DNA of 39,167 nucleotides from assembly GCF_021206925.1 (NCBI RefSeq), contig NZ_JAJPRF010000024.1, forward strand, positions 1 to 39,167. Direction: 5' to 3'. How positions within the stretch are numbered: position 1 is the first letter of the stretch; every line of letters starts with the position of its first letter. The stretch comes from Rhodoflexus caldus (GTDB taxonomy: Bacteria > Bacteroidota > Bacteroidia > Cytophagales > Thermoflexibacteraceae). A model generated the notes under the pieces. The model saw nothing but the letters and a program-made list of their open reading frames with translations, searched no databases and was not told the origin of the DNA. Positions 1 through 39,167 of the stretch are shown one piece after another. A program made the position numbers and the translations under genes.

Positions 1-2
1 GC

Positions 3-77
3 CTTGCGGAGGCTAACAACCCTGTTTTACAAGCCATGCTTGCCCATAAAGCACAACCAAACTCTGTTATTGGCTAG
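3..77 (+). CDS. 3' end of an unidentified gene, possibly a transposase (partial)
   Basis: The frame is open from the window edge to a TAG at 75-77 and encodes the last 24 residues, ending in QPNSVIG. An identical C-terminus is encoded at the other window end on the opposite strand, where two more residues (Ser-Arg) are visible upstream. The family cannot be recognised from so few residues. Being in two identical copies makes a transposase the simplest guess, but any multicopy gene would fit. The gene reads into the window and converges with the PKD lipoprotein gene. Confidence 0.5.
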   Translation, partial: LAEANNPVLQAMLAHKAQPNSVIG

Positions 78-90
78 TACTTAATGAAAA

Positions 91-114
91 AGGCCGCCCC
101 TTTTCGGACGGCCT
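91..114. terminator. Bidirectional terminator hairpin in the left repeat
   Basis: Arms 91-99 and 106-114 pair over 9 bp with one G-T wobble around a 6-base loop. On the minus strand the stem is followed by five T, so it suits the lipoprotein gene ending at 139. On the plus strand the T-rich stretch after it is weaker. It lies between the two convergent genes. Confidence 0.7.
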
Positions 115-138
115 CTTTGTTCTTACAATTCGCAAAAA

Positions 139-1920
139 TTACTGACACTCATAAGTAATGTCTTGCGTGGCGGTGGTGTTAACACCTCCGGTTGTAGAAA
201 CCGTTACAGTGCGGATAATCAGGTTGCGGCTGTCCAGCGTATTGGTAATGTCGGATATGGTTGCGCCTGCCGGATTTCGCCCGATGATGCGTGTAGGTTG
301 GCAGTTGGTGTAAGTCGTAGTAATGGTAGCCGCAAGCGTGCCTGCCCCGCTGCCTTCAAATTGCCGTTCGGTTTGCGGCTGCCCTTGTGCGTTGAAGTTC
401 TCGTACAGGCTGTAGCCGATTTGTTGGTTGGTGGCATTGAAATCGGTGGTGCGAATCAGCCGTCCTTGACCATCGTACTCGTAGGTAACAGAGCCTGTTA
501 CTACGCCGTTGGTCGTGGTTACATCGCGCGTTTTGCGGCATCCGTTGTATTGCGATTCAACTACTGTGGTGGAGTTATTAAACGGTGATTGTACCGTAGT
601 CGTACTTCTGATGTTTCGTCCTTGGTTGTCATAGGTCAGCGTGGTAGTTGTGGTAGTAGTAAATCCGCCCGCATTCAAAGTATTGACAAAGCGCGAAAGC
701 AGTCGGTTGTTGTTCATAGTGGTGTATTCGTAGGTGAAAGTGCCTGTGCCGCCGCCTGCACCCGATATGGTCAGCGTAGAGCGAATAGGGAAACACAATG
801 GCAGATTACAAGGATTTTCTCCTGTACAGAATCCGCCGCCGCCGGAGCGGGCACGAACGGTAATGGTTTGCCTTGCCTGCACCTCACCGCCCGGGCCGCG
901 TGCCGTGAGCGTAACCGTATAAGTGCCTATCGTAGCATACGTTACTCGCGGATTATTTTGTGTGCTGTTGGGAATGGCAGGGCTTCCAAACGACCATGTT
1001 ACCGATGTTGTATTGGTAGTGGTAGCCGTAAAAGTAACCTCTTCGCCTTCTTCCGGGCTGGCAGGGCTGAATGTGAACGAAGCCGTAGGCGCAGGTTGCG
1101 GAGCAGGCGTAACGGTCAGGTTTTTATTGACCGTTACCGAGCCGCCCGGCCCTGTGGCAACAAGCGTAATCTGATACGTTCCTGCCGTAGTGAAGGTGTG
1201 CGTTGGGTTTTGTTGCGTAGAACTGAAGCCCGCGGGATTGGAACTCCACTGGAATTGGTTGGCATTGGTTGCCGTTGCCGTAAAAGTTACCGCTTCGCCC
1301 GTGCGAGGTGATGCAGGGGTAAACGTAAAATCGGCAGTTGGGCGCGGAGCCGTAACGGTGAGTGTTTTATTGACTGTTACCGAGCCGCCCGCCCCTGTGG
1401 CAACAAGGGTAATTTGATAAGTGCCGGCAGTTGCAAACGCATGTGAGGGGTTTTGTTGCGTAGAGCTAAAGCCCGTAGGGTTGGAACTCCATTGATAGGA
1501 AGTTACATTTTGTCCGACGGCTGTAAAATTAACGGTTTGCCCCGTTTCGGGGGCAGCAGGTGTAAAGCTGAAATCCACATTGCTCGGCGGCGGATTGACC
1601 ACCGTTACAGCCTTGGTAACGCGGATAGACCCTCCTGCACCCGTGATGGTAAGTGTAACCTGATACGTTCCTGCCTGTGTGAAAGTAAAGGTTGGGTTTT
1701 GGGTATTAGCAGTGAATACGGGTGGGTCGGAAGTCCACTGGAACGATGTCGCATTCTGTGCCGTGGCTGTAAACGATACGGTAGTTTGCGTAGTCGGATT
1801 GGCAGGACTGAACGTAAAATCGCCCGTAGGTGCGGGCGGCGGGTCTTCTTTCTTGCAATTGGAGGCAAGCAGTACGACGGCTGCCACAACGAGGTACGAT
1901 AGTTTAGCGAGTTTTTTCAT
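139..1920 (-). CDS. Lipoprotein with four PKD domains and YD-type C-terminus
   Basis: Predicted surface or periplasmic lipoprotein of 593 residues. The start was placed at the ATG at 1918-1920 because it gives MKK followed by a hydrophobic stretch and a lipobox-like LASNC with Cys22; a longer frame upstream would bury this signal. After a Pro-rich linker come four PKD domains (about 34-118, 125-203, 207-285, 290-370), each with a start like FTFSPASP and a G-TY-ITL strand. Domains 2 and 3 are nearly identical over long stretches, pointing to recent duplication. The C-terminal 215 residues are Thr-rich and contain YD/RHS-like motifs (YDNQGR, YDGQGRLIR). PKD domains usually mediate protein or glycan contacts at the cell surface; the ligand is unknown. 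It is transcribed alone and converges with the repeat-borne gene. Confidence 0.85.
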   Translation of the reverse strand: MKKLAKLSYLVVAAVVLLASNCKKEDPPPAPTGDFTFSPANPTTQTTVSFTATAQNATSFQWTSDPPVFTANTQNPTFTFTQAGTYQVTLTITGAGGSIRVTKAVTVVNPPPSNVDFSFTPAAPETGQTVNFTAVGQNVTSYQWSSNPTGFSSTQQNPSHAFATAGTYQITLVATGAGGSVTVNKTLTVTAPRPTADFTFTPASPRTGEAVTFTATATNANQFQWSSNPAGFSSTQQNPTHTFTTAGTYQITLVATGPGGSVTVNKNLTVTPAPQPAPTASFTFSPASPEEGEEVTFTATTTNTTSVTWSFGSPAIPNSTQNNPRVTYATIGTYTVTLTARGPGGEVQARQTITVRARSGGGGFCTGENPCNLPLCFPIRSTLTISGAGGGTGTFTYEYTTMNNNRLLSRFVNTLNAGGFTTTTTTTLTYDNQGRNIRSTTTVQSPFNNSTTVVESQYNGCRKTRDVTTTNGVVTGSVTYEYDGQGRLIRTTDFNATNQQIGYSLYENFNAQGQPQTERQFEGSGAGTLAATITTTYTNCQPTRIIGRNPAGATISDITNTLDSRNLIIRTVTVSTTGGVNTTATQDITYECQ

Positions 1921-2107
1921 GGTATTTTTAGGAATTAAAAAAATGTTACACAAACACAGGTGGGAGTATCGGGAAACGGCAGTAAGGGCATCTTCGGCCG
2001 CCTTCAGTTTTCTAAAATGCCATACAATTTACAATATACTCGCTGTTAAAATGAAATTTCGGCCGTAAATCAGCTACTTTTACAGGCTTTATTACTGCTG
2101 CATTGCC

Positions 2108-2824
2108 ATGAAAATTATGTTATTGGGCTATGGCAAAATGGGTAAAACCATTGAAACCATCGCCTTAGCCAAAGGATATACCATCACACACCGCATCACC
2201 ATAGACAATCGGCATGAGTTGGACGACTATCGCCCCGGTGATGCAGACGTAGCCATAGAATTTACTTCTCCCGAGTCGGCGGTTGCCAATTTAGAATTCT
2301 GCCTGCGCAACCAACTGCCCGTAGTTTGCGGTACAACGGGTTGGCTGGCGCATTTTGAGGACATCAGCCGTCGTTTTCGCGAAGCCAACGGGGCGTTGTT
2401 CTATGCCTCTAATTACAGCATCGGGGTAAATATTTTCTTTGAACTCAACCGCCTGTTGGCGCAATGGATGGTGGCGCATCAAGCCTACAAACCTGCCATT
2501 ACCGAAATTCACCATACGGAAAAAAAAGATGCGCCAAGCGGAACAGCCATCACGTTGGCAGAAGATATTTTGGCTGCCTACAAACAATTGCAAGGCTGGG
2601 GGCTTGTGCCACAAGCAAGCGATAACCAACTACCGATTACAGCCATTCGCGAGCCGCATGTGCCCGGCACGCACACCATCCGCTACGATTCGCCGATTGA
2701 TACCATAGAAGTTACACACACGGCTCACAGCCGCGAAGGTTTTGCCCGAGGAGCACTGCAAGCCGCTGAATGGATAGTTGGCAAAAAAGGCGTATTCGGA
2801 ATGAAAGACATGCTTGCTTTTTAG
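2108..2824 (+). CDS. dapB: 4-hydroxy-tetrahydrodipicolinate reductase
   Basis: Cytoplasmic NAD(P)H-dependent reductase of the diaminopimelate/lysine pathway, reducing the product of DapA to tetrahydrodipicolinate. The 238-residue protein opens with a Rossmann glycine motif (GYGKMG, 7-12), has CGTTG at 74-78 and the family signature EIHHTEKKDAPSGTA at 133-147. By analogy with E. coli DapB, His135 is the general acid and Lys139 the paired base. Length is slightly short of the E. coli enzyme (about 270) but normal for Bacteroidota. Start is the only ATG before the Rossmann motif. No other dap gene is nearby. A hairpin follows the stop. Confidence 0.95.
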   Translation: MKIMLLGYGKMGKTIETIALAKGYTITHRITIDNRHELDDYRPGDADVAIEFTSPESAVANLEFCLRNQLPVVCGTTGWLAHFEDISRRFREANGALFYASNYSIGVNIFFELNRLLAQWMVAHQAYKPAITEIHHTEKKDAPSGTAITLAEDILAAYKQLQGWGLVPQASDNQLPITAIREPHVPGTHTIRYDSPIDTIEVTHTAHSREGFARGALQAAEWIVGKKGVFGMKDMLAF

Positions 2825-2833
2825 TCATTATTT

Positions 2834-2871
2834 AACAAAGTTGTAACGCAGGCAGGAGTTGCAACTTTGTT
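2834..2871 (+). terminator. Long hairpin after dapB
   Basis: Arms 2834-2847 and 2858-2871 are complementary over 14 bp with one mismatch, around a 10-base loop. There is no clear T tract, so it may end dapB transcription weakly, act as a processing site, or be an operator for the downstream gene, whose promoter region overlaps it. Confidence 0.45.
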
Positions 2872-2923
2872 GCGGGGTATCTATCTTGCAAAAGTTTACC
2901 CCTTATTTAAATCTGTTAATCCT

Positions 2924-3595
2924 ATGATGAATACCATTGTATCCGGCACATGGGTCGTATGGCTATGCCTTGTGTCAATCTTCTCTCCACCTGCTCCTTC
3001 CGTAATTTCTAACCAGTGCGAACAGTCCTACCGTCTGCTTATTAAAGAGTTAGACCGAAATGTTTTTTGGATTGCAGAAAATATTTATGGCGAATGTAAT
3101 CAGTCTAACCTAATACAGGTAGATGTAGAACTGCCCGAGGCTGCTGCCCGAAAAACTACGTTAAAAGATTTTGATAAGTGGCTGATATTAGAGCGGCCGC
3201 TTAAACAATTGATAGACCATGAAACGCCGTTAGAGATACTGCCTACCAACGGTACGCTTTCCATACCTACCTTGGGAGTAAAGTTGCGCACCCCCAGTCA
3301 CAATGAAGCGTTGGAAAAGATGTACCGCCAACAGTTCAATTCTCAATGTGCCCGTCATTGGAATCAGGGAATGCTCGAGCACGGAATAGACCTGCCCGTG
3401 ATTAGCGGCAATGGTACGTGCAAGATGCTGTACGCTTCGCCTGATGGTTTGTACTTCAACTACAAAATAGACAAAGCCTATTACTTTGCCGACAGCCACC
3501 TGCTTATCGTTTTTACAAAAAACAACTCTTTCCGGTGCTACAGCGAAATAGCTACCATGCACGGATTTATGATATTGCGTATAAGCACCCCTTAA
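2924..3595 (+). CDS. Small secreted protein of unknown function
   Basis: I do not recognise the family. The ATG at 2924 was chosen over an upstream TTG (2867) because it gives a signal-like N-terminus: MMN, then a hydrophobic stretch (about 8-22) and a possible cleavage site near APS/VIS. The mature part (about 200 residues) has several cysteines and no recognisable enzyme motif. It is followed 2 bp later by the end of the convergent ureohydrolase-like gene, with no room for a terminator. Existence as a gene rests on length, signal peptide and position. Confidence 0.6.
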   Translation: MMNTIVSGTWVVWLCLVSIFSPPAPSVISNQCEQSYRLLIKELDRNVFWIAENIYGECNQSNLIQVDVELPEAAARKTTLKDFDKWLILERPLKQLIDHETPLEILPTNGTLSIPTLGVKLRTPSHNEALEKMYRQQFNSQCARHWNQGMLEHGIDLPVISGNGTCKMLYASPDGLYFNYKIDKAYYFADSHLLIVFTKNNSFRCYSEIATMHGFMILRISTP

Positions 3596-3597
3596 AA

Positions 3598-4719
3598 TTA
3601 GTTCAAACGTGCCGAGAGCCTTACCCAGCAGTCAGGCGGAACGCCATTGCAGGCAGTAACATAGTCCGTATAGCTACATGGAATGGCTCGCGGCTTACCG
3701 AAATTAAGCAGTGCCGATTCCTCATGTGGTAACTCGAGCCACCATTTATCGCTCTGTGCGTGTTTGTAAAATACCAAACTGTAAGCCGTTCCGATGGGCA
3801 CTACATATTTGATAAACTCAATGCCTGAAAAATCGGGCTGTTTGCTTTCTTTGTCATAGCCTTCAATAAAATACCACAACATGGTTGCCAGCAGCGATGC
3901 CATCAGTCCATAGGGGTCTTGTTGCGGTTGATAGCCGTACAGCCCGAACGATGAAAGATGCTCGCTTTTGCCCGCATACCATGCTATTTGGCAAGCCTCT
4001 TCCGTGGTCAGCCCGAACGGTACAGGCTGGTGTGGCGGGAAGAAAAAAGGCTTCAGCGCGCATACATCAAAACTTACCATATGCGCCGTCCTGATAAGCG
4101 GCTCGGCCTCTTTCATGTGGTCGCGCATTCTGCCAAGGCTCATCAGGTCAAAGCCAAGCCGCTGCCAAAGTTCTAAATGCGCCGTATCATTGATGTATTG
4201 CTGATAGCCGAGCAGCCCTGCACCCAATAAGAAATTAGGCTGACAGGTGATGATTTCATTTAAGTGGTCGGGCTTATCGCCGTGAATTTGCAAATCCAGC
4301 TTCTGGTCTATTTGCAGCACATACACCAATTGCCCTGCCGATTGGTAGGCCATAAATTGCCCTAAGTCCAGCTCATGCGCATGGCCTATGATGCAGGGAG
4401 TTATCCGTTTTTGCATCAAAAATTCGCAAACATCCTGCAAACGCAAGCGTGTTTCGGTAGCATCAATGCCTGCTTTCAGGCAACCCAAATCGGCTAATCG
4501 GTAGGTTTTATTGCTTTGGCGCAAGTTGTAAAAAGCCTTGCGAAAGGGGTCATCGGCAGAGGCCTCCCACCCGACAGTAAAAAAAGCAATATCAATGGAC
4601 TGCCAGTCCGGCAAGGCTTGCAAATCGTTAAAAATAGCCGAACCCATCCCCGAAAAAGGATGTGTGGTATAGGCTGTCATATGCTCATGTACGCTTTCAA
4701 AAAGTAATGACAAAGTCAT
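3598..4719 (-). CDS. Ureohydrolase (arginase/formimidoylglutamase) fold protein with an incomplete metal site
   Basis: The 373-residue protein (ATG at 4717-4719; the frame also extends to a TTG at 4773) matches the Bacteroidota branch of the arginase/agmatinase/formiminoglutamase fold, with a late motif GLTTEEACQIAWYAG typical of that branch. Canonical members bind two Mn ions through GGxH, DxHxD and SxDxD. Here the motifs read IGHAHEL (111-117), DQKLD (138-142) and SFDVC (216-220): the middle His is Lys and the last Asp is Cys. Two to three ligands are therefore missing, so activity on guanidino substrates is doubtful and the substrate unknown. It is divergent from rplB across a region with a 19-bp palindrome. 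Confidence 0.7.
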   Translation of the reverse strand: MTLSLLFESVHEHMTAYTTHPFSGMGSAIFNDLQALPDWQSIDIAFFTVGWEASADDPFRKAFYNLRQSNKTYRLADLGCLKAGIDATETRLRLQDVCEFLMQKRITPCIIGHAHELDLGQFMAYQSAGQLVYVLQIDQKLDLQIHGDKPDHLNEIITCQPNFLLGAGLLGYQQYINDTAHLELWQRLGFDLMSLGRMRDHMKEAEPLIRTAHMVSFDVCALKPFFFPPHQPVPFGLTTEEACQIAWYAGKSEHLSSFGLYGYQPQQDPYGLMASLLATMLWYFIEGYDKESKQPDFSGIEFIKYVVPIGTAYSLVFYKHAQSDKWWLELPHEESALLNFGKPRAIPCSYTDYVTACNGVPPDCWVRLSARLN

Positions 4720-4754
4720 ATCGGCAAAAGTATTGGGCAGTTGCAGCGGTAAAA

Positions 4755-4773
4755 TTGCGAAATAACTTCGCAA
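4755..4773. promoter_or_regulatory. 19-bp perfect palindrome between divergent genes
   Basis: TTGCGAA-N5-TTCGCAA is a perfect inverted repeat with 7-bp arms. It lies 5 bp upstream of the -33 element of the rplB promoter and upstream of the ureohydrolase-like start at 4719. Position and symmetry fit a regulator binding site, but no regulator is encoded beside it. Confidence 0.4.
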
Positions 4774-4777
4774 AGTC

Positions 4778-4807
4778 TTGTAAGATAATGAGTTTTGTAT
4801 AACTTTG
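4778..4807 (+). promoter_or_regulatory. Promoter of the rplB operon
   Basis: TTG at 4778-4780, a 19-bp spacer, then TAACTTTG at 4800-4807. This matches the Bacteroidota vegetative consensus (TTTG-N19-TAnnTTTG). Transcription would start near 4814, leaving a leader of about 67 bases before the rplB ATG. Confidence 0.7.
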
Positions 4808-4826
4808 CAGCCTGATTTTTAAAATC

Positions 4827-4864
4827 ACGGTGTAAAGTAGTAAACCGTTGCCCCGGGAGGGGGC
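4827..4864 (+). promoter_or_regulatory. Structured leader of the rplB operon
   Basis: Two small stems sit between the promoter and the rplB ATG: ACGGT/ACCGT (4827-4831 with 4844-4848) and GCCCC/GGGGC (4850-4854 with 4860-4864, loop GGGAG). The second covers the G-rich stretch 16 bases before the ATG. Ribosomal operons are often autoregulated through such leaders; a role here is inference. Confidence 0.35.
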
Positions 4865-4880
4865 TAAATACTAAAATCGT

Positions 4881-5705
4881 ATGGCAGTAAAAAAACTGAG
4901 ACCAGTAACACCGGGTACTCGTTTTCGCATTGCGCCTACTTTCAGTGAGATTACAAAATCAACGCCCGAAAAGTCGTTGACTGTACCTCTGAAAAAAACA
5001 GGCGGACGAAACAATACCGGTAAGATGACCATGCGCTACATTGGCGGAGGTCATAAGCGCAAGTATCGCCTCATTGATTTCAAGCGGGACAAGCACAATG
5101 TGCCTGCAATCGTAGAGGCTATTGAGTACGATCCAAACCGTACAGCACGCATCGCTCTTCTGAAATACGAAGACGGTGAAAAACGTTACATCATTGCTCC
5201 GGAAGGAATTAAAGTTGGCCAAACCGTTATGTCAGGTGCTAACGTTGCTCCTGAATTGGGTAATGCCCTTCCTCTTGCATCTATTCCGGTAGGTACTATC
5301 GTTCACAACATCGAGCTGAAGCCCGGCGCAGGCGGCAACATTGCCCGCAGTGCAGGTTCTTATGCACAGTTGCTCGGACGCGACGGCAAATACGCATCTT
5401 TGCGTATGCCTTCAGGCGAAACCCGCTTGGTACTGACCACTTGCTTCGCTACCGTAGGTACTGTTTCTAACAGCGACCACATGAACGAAAGCGTAGGCAA
5501 AGCAGGTCGTAACCGTTGGAAAGGCATCCGTCCTCGCACCCGTGGTGTGGCGATGAACCCTGTAGATCACCCGATGGGTGGTGGTGAAGGACGTGCTTCA
5601 GGCGGTCATCCACGCTCACGCAAGGGCTTGTATGCAAAAGGCAAGAAGACACGCACGCCTAAGAAGTACTCAAATCGTTTTATTATTAGCAGGAGGAAGA
5701 AATAA
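4881..5705 (+). CDS. rplB: 50S ribosomal protein L2
   Basis: Full-length L2 of 274 residues, a core 23S rRNA-binding protein near the peptidyl-transferase centre. Visible hallmarks are GGGHKRKYR in the N-terminal half and [10 protein letters not shown] near the C-terminus, containing the conserved His, followed by a basic tail rich in Arg/Lys. It is the first gene of a four-gene operon; rpsS begins 2 bp after its stop. In nearly all bacteria L2 is preceded by rplC-rplD-rplW. Here the upstream neighbour is an unrelated divergent gene and L2 has its own promoter. Confidence 0.98.
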
Positions 5706-5707
5706 TT

Positions 5708-5986
5708 ATGGGACGTTCGCTTAAGAAAGGGCCATATATAGACCACAACCTGGCCAAAAAAGTGGATGCCATGAATGCATCCAATAAAAAAGCGGTAATC
5801 AAAACATGGTCTCGCCGCTCAATGATATCCCCCGATTTTATCGGACATACTTTTGCCGTACACAATGGCAATAAGTTCATTCCTGTTTACGTAACAGATA
5901 ACATGGTAGGTCATAAACTCGGAGAGTTTGCCCCTACACGCACCTTCAAAGGACACACAGCCAAAAAAGACAAAGGCAAAAGGTAA
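5708..5986 (+). CDS. rpsS: 30S ribosomal protein S19
   Basis: Complete S19 of 92 residues, which binds the head of the 30S subunit with S13. The N-terminus ([12 protein letters not shown]) and the block [14 protein letters not shown] are typical. The AGGAGG just upstream (5692-5697) is part of the last L2 codons (Arg-Arg) and may double as a Shine-Dalgarno sequence. rplV begins with the ATG at 5988, one base after the S19 stop, so the genes are translationally coupled. Confidence 0.98.
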
Positions 5987-5987
5987 G

Positions 5988-6380
5988 ATGGAAGCTATCG
6001 CAAAATTGAACAACTGCCCCACCTCGCCGCGCAAAATGCGTATGGTTGCCGATATGGTAAGAGGTCAGAAGGTAAGTCGGGCACTCAGCATATTGAAGTA
6101 TGAAGCACGCTCCGGTGCTGCTAAACTCGAGAAACTCCTGCTGTCGGCAATTGCCAACTGGGAGCAAAAAAATCCTGATAAGAGAATCGAGGATGCCAAC
6201 TTGTACGTGAAGACAATTTTTGTAAACGAAGGCAAAATGTTGAAGCGTCTCCGTCCTGCGCCGCAAGGCCGTGCACACCGTGTTCGCAAGCGTTCTAACC
6301 ATGTTACCATCGTAGTAGATGAAATGCTGGGTATGAACATGGCAGCGCCTGTACAAGAAGAAACTCAAACTAACGCTTAA
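5988..6380 (+). CDS. rplV: 50S ribosomal protein L22
   Basis: L22, 130 residues, lines the peptide exit tunnel through its long beta-hairpin. The start ATG at 5988 was chosen because it gives the family N-terminus ([16 protein letters not shown]); an open frame further upstream lies inside rpsS. RGQKV at about 25-29 and the hairpin region [12 protein letters not shown] are diagnostic. A short acidic/Gln-Thr tail ends the protein. rpsC follows after 17 bp. Confidence 0.97.
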
Positions 6381-6397
6381 AAGGGGGATTCAAATCA

Positions 6398-7213
6398 ATG
6401 GGACAAAAAGTTAATCCTATAGGTCTTAGATTAGGTATCATCAAAGGATGGGACTCTAATTGGTATGGTGGCAAAGATTTCTCTGAAAAGCTGGTTGAAG
6501 ACGAGCAAATCAGAAAATATCTGAACGCCCGTATCCCCAAAGGCGGTATTTCACGCATTATCATTGAGCGTACACTCAAGCGCCTCACCATTACTATCAA
6601 CACTGCTCGCCCGGGTGTGGTGATTGGTAAGCAAGGTGCCGAAGTGGACAAAATCAAAGAAGAATTGAAGAAACTGACCAAAAAGGATGTTCAAATCAAT
6701 ATCTTCGAGATTAAGCGCCCTGAAATAGATGCACGCCTGATTGGCCAAACCATTGCACAGCAATTGGAAGCACGTATTTCCTTCCGCCGTGCCATGAAAA
6801 AGGCTATCAGCGATGCCATGCGTGTAGGTGCTCAGGGTATCAAAGTGCGTTTGTCAGGCCGTTTGGGCGGTGCTGAAATGGCACGTACCGAAGAGTACAA
6901 AGAAGGTCGCGTACCTCTGCACACACTGCGTGCCGACATTGATTACGCCATTACTGAGGCTTTGACCGTTTACGGCAAAATCGGTATCAAAGTATGGGTA
7001 TTCAAAGGTGAAGTTTATGGTCGTCCCGACTTGTCTCCTATCACCGGTACTTTGGCACGCAATGAAGGCGGCCAAGGCGGCGGCGAAGAGCGCAGCGGCG
7101 GTGAGCGTCGTCGTGGCGGTAATGAGCGCGGCGGTCGCGGTGGCAGCGAGCGTGGCCGTGGTGGACGCGGCGACCGTGGTGGTAACAACCGCGGTGGCGG
7201 AAAACGCAAGTAA
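6398..7213 (+). CDS. rpsC: 30S ribosomal protein S3 with Arg/Gly-rich tail
   Basis: S3 binds the mRNA entry side of the 30S head. The 271-residue product has the family N-terminus [13 protein letters not shown], a KH domain with VVIGKQG at 74-80, and the C-terminal S3 domain ending near 220. Residues 221-271 form a low-complexity tail of Gly, Arg, Glu and Asn with several RGG-like triplets, ending GGGKRK. Some Bacteroidota S3 proteins carry extensions, and RGG tracts generally bind RNA. It is the last gene of the operon: a strong terminator follows, and rplP, which normally comes next, is absent. Confidence 0.97.
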
Positions 7214-7238
7214 TATAGGTTTGATTATATTCCGAAAG

Positions 7239-7270
7239 GGCTGCCCTGAAAAGGGCAGCCTCTTTTATTT
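7239..7270 (+). terminator. Intrinsic terminator after rpsC
   Basis: A perfect 9-bp stem GGCTGCCCT/AGGGCAGCC (7239-7247, 7252-7260) with loop GAAA is followed by TCTTTTATTT. It closes the four-gene ribosomal operon. Confidence 0.9.
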
Positions 7271-7348
7271 GCAACAAATCCCTACCTTTCTTCTGGTTGC
7301 TACCGCAAGCCGTAGCCGAACCTTATCCGACAAATAAGCGAATCTGCG

Positions 7349-7356
7349 TACCTTTG
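7349..7356 (+). promoter_or_regulatory. Candidate -7 element for the TPR gene
   Basis: TACCTTTG matches TAnnTTTG and lies 51 bases before the ATG at 7408, just beyond the ribosomal operon terminator. No good TTTG is seen 19-21 bases upstream, so the call rests on the -7 box and position. Confidence 0.4.
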
Positions 7357-7407
7357 CAGTTCAAACAAAATATGCGTTAAAACGTTTTCCAATAAAAGTC
7401 AGCAGAT

Positions 7408-8172
7408 ATGGAGTTACACGAGCGATTGGAGGCCGGCATTATTCAAAGCCGTAACGGAAATCATTTAGCAGCTATTGAGCTTTTTGAAGCCATCTTGCAG
7501 CAAAAAAGTGATTACGTTCCGGCACTGTATCACATTGGCTACAATCACTTCCTGATGCAGCGTTTCGAGCTTGCCATGCACTACTACGAGCGTGCGCTGA
7601 CCATAGAACCCGATAACGCACACATTATCAGTGAAAAAGCTGTCTTACTGTTCCATCAGGACGACAAAGAGGCATCGCTTGCCGCAATGAACCGTGCACA
7701 GGAGTTAGAACCCGAAAACCCTTACCGATATGCCAGTCGTGCGTTCATTAAAGATGCCATGGGCGATATCAAAGGTGCAATAGCCGATTATCAGCGAGCA
7801 CTTGAATTAGACCCTGACGACGCGGTTTGTCTCAACAATTTGGGTTTGCTGGAAGAAAAGCTCGGCTATAAGGAAGCAGCCCAAAAGAAGTTTATCCGCG
7901 CCGATGAACTTGCCAAGAAATTAGGTTATTCTTTTAAAAACACTCCGCCTAAACCTGCCGAAAGCGCCGACAAGTTTTCCAATCAGCAGGCAGACGCTAC
8001 CCAACCCGGGCGTTCGTCTCAACCCGAAAAGCCACAGCCGATAACGCCTGCCGAAACAAGCAAACGACAGCCCTCTGTTGGCCAAATGATGTGGCGCATT
8101 ATTACAGACAGTAGCCTCCGCAGCGAGTTCTGGGAGTTTATTAAGCAAAAATTGGGTTTGACAAAAAAATAA
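7408..8172 (+). CDS. TPR protein, cytoplasmic
   Basis: The 254-residue protein has about four tetratricopeptide repeats (roughly 1-34, 37-70, 71-104, 105-138 with typical ALYHIGY, YYERALTIEPDN and YQRALELDPDD blocks). A Pro/Gln/Ser-rich linker (about 170-215) and a short amphipathic C-terminal helix region with FWEFIKQKLGL follow. There is no signal peptide or membrane segment. TPRs are protein-interaction scaffolds; the partner is not evident. The next gene, also TPR-like, is in the same direction after 143 bp, so related roles are possible. Confidence 0.8.
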   Translation: MELHERLEAGIIQSRNGNHLAAIELFEAILQQKSDYVPALYHIGYNHFLMQRFELAMHYYERALTIEPDNAHIISEKAVLLFHQDDKEASLAAMNRAQELEPENPYRYASRAFIKDAMGDIKGAIADYQRALELDPDDAVCLNNLGLLEEKLGYKEAAQKKFIRADELAKKLGYSFKNTPPKPAESADKFSNQQADATQPGRSSQPEKPQPITPAETSKRQPSVGQMMWRIITDSSLRSEFWEFIKQKLGLTKK

Positions 8173-8216
8173 CAATAATTAGCCCTAAAAAAACACAATT
8201 TTTTCATTCCTTTTAT

Positions 8217-8224
8217 TACATTTG
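8217..8224 (+). promoter_or_regulatory. Candidate -7 element
   Basis: TACATTTG fits TAnnTTTG, 91 bases before the ATG at 8316. The -33 region is only T-rich, so this is a weak call. Confidence 0.3.
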
Positions 8225-8315
8225 ATAAAAGCAAATCCCTGCGCATGAATGGTATCAAAGCAACTGCTCCGGCTTAGTTCGGACTATTTTTTTGTCTTTT
8301 ATCAGCAGTTCTTCT

Positions 8316-9272
8316 ATGGAAACCATTTATGTAAAGTCTCATAAGCTTGGCGAAAAGTTGCGCCGGTTTCTTATTGAAAAAAAGTTAAGCCATCGCTTTA
8401 CGGTAAGTACCCAACCTGTTCATGCGAGCAACGCAACCATTGTTTATGATGAATTTGGGTTATCGCTGTCGCCTGATTGGTCTTCCGGAAGTATTCCGTT
8501 GATTTATGCCGCCGTTCAGCCTTCGGCAGGCAGTCTACTGGGCTTGCTTTCCCTCAAAAAGCATGATTATCAGGCTGCTTACAACTATCATAACGAAAAT
8601 CACGACTTTCAGCGGGATATAACCCTTGCCTACCATATTTCGCAAGGTATGCTGATTAACAGTGAGATATTGGACGGCATGGAAGATGATGCCGAAACCA
8701 TCACCGAACATGCTTGGCGCTACTATCACAATTTAGGTATTGCCTACTTCTACGGGCATCCGATGCGGCACATCAGCTATGAGCGGCAGAAAAATTACTT
8801 TGAAAAAGCCCTGCAACTTGCCCCTGATAAGATATGGCAGGCCTACACCACTTTGCACTACGCTCAGTTGCTGCTGCAACATCAGGAAACAGATGCAGCC
8901 TTGCAAATTTTACAGGCGACCCTTAGCAAGCAACTTGGCGAGGCAGCAGATAAAGCCGTTAAAATGCTGCTTATGAATGTGTTGATTTCAAAAATTGACC
9001 GAAAACCCGAGTTTCGTGATATTTTCACTGCCGAGGAACTGCTCCACGAGCTGTTGGCCTATTACGAAGAACATCACGAATACATCCAACAGGCCTTGCT
9101 GCTGATGGATGCTTCGCATTTGGCTGATATTCAAGGGTATAGAACCGAGGCTTATGGATATCTGAATCAGGCCATCAGTTTGTTGCAGCGCGAGCAGCTC
9201 CCTCAACTTGCGGCGCAGGCAATCATTCAAAAAAATCGGATGATGAATAATTGGGTTGGGCTTGTTTCCTGA
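8316..9272 (+). CDS. TPR-like protein of unknown function
   Basis: Predicted cytoplasmic protein of 318 residues. ATG 8316 was chosen over an upstream TTG (8292), which would only add a Ser-rich leader. The C-terminal two thirds are helical, with TPR-like repeats (NYFEKALQLAPDK at about 170; AQLLLQHQETDAALQIL at about 190; GYLNQAISLLQREQL near the end). The N-terminal 80 residues look like a separate alpha/beta domain of unknown type. No catalytic motif was recognised. Its neighbours are another TPR protein and the NMT1-like protein. Confidence 0.7.
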   Translation: METIYVKSHKLGEKLRRFLIEKKLSHRFTVSTQPVHASNATIVYDEFGLSLSPDWSSGSIPLIYAAVQPSAGSLLGLLSLKKHDYQAAYNYHNENHDFQRDITLAYHISQGMLINSEILDGMEDDAETITEHAWRYYHNLGIAYFYGHPMRHISYERQKNYFEKALQLAPDKIWQAYTTLHYAQLLLQHQETDAALQILQATLSKQLGEAADKAVKMLLMNVLISKIDRKPEFRDIFTAEELLHELLAYYEEHHEYIQQALLLMDASHLADIQGYRTEAYGYLNQAISLLQREQLPQLAAQAIIQKNRMMNNWVGLVS

Positions 9273-9273
9273 A

Positions 9274-9304
9274 TTGCGAGCTTCAATAAAGTTTTCGTAC
9301 TTTG
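9274..9304 (+). promoter_or_regulatory. Candidate promoter of the NMT1-like gene
   Basis: TTG at 9274-9276, a 21-bp spacer and TACTTTG at 9298-9304, one base shorter than the usual TAnnTTTG. The ATG at 9327 follows after 22 bases. Confidence 0.35.
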
Positions 9305-9326
9305 TTGATGTTTGTACAGAAAACGT

Positions 9327-10220
9327 ATGACCACAATCAAACTTGCTTTGGACTGGTTTACCAACAGTCTGCACACAGGCATTGTAGTTGCACAGGCAAA
9401 AAATTGGTTTGCCGAGGCATCCATCGAGCTTTTACTGGTAAGCCCTGAATCAGATAATTATGCTACCGATACGCTGCAAAAACTCATCAACGGGAGTGTG
9501 GATATTGCGATTTGTCCGCCTGAGTTGCTGATAGAAGCCTACCAGAAAAATAACCGCGACTATGTGGCGGTGGCGGCGTTACTTCAATCGCAAGCTACCG
9601 GTTTTGCTGTTCGGGCTGCATCGGCCGGGGAAACATCCCGCTATGCCGCTCTCCAATTGCCGTATGAGGCGTTGATTGTTCAACACATGGCCAAATACGC
9701 CAGAATATCTGCTCCGCAAACGATTGTTGTTAATAAATTGGACACATGGGAGGCTTTTAAGAACAAAGAAGCCGAGCTTTGTTGGGGCTTTTACCCTTGG
9801 GAAGGCGCCGAGATGGAAACGAATGGTATTGCGGGGCGATGGATACCGTTGCATGAGGCCGATATTCCTTATCCTAACTGTCCGCTGCTGGTATGTAAGA
9901 AAAGTTGGGCGCAACAAAACAGCCGCTTGCTGAAAACATTGCTGCATGTAATTAGCGCCGGTTTTTATTTTGCGCACGACCACATCCGTGAAGCCATTGA
10001 CATATTAGCAAAGCACATACCGACCAACGCACATTTCCATGAAAAAATGCTTTTTAAGGCGGTTGTTGCTACTAATCAGTTCAGTTTAGACATGTTTGAA
10101 CGCTGGGGCACTATACAGATTCCGCTTTTTCGGCAATATCTTAACTGGCTGGGCGAAAATGGTGCGCTGCATTTTCAAATCAATGCAGAAGAAATGCTGA
10201 CCAATGAGTTTTTGGAATAA
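9327..10220 (+). CDS. NMT1/THI5-like substrate-binding protein without signal peptide
   Basis: The 297-residue protein begins TIKLALDWFTNSLHTGIVVAQ, the N-terminal motif of the NMT1/THI5 (SsuA/ThiY-like) periplasmic-binding fold, and continues with the GSVDIAICPPE strand-loop of that family. Members either capture pyrimidine or thiamine precursors for ABC transporters or, as in yeast Thi5, make the thiamine pyrimidine. Here no signal peptide or lipobox precedes the domain, so it should stay in the cytoplasm. I do not see the Thi5 active-site His/Lys arrangement or its Cys cluster. No ABC permease or ATPase is adjacent. The start at 9327 was preferred to a TTG at 9312. Ligand unknown. Confidence 0.7.
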   Translation: MTTIKLALDWFTNSLHTGIVVAQAKNWFAEASIELLLVSPESDNYATDTLQKLINGSVDIAICPPELLIEAYQKNNRDYVAVAALLQSQATGFAVRAASAGETSRYAALQLPYEALIVQHMAKYARISAPQTIVVNKLDTWEAFKNKEAELCWGFYPWEGAEMETNGIAGRWIPLHEADIPYPNCPLLVCKKSWAQQNSRLLKTLLHVISAGFYFAHDHIREAIDILAKHIPTNAHFHEKMLFKAVVATNQFSLDMFERWGTIQIPLFRQYLNWLGENGALHFQINAEEMLTNEFLE

Positions 10221-10294
10221 ATATCCGTTATTTGCCATGTGAAGCCGATGATACATTGCATCAATACATAGATTTTGTGGCAGATGCACGATTG

Positions 10295-10328
10295 AAATCC
10301 GAAATCCCGAATCCGAATTCCGAAATCC
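10295..10328. repeat. Dispersed AATCCGAA-type short repeat, copy 1
   Basis: An array of degenerate 7-9 base units (aatccga, aatcccga, aattccga) lies just before the fructosamine-kinase ATG. A similar array is at 22672-22714 and shares ATCCGAATTCC exactly. Both lie between genes. Confidence 0.55.
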
Positions 10329-10339
10329 TACGCCGAGCT

Positions 10340-11224
10340 ATGTTTTCAGCCGATGCACAAAACCAGTTTTTTGAATCCGTACTTTTTGAAGCAACGGGTT
10401 GGGAGCATCAAATAGAAGATATGCAGTTTTTGCATGGCGGCTGTATCAACAATGCCGTGCGGCTGCAAACCAATCGGGATAAGTATTTTTTGAAGTTTAA
10501 TGAGTCGGCGGCAGCCTATGAAATGTTTGATGCCGAAGCAAGGGGGCTGCAACTTTTGGCAGCCACCGAGTCGCTCACTACGCCGCGAGTCATCCATGCG
10601 GGCAAGCAGCAGGGGCGTTCCTATTTGTTGTTGGAGTTTTTCGAGCCAACCATCCCGCAACGCAACTACTGGGAGCAATTAGGACATGGGCTTGCTAAAC
10701 TGCATCGCCATCGGCAGCAGCAATTCGGGCTTGGTTTCAACAACTATATCGGCAGCTTGCCGCAAAGCAATGAGTGGATGAGCGATGGCATTGAATTTTT
10801 TATAGAAAAGCGGCTGCGTGTTCAGGCAGGGCTGGCCTACTACAATAATTTGATAGACAGTTCGTTATTAAGGCAATTAGATAGGTTTTACCAAAAGCTA
10901 CCCGATTTGATACCTAATACTTCGGCATCATTGCTGCACGGCGACTTGTGGGGCGGAAATATTATCACAGGACACAGAGGAGAACCCTGTTTGATAGACC
11001 CTGCCGTATATTTCGGTTTCCGTGAGGCAGAAATCGCTTACACACAACTTTTTGGCGGGTTCGAGCAACATTTTTATGATGCCTACCGCGAGGTGATGCC
11101 CTTAGACGGCAACTTTCGCGAGCGTGTACCCATTTACAATCTGTATCCCCTGTTGGTTCATCTTAATCTGTTTGGCGAGAGCTATCTGAGCAGCATCGAG
11201 CAAACGCTCCGACGTTTTTTGTAA
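10340..11224 (+). CDS. Fructosamine kinase family protein
   Basis: The 294-residue protein belongs to the fructosamine-3-kinase/ketosamine-kinase family of aminoglycoside-phosphotransferase-like kinases. These phosphorylate sugar adducts on lysines so that they fall off, repairing glycated proteins. Family marks are the P-loop-like FLHGGCINNAVRL, the LLEFF hinge, catalytic HGDLWGGN and the metal-binding LIDPAVYFGFREAEIA. The start was set at ATG 10340 since upstream in-frame codons run through the short repeat. It follows the NMT1-like gene by 119 bp and precedes the GAF gene by 31 bp. Exact substrate not determined. Confidence 0.9.
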   Translation: MFSADAQNQFFESVLFEATGWEHQIEDMQFLHGGCINNAVRLQTNRDKYFLKFNESAAAYEMFDAEARGLQLLAATESLTTPRVIHAGKQQGRSYLLLEFFEPTIPQRNYWEQLGHGLAKLHRHRQQQFGLGFNNYIGSLPQSNEWMSDGIEFFIEKRLRVQAGLAYYNNLIDSSLLRQLDRFYQKLPDLIPNTSASLLHGDLWGGNIITGHRGEPCLIDPAVYFGFREAEIAYTQLFGGFEQHFYDAYREVMPLDGNFRERVPIYNLYPLLVHLNLFGESYLSSIEQTLRRFL

Positions 11225-11255
11225 TAATCTACTCAAACAATAAATTTCATTTTTT

Positions 11256-12011
11256 ATGGGACAACAGTTACAAGGCTTCTACCGCGAAGCTACCGAATTG
11301 GGCGGTATTCCTGCACGCACCAAACTTTCCATCATGACCAAAATCTCATCCATTGAGGCGAGTGTTTTGGAAGATAAGCCCGAGGTAGTGGCCTCTTTTG
11401 CAAAAGCGATGGAGCATATCCGCAAAGAGTTTGGCAAAGCGCCGGAAAGTAGCCTAAACAACCCGCTGCCGCAAAGTTCGTCAAGTACGGTACAAGCAGA
11501 CAATAGAAAAAATCTGAACTTACTTAGCGATTTTTTTGCTCAGCGCGAATTGTACCTTCGCAATGCAGATTTGCTGTTTTATCGTGTAACCGAGCTGTTA
11601 TCGCAAATGATTCATGTTGAGCGTGCAAGCGTATGGCTGTATAATGCAGACCATTCAGCTATTGTTTGCCGCGATTTATTCACCAAATCCGATGCGCAGC
11701 ATACGGCCGGGGCAATGCTGGAAGCTAAAATGTTTCCGCGTTATTTTGCCACTATCCGCACAGAGCGTACGCTGGCAGCCAATAACGCACACATACACCC
11801 GGGAACAAGTGAATTTAGTGAGCCCTATTTGAAGCCTTTGGGCATAAATTCTATGCTGGATGTCCCTATTTGGGTTAAAGGTGAAATGGTAGGAGTGCTG
11901 TGCCATGAGCACGTTGGTATGCCCCGTAATTGGACAGCCGAAGAGGAACAATTAGCCTATCTGATGGCCAATGTTTTGGCTACCTTTATGGAGTTCAATC
12001 AAATGTCATGA
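11256..12011 (+). CDS. GAF-domain protein
   Basis: The 251-residue soluble protein has an N-terminal helical region (1-65), a Ser/Gln-rich linker, a helix (about 85-105) and one GAF domain (about 105-248) with the blocks ERASVWLYN, GINSMLDVPIWVKGEMVGVLCHE and EEEQLAYLMANVLA. GAF domains bind small molecules or cyclic nucleotides. No output domain is present, so it may act by protein contact. Its stop overlaps the start of the flavin oxidoreductase gene by 4 bp (ATGA), so the two are translationally coupled and may share a redox-related role. Confidence 0.85.
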   Translation: MGQQLQGFYREATELGGIPARTKLSIMTKISSIEASVLEDKPEVVASFAKAMEHIRKEFGKAPESSLNNPLPQSSSSTVQADNRKNLNLLSDFFAQRELYLRNADLLFYRVTELLSQMIHVERASVWLYNADHSAIVCRDLFTKSDAQHTAGAMLEAKMFPRYFATIRTERTLAANNAHIHPGTSEFSEPYLKPLGINSMLDVPIWVKGEMVGVLCHEHVGMPRNWTAEEEQLAYLMANVLATFMEFNQMS

Positions 12012-12967
12012 GTTTTAGCAACAGAATTACGGAACTGCTGAATATCCGATACCCCATTATTCAGGCAGGTATGGTATGGTGCAGCGGTTGGCGGTTGGCG
12101 GCTGCCGTATCCGGTGCCGGAGGTTTAGGCATCATTGGTGCCGGTTCTATGTATCCTGACGTGCTGCGCGAGCACATCCGCAAGTGCCGTGCGGCCTTGC
12201 CGCCCCAAACGACTTTCGCCGTTAATGTCCCTATGCTCTACCCCGATATTGATAAGCACATGGCTATCATTATGGAGGAGCAAGTACCTGTTGTGTTCAC
12301 CTCGGCGGGCAACCCTGCCACTTGGACGGGCACGTTGAAAGCTACCGGCATTCGCGTGGTACACGTGGTTAGCAGTGTCAAATTTGCCCAAAAGGCCGAA
12401 CAGGCAGGGGTAGATGCAGTAGTGGCAGAAGGCTTTGAGGCCGGCGGGCACAATGGCCGCGAGGAAACCACTACTTTCTGCCTGATTCCGATGGTGCGGC
12501 AGGCCATACAAATTCCGCTGATTGCTGCCGGCGGCATTGCCAACGGGGCGGGTATGTTGGCCGCCTTTGCGCTGGGGGCAGAGGGCGTGCAAATAGGCAC
12601 TCGTTTTGCCGTTTCGGAGGAATCATCTGCCCATTCTGCATTTAAAGCAAAAGTTATCGGAATAAAGGAAGGCGAAACAGAGTTGGTTCTCAAACAGTTA
12701 GCTCCTGTGCGATTGATTAAAAATGAATTTTACCAACAAGTTAAACAGGCGGAACTGCGAGGTGCTACGGCCGAAGAACTGCGCACGCTGTTGGGCAGGG
12801 GGCGCGCCAAAAAAGGCATATTTGAAGGCGATATGACCGAAGGAGAATTGGAAATCGGGCAAATTGCCGCACTGATAGACAGCATTAAGCCTGCCGCACA
12901 GATAGTAGATGAAATTTGGCAGGAGTTCAGGCAGGAACTTAACCGATTGCGACAACTGCCTGCTTAA
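12008..12967 (+). CDS. FMN-dependent oxidoreductase, nitronate monooxygenase/FabK family
   Basis: The 319-residue TIM-barrel flavoprotein starts NRITELLNIRYPIIQAGM, the family N-terminus, followed by AAAVSGAGGLGIIGAG. It then has EGFEAGGHNGREE in the FMN phosphate/active-site region, AAGGIANGAGMLAAFALGAEGVQIGTRF and a helical C-terminus. The family includes nitronate monooxygenases and the enoyl-ACP reductase FabK; sequence alone does not decide which. The start ATG (12008) overlaps the GAF stop. An 18-bp bidirectional terminator lies at the stop. Confidence 0.9.
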   Translation: MSFSNRITELLNIRYPIIQAGMVWCSGWRLAAAVSGAGGLGIIGAGSMYPDVLREHIRKCRAALPPQTTFAVNVPMLYPDIDKHMAIIMEEQVPVVFTSAGNPATWTGTLKATGIRVVHVVSSVKFAQKAEQAGVDAVVAEGFEAGGHNGREETTTFCLIPMVRQAIQIPLIAAGGIANGAGMLAAFALGAEGVQIGTRFAVSEESSAHSAFKAKVIGIKEGETELVLKQLAPVRLIKNEFYQQVKQAELRGATAEELRTLLGRGRAKKGIFEGDMTEGELEIGQIAALIDSIKPAAQIVDEIWQEFRQELNRLRQLPA

Positions 12968-13009
12968 ACTAAAAAAGTCATTCCGTTTCTGGGAATGACT
13001 TTTTTAGTT
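12967..13009. terminator. Bidirectional terminator between convergent genes
   Basis: Arms 12967-12984 and 12992-13009 pair perfectly over 18 bp (loop GTTTCTG). A-rich and T-rich flanks let it act on both strands, for the FMN oxidoreductase (+) and nqrF (-). Confidence 0.92.
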
Positions 13010-13022
13010 AGTTATACGGCTA

Positions 13023-14324
13023 TTATCCGCCGAAGTCGTCAAATGCTACGTTTTCAGGTGGAATACCGAAATCATCGCACATTTTGAGCACGGCAGCGTT
13101 CATCATAGGCGGGCCGCAGAAATAGAATTCAATTTCTTCGGGCTCGGGGTGCTTAGAAAGATAGTTGTCAATAAACACCTGATGAATGAACCCTACAAAG
13201 CCGTCGCCTTCACCGTCAATACCGTTTTTCACTTGCCAGTTGTCTTCGGGCAGCGGTTCGGAAAGGGCAATGTAGTATTTGAAGTTAGGGAATTCTTGCT
13301 CAATCTTACGGAAGTGCTCGGTGTAGAACAGTTCGCGTTTAGAACGACCACCATACCAGAACGATACTTTACGGTCGGTTTTCATGGTGTGGAACAGGTG
13401 GAAGATATGCGAACGCAGAGGAGCCATACCTGCACCGCCGCCAATGTAAACCATTTCACGTTTGGTCGGCTTAATGAAGAACTCACCGTAAGGGCCTGAA
13501 ATAGTTACCTTATCTCCCGGTTTGCGGGTAAATACGTAAGAAGAACATACGCCCGGATTAACATCCATCCATTTGTTGTTTGCACGATCCCATGGCGGAG
13601 TTGCAATACGGATGTTCAACATGATGATGTTACCTTCGGCCGGGTGGTTAGCCATAGAGTAGGCACGGAACACAGGCTCGGGGTTTTTCATTTTCAAATC
13701 CCACAGCTTGAACTTATCCCACTCAGGGCGGAACTTATCAGGGCCGGCGGGGTCATCAGGATGCGGGCGAATATCAATATCTTTAAAATCAACCTCAATG
13801 GCAGGCACGTCCACTTGGATATAACCACCGGATTGGAAGTTGAGGGTTTCGCCTTCGGGGAGTTTCACTACAAACTCTTTGATGAAAGAGGCTACGTTGT
13901 AATTGGAAACTACTTCACATTCCCATTTTTTGATGCCGAAGATTTCTTCGTGCACATGGATGTGCATGTCTTGCTTTACCTTTACCTGGCAGGCTAAGCG
14001 AACTTTTTGTTTCTGTTCGGTGCGGCTCAGGTGGCCTACTTCGGTTGGCAACACATCGCCGCCGCCGTCTTCTACCACGCACTTACACATGGCGCAGGTG
14101 CCGCCGCCGCCACAGGCAGAAGGTAAAAAGATTTTTTGGTTAGACAGGGTTGCCAATAGGGAAGAACCTGCCGGAACAATGAGCGGATTGGCTTCATCGC
14201 CATTGATTACGATTTTTACATCACCGGATTGTACCAATTTTGCCTGTGCAAAAAGCAGCAACAATACCAGCAGGATGATAAGCACCGTAAACGCAACGAT
14301 AGATGCTATTACTACTGTTGTCAT
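13023..14324 (-). CDS. nqrF: Na+-translocating NADH:quinone reductase subunit F
   Basis: NqrF takes electrons from NADH into the Na+-pumping Nqr complex. The 433-residue protein has one N-terminal membrane helix (about 5-26) and a [2Fe-2S] ferredoxin domain with ligands Cys71, Cys77, Cys80 and Cys112. A ferredoxin-reductase module follows, with the FAD motif RAYSMANHP, the NADH motif [11 protein letters not shown] and a C-terminal CGPPMMN. Length is normal. In most genomes nqrABCDEF form one operon. Here nqrF stands alone, with psd about 120 bp upstream on the same strand and no other nqr gene. Confidence 0.95.
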
Positions 14325-14352
14325 CGAAAGTGATTCGTTTAAGATTGGGTTA

Positions 14353-14360
14353 CAAATATA
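14353..14360 (-). promoter_or_regulatory. Candidate -7 element for nqrF
   Basis: On the minus strand TATATTTG (14360 to 14353) matches TAnnTTTG and lies 28 bases before the nqrF ATG. No proper -33 box at 19-21 bases is visible. It suggests nqrF is transcribed separately from psd. Confidence 0.4.
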
Positions 14361-14442
14361 AGCACTATCACAAATTTCTAAGTTCCTAACCGATTATTTA
14401 AGTGCATGGTTTTGCCAAATCGGAAATAATTCGGGGTTGGGT

Positions 14443-15102
14443 TCAGCCGATTTCGGCAATAACTGTTTTGCCTGCGGTGGTTTTTTGATTGAGTTCTACG
14501 GTAATTTTTGCATCCAAAGGCAAAAAAATATCCACACGCGAGCCAAATTTGATAAAGCCAAACTCTGAACCTTGCATTACGCGTTGGCCTTCCTCTACGT
14601 ACCAGCAAATGCGGCGGGCAAGTGCGCCGGCAATCTGACGGAAAAGAACTTCCGTGCCTTTATCGTTTTGTACAACTATGGTGGTGCGTTCGTTGTCGGT
14701 GCTTGCTTTGGGGTGCCACGCCACCAGATACAGCCCCGGATGGTAGCGGAAATATTTCACCACACCTGAAATCGGATTGCGGTTTACGTGTACATTAAAA
14801 GGCGACATGAAGATGGAAACCTGTTTGCGTTTGTCTTTAAAGTATTCATTTTCAACGGTTTCCTCAATTACAACTACTTTGCCGTCGGCAGGGGCAATTA
14901 CTTTGCCTGCTTGCACTTGTATTTCCACGTGCGGGTTGCGGAAAAATTGCAACACAATCAAAAAAAGTACAAGGCTGATAAGCAATACAATATTGTGTAG
15001 CAATTCTTGTGCGGGCAAGAAATAGTGTAATGCGACGTTCAGAACGGTCAGTACAACTAACGTCAGCAACAAAGTAGGGTATCCTTCGCGGTGGATAGTC
15101 AT
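14443..15102 (-). CDS. psd: Phosphatidylserine decarboxylase, short type
   Basis: Converts phosphatidylserine to phosphatidylethanolamine at the inner membrane. The 219-residue proenzyme has two N-terminal membrane segments (about 10-28 and 36-54), then APADGKV (70-76), MSPFNVHVNRNP (99-110), a His-rich core and the maturation site KFGSR at 185-189. Gly187-Ser188 there would be cleaved to make the pyruvoyl group from Ser188. This is the short PSD form common in Bacteroidota. It lies 18 bp after obg, forming an obg-psd pair. Confidence 0.95.
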   Translation of the reverse strand: MTIHREGYPTLLLTLVVLTVLNVALHYFLPAQELLHNIVLLISLVLFLIVLQFFRNPHVEIQVQAGKVIAPADGKVVVIEETVENEYFKDKRKQVSIFMSPFNVHVNRNPISGVVKYFRYHPGLYLVAWHPKASTDNERTTIVVQNDKGTEVLFRQIAGALARRICWYVEEGQRVMQGSEFGFIKFGSRVDIFLPLDAKITVELNQKTTAGKTVIAEIG

Positions 15103-15120
15103 AGGTTTAACAGGTTCGTT

Positions 15121-16137
15121 TTAAAATGCTTCTTTTGGTTTGTCTTCGTAGGTGATGGCGCGCCAGAGCAAATCTTTCAACTCTTGCAGCCCTTGCTGTG
15201 CCACTGAGGAAATAAAAACGGCAGGAATGCCCTCGGGCAGTTCTTTACTCATGGCCTCTTTCAGTTCTTCATCAATCATATCGGCTTTGGTAACGGCAAG
15301 CAGGCGTTTTTTGTCCAGTAGTTCGGGGTTATGCTTGCGCAGTTCGTTCAGCAGGATGTCGTATTCCTTGCGGATGTCTTTGCTGTCCACAGGTATCATA
15401 AAAAGCAATACCGAATTGCGCTCGATGTGCCGGAGGAATCGCAGCCCGAGGCCTTTACCTTCGGCGGCACCTTCTATAATGCCCGGAATATCTGCCACTA
15501 TGAAAGAGCGGTCGTCGCGATAGCGCACTACTCCCAAATTGGGCGTAATGGTGGTAAACGGATAGTCGGCTATTTCGGGTTTGGCGGCAGAGATGACAGA
15601 CAATAAGGTAGACTTGCCCGCATTGGGGAAACCTACCAGCCCGACATCGGCCAATACTTTGAGTTCCAGAATAATCCACGCTTCTTCAAAAGGCTCGCCC
15701 GGTTGCGCATAGCGCGGCGCCTGATTGGTGGGGGTGGCAAAGTGTTGATTGCCAAGCCCGCCGCGTCCGCCTTTGAGCAAGATAATCTCCTGACCATCTT
15801 CCATGATTTCCGCCATTTTCTCTCCAGTTTCGGCATGGCGCGCAACCGTGCCTATGGGGACTTCAATAATCAGGTCTTCGCCTTGTTTGCCGGTGCAGTT
15901 TTGTCCTGTGCCGGGTGCGCCGTTTTGGGCTTTGAGGTGTTTGGTGTATTTCAGGTGCAGCAGCGTCCAGAGTTGCGCATTGCCACGCAGGATGATATGC
16001 CCGCCGCGTCCGCCGTCTCCACCGTCGGGGCCTCCTTTGGGGGCATATTTCTCGCGGCGAAAGTGTATGGAACCGGGGCCTCCTGCGCCTGAGCGGCAGT
16101 AGATTTTGACGTAGTCTATGAAATTAGGTGATGACAT
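15121..16137 (-). CDS. obg: GTPase Obg (CgtA)
   Basis: Essential ribosome-assembly GTPase associated with the 50S subunit. The 338-residue protein has the Gly-rich Obg fold (1-158; [12 protein letters not shown] at about 35-46), then the G domain with G1 GFPNAGKST (169-177), switch I, DIPG (216-219) and TKAD near 290. The C-terminal OCT extension is absent, as usual in this phylum. The start at 16137 fits the family N-terminus ([12 protein letters not shown]). It is divergent from the deoxyhypusine-synthase-like gene and followed by psd. Confidence 0.97.
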
Positions 16138-16235
16138 TCTCTCTTAAATGGGGCGCAAGTTACTCATTTATGCCTAATTTCGCGGCAGAAAATCATTACC
16201 TACTGAAAATCAACAACTATTCACCATATTTAATC

Positions 16236-17216
16236 ATGACCACAAAAGGGCCGATTTCACAATTTATCGAAAAAAACTACCGCCATTTTAACGCTGCCGC
16301 ATTAGTAGATGCTGCCAAAGGCTACGAGGCGCATCTGGAAAAAGGCGGCCTGATGTTTATGACGCTGGCGGGGGCAATGTCCACAGCCGAATTGGGCATT
16401 TCTCTGGCCGAGATGATTCGTCAGGGCAAAGTACATGCCATTACCTGTACCGGTGCCAACTTAGAGGAAGACGTATTTAACCTCGTGGCTCACGATTTCT
16501 ACAAACGAATCCCGCGCTACCGCGACCTGACGCCGGCCGAAGAATGGGATTTGATGGAAAACGGCTTCAACCGCGTTACCGATACCTGCATCCCCGAAGG
16601 AGAAGCCATCCGCCGCATCGAGAAGCATATTTTTGAACTTTGGAAAGCTGCTGACGACAAAGGCGAGCGTTATTTGCCGCATGAGTTTTTCTATCAACTG
16701 CTGAAAAGCGGAGTTTTGGAGCAGTATTATCAAATCCCGCCTAAGGATTCATGGTTGCTGGCTGCCTGCGAGCGCAACCTGCCTATTTTCGTTCCGGGAT
16801 GGGAAGACTCTACGCTGGGTAACATCTTCGCTTCGTACTGCATCACAGGCGAGCTGAAGCCTTCTACCATGAAAAGCGGTATTGAGTATATGACCAGCCT
16901 TGCGCAATGGTACATTGACAACCACAAAACAGGCAACGGTATTGGTTTCTTCCAAATTGGCGGCGGCATTGCGGGCGATTTCCCCATCTGCGTGGTGCCT
17001 ATGTTGAAGCAAGATTTGGAAATGGATGAAATCAGCTTCTGGGCGTATTTCTGCCAAATTTCCGACTCTACTACCAGCTACGGCTCATATAGTGGTGCTG
17101 TTCCCAATGAAAAAATTTCATGGGGTAAATTGCATGTCAATTCGCCTTCTTATGTGATTGAGTCCGATGCAACCATTGTTGCGCCGTTGATTTTTGCTTA
17201 CGTGTTAGGTCAATAA
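16236..17216 (+). CDS. Deoxyhypusine synthase-like protein
   Basis: The 326-residue cytoplasmic protein has the deoxyhypusine synthase fold: MTLAGAMSTAELG (42-54), TCTGANLEED (70-79), VPGWEDSTLG, IGGGIAGDFP (241-250) and SWGKLH with Lys298, the residue that forms the enzyme-butylamine intermediate in eukaryotic DHS, followed by ESDATIVAPLI. Eukaryotic and archaeal DHS moves the butyl group of spermidine to eIF5A. Bacteria have no eIF5A, and bacterial homologues may act on polyamines or an unknown protein. ATG 16236 was chosen because homology begins there; the longer upstream frame overlaps obg. A terminator follows. Confidence 0.9.
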   Translation: MTTKGPISQFIEKNYRHFNAAALVDAAKGYEAHLEKGGLMFMTLAGAMSTAELGISLAEMIRQGKVHAITCTGANLEEDVFNLVAHDFYKRIPRYRDLTPAEEWDLMENGFNRVTDTCIPEGEAIRRIEKHIFELWKAADDKGERYLPHEFFYQLLKSGVLEQYYQIPPKDSWLLAACERNLPIFVPGWEDSTLGNIFASYCITGELKPSTMKSGIEYMTSLAQWYIDNHKTGNGIGFFQIGGGIAGDFPICVVPMLKQDLEMDEISFWAYFCQISDSTTSYGSYSGAVPNEKISWGKLHVNSPSYVIESDATIVAPLIFAYVLGQ

Positions 17217-17241
17217 ATTGCAATAACAAAAACATATGTAA

Positions 17242-17280
17242 TGAGGCTGCTTCCCGCAAGGAGGCAGCCTCAAATTTTTT
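17242..17280 (+). terminator. Intrinsic terminator
   Basis: TGAGGCTGC/GCAGCCTCA (17242-17250, 17264-17272) form a 9-bp stem, followed by AA and six T (17275-17280). It closes the deoxyhypusine-synthase-like gene. Confidence 0.9.
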
Positions 17281-17415
17281 GTATACAATTAAATGTTAAT
17301 GTGTTTAGTTTTAAGCATTTTTCTTTGAAACGGTGTACTTTTTTAATTAAAAGCCCTTTTTTAAAGGCTTAATATGAATTTTTGATGTGTTTTCACAGAA
17401 AAACGCCTTAAAAAT

Positions 17416-17446
17416 TTGACCTGTATTTTAAAAAACGTAATTTTGG
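17416..17446 (+). promoter_or_regulatory. Promoter of amt
   Basis: TTTG at 17416-17419, exactly 19 bases, then TAATTTTG at 17439-17446: a full match to the Bacteroidota consensus. The start of transcription would be near 17453, giving a leader of only about 18-21 bases. The rest of the AT-rich gap 17281-17415 shows nothing else recognisable. Confidence 0.8.
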
Positions 17447-17461
17447 ATACTACCAAAATTC
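17440..17461. promoter_or_regulatory. Palindrome overlapping the amt -7 box and start site
   Basis: AATTTTGG-N6-CCAAAATT is a perfect inverted repeat of 8-bp arms. It covers most of the -7 element and the predicted transcription start, where a bound repressor would block RNA polymerase. It could be the nitrogen-control site of amt (inference). Confidence 0.45.
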
Positions 17462-17470
17462 AAAGTGTTT

Positions 17471-18844
17471 ATGATGAAAAAGTGGACTCTTCCGTTTGCC
17501 CTGCTGGTGTTAGTTTCTTTGTGGGGATTGGTGCCGACAGTAACGCCCGCGCCTAATCCCGAACAGCCGATTAATACAGGCGATACGGCTTGGATGTTGG
17601 CAGCCGCAGGTTTAGTACTGCTCATGACCCCCGGCTTGGCATTTTTTTACGGCGGCATGGTGCGTTTCAAAAATGTGGTTTCTACCATGTTGCAGAGTTT
17701 TATTGCATTAGGCATAGTAAGCGTATTGTGGGTAGTGGTAGGTTTCAGCCTTGCCTTTGGCGATTCCTTTGGCGGGATTGTGGGTAACCCAACTACTTTC
17801 ATGATGTTCAATAACGTGGGGTTGGCAACGCACCCCGACCTTTCGCCCACCATTCCGTTCGCACTTTTTGCTTTGTTTCAACTCAAATTCGCAATTATTA
17901 CTCCTGCCCTGATTACGGGCGGTTTTGCAGAGCGCATACGTTTTTCATCGTTTATTTTGTTCATTACCTTATTCTGCCTGTTTATTTATGCACCGCTGGC
18001 ACACTGGACATGGCATCCCGAAGGTTTCCTGCGCAAGTGGGGCGTGCTTGACTTTGCAGGCGGTACTGTTGTGCATATTTCTGCCGGTTTTGCTGCCCTT
18101 GCGGGTGCAATGGTGCTTGGCCGCCGCAAAGACCATGGCAAAGAGCACGCTCCCTACAATATACCTTTCATCCTGCTTGGCACGGGGCTGCTGTGGTTTG
18201 GCTGGTTTGGCTTCAATGCCGGCTCGGCGCTGGGTGCTAACGAATTGGCGGCTTCTGCTTTTATGAATACCAACACGGCTTCAGCGGCTGCCATGCTGGC
18301 ATGGGTGTTTTTTGATGGCATGACGGGCAAGAAACCTTCTGCATTGGGAGCTTGCATTGGTGCGGTAGTCGGTTTGGTGGCCATTACACCCGCTGCGGGC
18401 TTCGTTACGGTAGGGCAAAGCCTGTTCATCGGTACGATAGCTGCTGTTATTAGCAATCTGGCGGTGCGTGTCAAAACCCGCTCTTCGTTAGATGACACGC
18501 TGGACGTATTCCCCTGCCACGGTCTGGGTGGCATCGTTGGTATGATTGCCACAGGTATTTTTGCCAAAGATGTGGGCTTGTTCTACGGTCAGACGCAGAC
18601 TTTTATGTACCACCTGCTCGGCTTGGCGATTGTATCGGTGTTCACTTTTGGAGGTTCGTGGTTGCTGTATAAATTCACTGCCTTGCTTATCCCTATTCGG
18701 GTACGTCCTGAATTTGAAACCGAAGGGTTAGACGTTTCGCAGCACAGTGAAAAAGCCAATGACGTGGAAAATATTTTCCACAGTGTTACACATAAGAACG
18801 GTAGAACTGCCGCTAAGGAGTATTACGAAGAAGAATTGCTTTAA
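17471..18844 (+). CDS. amt: Ammonium transporter, Amt family
   Basis: Inner-membrane ammonium channel of 457 residues. An N-terminal signal-like helix (about 5-25) is followed by 11 membrane segments with Amt blocks: DTAWMLAAAGLVLLMTPGLAFFYGG, GGFAERI, DFAGGTVVHISAG (carrying a conserved pore His), WFGWFGFNAGS, and DVFPCHGLGGI with the second pore His. The start may be 17471 or the adjacent ATG 17474. No glnB/glnK gene is beside it, although amt-glnK pairs are common. The cytoplasmic tail (about 40 residues, acidic end YYEEELL) may carry regulatory contacts. Confidence 0.96.
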   Translation: MMKKWTLPFALLVLVSLWGLVPTVTPAPNPEQPINTGDTAWMLAAAGLVLLMTPGLAFFYGGMVRFKNVVSTMLQSFIALGIVSVLWVVVGFSLAFGDSFGGIVGNPTTFMMFNNVGLATHPDLSPTIPFALFALFQLKFAIITPALITGGFAERIRFSSFILFITLFCLFIYAPLAHWTWHPEGFLRKWGVLDFAGGTVVHISAGFAALAGAMVLGRRKDHGKEHAPYNIPFILLGTGLLWFGWFGFNAGSALGANELAASAFMNTNTASAAAMLAWVFFDGMTGKKPSALGACIGAVVGLVAITPAAGFVTVGQSLFIGTIAAVISNLAVRVKTRSSLDDTLDVFPCHGLGGIVGMIATGIFAKDVGLFYGQTQTFMYHLLGLAIVSVFTFGGSWLLYKFTALLIPIRVRPEFETEGLDVSQHSEKANDVENIFHSVTHKNGRTAAKEYYEEELL

Positions 18845-18845
18845 T

Positions 18846-18865
18846 GCCTAAGTCTAAATTTAGGC
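18846..18865. terminator. Weak hairpin after amt
   Basis: GCCTAA/TTAGGC (18846-18851, 18860-18865) form a 6-bp stem between amt and the convergent DUF4834-type gene. The T tract is poor. Confidence 0.3.
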
Positions 18866-18909
18866 GTATTTGCCAGCACGCTGATTTTTAATCCAAACTA
18901 TCGGTTGGC

Positions 18910-19110
18910 TTATTTGATTTCTTCGTAGTCCACATATTCGCCGTCGGAGAAGTTCCGGCGGCTTTTTTTATTGGCTGCTGTTTGGCGGATTATGATTTCA
19001 TCCTCCGGTTGAAAGATGCGATTGACACGCCGCGCCACCCGAATGATGCTTCCCGAAAAGCGGATGAGAAAATAAAGGAACAAAAACAGCAGCAGCAGTG
19101 TTTTTAACAT
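18910..19110 (-). CDS. Small membrane protein, DUF4834-like
   Basis: A 66-residue protein starting at ATG 19110, with one membrane helix at the N-terminus (MLKTLLLLFLFLYFLIRF), a basic segment and the C-terminal motif EYVDYEEIK. This arrangement is that of DUF4834, a small Bacteroidota-specific family of unknown function. A longer frame upstream (to 19176) gives no better start. It converges with amt and diverges from tatA, which homologues often neighbour or resemble in layout (weak memory, not checked). Confidence 0.75.
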   Translation of the reverse strand: MLKTLLLLFLFLYFLIRFSGSIIRVARRVNRIFQPEDEIIIRQTAANKKSRRNFSDGEYVDYEEIK

Positions 19111-19194
19111 GATGTACGATGGAAATAGGTATGCAAAATTAGCGAAGCCGTCGGACTTCTCATTTGACCATCTCACTTTTGCCCGTTAAATACG

Positions 19195-19202
19195 TATATT
19201 TG
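19195..19202 (+). promoter_or_regulatory. Candidate -7 element for tatA
   Basis: TATATTTG matches TAnnTTTG, 23 bases before the tatA ATG. Upstream TTTG boxes are at 13 and 28 bases, neither at the ideal spacing. Confidence 0.4.
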
Positions 19203-19225
19203 CCCACCTTTTTTCTCATAAAAAT

Positions 19226-19432
19226 ATGTTGCAAAGCATTTTATTATTCCTCGGAAGTATCGGCGGCCCTGAGTTGTTGCTGATTCTGTTCGTAATTCTG
19301 CTTTTCTTCGGTGCGAAGAAATTGCCCGAACTGGCTCGCGGCTTAGGCAGAGGCATTCGCGAGTTTAAAGATGCCACCCGTGAAATTAAAGACGAAATTG
19401 AACAGGGCGTAAAAGAACAGCCCAAACAATAA
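19226..19432 (+). CDS. tatA: Sec-independent translocase subunit TatA/E
   Basis: TatA forms the pore of the twin-arginine export pathway for folded proteins. The 68-residue protein has an N-terminal membrane helix (about 5-27, GGPELLLILFVILLFFG), the FG hinge, an amphipathic helix AKKLPELARGLGRGIREFK and a charged tail. tatC is not in the window. A terminator follows. Confidence 0.95.
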   Translation: MLQSILLFLGSIGGPELLLILFVILLFFGAKKLPELARGLGRGIREFKDATREIKDEIEQGVKEQPKQ

Positions 19433-19454
19433 ATCTTTATGTATTTGTGTTGCG

Positions 19455-19481
19455 CCTGACAGGTTTCCGAAATCTGTCAGG
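19455..19481 (+). terminator. Terminator after tatA
   Basis: CCTGACAG/CTGTCAGG (19455-19462, 19474-19481) pair over 8 bp, with further TTTC/GAAA pairing inside. A T-rich stretch (TGTTATTATT) follows. Confidence 0.7.
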
Positions 19482-19515
19482 TGTTATTATTGCCCAAACC
19501 TAAACTTCTTCTAAC

Positions 19516-20946
19516 TTGTACCGCTCTTTTGCCGATATCCGCACCGCCTTGTCGCAAGGTTCAACTACGGTAGCTTCCTTGGTGCAGCATTACATAGATG
19601 TTGTTGCCCAAAGGAACGGAGAACTCAACGCTTTTTTGGAAACATACAACGAGGAAGCGTTGCAACAGGCACATCAGATTGACCAAAAAATCGCTGACGG
19701 CCGTGCAGGCAGGCTCGCAGGCATGGTCATCGGGCTGAAAGATGTCATTTGCTACCAAAATCACCGTTTACAAGCAGCGAGCCGCATTTTAGATGGTTTT
19801 CACTCCCAGTTTTCGGCTACTGTGGTAGAGCGATTGCTGGCCGAAGATGCCATTATATTAGGCAGGCAAAACTGCGATGAGTTTGCAATGGGTTCATCCA
19901 GCGAAAACTCGGCGTTTGGTGCTGTGCGCAATGCTGCCGATATCAACCGCGTGCCCGGTGGTTCTTCGGGCGGCTCGGCAGTGGCTGTGCAGGCACATAT
20001 GTGTACCGCTTCATTAGGAACGGATACGGGCGGCTCGGTGCGCCAACCGGCTTCCTTTTGCGGGCTTGTCGGCGTAAAGCCTACCTACGGTCGCCTTTCG
20101 CGGCACGGGTTGCTGGCTTATGCCTCATCTTTTGACTGCATCGGTACACTTACGCATACGGTTGAAGACGCGGCACTGCTGTTAGAAGTTATGGCCGGTG
20201 CCGATAATTTTGACAGCACTGCTTCTACCCAACCCGTAACGCCTTACAGCAAGCAGGTAGAAGAACAACCCAAGCGCGGCAAAGTTGCCTACATCCGCGA
20301 AACGGTAGAAAGCGAAGGCGTAAGCTCGGAGGTAAAAGAACATATCCTGCGGGCAATTGAAATGCTGCGAAGCGAAGGGTTTACCGTAGAAGCCGTTGAT
20401 TTTCCGCTGCTGGAATACATTTTGCCTACATACTACATTCTTACGACAGCCGAGGCAAGCACCAACTTGGCGCGCTACGACGGTGTCCGCTACGGCTATC
20501 GCAGCCCCCGTGCAACCGACTTGGAAAGTCTTTACAAACTCACCCGCTCGGAGGCTTTCGGCAAGGAAGTACAGCGCCGTATCTTGCTCGGAACGTTCGT
20601 TTTGAGCGCAAGTTATTACGACGCTTATTTTACCAAAGCACAGCGCGTTCGTCGCCTGATTATGGAGAAAACCAAGGCAATTCTTGCCGAATATGACTTC
20701 ATTTTGTCGCCAACCTCACCTACAACCGCATTCAGAGTAGGGGAATTGAGCGATAATCCGTTGCAAATGTATTTGGCAGATATTTTCTCGGTACAGGCCA
20801 ACGTGGCAGGCATTCCGGCCATTTCTATCCCTTGCGGCAACGACACAGAGGGGATGTCCATAGGGCTTCAAGTAATGGGGAATTTCTTTGAAGAAGCGAA
20901 AATGCTTGCTTTTGCTCGCTTTTTAATGGAAAAATGTGCAAATTAA
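19516..20946 (+). CDS. gatA: Asp-tRNA(Asn)/Glu-tRNA(Gln) amidotransferase subunit A
   Basis: GatA is the glutaminase/amidase subunit of GatCAB, which converts misacylated Glu-tRNAGln (and Asp-tRNAAsn). The 476-residue protein has the amidase catalytic triad at family spacing: Lys75 (GLKDV), Ser150 (GGSSGGSA) and nucleophile Ser174 (TGGSVRQPA). The N-terminal FADIRTALSQG matches the family start. The frame has a stop at 19501-19503 and no ATG before this homology, so the start must be the TTG at 19516. gatB and gatC are not adjacent. The mltD-like gene follows after 18 bp. Confidence 0.95.
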   Translation: MYRSFADIRTALSQGSTTVASLVQHYIDVVAQRNGELNAFLETYNEEALQQAHQIDQKIADGRAGRLAGMVIGLKDVICYQNHRLQAASRILDGFHSQFSATVVERLLAEDAIILGRQNCDEFAMGSSSENSAFGAVRNAADINRVPGGSSGGSAVAVQAHMCTASLGTDTGGSVRQPASFCGLVGVKPTYGRLSRHGLLAYASSFDCIGTLTHTVEDAALLLEVMAGADNFDSTASTQPVTPYSKQVEEQPKRGKVAYIRETVESEGVSSEVKEHILRAIEMLRSEGFTVEAVDFPLLEYILPTYYILTTAEASTNLARYDGVRYGYRSPRATDLESLYKLTRSEAFGKEVQRRILLGTFVLSASYYDAYFTKAQRVRRLIMEKTKAILAEYDFILSPTSPTTAFRVGELSDNPLQMYLADIFSVQANVAGIPAISIPCGNDTEGMSIGLQVMGNFFEEAKMLAFARFLMEKCAN

Positions 20947-20964
20947 CACCCGCTTAACCCAACG

Positions 20965-22656
20965 ATGCGTATGTCAGATAATTCTCAACCGGCCTCGTTT
21001 CTGTGCAAGGCATTTCTGATGTTGCTGTTAGCGGCACCTTTTATCAGTTCCCATTCTTTTGCTCAAACATCTGACAATCAGATTGATAAGGATAGAATGA
21101 ACCGATTAAAGCGCATGTCCGACTCTCTTTCCATTGTTCGGAATTACGATGTGGCAATTGCGCTTTTTCAGGATTTCATGGGTTTGATTTACCCGATGGA
21201 AACCAAGAGTGCAGGTGAGGAGAATGATATAGCAGAGGCAATTGCAACCATTGATAAAGATTTGATTTTCAAACCACTGCCCAATGTAGTTCATTACGAA
21301 GACGAGGATGTGGTTTACGATTACATACCCCGCCCAACCGAAGTGCTGGTAGCCCAGCGTTTTTCTTGTCTCAATTCGCAAATGCCGCTGACGCTGAACG
21401 AACGGGTACATGAATTCATAGACTTTTTTACTGTCCGCCGCCGCGATTACACCATGCGGATGCTTGCCAAAAAGAACATTTACTTCCCGATTTTTGAAAA
21501 GTATCTGGCAGCATATGGCCTTCCCGATGAGTTGAAATATCTGTCCATCATAGAGTCGGCATTAAATCCGCGTGCTATTTCCCGTGCAGGGGCTGGGGGG
21601 CTGTGGCAATTTATGCCCGCAACCGGCCGCATGTACGGGCTGAAACAAAACGCTTTTATAGATGAACGCTTTGACCCCGAAAAAGCAACGGAAGCAGCTT
21701 GTAAATACCTGAAATCGCTGTATAACTTTTTCGGCGGCGATTGGGAATTGGCATTGGCTGCTTATAACTGTGGCCCCGGCAATATCCAGAAAGCCATCCG
21801 CAGGGCAGGAGGCAAGAGTAATTTTTGGGAGATTTACAACTTTTTGCCCAAAGAAACCCGCGCCTATGTGCCTATTTTCACGGCGGTGGTTTATGCGATG
21901 AACTATGCCGAGGAACACAACTTGGTGCAAGACCAGCCCTATTTCGCCATTGACTACGATGTAATCAGCATTAACAATTATGTACCGCTGCGCCATATTG
22001 CGGAAAAGTTGAATGTATGCTTGGAAGATTTGGAAGAACTCAACCCCGAGCTGAAGCGCGGCATTGTACCCGGAACGGCTGCATGGGCTTATCCTCTGCG
22101 CATCCCTGCCGACCGGATGGATTACTTTGCCGATAATTACGAAGCGATTGTAAAACCCGGCAAATCTAATGCGCAGGTGCGTTATGTGGCAGAACTCACC
22201 CGTCCGTCGCGTAAAGCAGCCGTTGTTACGCACAAGGTGCGTAGTGGCGAATCGTTGAGCACAATTGCCCAAAAGTATGGTGTCAGCATCAGCAACTTGA
22301 AAAGATGGAATAACCTGAGTTCGGATAATATTCAGGTCGGCAAAAACCTGAAAGTTACTCCGCCGACAGGCGATGGTGAACACAAACCCGTTGCTGCCAC
22401 GAGCTCAACTACTGTGATAGCTTCTAACAAGCCGTTACCTGCCGAAAAATCGCAGACCGTAGTTGCCAAAAATACAATTACAAAAAATGCTGCCTCCCAA
22501 AATACGGGCAACAAAGCAGGCGTGCATATTGTGGACAGCGGCGATACACTGTGGGGTATTGCCAAACGTTACAATATGTCGGTAGAGCAACTCAAAAAAC
22601 TGAACAATATCAAAGACAACAAGCTGAGCTTAGGACAGAAAATTGTGGTGCGATAA
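20965..22656 (+). CDS. mltD: Membrane-bound lytic transglycosylase with two LysM domains
   Basis: Secreted peptidoglycan-cleaving enzyme. The 563-residue protein has a signal peptide (about 1-33, ending HSFAQ), a helical N-terminal region, and an SLT domain (about 170-330). In it are catalytic Glu197 (LSIIESALNPRA), GLWQFMPATG (212-221) and AYNCGPGN. Two LysM peptidoglycan-binding domains follow (about 435-480 and 518-563), separated by a Thr/Lys/Ala-rich linker. The architecture is that of MltD. It follows gatA by 18 bp and may be cotranscribed. Confidence 0.93.
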   Translation: MRMSDNSQPASFLCKAFLMLLLAAPFISSHSFAQTSDNQIDKDRMNRLKRMSDSLSIVRNYDVAIALFQDFMGLIYPMETKSAGEENDIAEAIATIDKDLIFKPLPNVVHYEDEDVVYDYIPRPTEVLVAQRFSCLNSQMPLTLNERVHEFIDFFTVRRRDYTMRMLAKKNIYFPIFEKYLAAYGLPDELKYLSIIESALNPRAISRAGAGGLWQFMPATGRMYGLKQNAFIDERFDPEKATEAACKYLKSLYNFFGGDWELALAAYNCGPGNIQKAIRRAGGKSNFWEIYNFLPKETRAYVPIFTAVVYAMNYAEEHNLVQDQPYFAIDYDVISINNYVPLRHIAEKLNVCLEDLEELNPELKRGIVPGTAAWAYPLRIPADRMDYFADNYEAIVKPGKSNAQVRYVAELTRPSRKAAVVTHKVRSGESLSTIAQKYGVSISNLKRWNNLSSDNIQVGKNLKVTPPTGDGEHKPVAATSSTTVIASNKPLPAEKSQTVVAKNTITKNAASQNTGNKAGVHIVDSGDTLWGIAKRYNMSVEQLKKLNNIKDNKLSLGQKIVVR

Positions 22657-22671
22657 CCAAATAACTCGCGC

Positions 22672-22714
22672 AAATCCCAAATCCGAATTCCCCATTCCCA
22701 AATCCGAACTCCGG
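22672..22714. repeat. Dispersed AATCCGAA-type short repeat, copy 2
   Basis: Degenerate units (aatccca, aatccga, attcccc, aatccga) follow the mltD stop. They share the 11-mer ATCCGAATTCC with the array at 10295-10328. The remainder of the gap to 22727 shows nothing else. Confidence 0.55.
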
Positions 22715-22727
22715 AATGCTGTTTTGT

Positions 22728-23435
22728 TCAATTGCTCAACAGCGCAAAAAAATGCAGTGCTACTTGTGAGTAATTGTAATAGCCTGTTTCCCAATGAGCA
22801 ATTGTGAAAAAATTGCGTGTGGTAAATTGTTGCAACTGTTCGCCGTTGAGTTGCCAGCCGGCATTGTAGGCTGTTGCCAGCCAGCGTACCTGTTCGTTGG
22901 CGGGTAGATATCGCCAATGCGGGAATCGGTACATCATCACCCGATAGAATAAGGCCAGATATTCGCTTTGCCCTTGCAAAGTTGCCAGTCGTTCCAATCG
23001 TTTTTCGCGGTTGTGTTTGATATCGGTGGTGTCTGTTGCTGACACAGGTGCAGGCAATTGGTGCCGAAGGGCAAATTTTTCAAGGCTTTCCGCAAATGCA
23101 GGCTTCATCTGAAAAAAGCCCACGGAAAAATTGGCGTAATCTTGCCCAAAGTTTACATACATCATCTCGAGGCTAATCATCTCTATGGCATTGGAGAGGG
23201 CATTGTATCTCATCAATTCCGGCGCAACGATGGCCAGCAGCACGTTTGCAGGGAGGTTTTGCGACTGCCAGTAAGCAACTGCACTGCGCCCCTCGTGTGC
23301 CAAAAGGGTTTTTGCAGCGGCAAAGTGTCGGCCAAACTTTTCTGCCAGATAGTGCGCGGCACTATCCCTGCTGATGCATTTGCCGCTGCCTCCCCAAAAC
23401 AACAGGATGACAAGTATCACAAAGTTTTTTTGCAT
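22728..23435 (-). CDS. Lytic-transglycosylase-like secreted protein
   Basis: The 235-residue protein starts at ATG 23435 with a signal peptide (MQKNFVILVILLFWGG). The core reads like a divergent SLT/goose-lysozyme fold: APELMRYN with a candidate catalytic Glu, SVGFFQMKP in place of GLWQFMP, and TAYNAGW in place of AYNAGP. It is thus probably a peptidoglycan hydrolase, though the family is remote and activity unproven. Its first codons overlap the end of the upstream gene (stop 23417) by 19 bp, showing operon coupling. It is convergent with mltD. Confidence 0.65.
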   Translation of the reverse strand: MQKNFVILVILLFWGGSGKCISRDSAAHYLAEKFGRHFAAAKTLLAHEGRSAVAYWQSQNLPANVLLAIVAPELMRYNALSNAIEMISLEMMYVNFGQDYANFSVGFFQMKPAFAESLEKFALRHQLPAPVSATDTTDIKHNREKRLERLATLQGQSEYLALFYRVMMYRFPHWRYLPANEQVRWLATAYNAGWQLNGEQLQQFTTRNFFTIAHWETGYYNYSQVALHFFALLSN

Positions 23436-24673
23436 AAGTAAACGCTGCCGTCTTTGTAAGGTGCCAGCCAACTGACCGTCATTTTGCCATTTTCCATGAA
23501 GGTATTTATTTGCATGGCAACAGGCGCAACCGTTCCATCGGCAAAGGCAATGCCGCCGCGACTGACCTTGAACAGTTCTTCGCCTTTTTCGTTGAACATA
23601 GTGTTAGACAAGTCCTGATACTCACTGAATGTTTTGGTTAGTTTGCCGTTTACGTACAACTTAGTACCGTTTTGCAGCGAACAGAACGATTTGCCATCAG
23701 GGCTAAAAAAACTGTTGGCATAATCAAAAAGCAGGCTGCCGTCTTTAGCTTGCTCGACAGGGAAACGCCGCCCGTCGTTGAGAAGCAACTCTTGTTTTAC
23801 TTGTTGGTAATTGCTGAAATCGGTGATAATTACTGCCGCATTTTTGCCATCGCCGGATGCCAACAGGCTGAATGCTATATTGGTAGCTTGACGGTCGGGA
23901 GGGACAATTTGCAAAGGAGTAGGCATCTGGTCGCTAATCAGGCGGTATTCCTGCCATATTTTGCTATAATCGTTGCTATAATTGGGCATTACAATAGCAA
24001 AAAAGCTCTTCCCGTCGGTGCTGAGGGCGGCTTCCTGAATTAACGCATAAGGGCCGTAGGTTTTGCCGTTATGTACGATTACCTGCTCTTCGCCTATGGG
24101 TATGCCGTTCATCATTAGCTTGCGGAATTGTATGAGCCCTTTATCTCCTTCGTTGTGAGGGGGGGAAACTTTGGCAGCAAAGCGGTACAGGTTTTTACTT
24201 GACCCTATTTCGGAGGTAATGCCGTATTGAGCTACTGTTTTGCGGTCTGAGTTTTTGATGGGTTCGCTCCACTTGCCATCCCGAAAGACCTGAATCGTTT
24301 TATTGACTTTATGACCTGCCACAAGCACCAGCTCGGTGCGGGTAGCGGTTGAAAACATCCGCGATTCATCGTAAAATATGAATGTTCCTTCGGGAAGGTC
24401 GGTTATTTTTTGTGCCATAACTGTGGCAATGGGCGTGTAGGAAAGAGCAGCATCAGGGCTTGGGAGGTTGTTGCTGCCGTTGTTATTGTTATTGTTAGCG
24501 GGTGGATTACCCGTTGGGGCAGAGGGTGCGGGTTCTTGCTTGGCCGTCCCTGATTTTTCCTCTATTTTATTTTGCACTTTCTCTTTGGCCTTTTTGAGCA
24601 GGTCGCCTACTTGCCCAAAGGCAGCGGCAGCAATAAACCATATCGCTGCCGCCGTTATTATCAGCTTTTTCAT
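23417..24673 (-). CDS. Secreted PD40/WD-like repeat protein
   Basis: The 418-residue protein has a signal peptide (about 1-20, AAAAFG/Q), a short charged coiled segment (LLKKAKEKVQNKIEEK) and a Pro/Asn-rich linker with six consecutive Asn. A beta-rich body follows with recurring short motifs (STDGKSFF, SGDGKNAAV, SPDGKSFC), as in PD40/TolB-type propellers. Function is unknown; a periplasmic binding or scaffold role is possible. It overlaps the transglycosylase-like gene downstream by 19 bp. Confidence 0.7.
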   Translation of the reverse strand: MKKLIITAAAIWFIAAAAFGQVGDLLKKAKEKVQNKIEEKSGTAKQEPAPSAPTGNPPANNNNNNGSNNLPSPDAALSYTPIATVMAQKITDLPEGTFIFYDESRMFSTATRTELVLVAGHKVNKTIQVFRDGKWSEPIKNSDRKTVAQYGITSEIGSSKNLYRFAAKVSPPHNEGDKGLIQFRKLMMNGIPIGEEQVIVHNGKTYGPYALIQEAALSTDGKSFFAIVMPNYSNDYSKIWQEYRLISDQMPTPLQIVPPDRQATNIAFSLLASGDGKNAAVIITDFSNYQQVKQELLLNDGRRFPVEQAKDGSLLFDYANSFFSPDGKSFCSLQNGTKLYVNGKLTKTFSEYQDLSNTMFNEKGEELFKVSRGGIAFADGTVAPVAMQINTFMENGKMTVSWLAPYKDGSVYLCKKTL

Positions 24674-24743
24674 GACATTGGTATTTTTAGTTACCGAAAA
24701 GCTACAAAAAAGCTGTTAAAAAACCTAAAAAGTTACACGTTTA

Positions 24744-25601
24744 TTACATTGACTTCCGCTTGACCCAATAGCCGAAAGCGGCAGCGGTGAAGAACATCAG
24801 CAGGCCATACAATGCGGGTGGAATGGACATGGCGGAGTCTTGTAAAACATTCAGCGCAATGTAAATGGCAAGTGTGCCGTTGTGGATACCAATTTCCATG
24901 CCGATAGCAATGGCCTGACGACGCTCTACGCGCAGCATTAGCGGAACGGTATAGCCCACGAACATGCTTAACAGATTGAAAACCAGCACAGGCAATCCAA
25001 CCTGTTGAATAAAAATCCCGAGGTTGTCCTTTTCTTTCAGCGTAGCACCGGCAATTACCAGTACCAGCAAAATGGCGGAGGCAATTTTGACGGGTTTGTC
25101 CATTTTATTGGCAAATGCAGGGGCAAATCTTCTGATAATCATGCCTATGGAAACGGGCAGCAGAACAATGGCGAATACTTCCACAATTTTACCAAACTGC
25201 ATGGGGATGGACTTTTCGGCGCCTACAAAATACAGCAGCGACAAATTGACAATGAGCGGAAGCGTAAAAAGGCTCAAAAGGCTGTTTACGGCTGTGAGTG
25301 TGATGTTGAGTGCCACATCACCATCGGAAAGGTGGCTGTACAGGTTGGCAGTAGCGCCACCGGGCGAGGCGGCCAACAGCATCAGACCGACGGCCAGCGC
25401 AGGTGCCAGCCCAAATGCAACGGCAATACCCCAACAGACAGCGGGCAGCAGAATCATTTGACAAAACAGCCCGATAAACGCCGCTTTGGGATATTTGACA
25501 ATACGTTTAAAGTCTTCAATGGTTAGTGAAAGCCCCAGCCCCAGCATGATGATGCCCAGCGCAATCGGCAGAAATACGGTCAGTAGGTTAGATTGTTGCA
25601 T
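24744..25601 (-). CDS. Bile acid:sodium symporter (BASS) family transporter
   Basis: A 285-residue inner-membrane protein with 9-10 hydrophobic segments. Family marks are ASPGGATANLYSHLSDGDVALN in the crossover region and MEIGIHNGTLAI in the second half. BASS members couple Na+ to uptake of bile acids, pantoate, pyruvate or other organic anions; the substrate cannot be told here. It follows the small membrane protein gene by 58 bp on the minus strand. Confidence 0.88.
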   Translation of the reverse strand: MQQSNLLTVFLPIALGIIMLGLGLSLTIEDFKRIVKYPKAAFIGLFCQMILLPAVCWGIAVAFGLAPALAVGLMLLAASPGGATANLYSHLSDGDVALNITLTAVNSLLSLFTLPLIVNLSLLYFVGAEKSIPMQFGKIVEVFAIVLLPVSIGMIIRRFAPAFANKMDKPVKIASAILLVLVIAGATLKEKDNLGIFIQQVGLPVLVFNLLSMFVGYTVPLMLRVERRQAIAIGMEIGIHNGTLAIYIALNVLQDSAMSIPPALYGLLMFFTAAAFGYWVKRKSM

Positions 25602-25659
25602 AACGACACAGAGTTGATTGGTAGAACGGAAATTTACTGTTTCTACCCGTCAATTCTGC

Positions 25660-26211
25660 CTACTTATTGGTGCGAATTTGCCACCACAAACCGAAAAAAC
25701 CTGCCATCAGGTAGAGCAGGGCAATGCCTACCAGCGTAAACTTGGCAGCAGCCATCCAATAGGCAAGCGGCGGCAGCCAAGCAGAGTTGCTGTCGGATAG
25801 CAATGCAATGAGTGCGGCGTTTTCTATGCCATCAAACAAGGCAGCCGGCCATTGCAGCCATGCAATTAAAAGCCCTGCTTTGCTGAAACCGTTGAAAAGC
25901 GCCCACGATTTGGCGATATACACACATGCCAGCGCGAGCGTCATGGAGTAAGCGATGAGGTAAAGAAAATCTAAACCCAGACCAAAAGCAGCGCGCATTT
26001 TGGCGGAGTAGTCCCATGAGTGCATCATCAGGCGTGCATTGGCAAAAGTTCCGGCAAACTCAAACGATAAGATGCCGGCAGGGGCGGCACTGTTGGTCAG
26101 GGGTGCATTTGCCCAAAACTGTGTTGCCATCAGCAAAAAAGTAGTCGCTGCCGCAACAGCCATCCACAATAAGTGTTGTTTGCGAGAAAGCGGAATAAAA
26201 GGGTGGTTCAT
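25660..26211 (-). CDS. Four-helix membrane protein of unknown function
   Basis: The 183-residue protein has four hydrophobic segments (about 12-32, 76-100, 108-125, 145-172). I do not recognise the family. It begins inside the last codon and stop of the sensor kinase gene (4-bp ATGA overlap, 26208-26211), so the two are translationally coupled. It might be part of the signal input or be a target of the kinase (inference). Confidence 0.75.
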   Translation of the reverse strand: MNHPFIPLSRKQHLLWMAVAAATTFLLMATQFWANAPLTNSAAPAGILSFEFAGTFANARLMMHSWDYSAKMRAAFGLGLDFLYLIAYSMTLALACVYIAKSWALFNGFSKAGLLIAWLQWPAALFDGIENAALIALLSDSNSAWLPPLAYWMAAAKFTLVGIALLYLMAGFFGLWWQIRTNK

Positions 26212-29200
26212 TGACTCACTTGTTTAATGAAAGCCGTCGGTAGTTCTTCCGTTGGCTGTTCGCCGGCTGCCAATGTTCGCAGCAGCGGCAATTCTATAAA
26301 AAACGTTGTGCCGGCAAGTGTCTGTGTTTCAAACCAAATACGCCCGCCTGCATGTTCAACGCCGCGTTTTGCCAGTGCAAGCCCGATACCCGAACCGGAA
26401 AACTTGGTGCTAAAATTAGGTAAAAAAACTTTGCCGGCGATATTATCGGGGATGCCCACGCCGTTGTCTGTTACGGAAATCAGGACGCGTTCGTTTTCTA
26501 ACCGTTGCAGTGCTACCTGAATATGGGCCTGTTTACCATGCGGAACAGCCTGTATGCCGTTGATAATCAGGTTGGTAACAATTTGCCCCATCAGTTGCCT
26601 GTCGCCATTGACAAAAAATTTGCCCGCAGGGAGTTGTAAAGTAACGTTGGCATTTTCTTCGTTGTGGTGCAGCAGGCAGGTTTGTCGGAGCAATTCGCCT
26701 ATCTCAAACTCTTCGTTTTTCGGGATGGGCATATTGGCAAACGAAGCAAAGGATGTGGCAATATCGCTCAACGTATCTACCTGACTGAGCAAGGTTTCCA
26801 ATGAGCGCCCTACCCGAGGGTTTTCGGGGGTAAGCATCCGTTGCAGGTGCTGCATGGTGAGCTTCATGGGAGTCAGCGGGTTTTTGATTTCATGGGCAAC
26901 TTGTCGTGCCATTTCGCGCCATGCCGACTCCTTCTCGCTGCGTGAAAGGGCTTCTTTGCTTTCTTCCAATTGCTTCAACATGCGGTTGTAGGCATCTACC
27001 AGCAGCCCGATTTCATCGGCGGAGGAATAGTTCAGCGGCTCATTGGGTTTGTTCAGGCTTGTGCGGCCAATGGTTTTGGTAATCATCCGCAGTGGTTCGG
27101 TCAATACGCGCGATGCCAAGTAAGAAATTACCGCCATACCCAAAAAGATGAACGTAAACACATTCATAATGCTGCTCAACACGCTGATGATGCGTTTTTC
27201 GGCATTGCGTTGCGACTCAAAAAACGGAATGCCGATGATGCCCGTAATATCGCCCGAAGCGGCAGAGCGCACCGCTACATACACCGAGCTGTAAGGCAAA
27301 CTGCCGATAACTTCGCTCAAAATGGTGCGTCCTTGCGGGTTCATGTTCAGTTCTGCCAGTGCTTGCGGGTTAATCAAGTCGGTTACAAGGCCGCTTTGGT
27401 AGCTGAAAGATTCATTGGAGGCCAGCAAGCGCCCCGAACGGCTGTACAGGTTCATGTACACGTTGGCCAGTTGGGCAATTTTGCTAACGTTATCTTCCAA
27501 ACGGTCTTTGCTCATTGCGCCTTTGTTGTAGGCTTCCATATCGGCAGCAATGCCCGCGTTGGTGCTGATGGTTACAGCCTTTTCTATGTAGGCCTCCTGT
27601 ATTTCGCGGCGGTTTTGGTTGTTCAGCAGGCTGGTAATAATTACGCTCACCACAATGAGCGGGGTAAAAAAAGCAAGGTTCAGGTAAATCTGAATGCGGG
27701 CTGTCAGGCTCATTTGGGCGCGGAGCAATTGCCACATGCCTTGCCGTAGGCCGTAGATAATCAGAATTAACAACTTGCCGCCCAGCAAGATGAGAAACAG
27801 GAATGAAAAGTTGGCAATAATGTTTTGTGCAGGGTAGATGGGCGATGAAACAATCACCTGAACGCCTTCCTTGGGCGAAAGCATCAGGTGGCGGAAATTA
27901 TTAATCGTTCTGCTTACCGGAATATTGTCGGGTTGAACGTCGGTGATTGCTAAGTCTTTCAGCAAGGCAGGCGTGTAATTGAAGTTGCTGCTGCTGTAGG
28001 TCAGTTGGCCGTTGGTAATGATGGCATAGCTCATGCCTTTTTCAATGGCATCGGGCAGTAACTCTGCTGTGCGCTGAAAACTCGGATAAGCCCCAAAAGG
28101 TGTGATGCGCTTTTGCCGCAGTTCAATCACCATACGCCCAATGCGCATATCGTTTCTCATCAGGTCGGTAAAACAGACGTACATCGGTATTTCGCCGTTC
28201 AACCTGTTGATATACAGAATGTTGGGGTGCTCCGTTTTGTATTTTTCGCGGTCAAACGCAAGCATTAGCGAGTCGTAGGTGGTGTTGTAGTTGTAAGGTT
28301 CGCCGTTGCCGTCAAAGAGTAAAACGTTGGTTTCGTAGTTGTCAAAATACTTGTCTATGTGCTGTTTTTTTATTTTTTGGATGATGATGTCCTTGCTGGA
28401 ATAGGATGTCAGCATCCGGTTGATGATGGTTTGGTCTACCTGAATTTTTTTTAGCGACTGTTGCAGAAGAAATTCGCCCAGTTTGTCATTGCCCTCTACC
28501 AGTTGAGCGGCTACCTTGTATTTGTTTTCCATGCGTATTTGCTGCTCGAACTGATAAATGGCAAATGCTCCCATCGTAGCGGTTACGGTAGCGCTCAAAC
28601 ACAGGTACAAATAAGAGAAGTAGTTAAAACTTTTCACCTTGCGGGTCAAATTGCCCATGCTGACAATCAGCAGGTAAACCGTACAAAGCATCAGCGTGTA
28701 CCACTCTATATCGGCATGGGCGATTTGCAGCAGCACCGCCGAAATTAGCCCGCCAATGACAATGGCCGCCGCCATTCGCCGACGGTCGGGCAGCATGGAA
28801 CTTGCCAGCCGCATGGAGATGTGGCTGATGAAGAAAAATACAAAACTGCTGAGCAAAAAAATCAGCAAACTGGTGATTTTCAATACGTCAAAGCTCGGTT
28901 CAAAAGTGATGTCTAACCTGATTTGGGAGTTGAAGTACAGATTGCGCAACAGCGAAAAGTGGAAAAAGAAAAAGGCATGTGAAAAAATCGCCAACAAGAT
29001 GCTGCCTACCCATGCATAGCGTGTGCGCAAAATCTGCAAATGCTGCCGTTCAATCAGTCGGGGGTAATACAGGTAGCTGTAACTGCAAATCAGAAATACG
29101 AACAGGATATTGATAAACAAATCGGCAAGTGAGCGGGAAATAACCGACGAAGCAAAACTGGAAGAACTGAACAAGGGCAGTCGGTTAAAGGCTGCGGGGT

Positions 29201-30023
29201 CGTTAGCCAGCAGCAATACGAGCCTTGCCCCTATCAAAAATGTGGCCAGCAGTATCAGGCCGTCGGAGTAGCGGGCATCTGCCAGATAGGCATTGATTTG
29301 ATGTCGCACCAACCATCCGGCCAGCAGCAAACTGCCAATAACGAGCAGCAGAATCAGGTTTTCCTCCGATAAACCGCCGCTGAAATGGTAATTATCGGGC
29401 AGGATGACCGAAAAAAGATACCGCCCGTCTTCGGCTTTGATGGCAAATCCTTCTTCCGGATTGCGCGATATGCTCACTTTTTCATCGGGAAAAATATCCG
29501 GATTGACACCCGGTTTGAGCAGCGGAGCATTTGTTTTGTAGCGAAACTCTAAGGGAATCAGGGCTGCAAAATGTACTCGGTCGCCGTTGTTTTGCCTGAC
29601 CGACTGTTTGTAGATGATAAATGTACCGCCTGCATGGCTCATGGTTTGCACGTCAAACTTGCCGTTCAGGTCTTCGCGGTTCAGCCAAAAGCGATTGTTT
29701 GTCCACAAAAGCAACTGGTTGTTCCGAAATACCAGCACGGGATACTTGCCTTTGAAGTTCAGGTCTTGAAAGCCAAGGGTGCGCCCTGCCTGTTCGGCTT
29801 GCTCAAACTGTTGGCGGATTTCATCTACCAGCAGGCGCGCCTGTGCAAGTTCGCCTGCCAAACGGCTATTGACCGACTGCAACAGAAAGTTGGTTCCGGG
29901 CAGTGGAAGCGGCAAATAGCGTTCTGCCAGCAGGAAGGCGAGCAATAACATACCCAATACCATTCCCCATCCCCAGCGGCGGGAAATCAAAAGAGAACGC
30001 AGGTATTTTATGCCGGCACTCAT
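26208..30023 (-). CDS. Large membrane sensor histidine kinase, NtrY-like
   Basis: A sensor kinase of about 1271 residues from ATG 30023 (ATG 30038 is an alternative). The N-terminal half has many membrane helices and two likely extracytoplasmic sensor regions (about 50-220 and 510-740). A further helix pair and sensor segment follow. Then come a HAMP-like linker (VLTEPLRMITKTIG), HisKA with phospho-acceptor His in VAHEIKNPLTPMK (about residue 1040), and an ATPase domain with NLIINGIQAV, DNGVGIP and GSGIGLALAKRG. The NPLTP context and HAMP/HisKA order are those of NtrY. No response regulator is adjacent. It is unusually long for the family. Confidence 0.9.
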   Translation of the reverse strand: MSAGIKYLRSLLISRRWGWGMVLGMLLLAFLLAERYLPLPLPGTNFLLQSVNSRLAGELAQARLLVDEIRQQFEQAEQAGRTLGFQDLNFKGKYPVLVFRNNQLLLWTNNRFWLNREDLNGKFDVQTMSHAGGTFIIYKQSVRQNNGDRVHFAALIPLEFRYKTNAPLLKPGVNPDIFPDEKVSISRNPEEGFAIKAEDGRYLFSVILPDNYHFSGGLSEENLILLLVIGSLLLAGWLVRHQINAYLADARYSDGLILLATFLIGARLVLLLANDPAAFNRLPLFSSSSFASSVISRSLADLFINILFVFLICSYSYLYYPRLIERQHLQILRTRYAWVGSILLAIFSHAFFFFHFSLLRNLYFNSQIRLDITFEPSFDVLKITSLLIFLLSSFVFFFISHISMRLASSMLPDRRRMAAAIVIGGLISAVLLQIAHADIEWYTLMLCTVYLLIVSMGNLTRKVKSFNYFSYLYLCLSATVTATMGAFAIYQFEQQIRMENKYKVAAQLVEGNDKLGEFLLQQSLKKIQVDQTIINRMLTSYSSKDIIIQKIKKQHIDKYFDNYETNVLLFDGNGEPYNYNTTYDSLMLAFDREKYKTEHPNILYINRLNGEIPMYVCFTDLMRNDMRIGRMVIELRQKRITPFGAYPSFQRTAELLPDAIEKGMSYAIITNGQLTYSSSNFNYTPALLKDLAITDVQPDNIPVSRTINNFRHLMLSPKEGVQVIVSSPIYPAQNIIANFSFLFLILLGGKLLILIIYGLRQGMWQLLRAQMSLTARIQIYLNLAFFTPLIVVSVIITSLLNNQNRREIQEAYIEKAVTISTNAGIAADMEAYNKGAMSKDRLEDNVSKIAQLANVYMNLYSRSGRLLASNESFSYQSGLVTDLINPQALAELNMNPQGRTILSEVIGSLPYSSVYVAVRSAASGDITGIIGIPFFESQRNAEKRIISVLSSIMNVFTFIFLGMAVISYLASRVLTEPLRMITKTIGRTSLNKPNEPLNYSSADEIGLLVDAYNRMLKQLEESKEALSRSEKESAWREMARQVAHEIKNPLTPMKLTMQHLQRMLTPENPRVGRSLETLLSQVDTLSDIATSFASFANMPIPKNEEFEIGELLRQTCLLHHNEENANVTLQLPAGKFFVNGDRQLMGQIVTNLIINGIQAVPHGKQAHIQVALQRLENERVLISVTDNGVGIPDNIAGKVFLPNFSTKFSGSGIGLALAKRGVEHAGGRIWFETQTLAGTTFFIELPLLRTLAAGEQPTEELPTAFIKQVSQ

Positions 30024-30138
30024 TTTTGCTTTTATCATTGCTGAAATTACCGTAATTTTCGCAAAAACCATGCTTGAAGCATCCGAATTGCGGCATGGTA
30101 CATATTCACTAACATCTTTACACCCTTATAACAATCCT

Positions 30139-31503
30139 ATGAAAACAATTCGCCGCAAGTTTGTTATTTCTTTCCTGATGTTGGCGCTGCTCGTGGTTTC
30201 TTCTGTGGCCGTTCAGGCGCAAAAACGCTCCGATAAGGATTTTACAAAAGCCGAAGAAGCCTTTCAGAAGCAGGATTACCCCCAGTCCATTACACTGTTC
30301 GGAAAAGTTATCAGTCGCTATCCCGACCATGTGGCGGCTTACAGGAGACGTGCAGAGGCTTTTATGGAGTTGAAAGATTATAACAGTGCTGTGGCAGATT
30401 ATACCAAAGCCATTGAAATAGCCCCCAACGATGCCGATTTGTATGCCGGCAGAGCGGCGGCGCATCGTTTGATGGGCAATTTACAGGCAGCACTGCAAGA
30501 TTTGGATGCCGCCCTTTTGCTTGACAAAAAGGAAAGCAAGAACGAAAAACTGCTGAACTACCGTGCCGAACTGAACGTGCAGTTGAAAAATTATCCGCAA
30601 GCATTGATAGACTATCAACTGCTGGCTGATTTGCAACCTAACGAAGGACGCTACATACAGTTGCGCCGCGAGATGCTCTCCAAAGTCAGCGAAGAAGACC
30701 TTGCCGGTATGATGGAACTTGGCGTACTGAACATGGCGAGTTCCGGCATGGGAGGTTTGCCAACCCCAACCGCCGATGACCAAAAAACAGCAGAAGTGCG
30801 CAAGTTTATTACTGAAACCAAATTTGCTACTTTGGAAGACGGCCGCCGCTACTACTACCAACTTTCTGCCCGCAACGATTTTCCTGTCGGAAAGAAAACC
30901 GTGCTGCTCAGCCTGCTGCGCGAGAAAATCCTGACAGACGTTTACGGCGAGCATCCTTACATGGAAGATATTGAGGCCATGAAGCGCTTGGTAGAAACCG
31001 AAAACTGGATAAATCCCGAAGGCAAAAAGCGTTATTTCCAACTCATTAACGACAGTCGCTACTGGTTTACGGGCGGCGTGCAGCGCGGTGATACTTACTA
31101 TTTCTACAAAGTGATGAAAGGCCGCTACTCGAGCAAGTACAAAATGCAGATGTTTGCGGTGGTGAACAATGCTTCTAACTTGGTGCTGAACAGTGAGGTG
31201 GTAATAGCCGAAGACAGCACCGGCACGCGCACCATTGAAATTCCCGTTGCCGAAAACAAAGGTTACATGTGGGTAACTTCTAAAACAGACAAACTCCGCG
31301 GCATTACCAACACAACCAACAGCAATTTGGAGTTTGAAGCCACAGGCAATATTGCACGTTTTAACAGCAGCGCAAAAACCATTGTGCCGCCTCAACAGTA
31401 CGATAAGTTCATCAAACCCAATGGTGCAGAGCTAAACGATGCTATTAAGGCCACGCTGAATTACCTGATTTTGGAATATCCGAAAATGTTTGTGCTGCGC
31501 TGA
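30139..31503 (+). CDS. Secreted TPR protein of unknown function
   Basis: The 454-residue protein has a signal peptide (about 1-28, SSVAVQAQ) and three to four TPRs (about 33-170, with DYPQSITLFGKVI, DYNSAVADYTKAIEIAPND and ALQDLDAAL blocks). The C-terminal 250 residues are of unknown type, Tyr/Arg-rich with beta character. ATG 30139 was chosen for the signal peptide. It is divergent from the histidine kinase; the 115-bp gap shows no clear promoter motif. A strong terminator separates it from gltB. Confidence 0.8.
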   Translation: MKTIRRKFVISFLMLALLVVSSVAVQAQKRSDKDFTKAEEAFQKQDYPQSITLFGKVISRYPDHVAAYRRRAEAFMELKDYNSAVADYTKAIEIAPNDADLYAGRAAAHRLMGNLQAALQDLDAALLLDKKESKNEKLLNYRAELNVQLKNYPQALIDYQLLADLQPNEGRYIQLRREMLSKVSEEDLAGMMELGVLNMASSGMGGLPTPTADDQKTAEVRKFITETKFATLEDGRRYYYQLSARNDFPVGKKTVLLSLLREKILTDVYGEHPYMEDIEAMKRLVETENWINPEGKKRYFQLINDSRYWFTGGVQRGDTYYFYKVMKGRYSSKYKMQMFAVVNNASNLVLNSEVVIAEDSTGTRTIEIPVAENKGYMWVTSKTDKLRGITNTTNSNLEFEATGNIARFNSSAKTIVPPQQYDKFIKPNGAELNDAIKATLNYLILEYPKMFVLR

Positions 31504-31597
31504 GTGGCGGTGGAAATGGCTGTATACAAGCCGTTGAGCAAGTGATGCAAAAGCGTAAGCAATTTTACATTTGTAAATTATTGATAATCAAGAGTTT

Positions 31598-31634
31598 AAA
31601 CCTGACGGGCTACAACCCGTCAGGTTTGTTTTTT
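31598..31634. terminator. Bidirectional terminator between convergent genes
   Basis: AAACCTGACGGG/CCCGTCAGGTTT (31598-31609, 31616-31627) pair over 12 bp with a 6-base loop, then GTTTTTT. It serves the TPR gene (+) and gltB (-). Confidence 0.92.
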
Positions 31635-31641
31635 GTGCAGT

Positions 31642-34600
31642 CTAAACGCCTACTTCTGTGGTGCTCGTTGTAGTTGCTGCGGCTGCTTTCTTCTTTTTGA
31701 GCGTATTCAGCGGTACGAGGCGCACAAAATCATGCTTGGCATGTTCCCAGTTTTGCAGGATTTTTTCTACCGTTCGGCTGCCTGTATCAATCAGGTAGTC
31801 TTGCAAAAGTTCATGGAGCTCGGCGAAATCGTCGGGTAGGGGAGCCGCCTCTGTCAGGTATTCACGGTTGATGAAGTCTTTCCTGCGGGGCTTGTAGAGG
31901 TAAATTTCTCCGCCGGTCATACCTGAACCCAGATTCTCGTCAAAATCGCCGAGGATGACTACTTTGCCGCGCGTCATGTATTCGCAGGCGTGCAGACCTA
32001 CACCTTCCACAACGGCATAGGCGCCGCTGTTGCGAACGGCAAAACGGTCGCCCGCGATGCCGTGAACGTACAGCACTCCGCCTGTGGCCCCGTAAAGCGC
32101 ACAATTACCGATGATGACGTTCTCTTCGGGGCGGAACCGCACGTGTTTCTGCGGCGTGATAATCAATTTGCCACCCGACATGGACTTGGCCACCGAGTCA
32201 TTGGCTTCTCCGTAGAGTTTTACTTCCATGCCATCGGTCATAAATACGCCAAAACCTTGCCCGGCACTGCCTTTAAAGGTGAATTTCAGCGACTTAGTAA
32301 ACGGATAGAGCGATTTATCGCGGTAGAACATTTGCCGATAGCGGTTTTCTTTGCGGGCAATTTCGCCTGCTACGGTTGCCAAAACCGCGCGGTCGGTTGC
32401 ATAGATGTCATAACTGAACTCCGCATGTCGGTTTTCGGCAATGGCAGCGCGGGTATCTTCCACAATCTGCGCATTCAGCAGGCTGACACCTTCAAAGAAT
32501 GGGTTCGGTTCGGTCTGATAGCCCGGCATGGGTTGCCCCAGCACAAAGCTCAAATCCAGATTGCGGCGATTAATCAGGTCGCGGGCGGCAGGGTTGATAT
32601 CCAACAGGTCGGTGCGTCCGATGATTTCGTTGAGCGAAGTAAAGCCCATGAACGCCAACTTGCGGCGCACATCCTCGGCGATGTATTCCAGCATTTTCAC
32701 CACGTGGTCTTTGCTGCCTTTGTATTTGGCTTTGTAAACGGGGTCGTGGGTGGTGATGCCCGCGGGGCAGGTATTTTTTTCGCAAATACGCGCCATTACG
32801 CAGCCTTCGGCTACGAGCAGCAACTTGCCGAAATTGTATTCTTCTGCGCCCATAATGGCAGCCATAACAATATCTTCGCCGGTGCTCAGGCCGCCGTCGG
32901 TGCGGAGTCGCACATGTTGGCGGAGGCCGTTTTGAAGCAGTGCCCTGTGTACTTCCACCAACCCAAACTCCCAAGGCAACCCTGCGTGTTTCATGGAACT
33001 TAGCGAAGCGGCTCCCGTTCCGCCATCGCCACCGACTACGTCAATCACATCAGCGCCTGCTTTGGCCACACCTACGGCAATCGTTCCGATGTTTGCGCCT
33101 GCCACTAATTTCACGTTTACTTTGGCTTCGGGCGAAATCTGTTTTAACTCGTAGATGAGCTGTTTGAGGTCTTCAATGCTGTAAATATCGTGCAGCGGCG
33201 GCGGCGAAATTAAATCTACGCCGGGGTTGCTGTAACGTGCGCGGGCGATGTCGGCATTTACTTTGATGCTCATCAATTGGCCGCCTTCACCGGGTTTAGC
33301 ACCTTGTGCCACCTTGATTTGCAATTCGCTGCCCGAAACCAGATACAGTGCCGTTACGCCAAAGCGCGCCGATGCCACTTGTTTGGTGGTGGCAGTAATG
33401 CCTTCGGTGAAGTAATACGGGTTTTCGCCACCTTCGCCGCTGTTGCTGCGTCCGCCTATTTCCTGCATGGCCAAAATGATATCGCGCTGCGCCTCGGCAC
33501 TGATAGCACCAAAACTCATCGCTCCCGAACCAAAACGGCGAAGAATATTACTGCGCGGCTCTACCTGCTCCACGGGCACGGGCGTTGTCGCTTTTTTGAG
33601 TGCAAACAGGTGACGAACGTTCACAGGCGCTTGGCGGATACCCATTTTGAGGTATTCATCGTAGAGTTCCATGTTGTTCAGTTCTTTGCCCGTATCGCGC
33701 ACCAATTGGTGGATAATTTTTGAGCGGGCAAAGGTCATGGAGTGTTTTTCGCCTTGTGTGCCGATGGTATCTTCCCGATAGAGGAAATTATTGACCAACT
33801 GCTGCTTTTCTTCGTATTTGCGGCAAATTTCCAGCTTGGTCAGCACCTCATCGGCAATGCCGCTGACCGTAAGACCTCCGAGCACGTTGTGTACGTGCGG
33901 GAAATAGCGCGAAGTAACTTCTTTGTTCAACCCTACAATGCTGAACAGCTTAGCGCTCTGGTAGCTGCGCAATACGGAGATGCCCATTTTGGACATAATT
34001 TTCAGCAAGCCTTCTTTCAGGGCTTTGAGTATGTTCTGCTCTTTCTCGTCGGCAGAAAGCTCTACTTTGCCGATTTTGTGTGCTGTTTCAAAACGTGCCA
34101 ATTGCAGCGCAAGGTATGGGCAAACAGCCACTGCACCAAACCCGATGAGGCAGGCCACGTGATGGGTGGTTTTAATTTCGCCCGAATCCACCACTATGGA
34201 GGCCTCGAGCCGCAGTCCGGCATCGGTAAGGGCTACAATTACGGCACGCAGCGCCAACAGGGCAGGAATGGGTGGATTTTCGTAGTCCGCGTTGCGGTCG
34301 CTGAGGATGATAACGGAAATTTCGCCGCCATTGACCGCATCCACTACGGCCTTGCCCAACTCATCCAACTTGCGTTGCATACCCACTGCACCGTTTTTGC
34401 GTTTAAAAGTCGTGTCAAATTCGGCAGCCACAGGACGATAAACGCCTTCGCGCGAATTTTTCAGTTCTCTTACAAATGCCATTTCGCCCAATGAAAGGAT
34501 GGGACTTTTCAGTTCAAAGGCAGGCGGCGGCGGAATAAGCTCCTTTTGAGCAAAAATATTAGGCTTTTTGCCTAAATAATTAATCATATCGGTTACATTT

Positions 34601-36081
34601 TTCTCCCGCAGATAGTCCAACGGTGGATTAGTAACCTGTGCAAAAGTCTGGTAGAAGTAGTCAAAGAATGAGCGGGGTTCTTCGGAGAAAATATTGATGC
34701 GTGCCGTGTCGCCCATAGAGCCGATAGGTTCTTTGCCTGTACTCATCATCGGAATCAGGATGCGGGCGATGTCTTCTTCGGTGTAGGCAAACAAGTACTT
34801 TTTGTCAAGCAAGGGGATTTCTGCCTCTGTGCCGAGGTTCTCCATCGGCAGCAGGCGTGCGTCGTAGTGTGCGCCAATGTTTTCGCGTGAGTCGCTTGGG
34901 TCGCAGAAGCTGATACTGCCCGTAATCAGGTTCATGGTAACGCCTGTTCCGGCATTGAGTGTTCCCTTTTGCAAAATATCGGCTTCGTCCAAATCAAACG
35001 AACCGGCTTCGGAAGAGAGGTAAAAATATTTTTCCGTCATCGCCCAACGGCAGGGGCGGAAGCCGTTGCGGTCTAATCGCGCACCTACCTTATTGCCCGT
35101 TCCGAAGGTAATCAGGGCGGGGCCGTCCCAAGGCTCCATGGCGCGGCTCCAAAAGCGGTAAAAATCTTTGTCGGCTTTGGCGGGCGGAATCATAATCGCC
35201 AGAATGTCCTCTATGTAGCGGATACTGCTGCGAAATGCCAATGCTTCCACCATTTCGTTCAAACTGCCCGAATCGCTCACCTTGTAGTGGTTGAGCAGTT
35301 CGTCTTTTTTAAGACCGAGGGCTTTTTCCCGCGAAAAAGCCCATGAGCGATTGCCCTGAATCGTATTGATTTCGCCGTTGTGGCTGATGAAGCGGAAAGG
35401 CTGCGCTTTGTCCCAAGTGCTGACCGTGTTGGTGCTGAACCGCCGGTGGAAAATACCGAAGCGGGTTTTGAATGCAGGATTTTGCAGGTCTAAGTAGAAA
35501 CGTCCCAAATCTTCTGCACGAATCAGCCCTTTGTAAACAATGGTGTTGGCCGAAAGCGAGGTGAAGAAAAATTCGGGTACTTCCTGTGCATCTTTTTGAC
35601 GAATGCGGTTGAATTGCTTTGCCTGATACAGGAGTTTGTCAAAAGAATAGTCCGTGCGGCAATGTTTGGGTCGGGCAATAATGGCATGGCGCATATCGGG
35701 CATTGAGGCGCGGGCTTGTGGCCCCAACACATCTGGGTTTATGGGTACATCGCGGTATTCAATCACTTCCAGCCCCATGAGTGAAAACGATTCTTCAAAG
35801 GTTTTGAGCGCAATGCGTTGCTTTTCCGCATCGGTTGGCAGAAACAGCGAGGCTACTGCTACTTCACCCCGTTTATACCCCAGCAAATCAAAGGGAATGT
35901 CGGTCATAATGCCGGCACCGTCGCCGGTGATGCGGTCGGCAGCACAGCCGCCACGGTGTTCTTCGCATGTCAAGGCATATAATGCCTGTTGTAAAATCCG
36001 GTGGTCATACTCACCCTGTCGGCTGGCAACGAACCCTACGCCGCAAGCCGATTTTTCGTTTTCCTGAAAAAATTGCCCCAT
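31642..36081 (-). CDS. gltB: Glutamate synthase large subunit
   Basis: GltB makes two glutamates from glutamine and 2-oxoglutarate. The 1479-residue protein has a 12-residue propeptide and then Cys13 (SACGVGF), the N-terminal nucleophile of the class II glutaminase domain. The central and FMN-binding domains follow, with RRFGSGAMSFGAISAEAQ and GGDGGTGAASLSSMKHAGLPWE. The [3Fe-4S] ligands are CVMARICEKNTC (near residues 1095-1106), and a C-terminal GXGXG beta-helix ends the fold. An odd low-complexity tail (KKKKAAAATTTSTT) closes the protein. gltD is not adjacent, so the electron donor (GltD elsewhere, or ferredoxin) is undecided. Confidence 0.96.
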   Translation of the reverse strand: MGQFFQENEKSACGVGFVASRQGEYDHRILQQALYALTCEEHRGGCAADRITGDGAGIMTDIPFDLLGYKRGEVAVASLFLPTDAEKQRIALKTFEESFSLMGLEVIEYRDVPINPDVLGPQARASMPDMRHAIIARPKHCRTDYSFDKLLYQAKQFNRIRQKDAQEVPEFFFTSLSANTIVYKGLIRAEDLGRFYLDLQNPAFKTRFGIFHRRFSTNTVSTWDKAQPFRFISHNGEINTIQGNRSWAFSREKALGLKKDELLNHYKVSDSGSLNEMVEALAFRSSIRYIEDILAIMIPPAKADKDFYRFWSRAMEPWDGPALITFGTGNKVGARLDRNGFRPCRWAMTEKYFYLSSEAGSFDLDEADILQKGTLNAGTGVTMNLITGSISFCDPSDSRENIGAHYDARLLPMENLGTEAEIPLLDKKYLFAYTEEDIARILIPMMSTGKEPIGSMGDTARINIFSEEPRSFFDYFYQTFAQVTNPPLDYLREKNVTDMINYLGKKPNIFAQKELIPPPPAFELKSPILSLGEMAFVRELKNSREGVYRPVAAEFDTTFKRKNGAVGMQRKLDELGKAVVDAVNGGEISVIILSDRNADYENPPIPALLALRAVIVALTDAGLRLEASIVVDSGEIKTTHHVACLIGFGAVAVCPYLALQLARFETAHKIGKVELSADEKEQNILKALKEGLLKIMSKMGISVLRSYQSAKLFSIVGLNKEVTSRYFPHVHNVLGGLTVSGIADEVLTKLEICRKYEEKQQLVNNFLYREDTIGTQGEKHSMTFARSKIIHQLVRDTGKELNNMELYDEYLKMGIRQAPVNVRHLFALKKATTPVPVEQVEPRSNILRRFGSGAMSFGAISAEAQRDIILAMQEIGGRSNSGEGGENPYYFTEGITATTKQVASARFGVTALYLVSGSELQIKVAQGAKPGEGGQLMSIKVNADIARARYSNPGVDLISPPPLHDIYSIEDLKQLIYELKQISPEAKVNVKLVAGANIGTIAVGVAKAGADVIDVVGGDGGTGAASLSSMKHAGLPWEFGLVEVHRALLQNGLRQHVRLRTDGGLSTGEDIVMAAIMGAEEYNFGKLLLVAEGCVMARICEKNTCPAGITTHDPVYKAKYKGSKDHVVKMLEYIAEDVRRKLAFMGFTSLNEIIGRTDLLDINPAARDLINRRNLDLSFVLGQPMPGYQTEPNPFFEGVSLLNAQIVEDTRAAIAENRHAEFSYDIYATDRAVLATVAGEIARKENRYRQMFYRDKSLYPFTKSLKFTFKGSAGQGFGVFMTDGMEVKLYGEANDSVAKSMSGGKLIITPQKHVRFRPEENVIIGNCALYGATGGVLYVHGIAGDRFAVRNSGAYAVVEGVGLHACEYMTRGKVVILGDFDENLGSGMTGGEIYLYKPRRKDFINREYLTEAAPLPDDFAELHELLQDYLIDTGSRTVEKILQNWEHAKHDFVRLVPLNTLKKKKAAAATTTSTTEVGV

Positions 36082-36197
36082 TGTTTACGTAATTTTTAAT
36101 TTAACTGGCAATATAGTGAATGAATTCTAAAAAACAGGCCTAAGTGGTGGGGATTTTTTAAAGAACAATGTTGGCGGGTTTTGGAATGTTGCACACG

Positions 36198-36337
36198 CCG
36201 TTGCACGTCGTTCACAAACCACCTGAACCTATGTTGTTCATGTGGGCACGAATAACTGCAAAAAGCACAGCAAAAACCGTAGGTTTGTCATCTTAGTAGC
36301 GTTGCCAGAACCTTCTCTGCTGTGCGACGTGCAACGG
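36198..36337. repeat. Inverted repeat bounding a foldable 140-base segment
   Basis: CCGTTGCACGTCG at 36198-36210 is perfectly complementary to 36325-36337. After a two-base bulge, CACA/TGTG (36213-36216, 36321-36324) extends the stem to 17 bp. Inside are a 10-bp hairpin with one mismatch (36219-36228, 36236-36245) and AAACC-GTA-GGTTT (36274-36286). It could be a structured RNA or a MITE-like element. No target duplication was evident. Confidence 0.5.
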
Positions 36338-36485
36338 AACATCGCATCTGCATACATATGTAAATAATTTTTAGAACACGTATTTGTGTATTTTCTTATC
36401 AAAAACTAATACTCCCAAAGAAATATATAAGTTATTCTGTGTTATATTATTTGTTGCAACATATTGATTTGCACTAAAATGGATA

Positions 36486-36514
36486 TTGATACTATCCTTG
36501 TAGAATTATTTTTG
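36486..36514 (+). promoter_or_regulatory. Promoter of the LuxR-type gene
   Basis: TTG at 36486-36488, an 18-bp spacer and TATTTTTG at 36507-36514 fit the Bacteroidota consensus. The ATG at 36556 lies about 41 bases after the -7 box. Confidence 0.5.
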
Positions 36515-36555
36515 CAGCACTGCAACCTCTCTCAACTATTTTGCATATCGGTAAT

Positions 36556-37155
36556 ATGCCAAACCAATTACTCTCTGCTATTATTTGCGGTACAGCATCC
36601 GTAAGTAAGCACCTGACTGCGTTACTTCATTCCCTTATTAGGGTCAAACAAGAGGCAACGGATGTACGTCTTTTGCCCGGCTTAGCCTATGCAATCCGGC
36701 CTGATGTGGTGATTGTATGTTGTGTGGCGAAATATTCCTGTCCGCTGGCGCATCTGCGCTGCTTGCAAACGCACCTGCCCCACTGTCCCATTATTATTTA
36801 CAGCGACCGTTCACCTGAACATTGGGCAGAAATATCCCCGCGTGCACTGATACATCCGAAGGATGATAGGATGGAATGGGCTACCTGCCTGCGCAATTTA
36901 AGCAACGGAAGAACCTATACTTCACCTTTGCTGGCCTCGCAAGCTACCCTGCAAGGCGCAGATGGTAGCACAAGACTGACTAATATGGAACAAAAAGTTT
37001 TAAATATACTGAAAGAGTTGCCCGATGTGCGTCCTACGGAACTATTGCATATCAGTAAGCATACACTCAAAAACCATAAAACCAACATTGCAAAAAAATT
37101 GCATCTCAAATCTGCAAGAGAGTTGCAAAAATGGATTCAGGAAAACAAAAAATAG
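36556..37155 (+). CDS. LuxR-type transcriptional regulator with degenerate receiver-like domain
   Basis: The 199-residue protein (ATG 36556, preferred to a TTG at 36541) ends in a LuxR/GerE helix-turn-helix at about 140-199. It has LTNMEQKVLNILKEL, the recognition-helix region HISKHTLKNHKTNI and KKLHLKS. The first 120 residues have the strand pattern of a receiver (PDVVIVCC, CPIIIYSD, ALIHPKDD), but I cannot identify an acidic pocket or a clear phospho-Asp, so it may not be phosphorylated. No partner kinase is adjacent. It stands before the lipoprotein/barrel genes and may control them. The region is more A+T rich than the genes to its left. Confidence 0.8.
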   Translation: MPNQLLSAIICGTASVSKHLTALLHSLIRVKQEATDVRLLPGLAYAIRPDVVIVCCVAKYSCPLAHLRCLQTHLPHCPIIIYSDRSPEHWAEISPRALIHPKDDRMEWATCLRNLSNGRTYTSPLLASQATLQGADGSTRLTNMEQKVLNILKELPDVRPTELLHISKHTLKNHKTNIAKKLHLKSARELQKWIQENKK

Positions 37156-37184
37156 GAAAAAAGCTGCGCGTTTTCCTATTTTTT
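37147..37184 (+). terminator. Terminator overlapping the LuxR-type stop
   Basis: AAAAAATAGGAAAA (37147-37160) and TTTTCCTATTTTTT (37171-37184) are perfectly complementary over 14 bp around a 10-base loop. The stop codon TAG lies inside the left arm. Confidence 0.85.
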
Positions 37185-37201
37185 AGCAGCAATTGGGCTA
37201 T

Positions 37202-37209
37202 TAATTTTG
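37202..37209 (+). promoter_or_regulatory. Candidate -7 element for the lipoprotein gene
   Basis: TAATTTTG matches TAnnTTTG, 30 bases before the ATG at 37240. The -33 region is only a T run from the preceding terminator. Confidence 0.4.
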
Positions 37210-37239
37210 CGGTAGTCAATTAAAAACAATTCCTTTTGC

Positions 37240-38301
37240 ATGAAAAAATCCTTGTTATCACTGAAACTTATGATGTTAATGATGATTGGTAACTCGTGCC
37301 AAAATTCATTATCAGAGCTTGACAAAGAAATATCTTTATCAGGTACTACACATCAGGTAGATTTATTAGAGCGGTTTTCTGATAAATCTGTAAATAATTT
37401 TTTGCGGTTTGAATCTATTGAAGAACTGAAATAAGCATACAACAGCCGCGCAACAGGGGGGGCGTTAGCTCGTTTAAATTCGCGGACAGTTGGTTTTCGT
37501 TCCTTAGAGGATGCGAGAAATGATGAGTATGCACGGTTTATGAATACGTATGAACGAACAATTCGAGATTTGAAACCCACTGACTATCTCAAAGCATTAG
37601 CAATTGAAAGCAGTGTCCAAAAAAGTCTTAACAAGTATGAAGGCCTTATATCTTTTTCAATGGACAAAGGCTTTGATATTGATATGGTTTGGAGTATTTA
37701 TGCACCTTTTGTAAATGAAAGAGGTATTGTTCAAATAGGCAATGATTTGTACCAGTTTGATACGCAGAACGTCAAAATTAAACGTAATGCTTCTGTATCA
37801 GATATTCCAAGCTTACTTGCGGCAAAGAGCAGTAATCAGAAACAAGAGATAGAAGTTATTCCTACAAGAGTAACGGGAGCATCGCCTTCTAATGGTCGTA
37901 TTGAGGATGCATCTTATGGGACATTAGTCAGAAATCGTTTTTGCCAAAATTCATTATCTGCACATAGAATTTTAGTTTATGAAGACTTGTATCGTAAACT
38001 TGGTCCTTTGCAAGGATTTAATATAGTAATAACCTTGCGCGGGCTCCAGAGAGTTGGTCTTTTCTTTTGGGGTGATTTTTATAATGGAGAGTTAAGTGGT
38101 ACATGTAGCTACCAATTTCAGGGAGAATCTCCCCAATTTAGAGTTATTCCAATGATTGTAGATACGAAGAATGAATTTAGTTTTGATGCGACCAATAATG
38201 GTAATCTAAACTGTACAAATGGTACTTGTTTATCAGCAACCACGTACGGTCAAATGCGGGTACCTGGTGCTGGTATTGCTCAATGTACAATCATGCCTTA
38301 A
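37240..38301 (+). pseudogene. Lipoprotein-like gene interrupted by an in-frame TAA
   Basis: The frame starts at ATG 37240 with a signal region (MKKSLLSLKLMMLMMIGNSC, possible lipidated Cys20) and runs open to 38301 except for one TAA at 37432-37434. Translation across it reads ...SIEELK-stop-AYNSRATGG...YARFMNTYERT, with no frame change. An AAA-to-TAA change would create it from a Lys-Lys pair. A run of seven G at 37456-37462 lies 21 bp after the stop. Both halves look coding. The downstream half could restart at ATG 37540 but would lack the signal peptide. The family is not recognised. Full length would be 353 codons. The barrel gene follows closely. Confidence 0.75.
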
Positions 38302-38334
38302 ATGTTTTTATTGATATAATTATGAAAAGAGCTC

Positions 38335-39021
38335 ATGTGGTTTTTTCACTATGCCTGTTACTTATTACTTATTACGTATTACGCAAATGCACAGACATCT
38401 GTGGAAACAGGTTACCAATCATCGTGGATAATTAAAGGCGGTTTTAACCAATCTACTCAGGATATCAGTAGAATTACAGCGATAGTTCCGCCTGGGCCTG
38501 ATGGAGGGATCTCTTATAATGGTATAAGATCAGGTGCCTTACAAGAACGTTCTTCTTATCATTTAGGGATATTTCGTGAATGGCATCTGAGGGGTGGCCT
38601 CAACTTCATTTCCGGTTTGTCTTTTCGCCAAAAAGGGGGTATCATGACTACTCTTAGAGAACCTGCATTATCAAGTAATCAGCATCTGATTACAAACTAT
38701 ATCAGCTTGGATGGGAATGTTAAATATTTGTTTGGTAAAAATCCAAGATTACAACCTTATCTGACAGCTGGTTTCCGGGTAGATTATTTATTATCACGCA
38801 ACGATAATGACTATTTTGATATGTTATACACCTTCAGTCGGCAGCGTCGTTTTGATTTTGGTCCGGTGTTAGGGGCAGGTGTACAAACAAAAATTGGAAA
38901 GCAGCGCATTTTGTTTGAAGCCGAATACAATCCGGGGATTTTTCCTGTGATAACTCCGAGCCTTCTTCCAACTATAGCTTTTAATAAATCTTATGCCTTT
39001 ACCATAGGTTTTATATTCTAA
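38335..39021 (+). CDS. Outer-membrane beta-barrel protein with disrupted or switchable start
   Basis: The 228-residue product reads as a porin-family/PorT-like barrel: after ANAQ it has alternating strands (YHLGIFREWHL, GLNFISGLSFRQKGG, NYISLDGNVKYLF, LQPYLTAGFRVDYLL, FGPVLGAGVQTKIG) and ends in FTIGFIF with the C-terminal Phe of outer-membrane proteins. In the present sequence the in-frame start is ATG 38335, giving an N-terminus without Lys/Arg. An upstream ATG at 38322 opens with MKRAHVVFSLCLLLITYY, a good signal start, but is one base out of frame and ends at 38435. A 7-bp tandem repeat between the two explains the shift. Probably cotranscribed with the broken lipoprotein gene. Confidence 0.75.
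   Translation: MWFFHYACYLLLITYYANAQTSVETGYQSSWIIKGGFNQSTQDISRITAIVPPGPDGGISYNGIRSGALQERSSYHLGIFREWHLRGGLNFISGLSFRQKGGIMTTLREPALSSNQHLITNYISLDGNVKYLFGKNPRLQPYLTAGFRVDYLLSRNDNDYFDMLYTFSRQRRFDFGPVLGAGVQTKIGKQRILFEAEYNPGIFPVITPSLLPTIAFNKSYAFTIGFIF
38358..38383 (+). repeat. Heptanucleotide tandem repeat in signal-peptide codons
   Basis: Units TTACTTA (38358-38364), TTACTTA (38365-38371), TTACGTA (38372-38378) and partial TTACG. Seven bases is not a multiple of three, so each gain or loss shifts the frame. Losing one unit fuses the ATG at 38322 to the barrel frame, reading CLLLITYYANAQT. Confidence 0.85.
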
Positions 39022-39046
39022 AACGGGATTTATGGAGAGTTAGGCG

Positions 39047-39163
39047 AAGAGGCCGTCCGAAAAGGGGCGGCCTTTTTCATTAAGTACTAGCCAATAACAG
39101 AGTTTGGTTGTGCTTTATGGGCAAGCATGGCTTGTAAAACAGGGTTGTTAGCCTCCGCAAGGC
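39047..39163. repeat. Right copy of the 117-bp terminal inverted repeat
   Basis: Exact reverse complement of 1-117. Four more bases follow to the window end and continue the same gene's open frame. Confidence 0.85.
39050..39077. terminator. Bidirectional terminator hairpin in the right repeat
   Basis: AGGCCGTCC/GGGCGGCCT (39050-39058, 39065-39073) with loop GAAAAG and a T run to 39077. It ends the barrel gene transcript on the plus strand. Confidence 0.75.
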
Positions 39164-39167
39164 GCGA
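39087..39167 (-). CDS. 3' end of an unidentified gene, possibly a transposase (partial)
   Basis: A minus-strand frame from the window edge to a TAG at 39089-39087 encodes 26 residues (SRLAEANNPV... to VIG), identical to the gene end at 3-77. It reads into the window and converges with the barrel gene. Confidence 0.5.
   Translation of the reverse strand, partial: SRLAEANNPVLQAMLAHKAQPNSVIG

Follow-up and report, generated by a model that had tools for sequence, protein, structure and literature searches.

The window analysed here, a whole stretch of 39,167 nucleotides, corresponds to contig C24 (39,167 bp) in its entirety, the genome measuring 3.96 Mb. It carries, ending 146 bp from the contig end, an outer-membrane beta-barrel gene whose best-looking start codon is not in frame with the barrel. 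The question raised by this locus is whether such a gene is switched off by a repeat array in its signal-peptide codons, is in the course of decay, or is simply read from another start. The interpretation preferred below, to which a probability of about one half is given, is that this gene and the lipoprotein gene preceding it form a pair drawn from a family with slippage arrays, and that the assembled copy would be OFF, or weakly expressed if the alternative start at position 38335 is used.

The heptamer array and the reading frames of the barrel gene

The barrel frame lies on the forward strand and extends from its first in-frame ATG to the end of the gene (38335..39021). Its product belongs to the family PF13568 (OMP_b-brl_2), with a score of 50.3 bits for a curated cut-off of 27. 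The signal-peptide codons of this gene contain a heptamer array (38358..38385, forward strand). The earlier note had reported three units, and these are all present in the sequence, namely two copies of TTACTTA (38358-38364 and 38365-38371) followed by TTACGTA (38372-38378); a fourth and more diverged unit, TTACGCA (38379-38385), adjoins them and had not been counted. Tandem Repeats Finder describes the array by a period of 7, 3.6 copies, 94% matches and a score of 43. The array is short, with 2.6 exact units.

The best-looking start, ATG 38322, opens a frame (38322..38435, forward strand) that is translated as MKRAHVVFSLCLLLITYYVLRK... and terminated by the TAA at 38433-38435. It had been claimed that this ATG lies out of the barrel frame and that its frame ends at 38435, and both points were confirmed when the frames were read again. 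The offset is precisely the amount that can be corrected by one heptamer unit. In the barrel frame itself, a TGA (38323..38325, forward strand) closes the frame just upstream, so that ATG 38335, with the leader MWFFHYACYLLLITYYANAQ, is the sole in-frame ATG ahead of the barrel body. ATG 38322 is presumably the true start of the barrel gene. Two features of Opa-type genes are found together at this place: a tandem array in the 5' coding part of the barrel gene with a unit length not divisible by 3, and a best start that is brought in or out of frame by the number of units.

The rarity of such an array was evaluated in several ways. The 14-mer TTACTTATTACTTA occurs a single time in the 3.96-Mb genome. 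Exact period-7 runs of at least 11 matches are found twice in the window, whereas 200 sequences simulated to first order averaged 0.03 such runs, six of them having at least one and none having two; in a 419-kb sample of the same genome, window included, no such run was detected beyond these two. A census of leader arrays was also made in this 419-kb sample, on non-overlapping ORFs of at least 150 aa from outside the family, taking the first 165 nt with 30 nt upstream included. A strict array of some kind was found in 7 of 328 ORFs, the barrel gene being among the seven. Taken alone, as a feature of the barrel leader, the array is unusual, not extreme. Other period-7 repeats can be observed in the window, as degenerate arrays of about five copies each at 10294-10328 (GAAATCC-like, near the start of the ORF 10232-11224) and 22671-22705 (CAAATCC-like), and as an exact GCGGTTG heptamer of 2.6 copies at 12084-12101, within the ORF 11930-12967.

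Leader arrays in the family of the partner lipoprotein

The gene that precedes the barrel, identified by frame reading and homology, encodes a DUF4848-related lipoprotein (37240..38301, forward strand) and ends twenty bases before ATG 38322. Read from ATG 37240, its leader, MKKSLLSLKLMMLMMIGNSC, ends in NSC. Ahead of the pair, reading of the sequence revealed TAATTTTG (37202..37209, forward strand), which may be a promoter element of the Bacteroidota -7 type. The ORF located just 5' of the pair (36541-37155) has by eye the look of a LuxR-type regulator, with no Pfam match at 1e-3. Relatives of the pair are present twice in the genome G009, with 30-32% identity for the lipoproteins and 26-27% for the barrels. 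Since the body of the window lipoprotein aligns with the lipoproteins preceding the barrel homologues of G009, the unit to be considered is the pair of lipoprotein and barrel.

The affiliation of this lipoprotein is indirect. It matches no Pfam family and does not reach the curated cut-off of PF16140 (DUF4848, lipoproteins of Bacteroidota), and neither of its two G009 relatives matches a Pfam family. It is tied to PF16140 members via intermediate sequences only: three of the ten family proteins that were scanned pass the cut-off of 22.8 bits (L056 with 30.7, L058 with 23.2 and L061 with 32.5), and L061 bears an array as well. A search of NCBIfam gave only matches below cut-off, and a PDB profile search using the lipoprotein alignment gave no significant match (best E 0.066).

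The order was searched with the lipoprotein alignment, with matches in 24 of 390 genomes for A2 (E 1e-3) and in 42 of 390 for the A3 profile (E 1e-5), at most five candidates per genome being scored in the latter case. Among the matches listed, 65 unique ORFs were obtained. Four of them were discarded, of which one was a duplicate and two were fragments, the last being L080, another lipoprotein that shares an array-bearing leader; four without a recognisable lipobox were set aside, namely the window's own (L050), L059, L060 and L065, which left 57 leaders; L050 and L059 are severed from their leaders by an in-frame TAA. Multi-base arrays are present in 17 of the 31 leaders from four families of Cytophagales (f1, f2, f14 and f22) and in none of the 26 from f10, f12 and f19, with the reservation that the A3 profile defining the family includes array-bearing leaders and that L080 was matched through its leader. 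When the array-free leaders of L050 and L059 are counted, the proportion becomes 17/33. The reservation about the profile is answered, only in part, by a recount in which membership was decided on the protein body alone, leader columns removed: arrays were then found in 13 of 23 members of the four families and in none of the 24 others. A further search of f2, f14 and f22 (11, 15 and 8 genomes, respectively) added little; of three more members, L133 and L135, both of f22, carry arrays and L190 of f14 has none.

The units found in the signal-peptide codons of the family are 2, 4, 5, 7 or 8 bp long. The lipoproteins of G009 have (AC)14, (CT)8 and (TC)11, of which the first two belong to the relatives of the window pair, in both cases with the best ATG out of frame. 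Octamers are found in G008 (3, 9 and 4.6 units), G169 (12 units) and G005 (10 units), heptamers in G074, G010 and G004, where one gene reaches 15.6 units, a tetramer of 10 units in G137 and pentamers in G127 and G115. In these other genomes the arrays reside mainly in the lipoprotein gene, not in its partner. Indeed, among the 50 downstream ORFs listed at the family loci, window barrel included, a comparable heptamer was seen besides that of the window in one case, the ORF following L054 in G006 (16 nt, in frame). Most signal-peptide leaders of this listing have K/R near the start; in the ORFs following L059 and L070, no in-frame ATG is present there.

Controls were drawn from the sampled stretches. 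Under the lipobox rule applied to the family, for which the score is 17/31, arrays occur in 3 of 228 non-family leaders (L178 set aside); a stricter lipobox rule gives 18/29 for the family versus 3/112. An earlier control sample, under the stricter rule, had yielded 2/48 in the window's own genome and 2/65 in relatives, that is 4/113, and L178, one of these four array-bearing controls, is a weak family member according to the A3 search. The comparison of 17/31 with 4/113 by Fisher's test gives p = 2e-10, family and control being counted here under different lipobox rules. The idea that arrays are common to all lipoprotein leaders of the sampled genomes is not supported by these control values, be it 4/113 or the 3/228 of the looser rule. 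For the family ORFs located within the sampled stretches of relatives, the proportion is 9/10, many of these stretches having been chosen for holding a member.

The position of the start codon was then tabulated for 54 members, three contig-edge cases being left out, with a good in-frame start defined as an ATG followed within eight residues by K or R. Of the 16 array-bearing members, 5 have such a start, as do 32 of the 38 without an array (Fisher p = 2.8e-4), and one in three is expected for a random frame. Two assignments are debatable by eye, in opposite directions: L078 owes its in-frame status to a distant Met, and L136, although in frame, has no K/R close to the start; if both calls are reversed together, the in-frame total is unchanged. 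Six array-free members are also devoid of a good in-frame start, and in one of these, L055, eight consecutive A occupy this place.

More direct indications are given by loci that differ in their number of units. Paralogous leaders with similar flanks differ by whole units in G010 (heptamer, 3.7 versus 1.7) and in G004 (AC, 7 versus 5). In G074, heptamer leaders of 2.6 and 3.6 units are found, the second on a different lipoprotein with the same leader. Slippage at the window array is credible because these heptamer arrays of G074 and G010, of similar length, differ by whole units. On a contig of G074 (L166, G074:C5), two different lipoproteins (3902-4588 and 5806-6948) share a nearly identical array-bearing leader, which suggests that leaders behave as modules, by duplication or by swapping.

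The clearest comparison involves G035 and G115, two species of one genus. A stretch of 6.5 kb aligns between them at 91% overall. Within it, a block of 2,722 bp around the lipoprotein gene (L179, G115:C188, 15363-18084, versus G035:C25) differs between the two by a single 5-bp unit directly behind the start codon, and is otherwise identical; the gene region has 1320/1320 identical aligned bases, and identity outside the block is 85% (3176/3726). This single unit places the gene of G115 in frame and that of G035 out of frame. The simplest reading, judging from these alignments, is probably that the two species recently exchanged this block, with a later change in the array and in no other base; a chimeric or contaminated assembly is possible.

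Possible decay, downstream start or assembly error

The same features of the window can be read in another way. It is conceivable, even if we regard it as somewhat improbable, that the pair is decaying: a nonsense codon would have inactivated the lipoprotein gene, and a single 7-bp slippage, not to be reversed, the barrel gene. This rival is a serious one because the partner lipoprotein gene is interrupted by an in-frame TAA (37432..37434, forward strand) and its leader is free of arrays, none being found when it was scanned. A run of seven G is located shortly 3' of this codon (37456..37462, forward strand); as a switch rescuing the lipoprotein gene it was rejected, the TAA being upstream of the run and in the same frame. 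Comparable lesions exist among relatives, since L059 of G010 is likewise interrupted early by an in-frame TAA, within the same part of the gene, and the frames of L055 and L079 end early, with stops inside the match.

The distribution of the locus also bears on decay. In three congeneric genomes, no match to the lipoprotein was obtained at E 1; for the barrel there was none in two of them and, in the third (G003), one partial match at 23%; that the locus would be part of the genus core is accordingly not supported. The gltB protein of the window matches four MAG records (best segments: uncultured Cytophagales 98%, Bernardetiaceae 91% and 86%, Cytophagales 73%). The blastn alignment with the closest of these relatives halts at about 36,200, before the pair, and the stretch beyond gltB gave no blastn alignment to the locus of any of the four. 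A protein scan of genome contigs detected no relative of the barrel, in a set outside which very near genomes may fall, and a second genome with the window locus was not found among the genomes searched. A scan of the window against Rfam gave no match.

Against decay stands the barrel ORF, otherwise intact with 228 codons and a typical barrel C-terminus, as well as the position of the array, in the part of the gene where family arrays recur. Moreover, a gene that was switched off and then decayed would still represent phase variation in origin. In the window, lipoprotein and barrel genes alike are compromised at present, and a locus in decay would also fit this particular copy.

Normal synthesis of the barrel from ATG 38335, by way of an unusual signal peptide and with an incidental heptamer, is unlikely. 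The frame from this codon is open, with a hydrophobic core and an ANA-Q site, and leaders of this kind have some precedent: in the own-genome sample, 6 of 47 AxAQ-type leaders with an ATG are without K/R, a figure that counts the barrel leader among the six and in which some may not be real signal peptides. The earlier note had called ATG 38335 a poor fallback. This description is borne out by the absence of K/R from its leader, whereas ATG 38322 opens a leader beginning with K-R, the two nearest barrel homologues, from the related pairs of G009, start with MTKYFF and MKLFPV, and K/R is seen by eye near the leader start in the seven other secreted PF13568 paralogues of the window's genome, one of which has no ATG within the printed stretch. 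The description is weakened by the length of the leader, 20 residues as in the G009 homologue at L003, and by the alignment of their Met residues. Lastly, it is very improbable that the number of units was altered by an error of sequencing or assembly, or that the assembler retained a minority allele: the assembly is a single one and the gene lies close to the contig end, but an array of 28 bp is easily spanned by a short read, and the values listed for the genome are 100% completeness and 0.01% contamination.

A putative translational switch and related systems

The earlier note had proposed a possible phase switch for the barrel gene. The preferred reading, that of a pair taken from a family with slippage arrays, gains from the array and its frame offset, from the recurrence in the lipoprotein family of arrays with the best start out of frame, and from the one-unit frame flip between near-identical loci of another genus; it loses from the window partner, which has a nonsense codon and no array. 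Under this reading, replication slippage would add or remove a unit of the array and, with unit lengths that are never divisible by three, would shift the start codon in or out of frame. The cell would make the surface protein when the frame is in, and none when it is out. The repeated residues would be tolerated by signal peptides. The benefit may be an escape from recognition of the surface protein by a phage, a toxin or a predator, an idea with which the exchange of a block between species is compatible.

A DUF4848-related family of Opa-like translational switches is probably real, and the window copy is a plausible, possibly decaying, member of it. For the window itself, we infer that the heptamer of 3-4 units would switch in living cells, the barrel being then made and exported. 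On a larger scale, it can be proposed with moderate confidence that DUF4848-related lipoprotein modules, often followed by a gene for a barrel or another surface protein, constitute a widespread and so far unrecognised phase-variable class in Cytophagales. Different arrays, with units of 2 to 8 bp, would have arisen repeatedly in their export-signal codons and the modules would have passed from one species to another, a pattern to be expected under selection by phages or rival bacteria against a surface state that never changes. In the window version, the switch would be in the barrel gene.

Repeat-slippage switches are best known from host-adapted pathogens. The opa genes of Neisseria, as described in passages of PMC4534519, have CTCTT repeats in their signal-peptide codons, and a change in unit number flips the frame. 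The likeness resides in units not divisible by three placed within the export-signal codons of an outer-membrane protein. The arrays reported here differ from opa by their phylum and by a unit length that varies between relatives (2, 4, 5, 7 and 8 bp). They are moreover mostly borne by a lipoprotein gene, with a gene for a barrel or another surface protein downstream of it. In Bacteroides, passages of a 2025 review (PMC11868660) describe ON/OFF switching of outer-membrane proteins by DNA inversion. These systems belong to the same phylum and also concern ON/OFF surface proteins, but their mechanism, as given there, is inversion and not repeat slippage. In the open-licence literature, subscription journals being outside this scope, DUF4848 appeared in one paper, in the excerpt concerned as an entry of an iron-response table, and no title or abstract start among the matches listed dealt with this lipoprotein family.

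If true, this interpretation would extend bet-hedging by repeat slippage to a new lineage, the Cytophagales, and such arrays would provide a marker for surface proteins under strong and fluctuating selection. It would also warn annotators of wrong starts or pseudogene calls for such genes.

The search was also carried outside the order, at the level of the class, where 15 of 395 genomes were matched, two of them within the order. Fifteen new places were obtained; an ORF was matched at 14 of them, and a lipobox could be recognised in 12. Two of these 12 ORFs have multi-base arrays, clear in L201 and marginal and AT-rich in L202. In L201, from a genome of another order of the class (G719), a tetramer of about 6.75 units follows the ATG, which is out of frame. 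Because of this tetramer array, the pattern may extend beyond the order.
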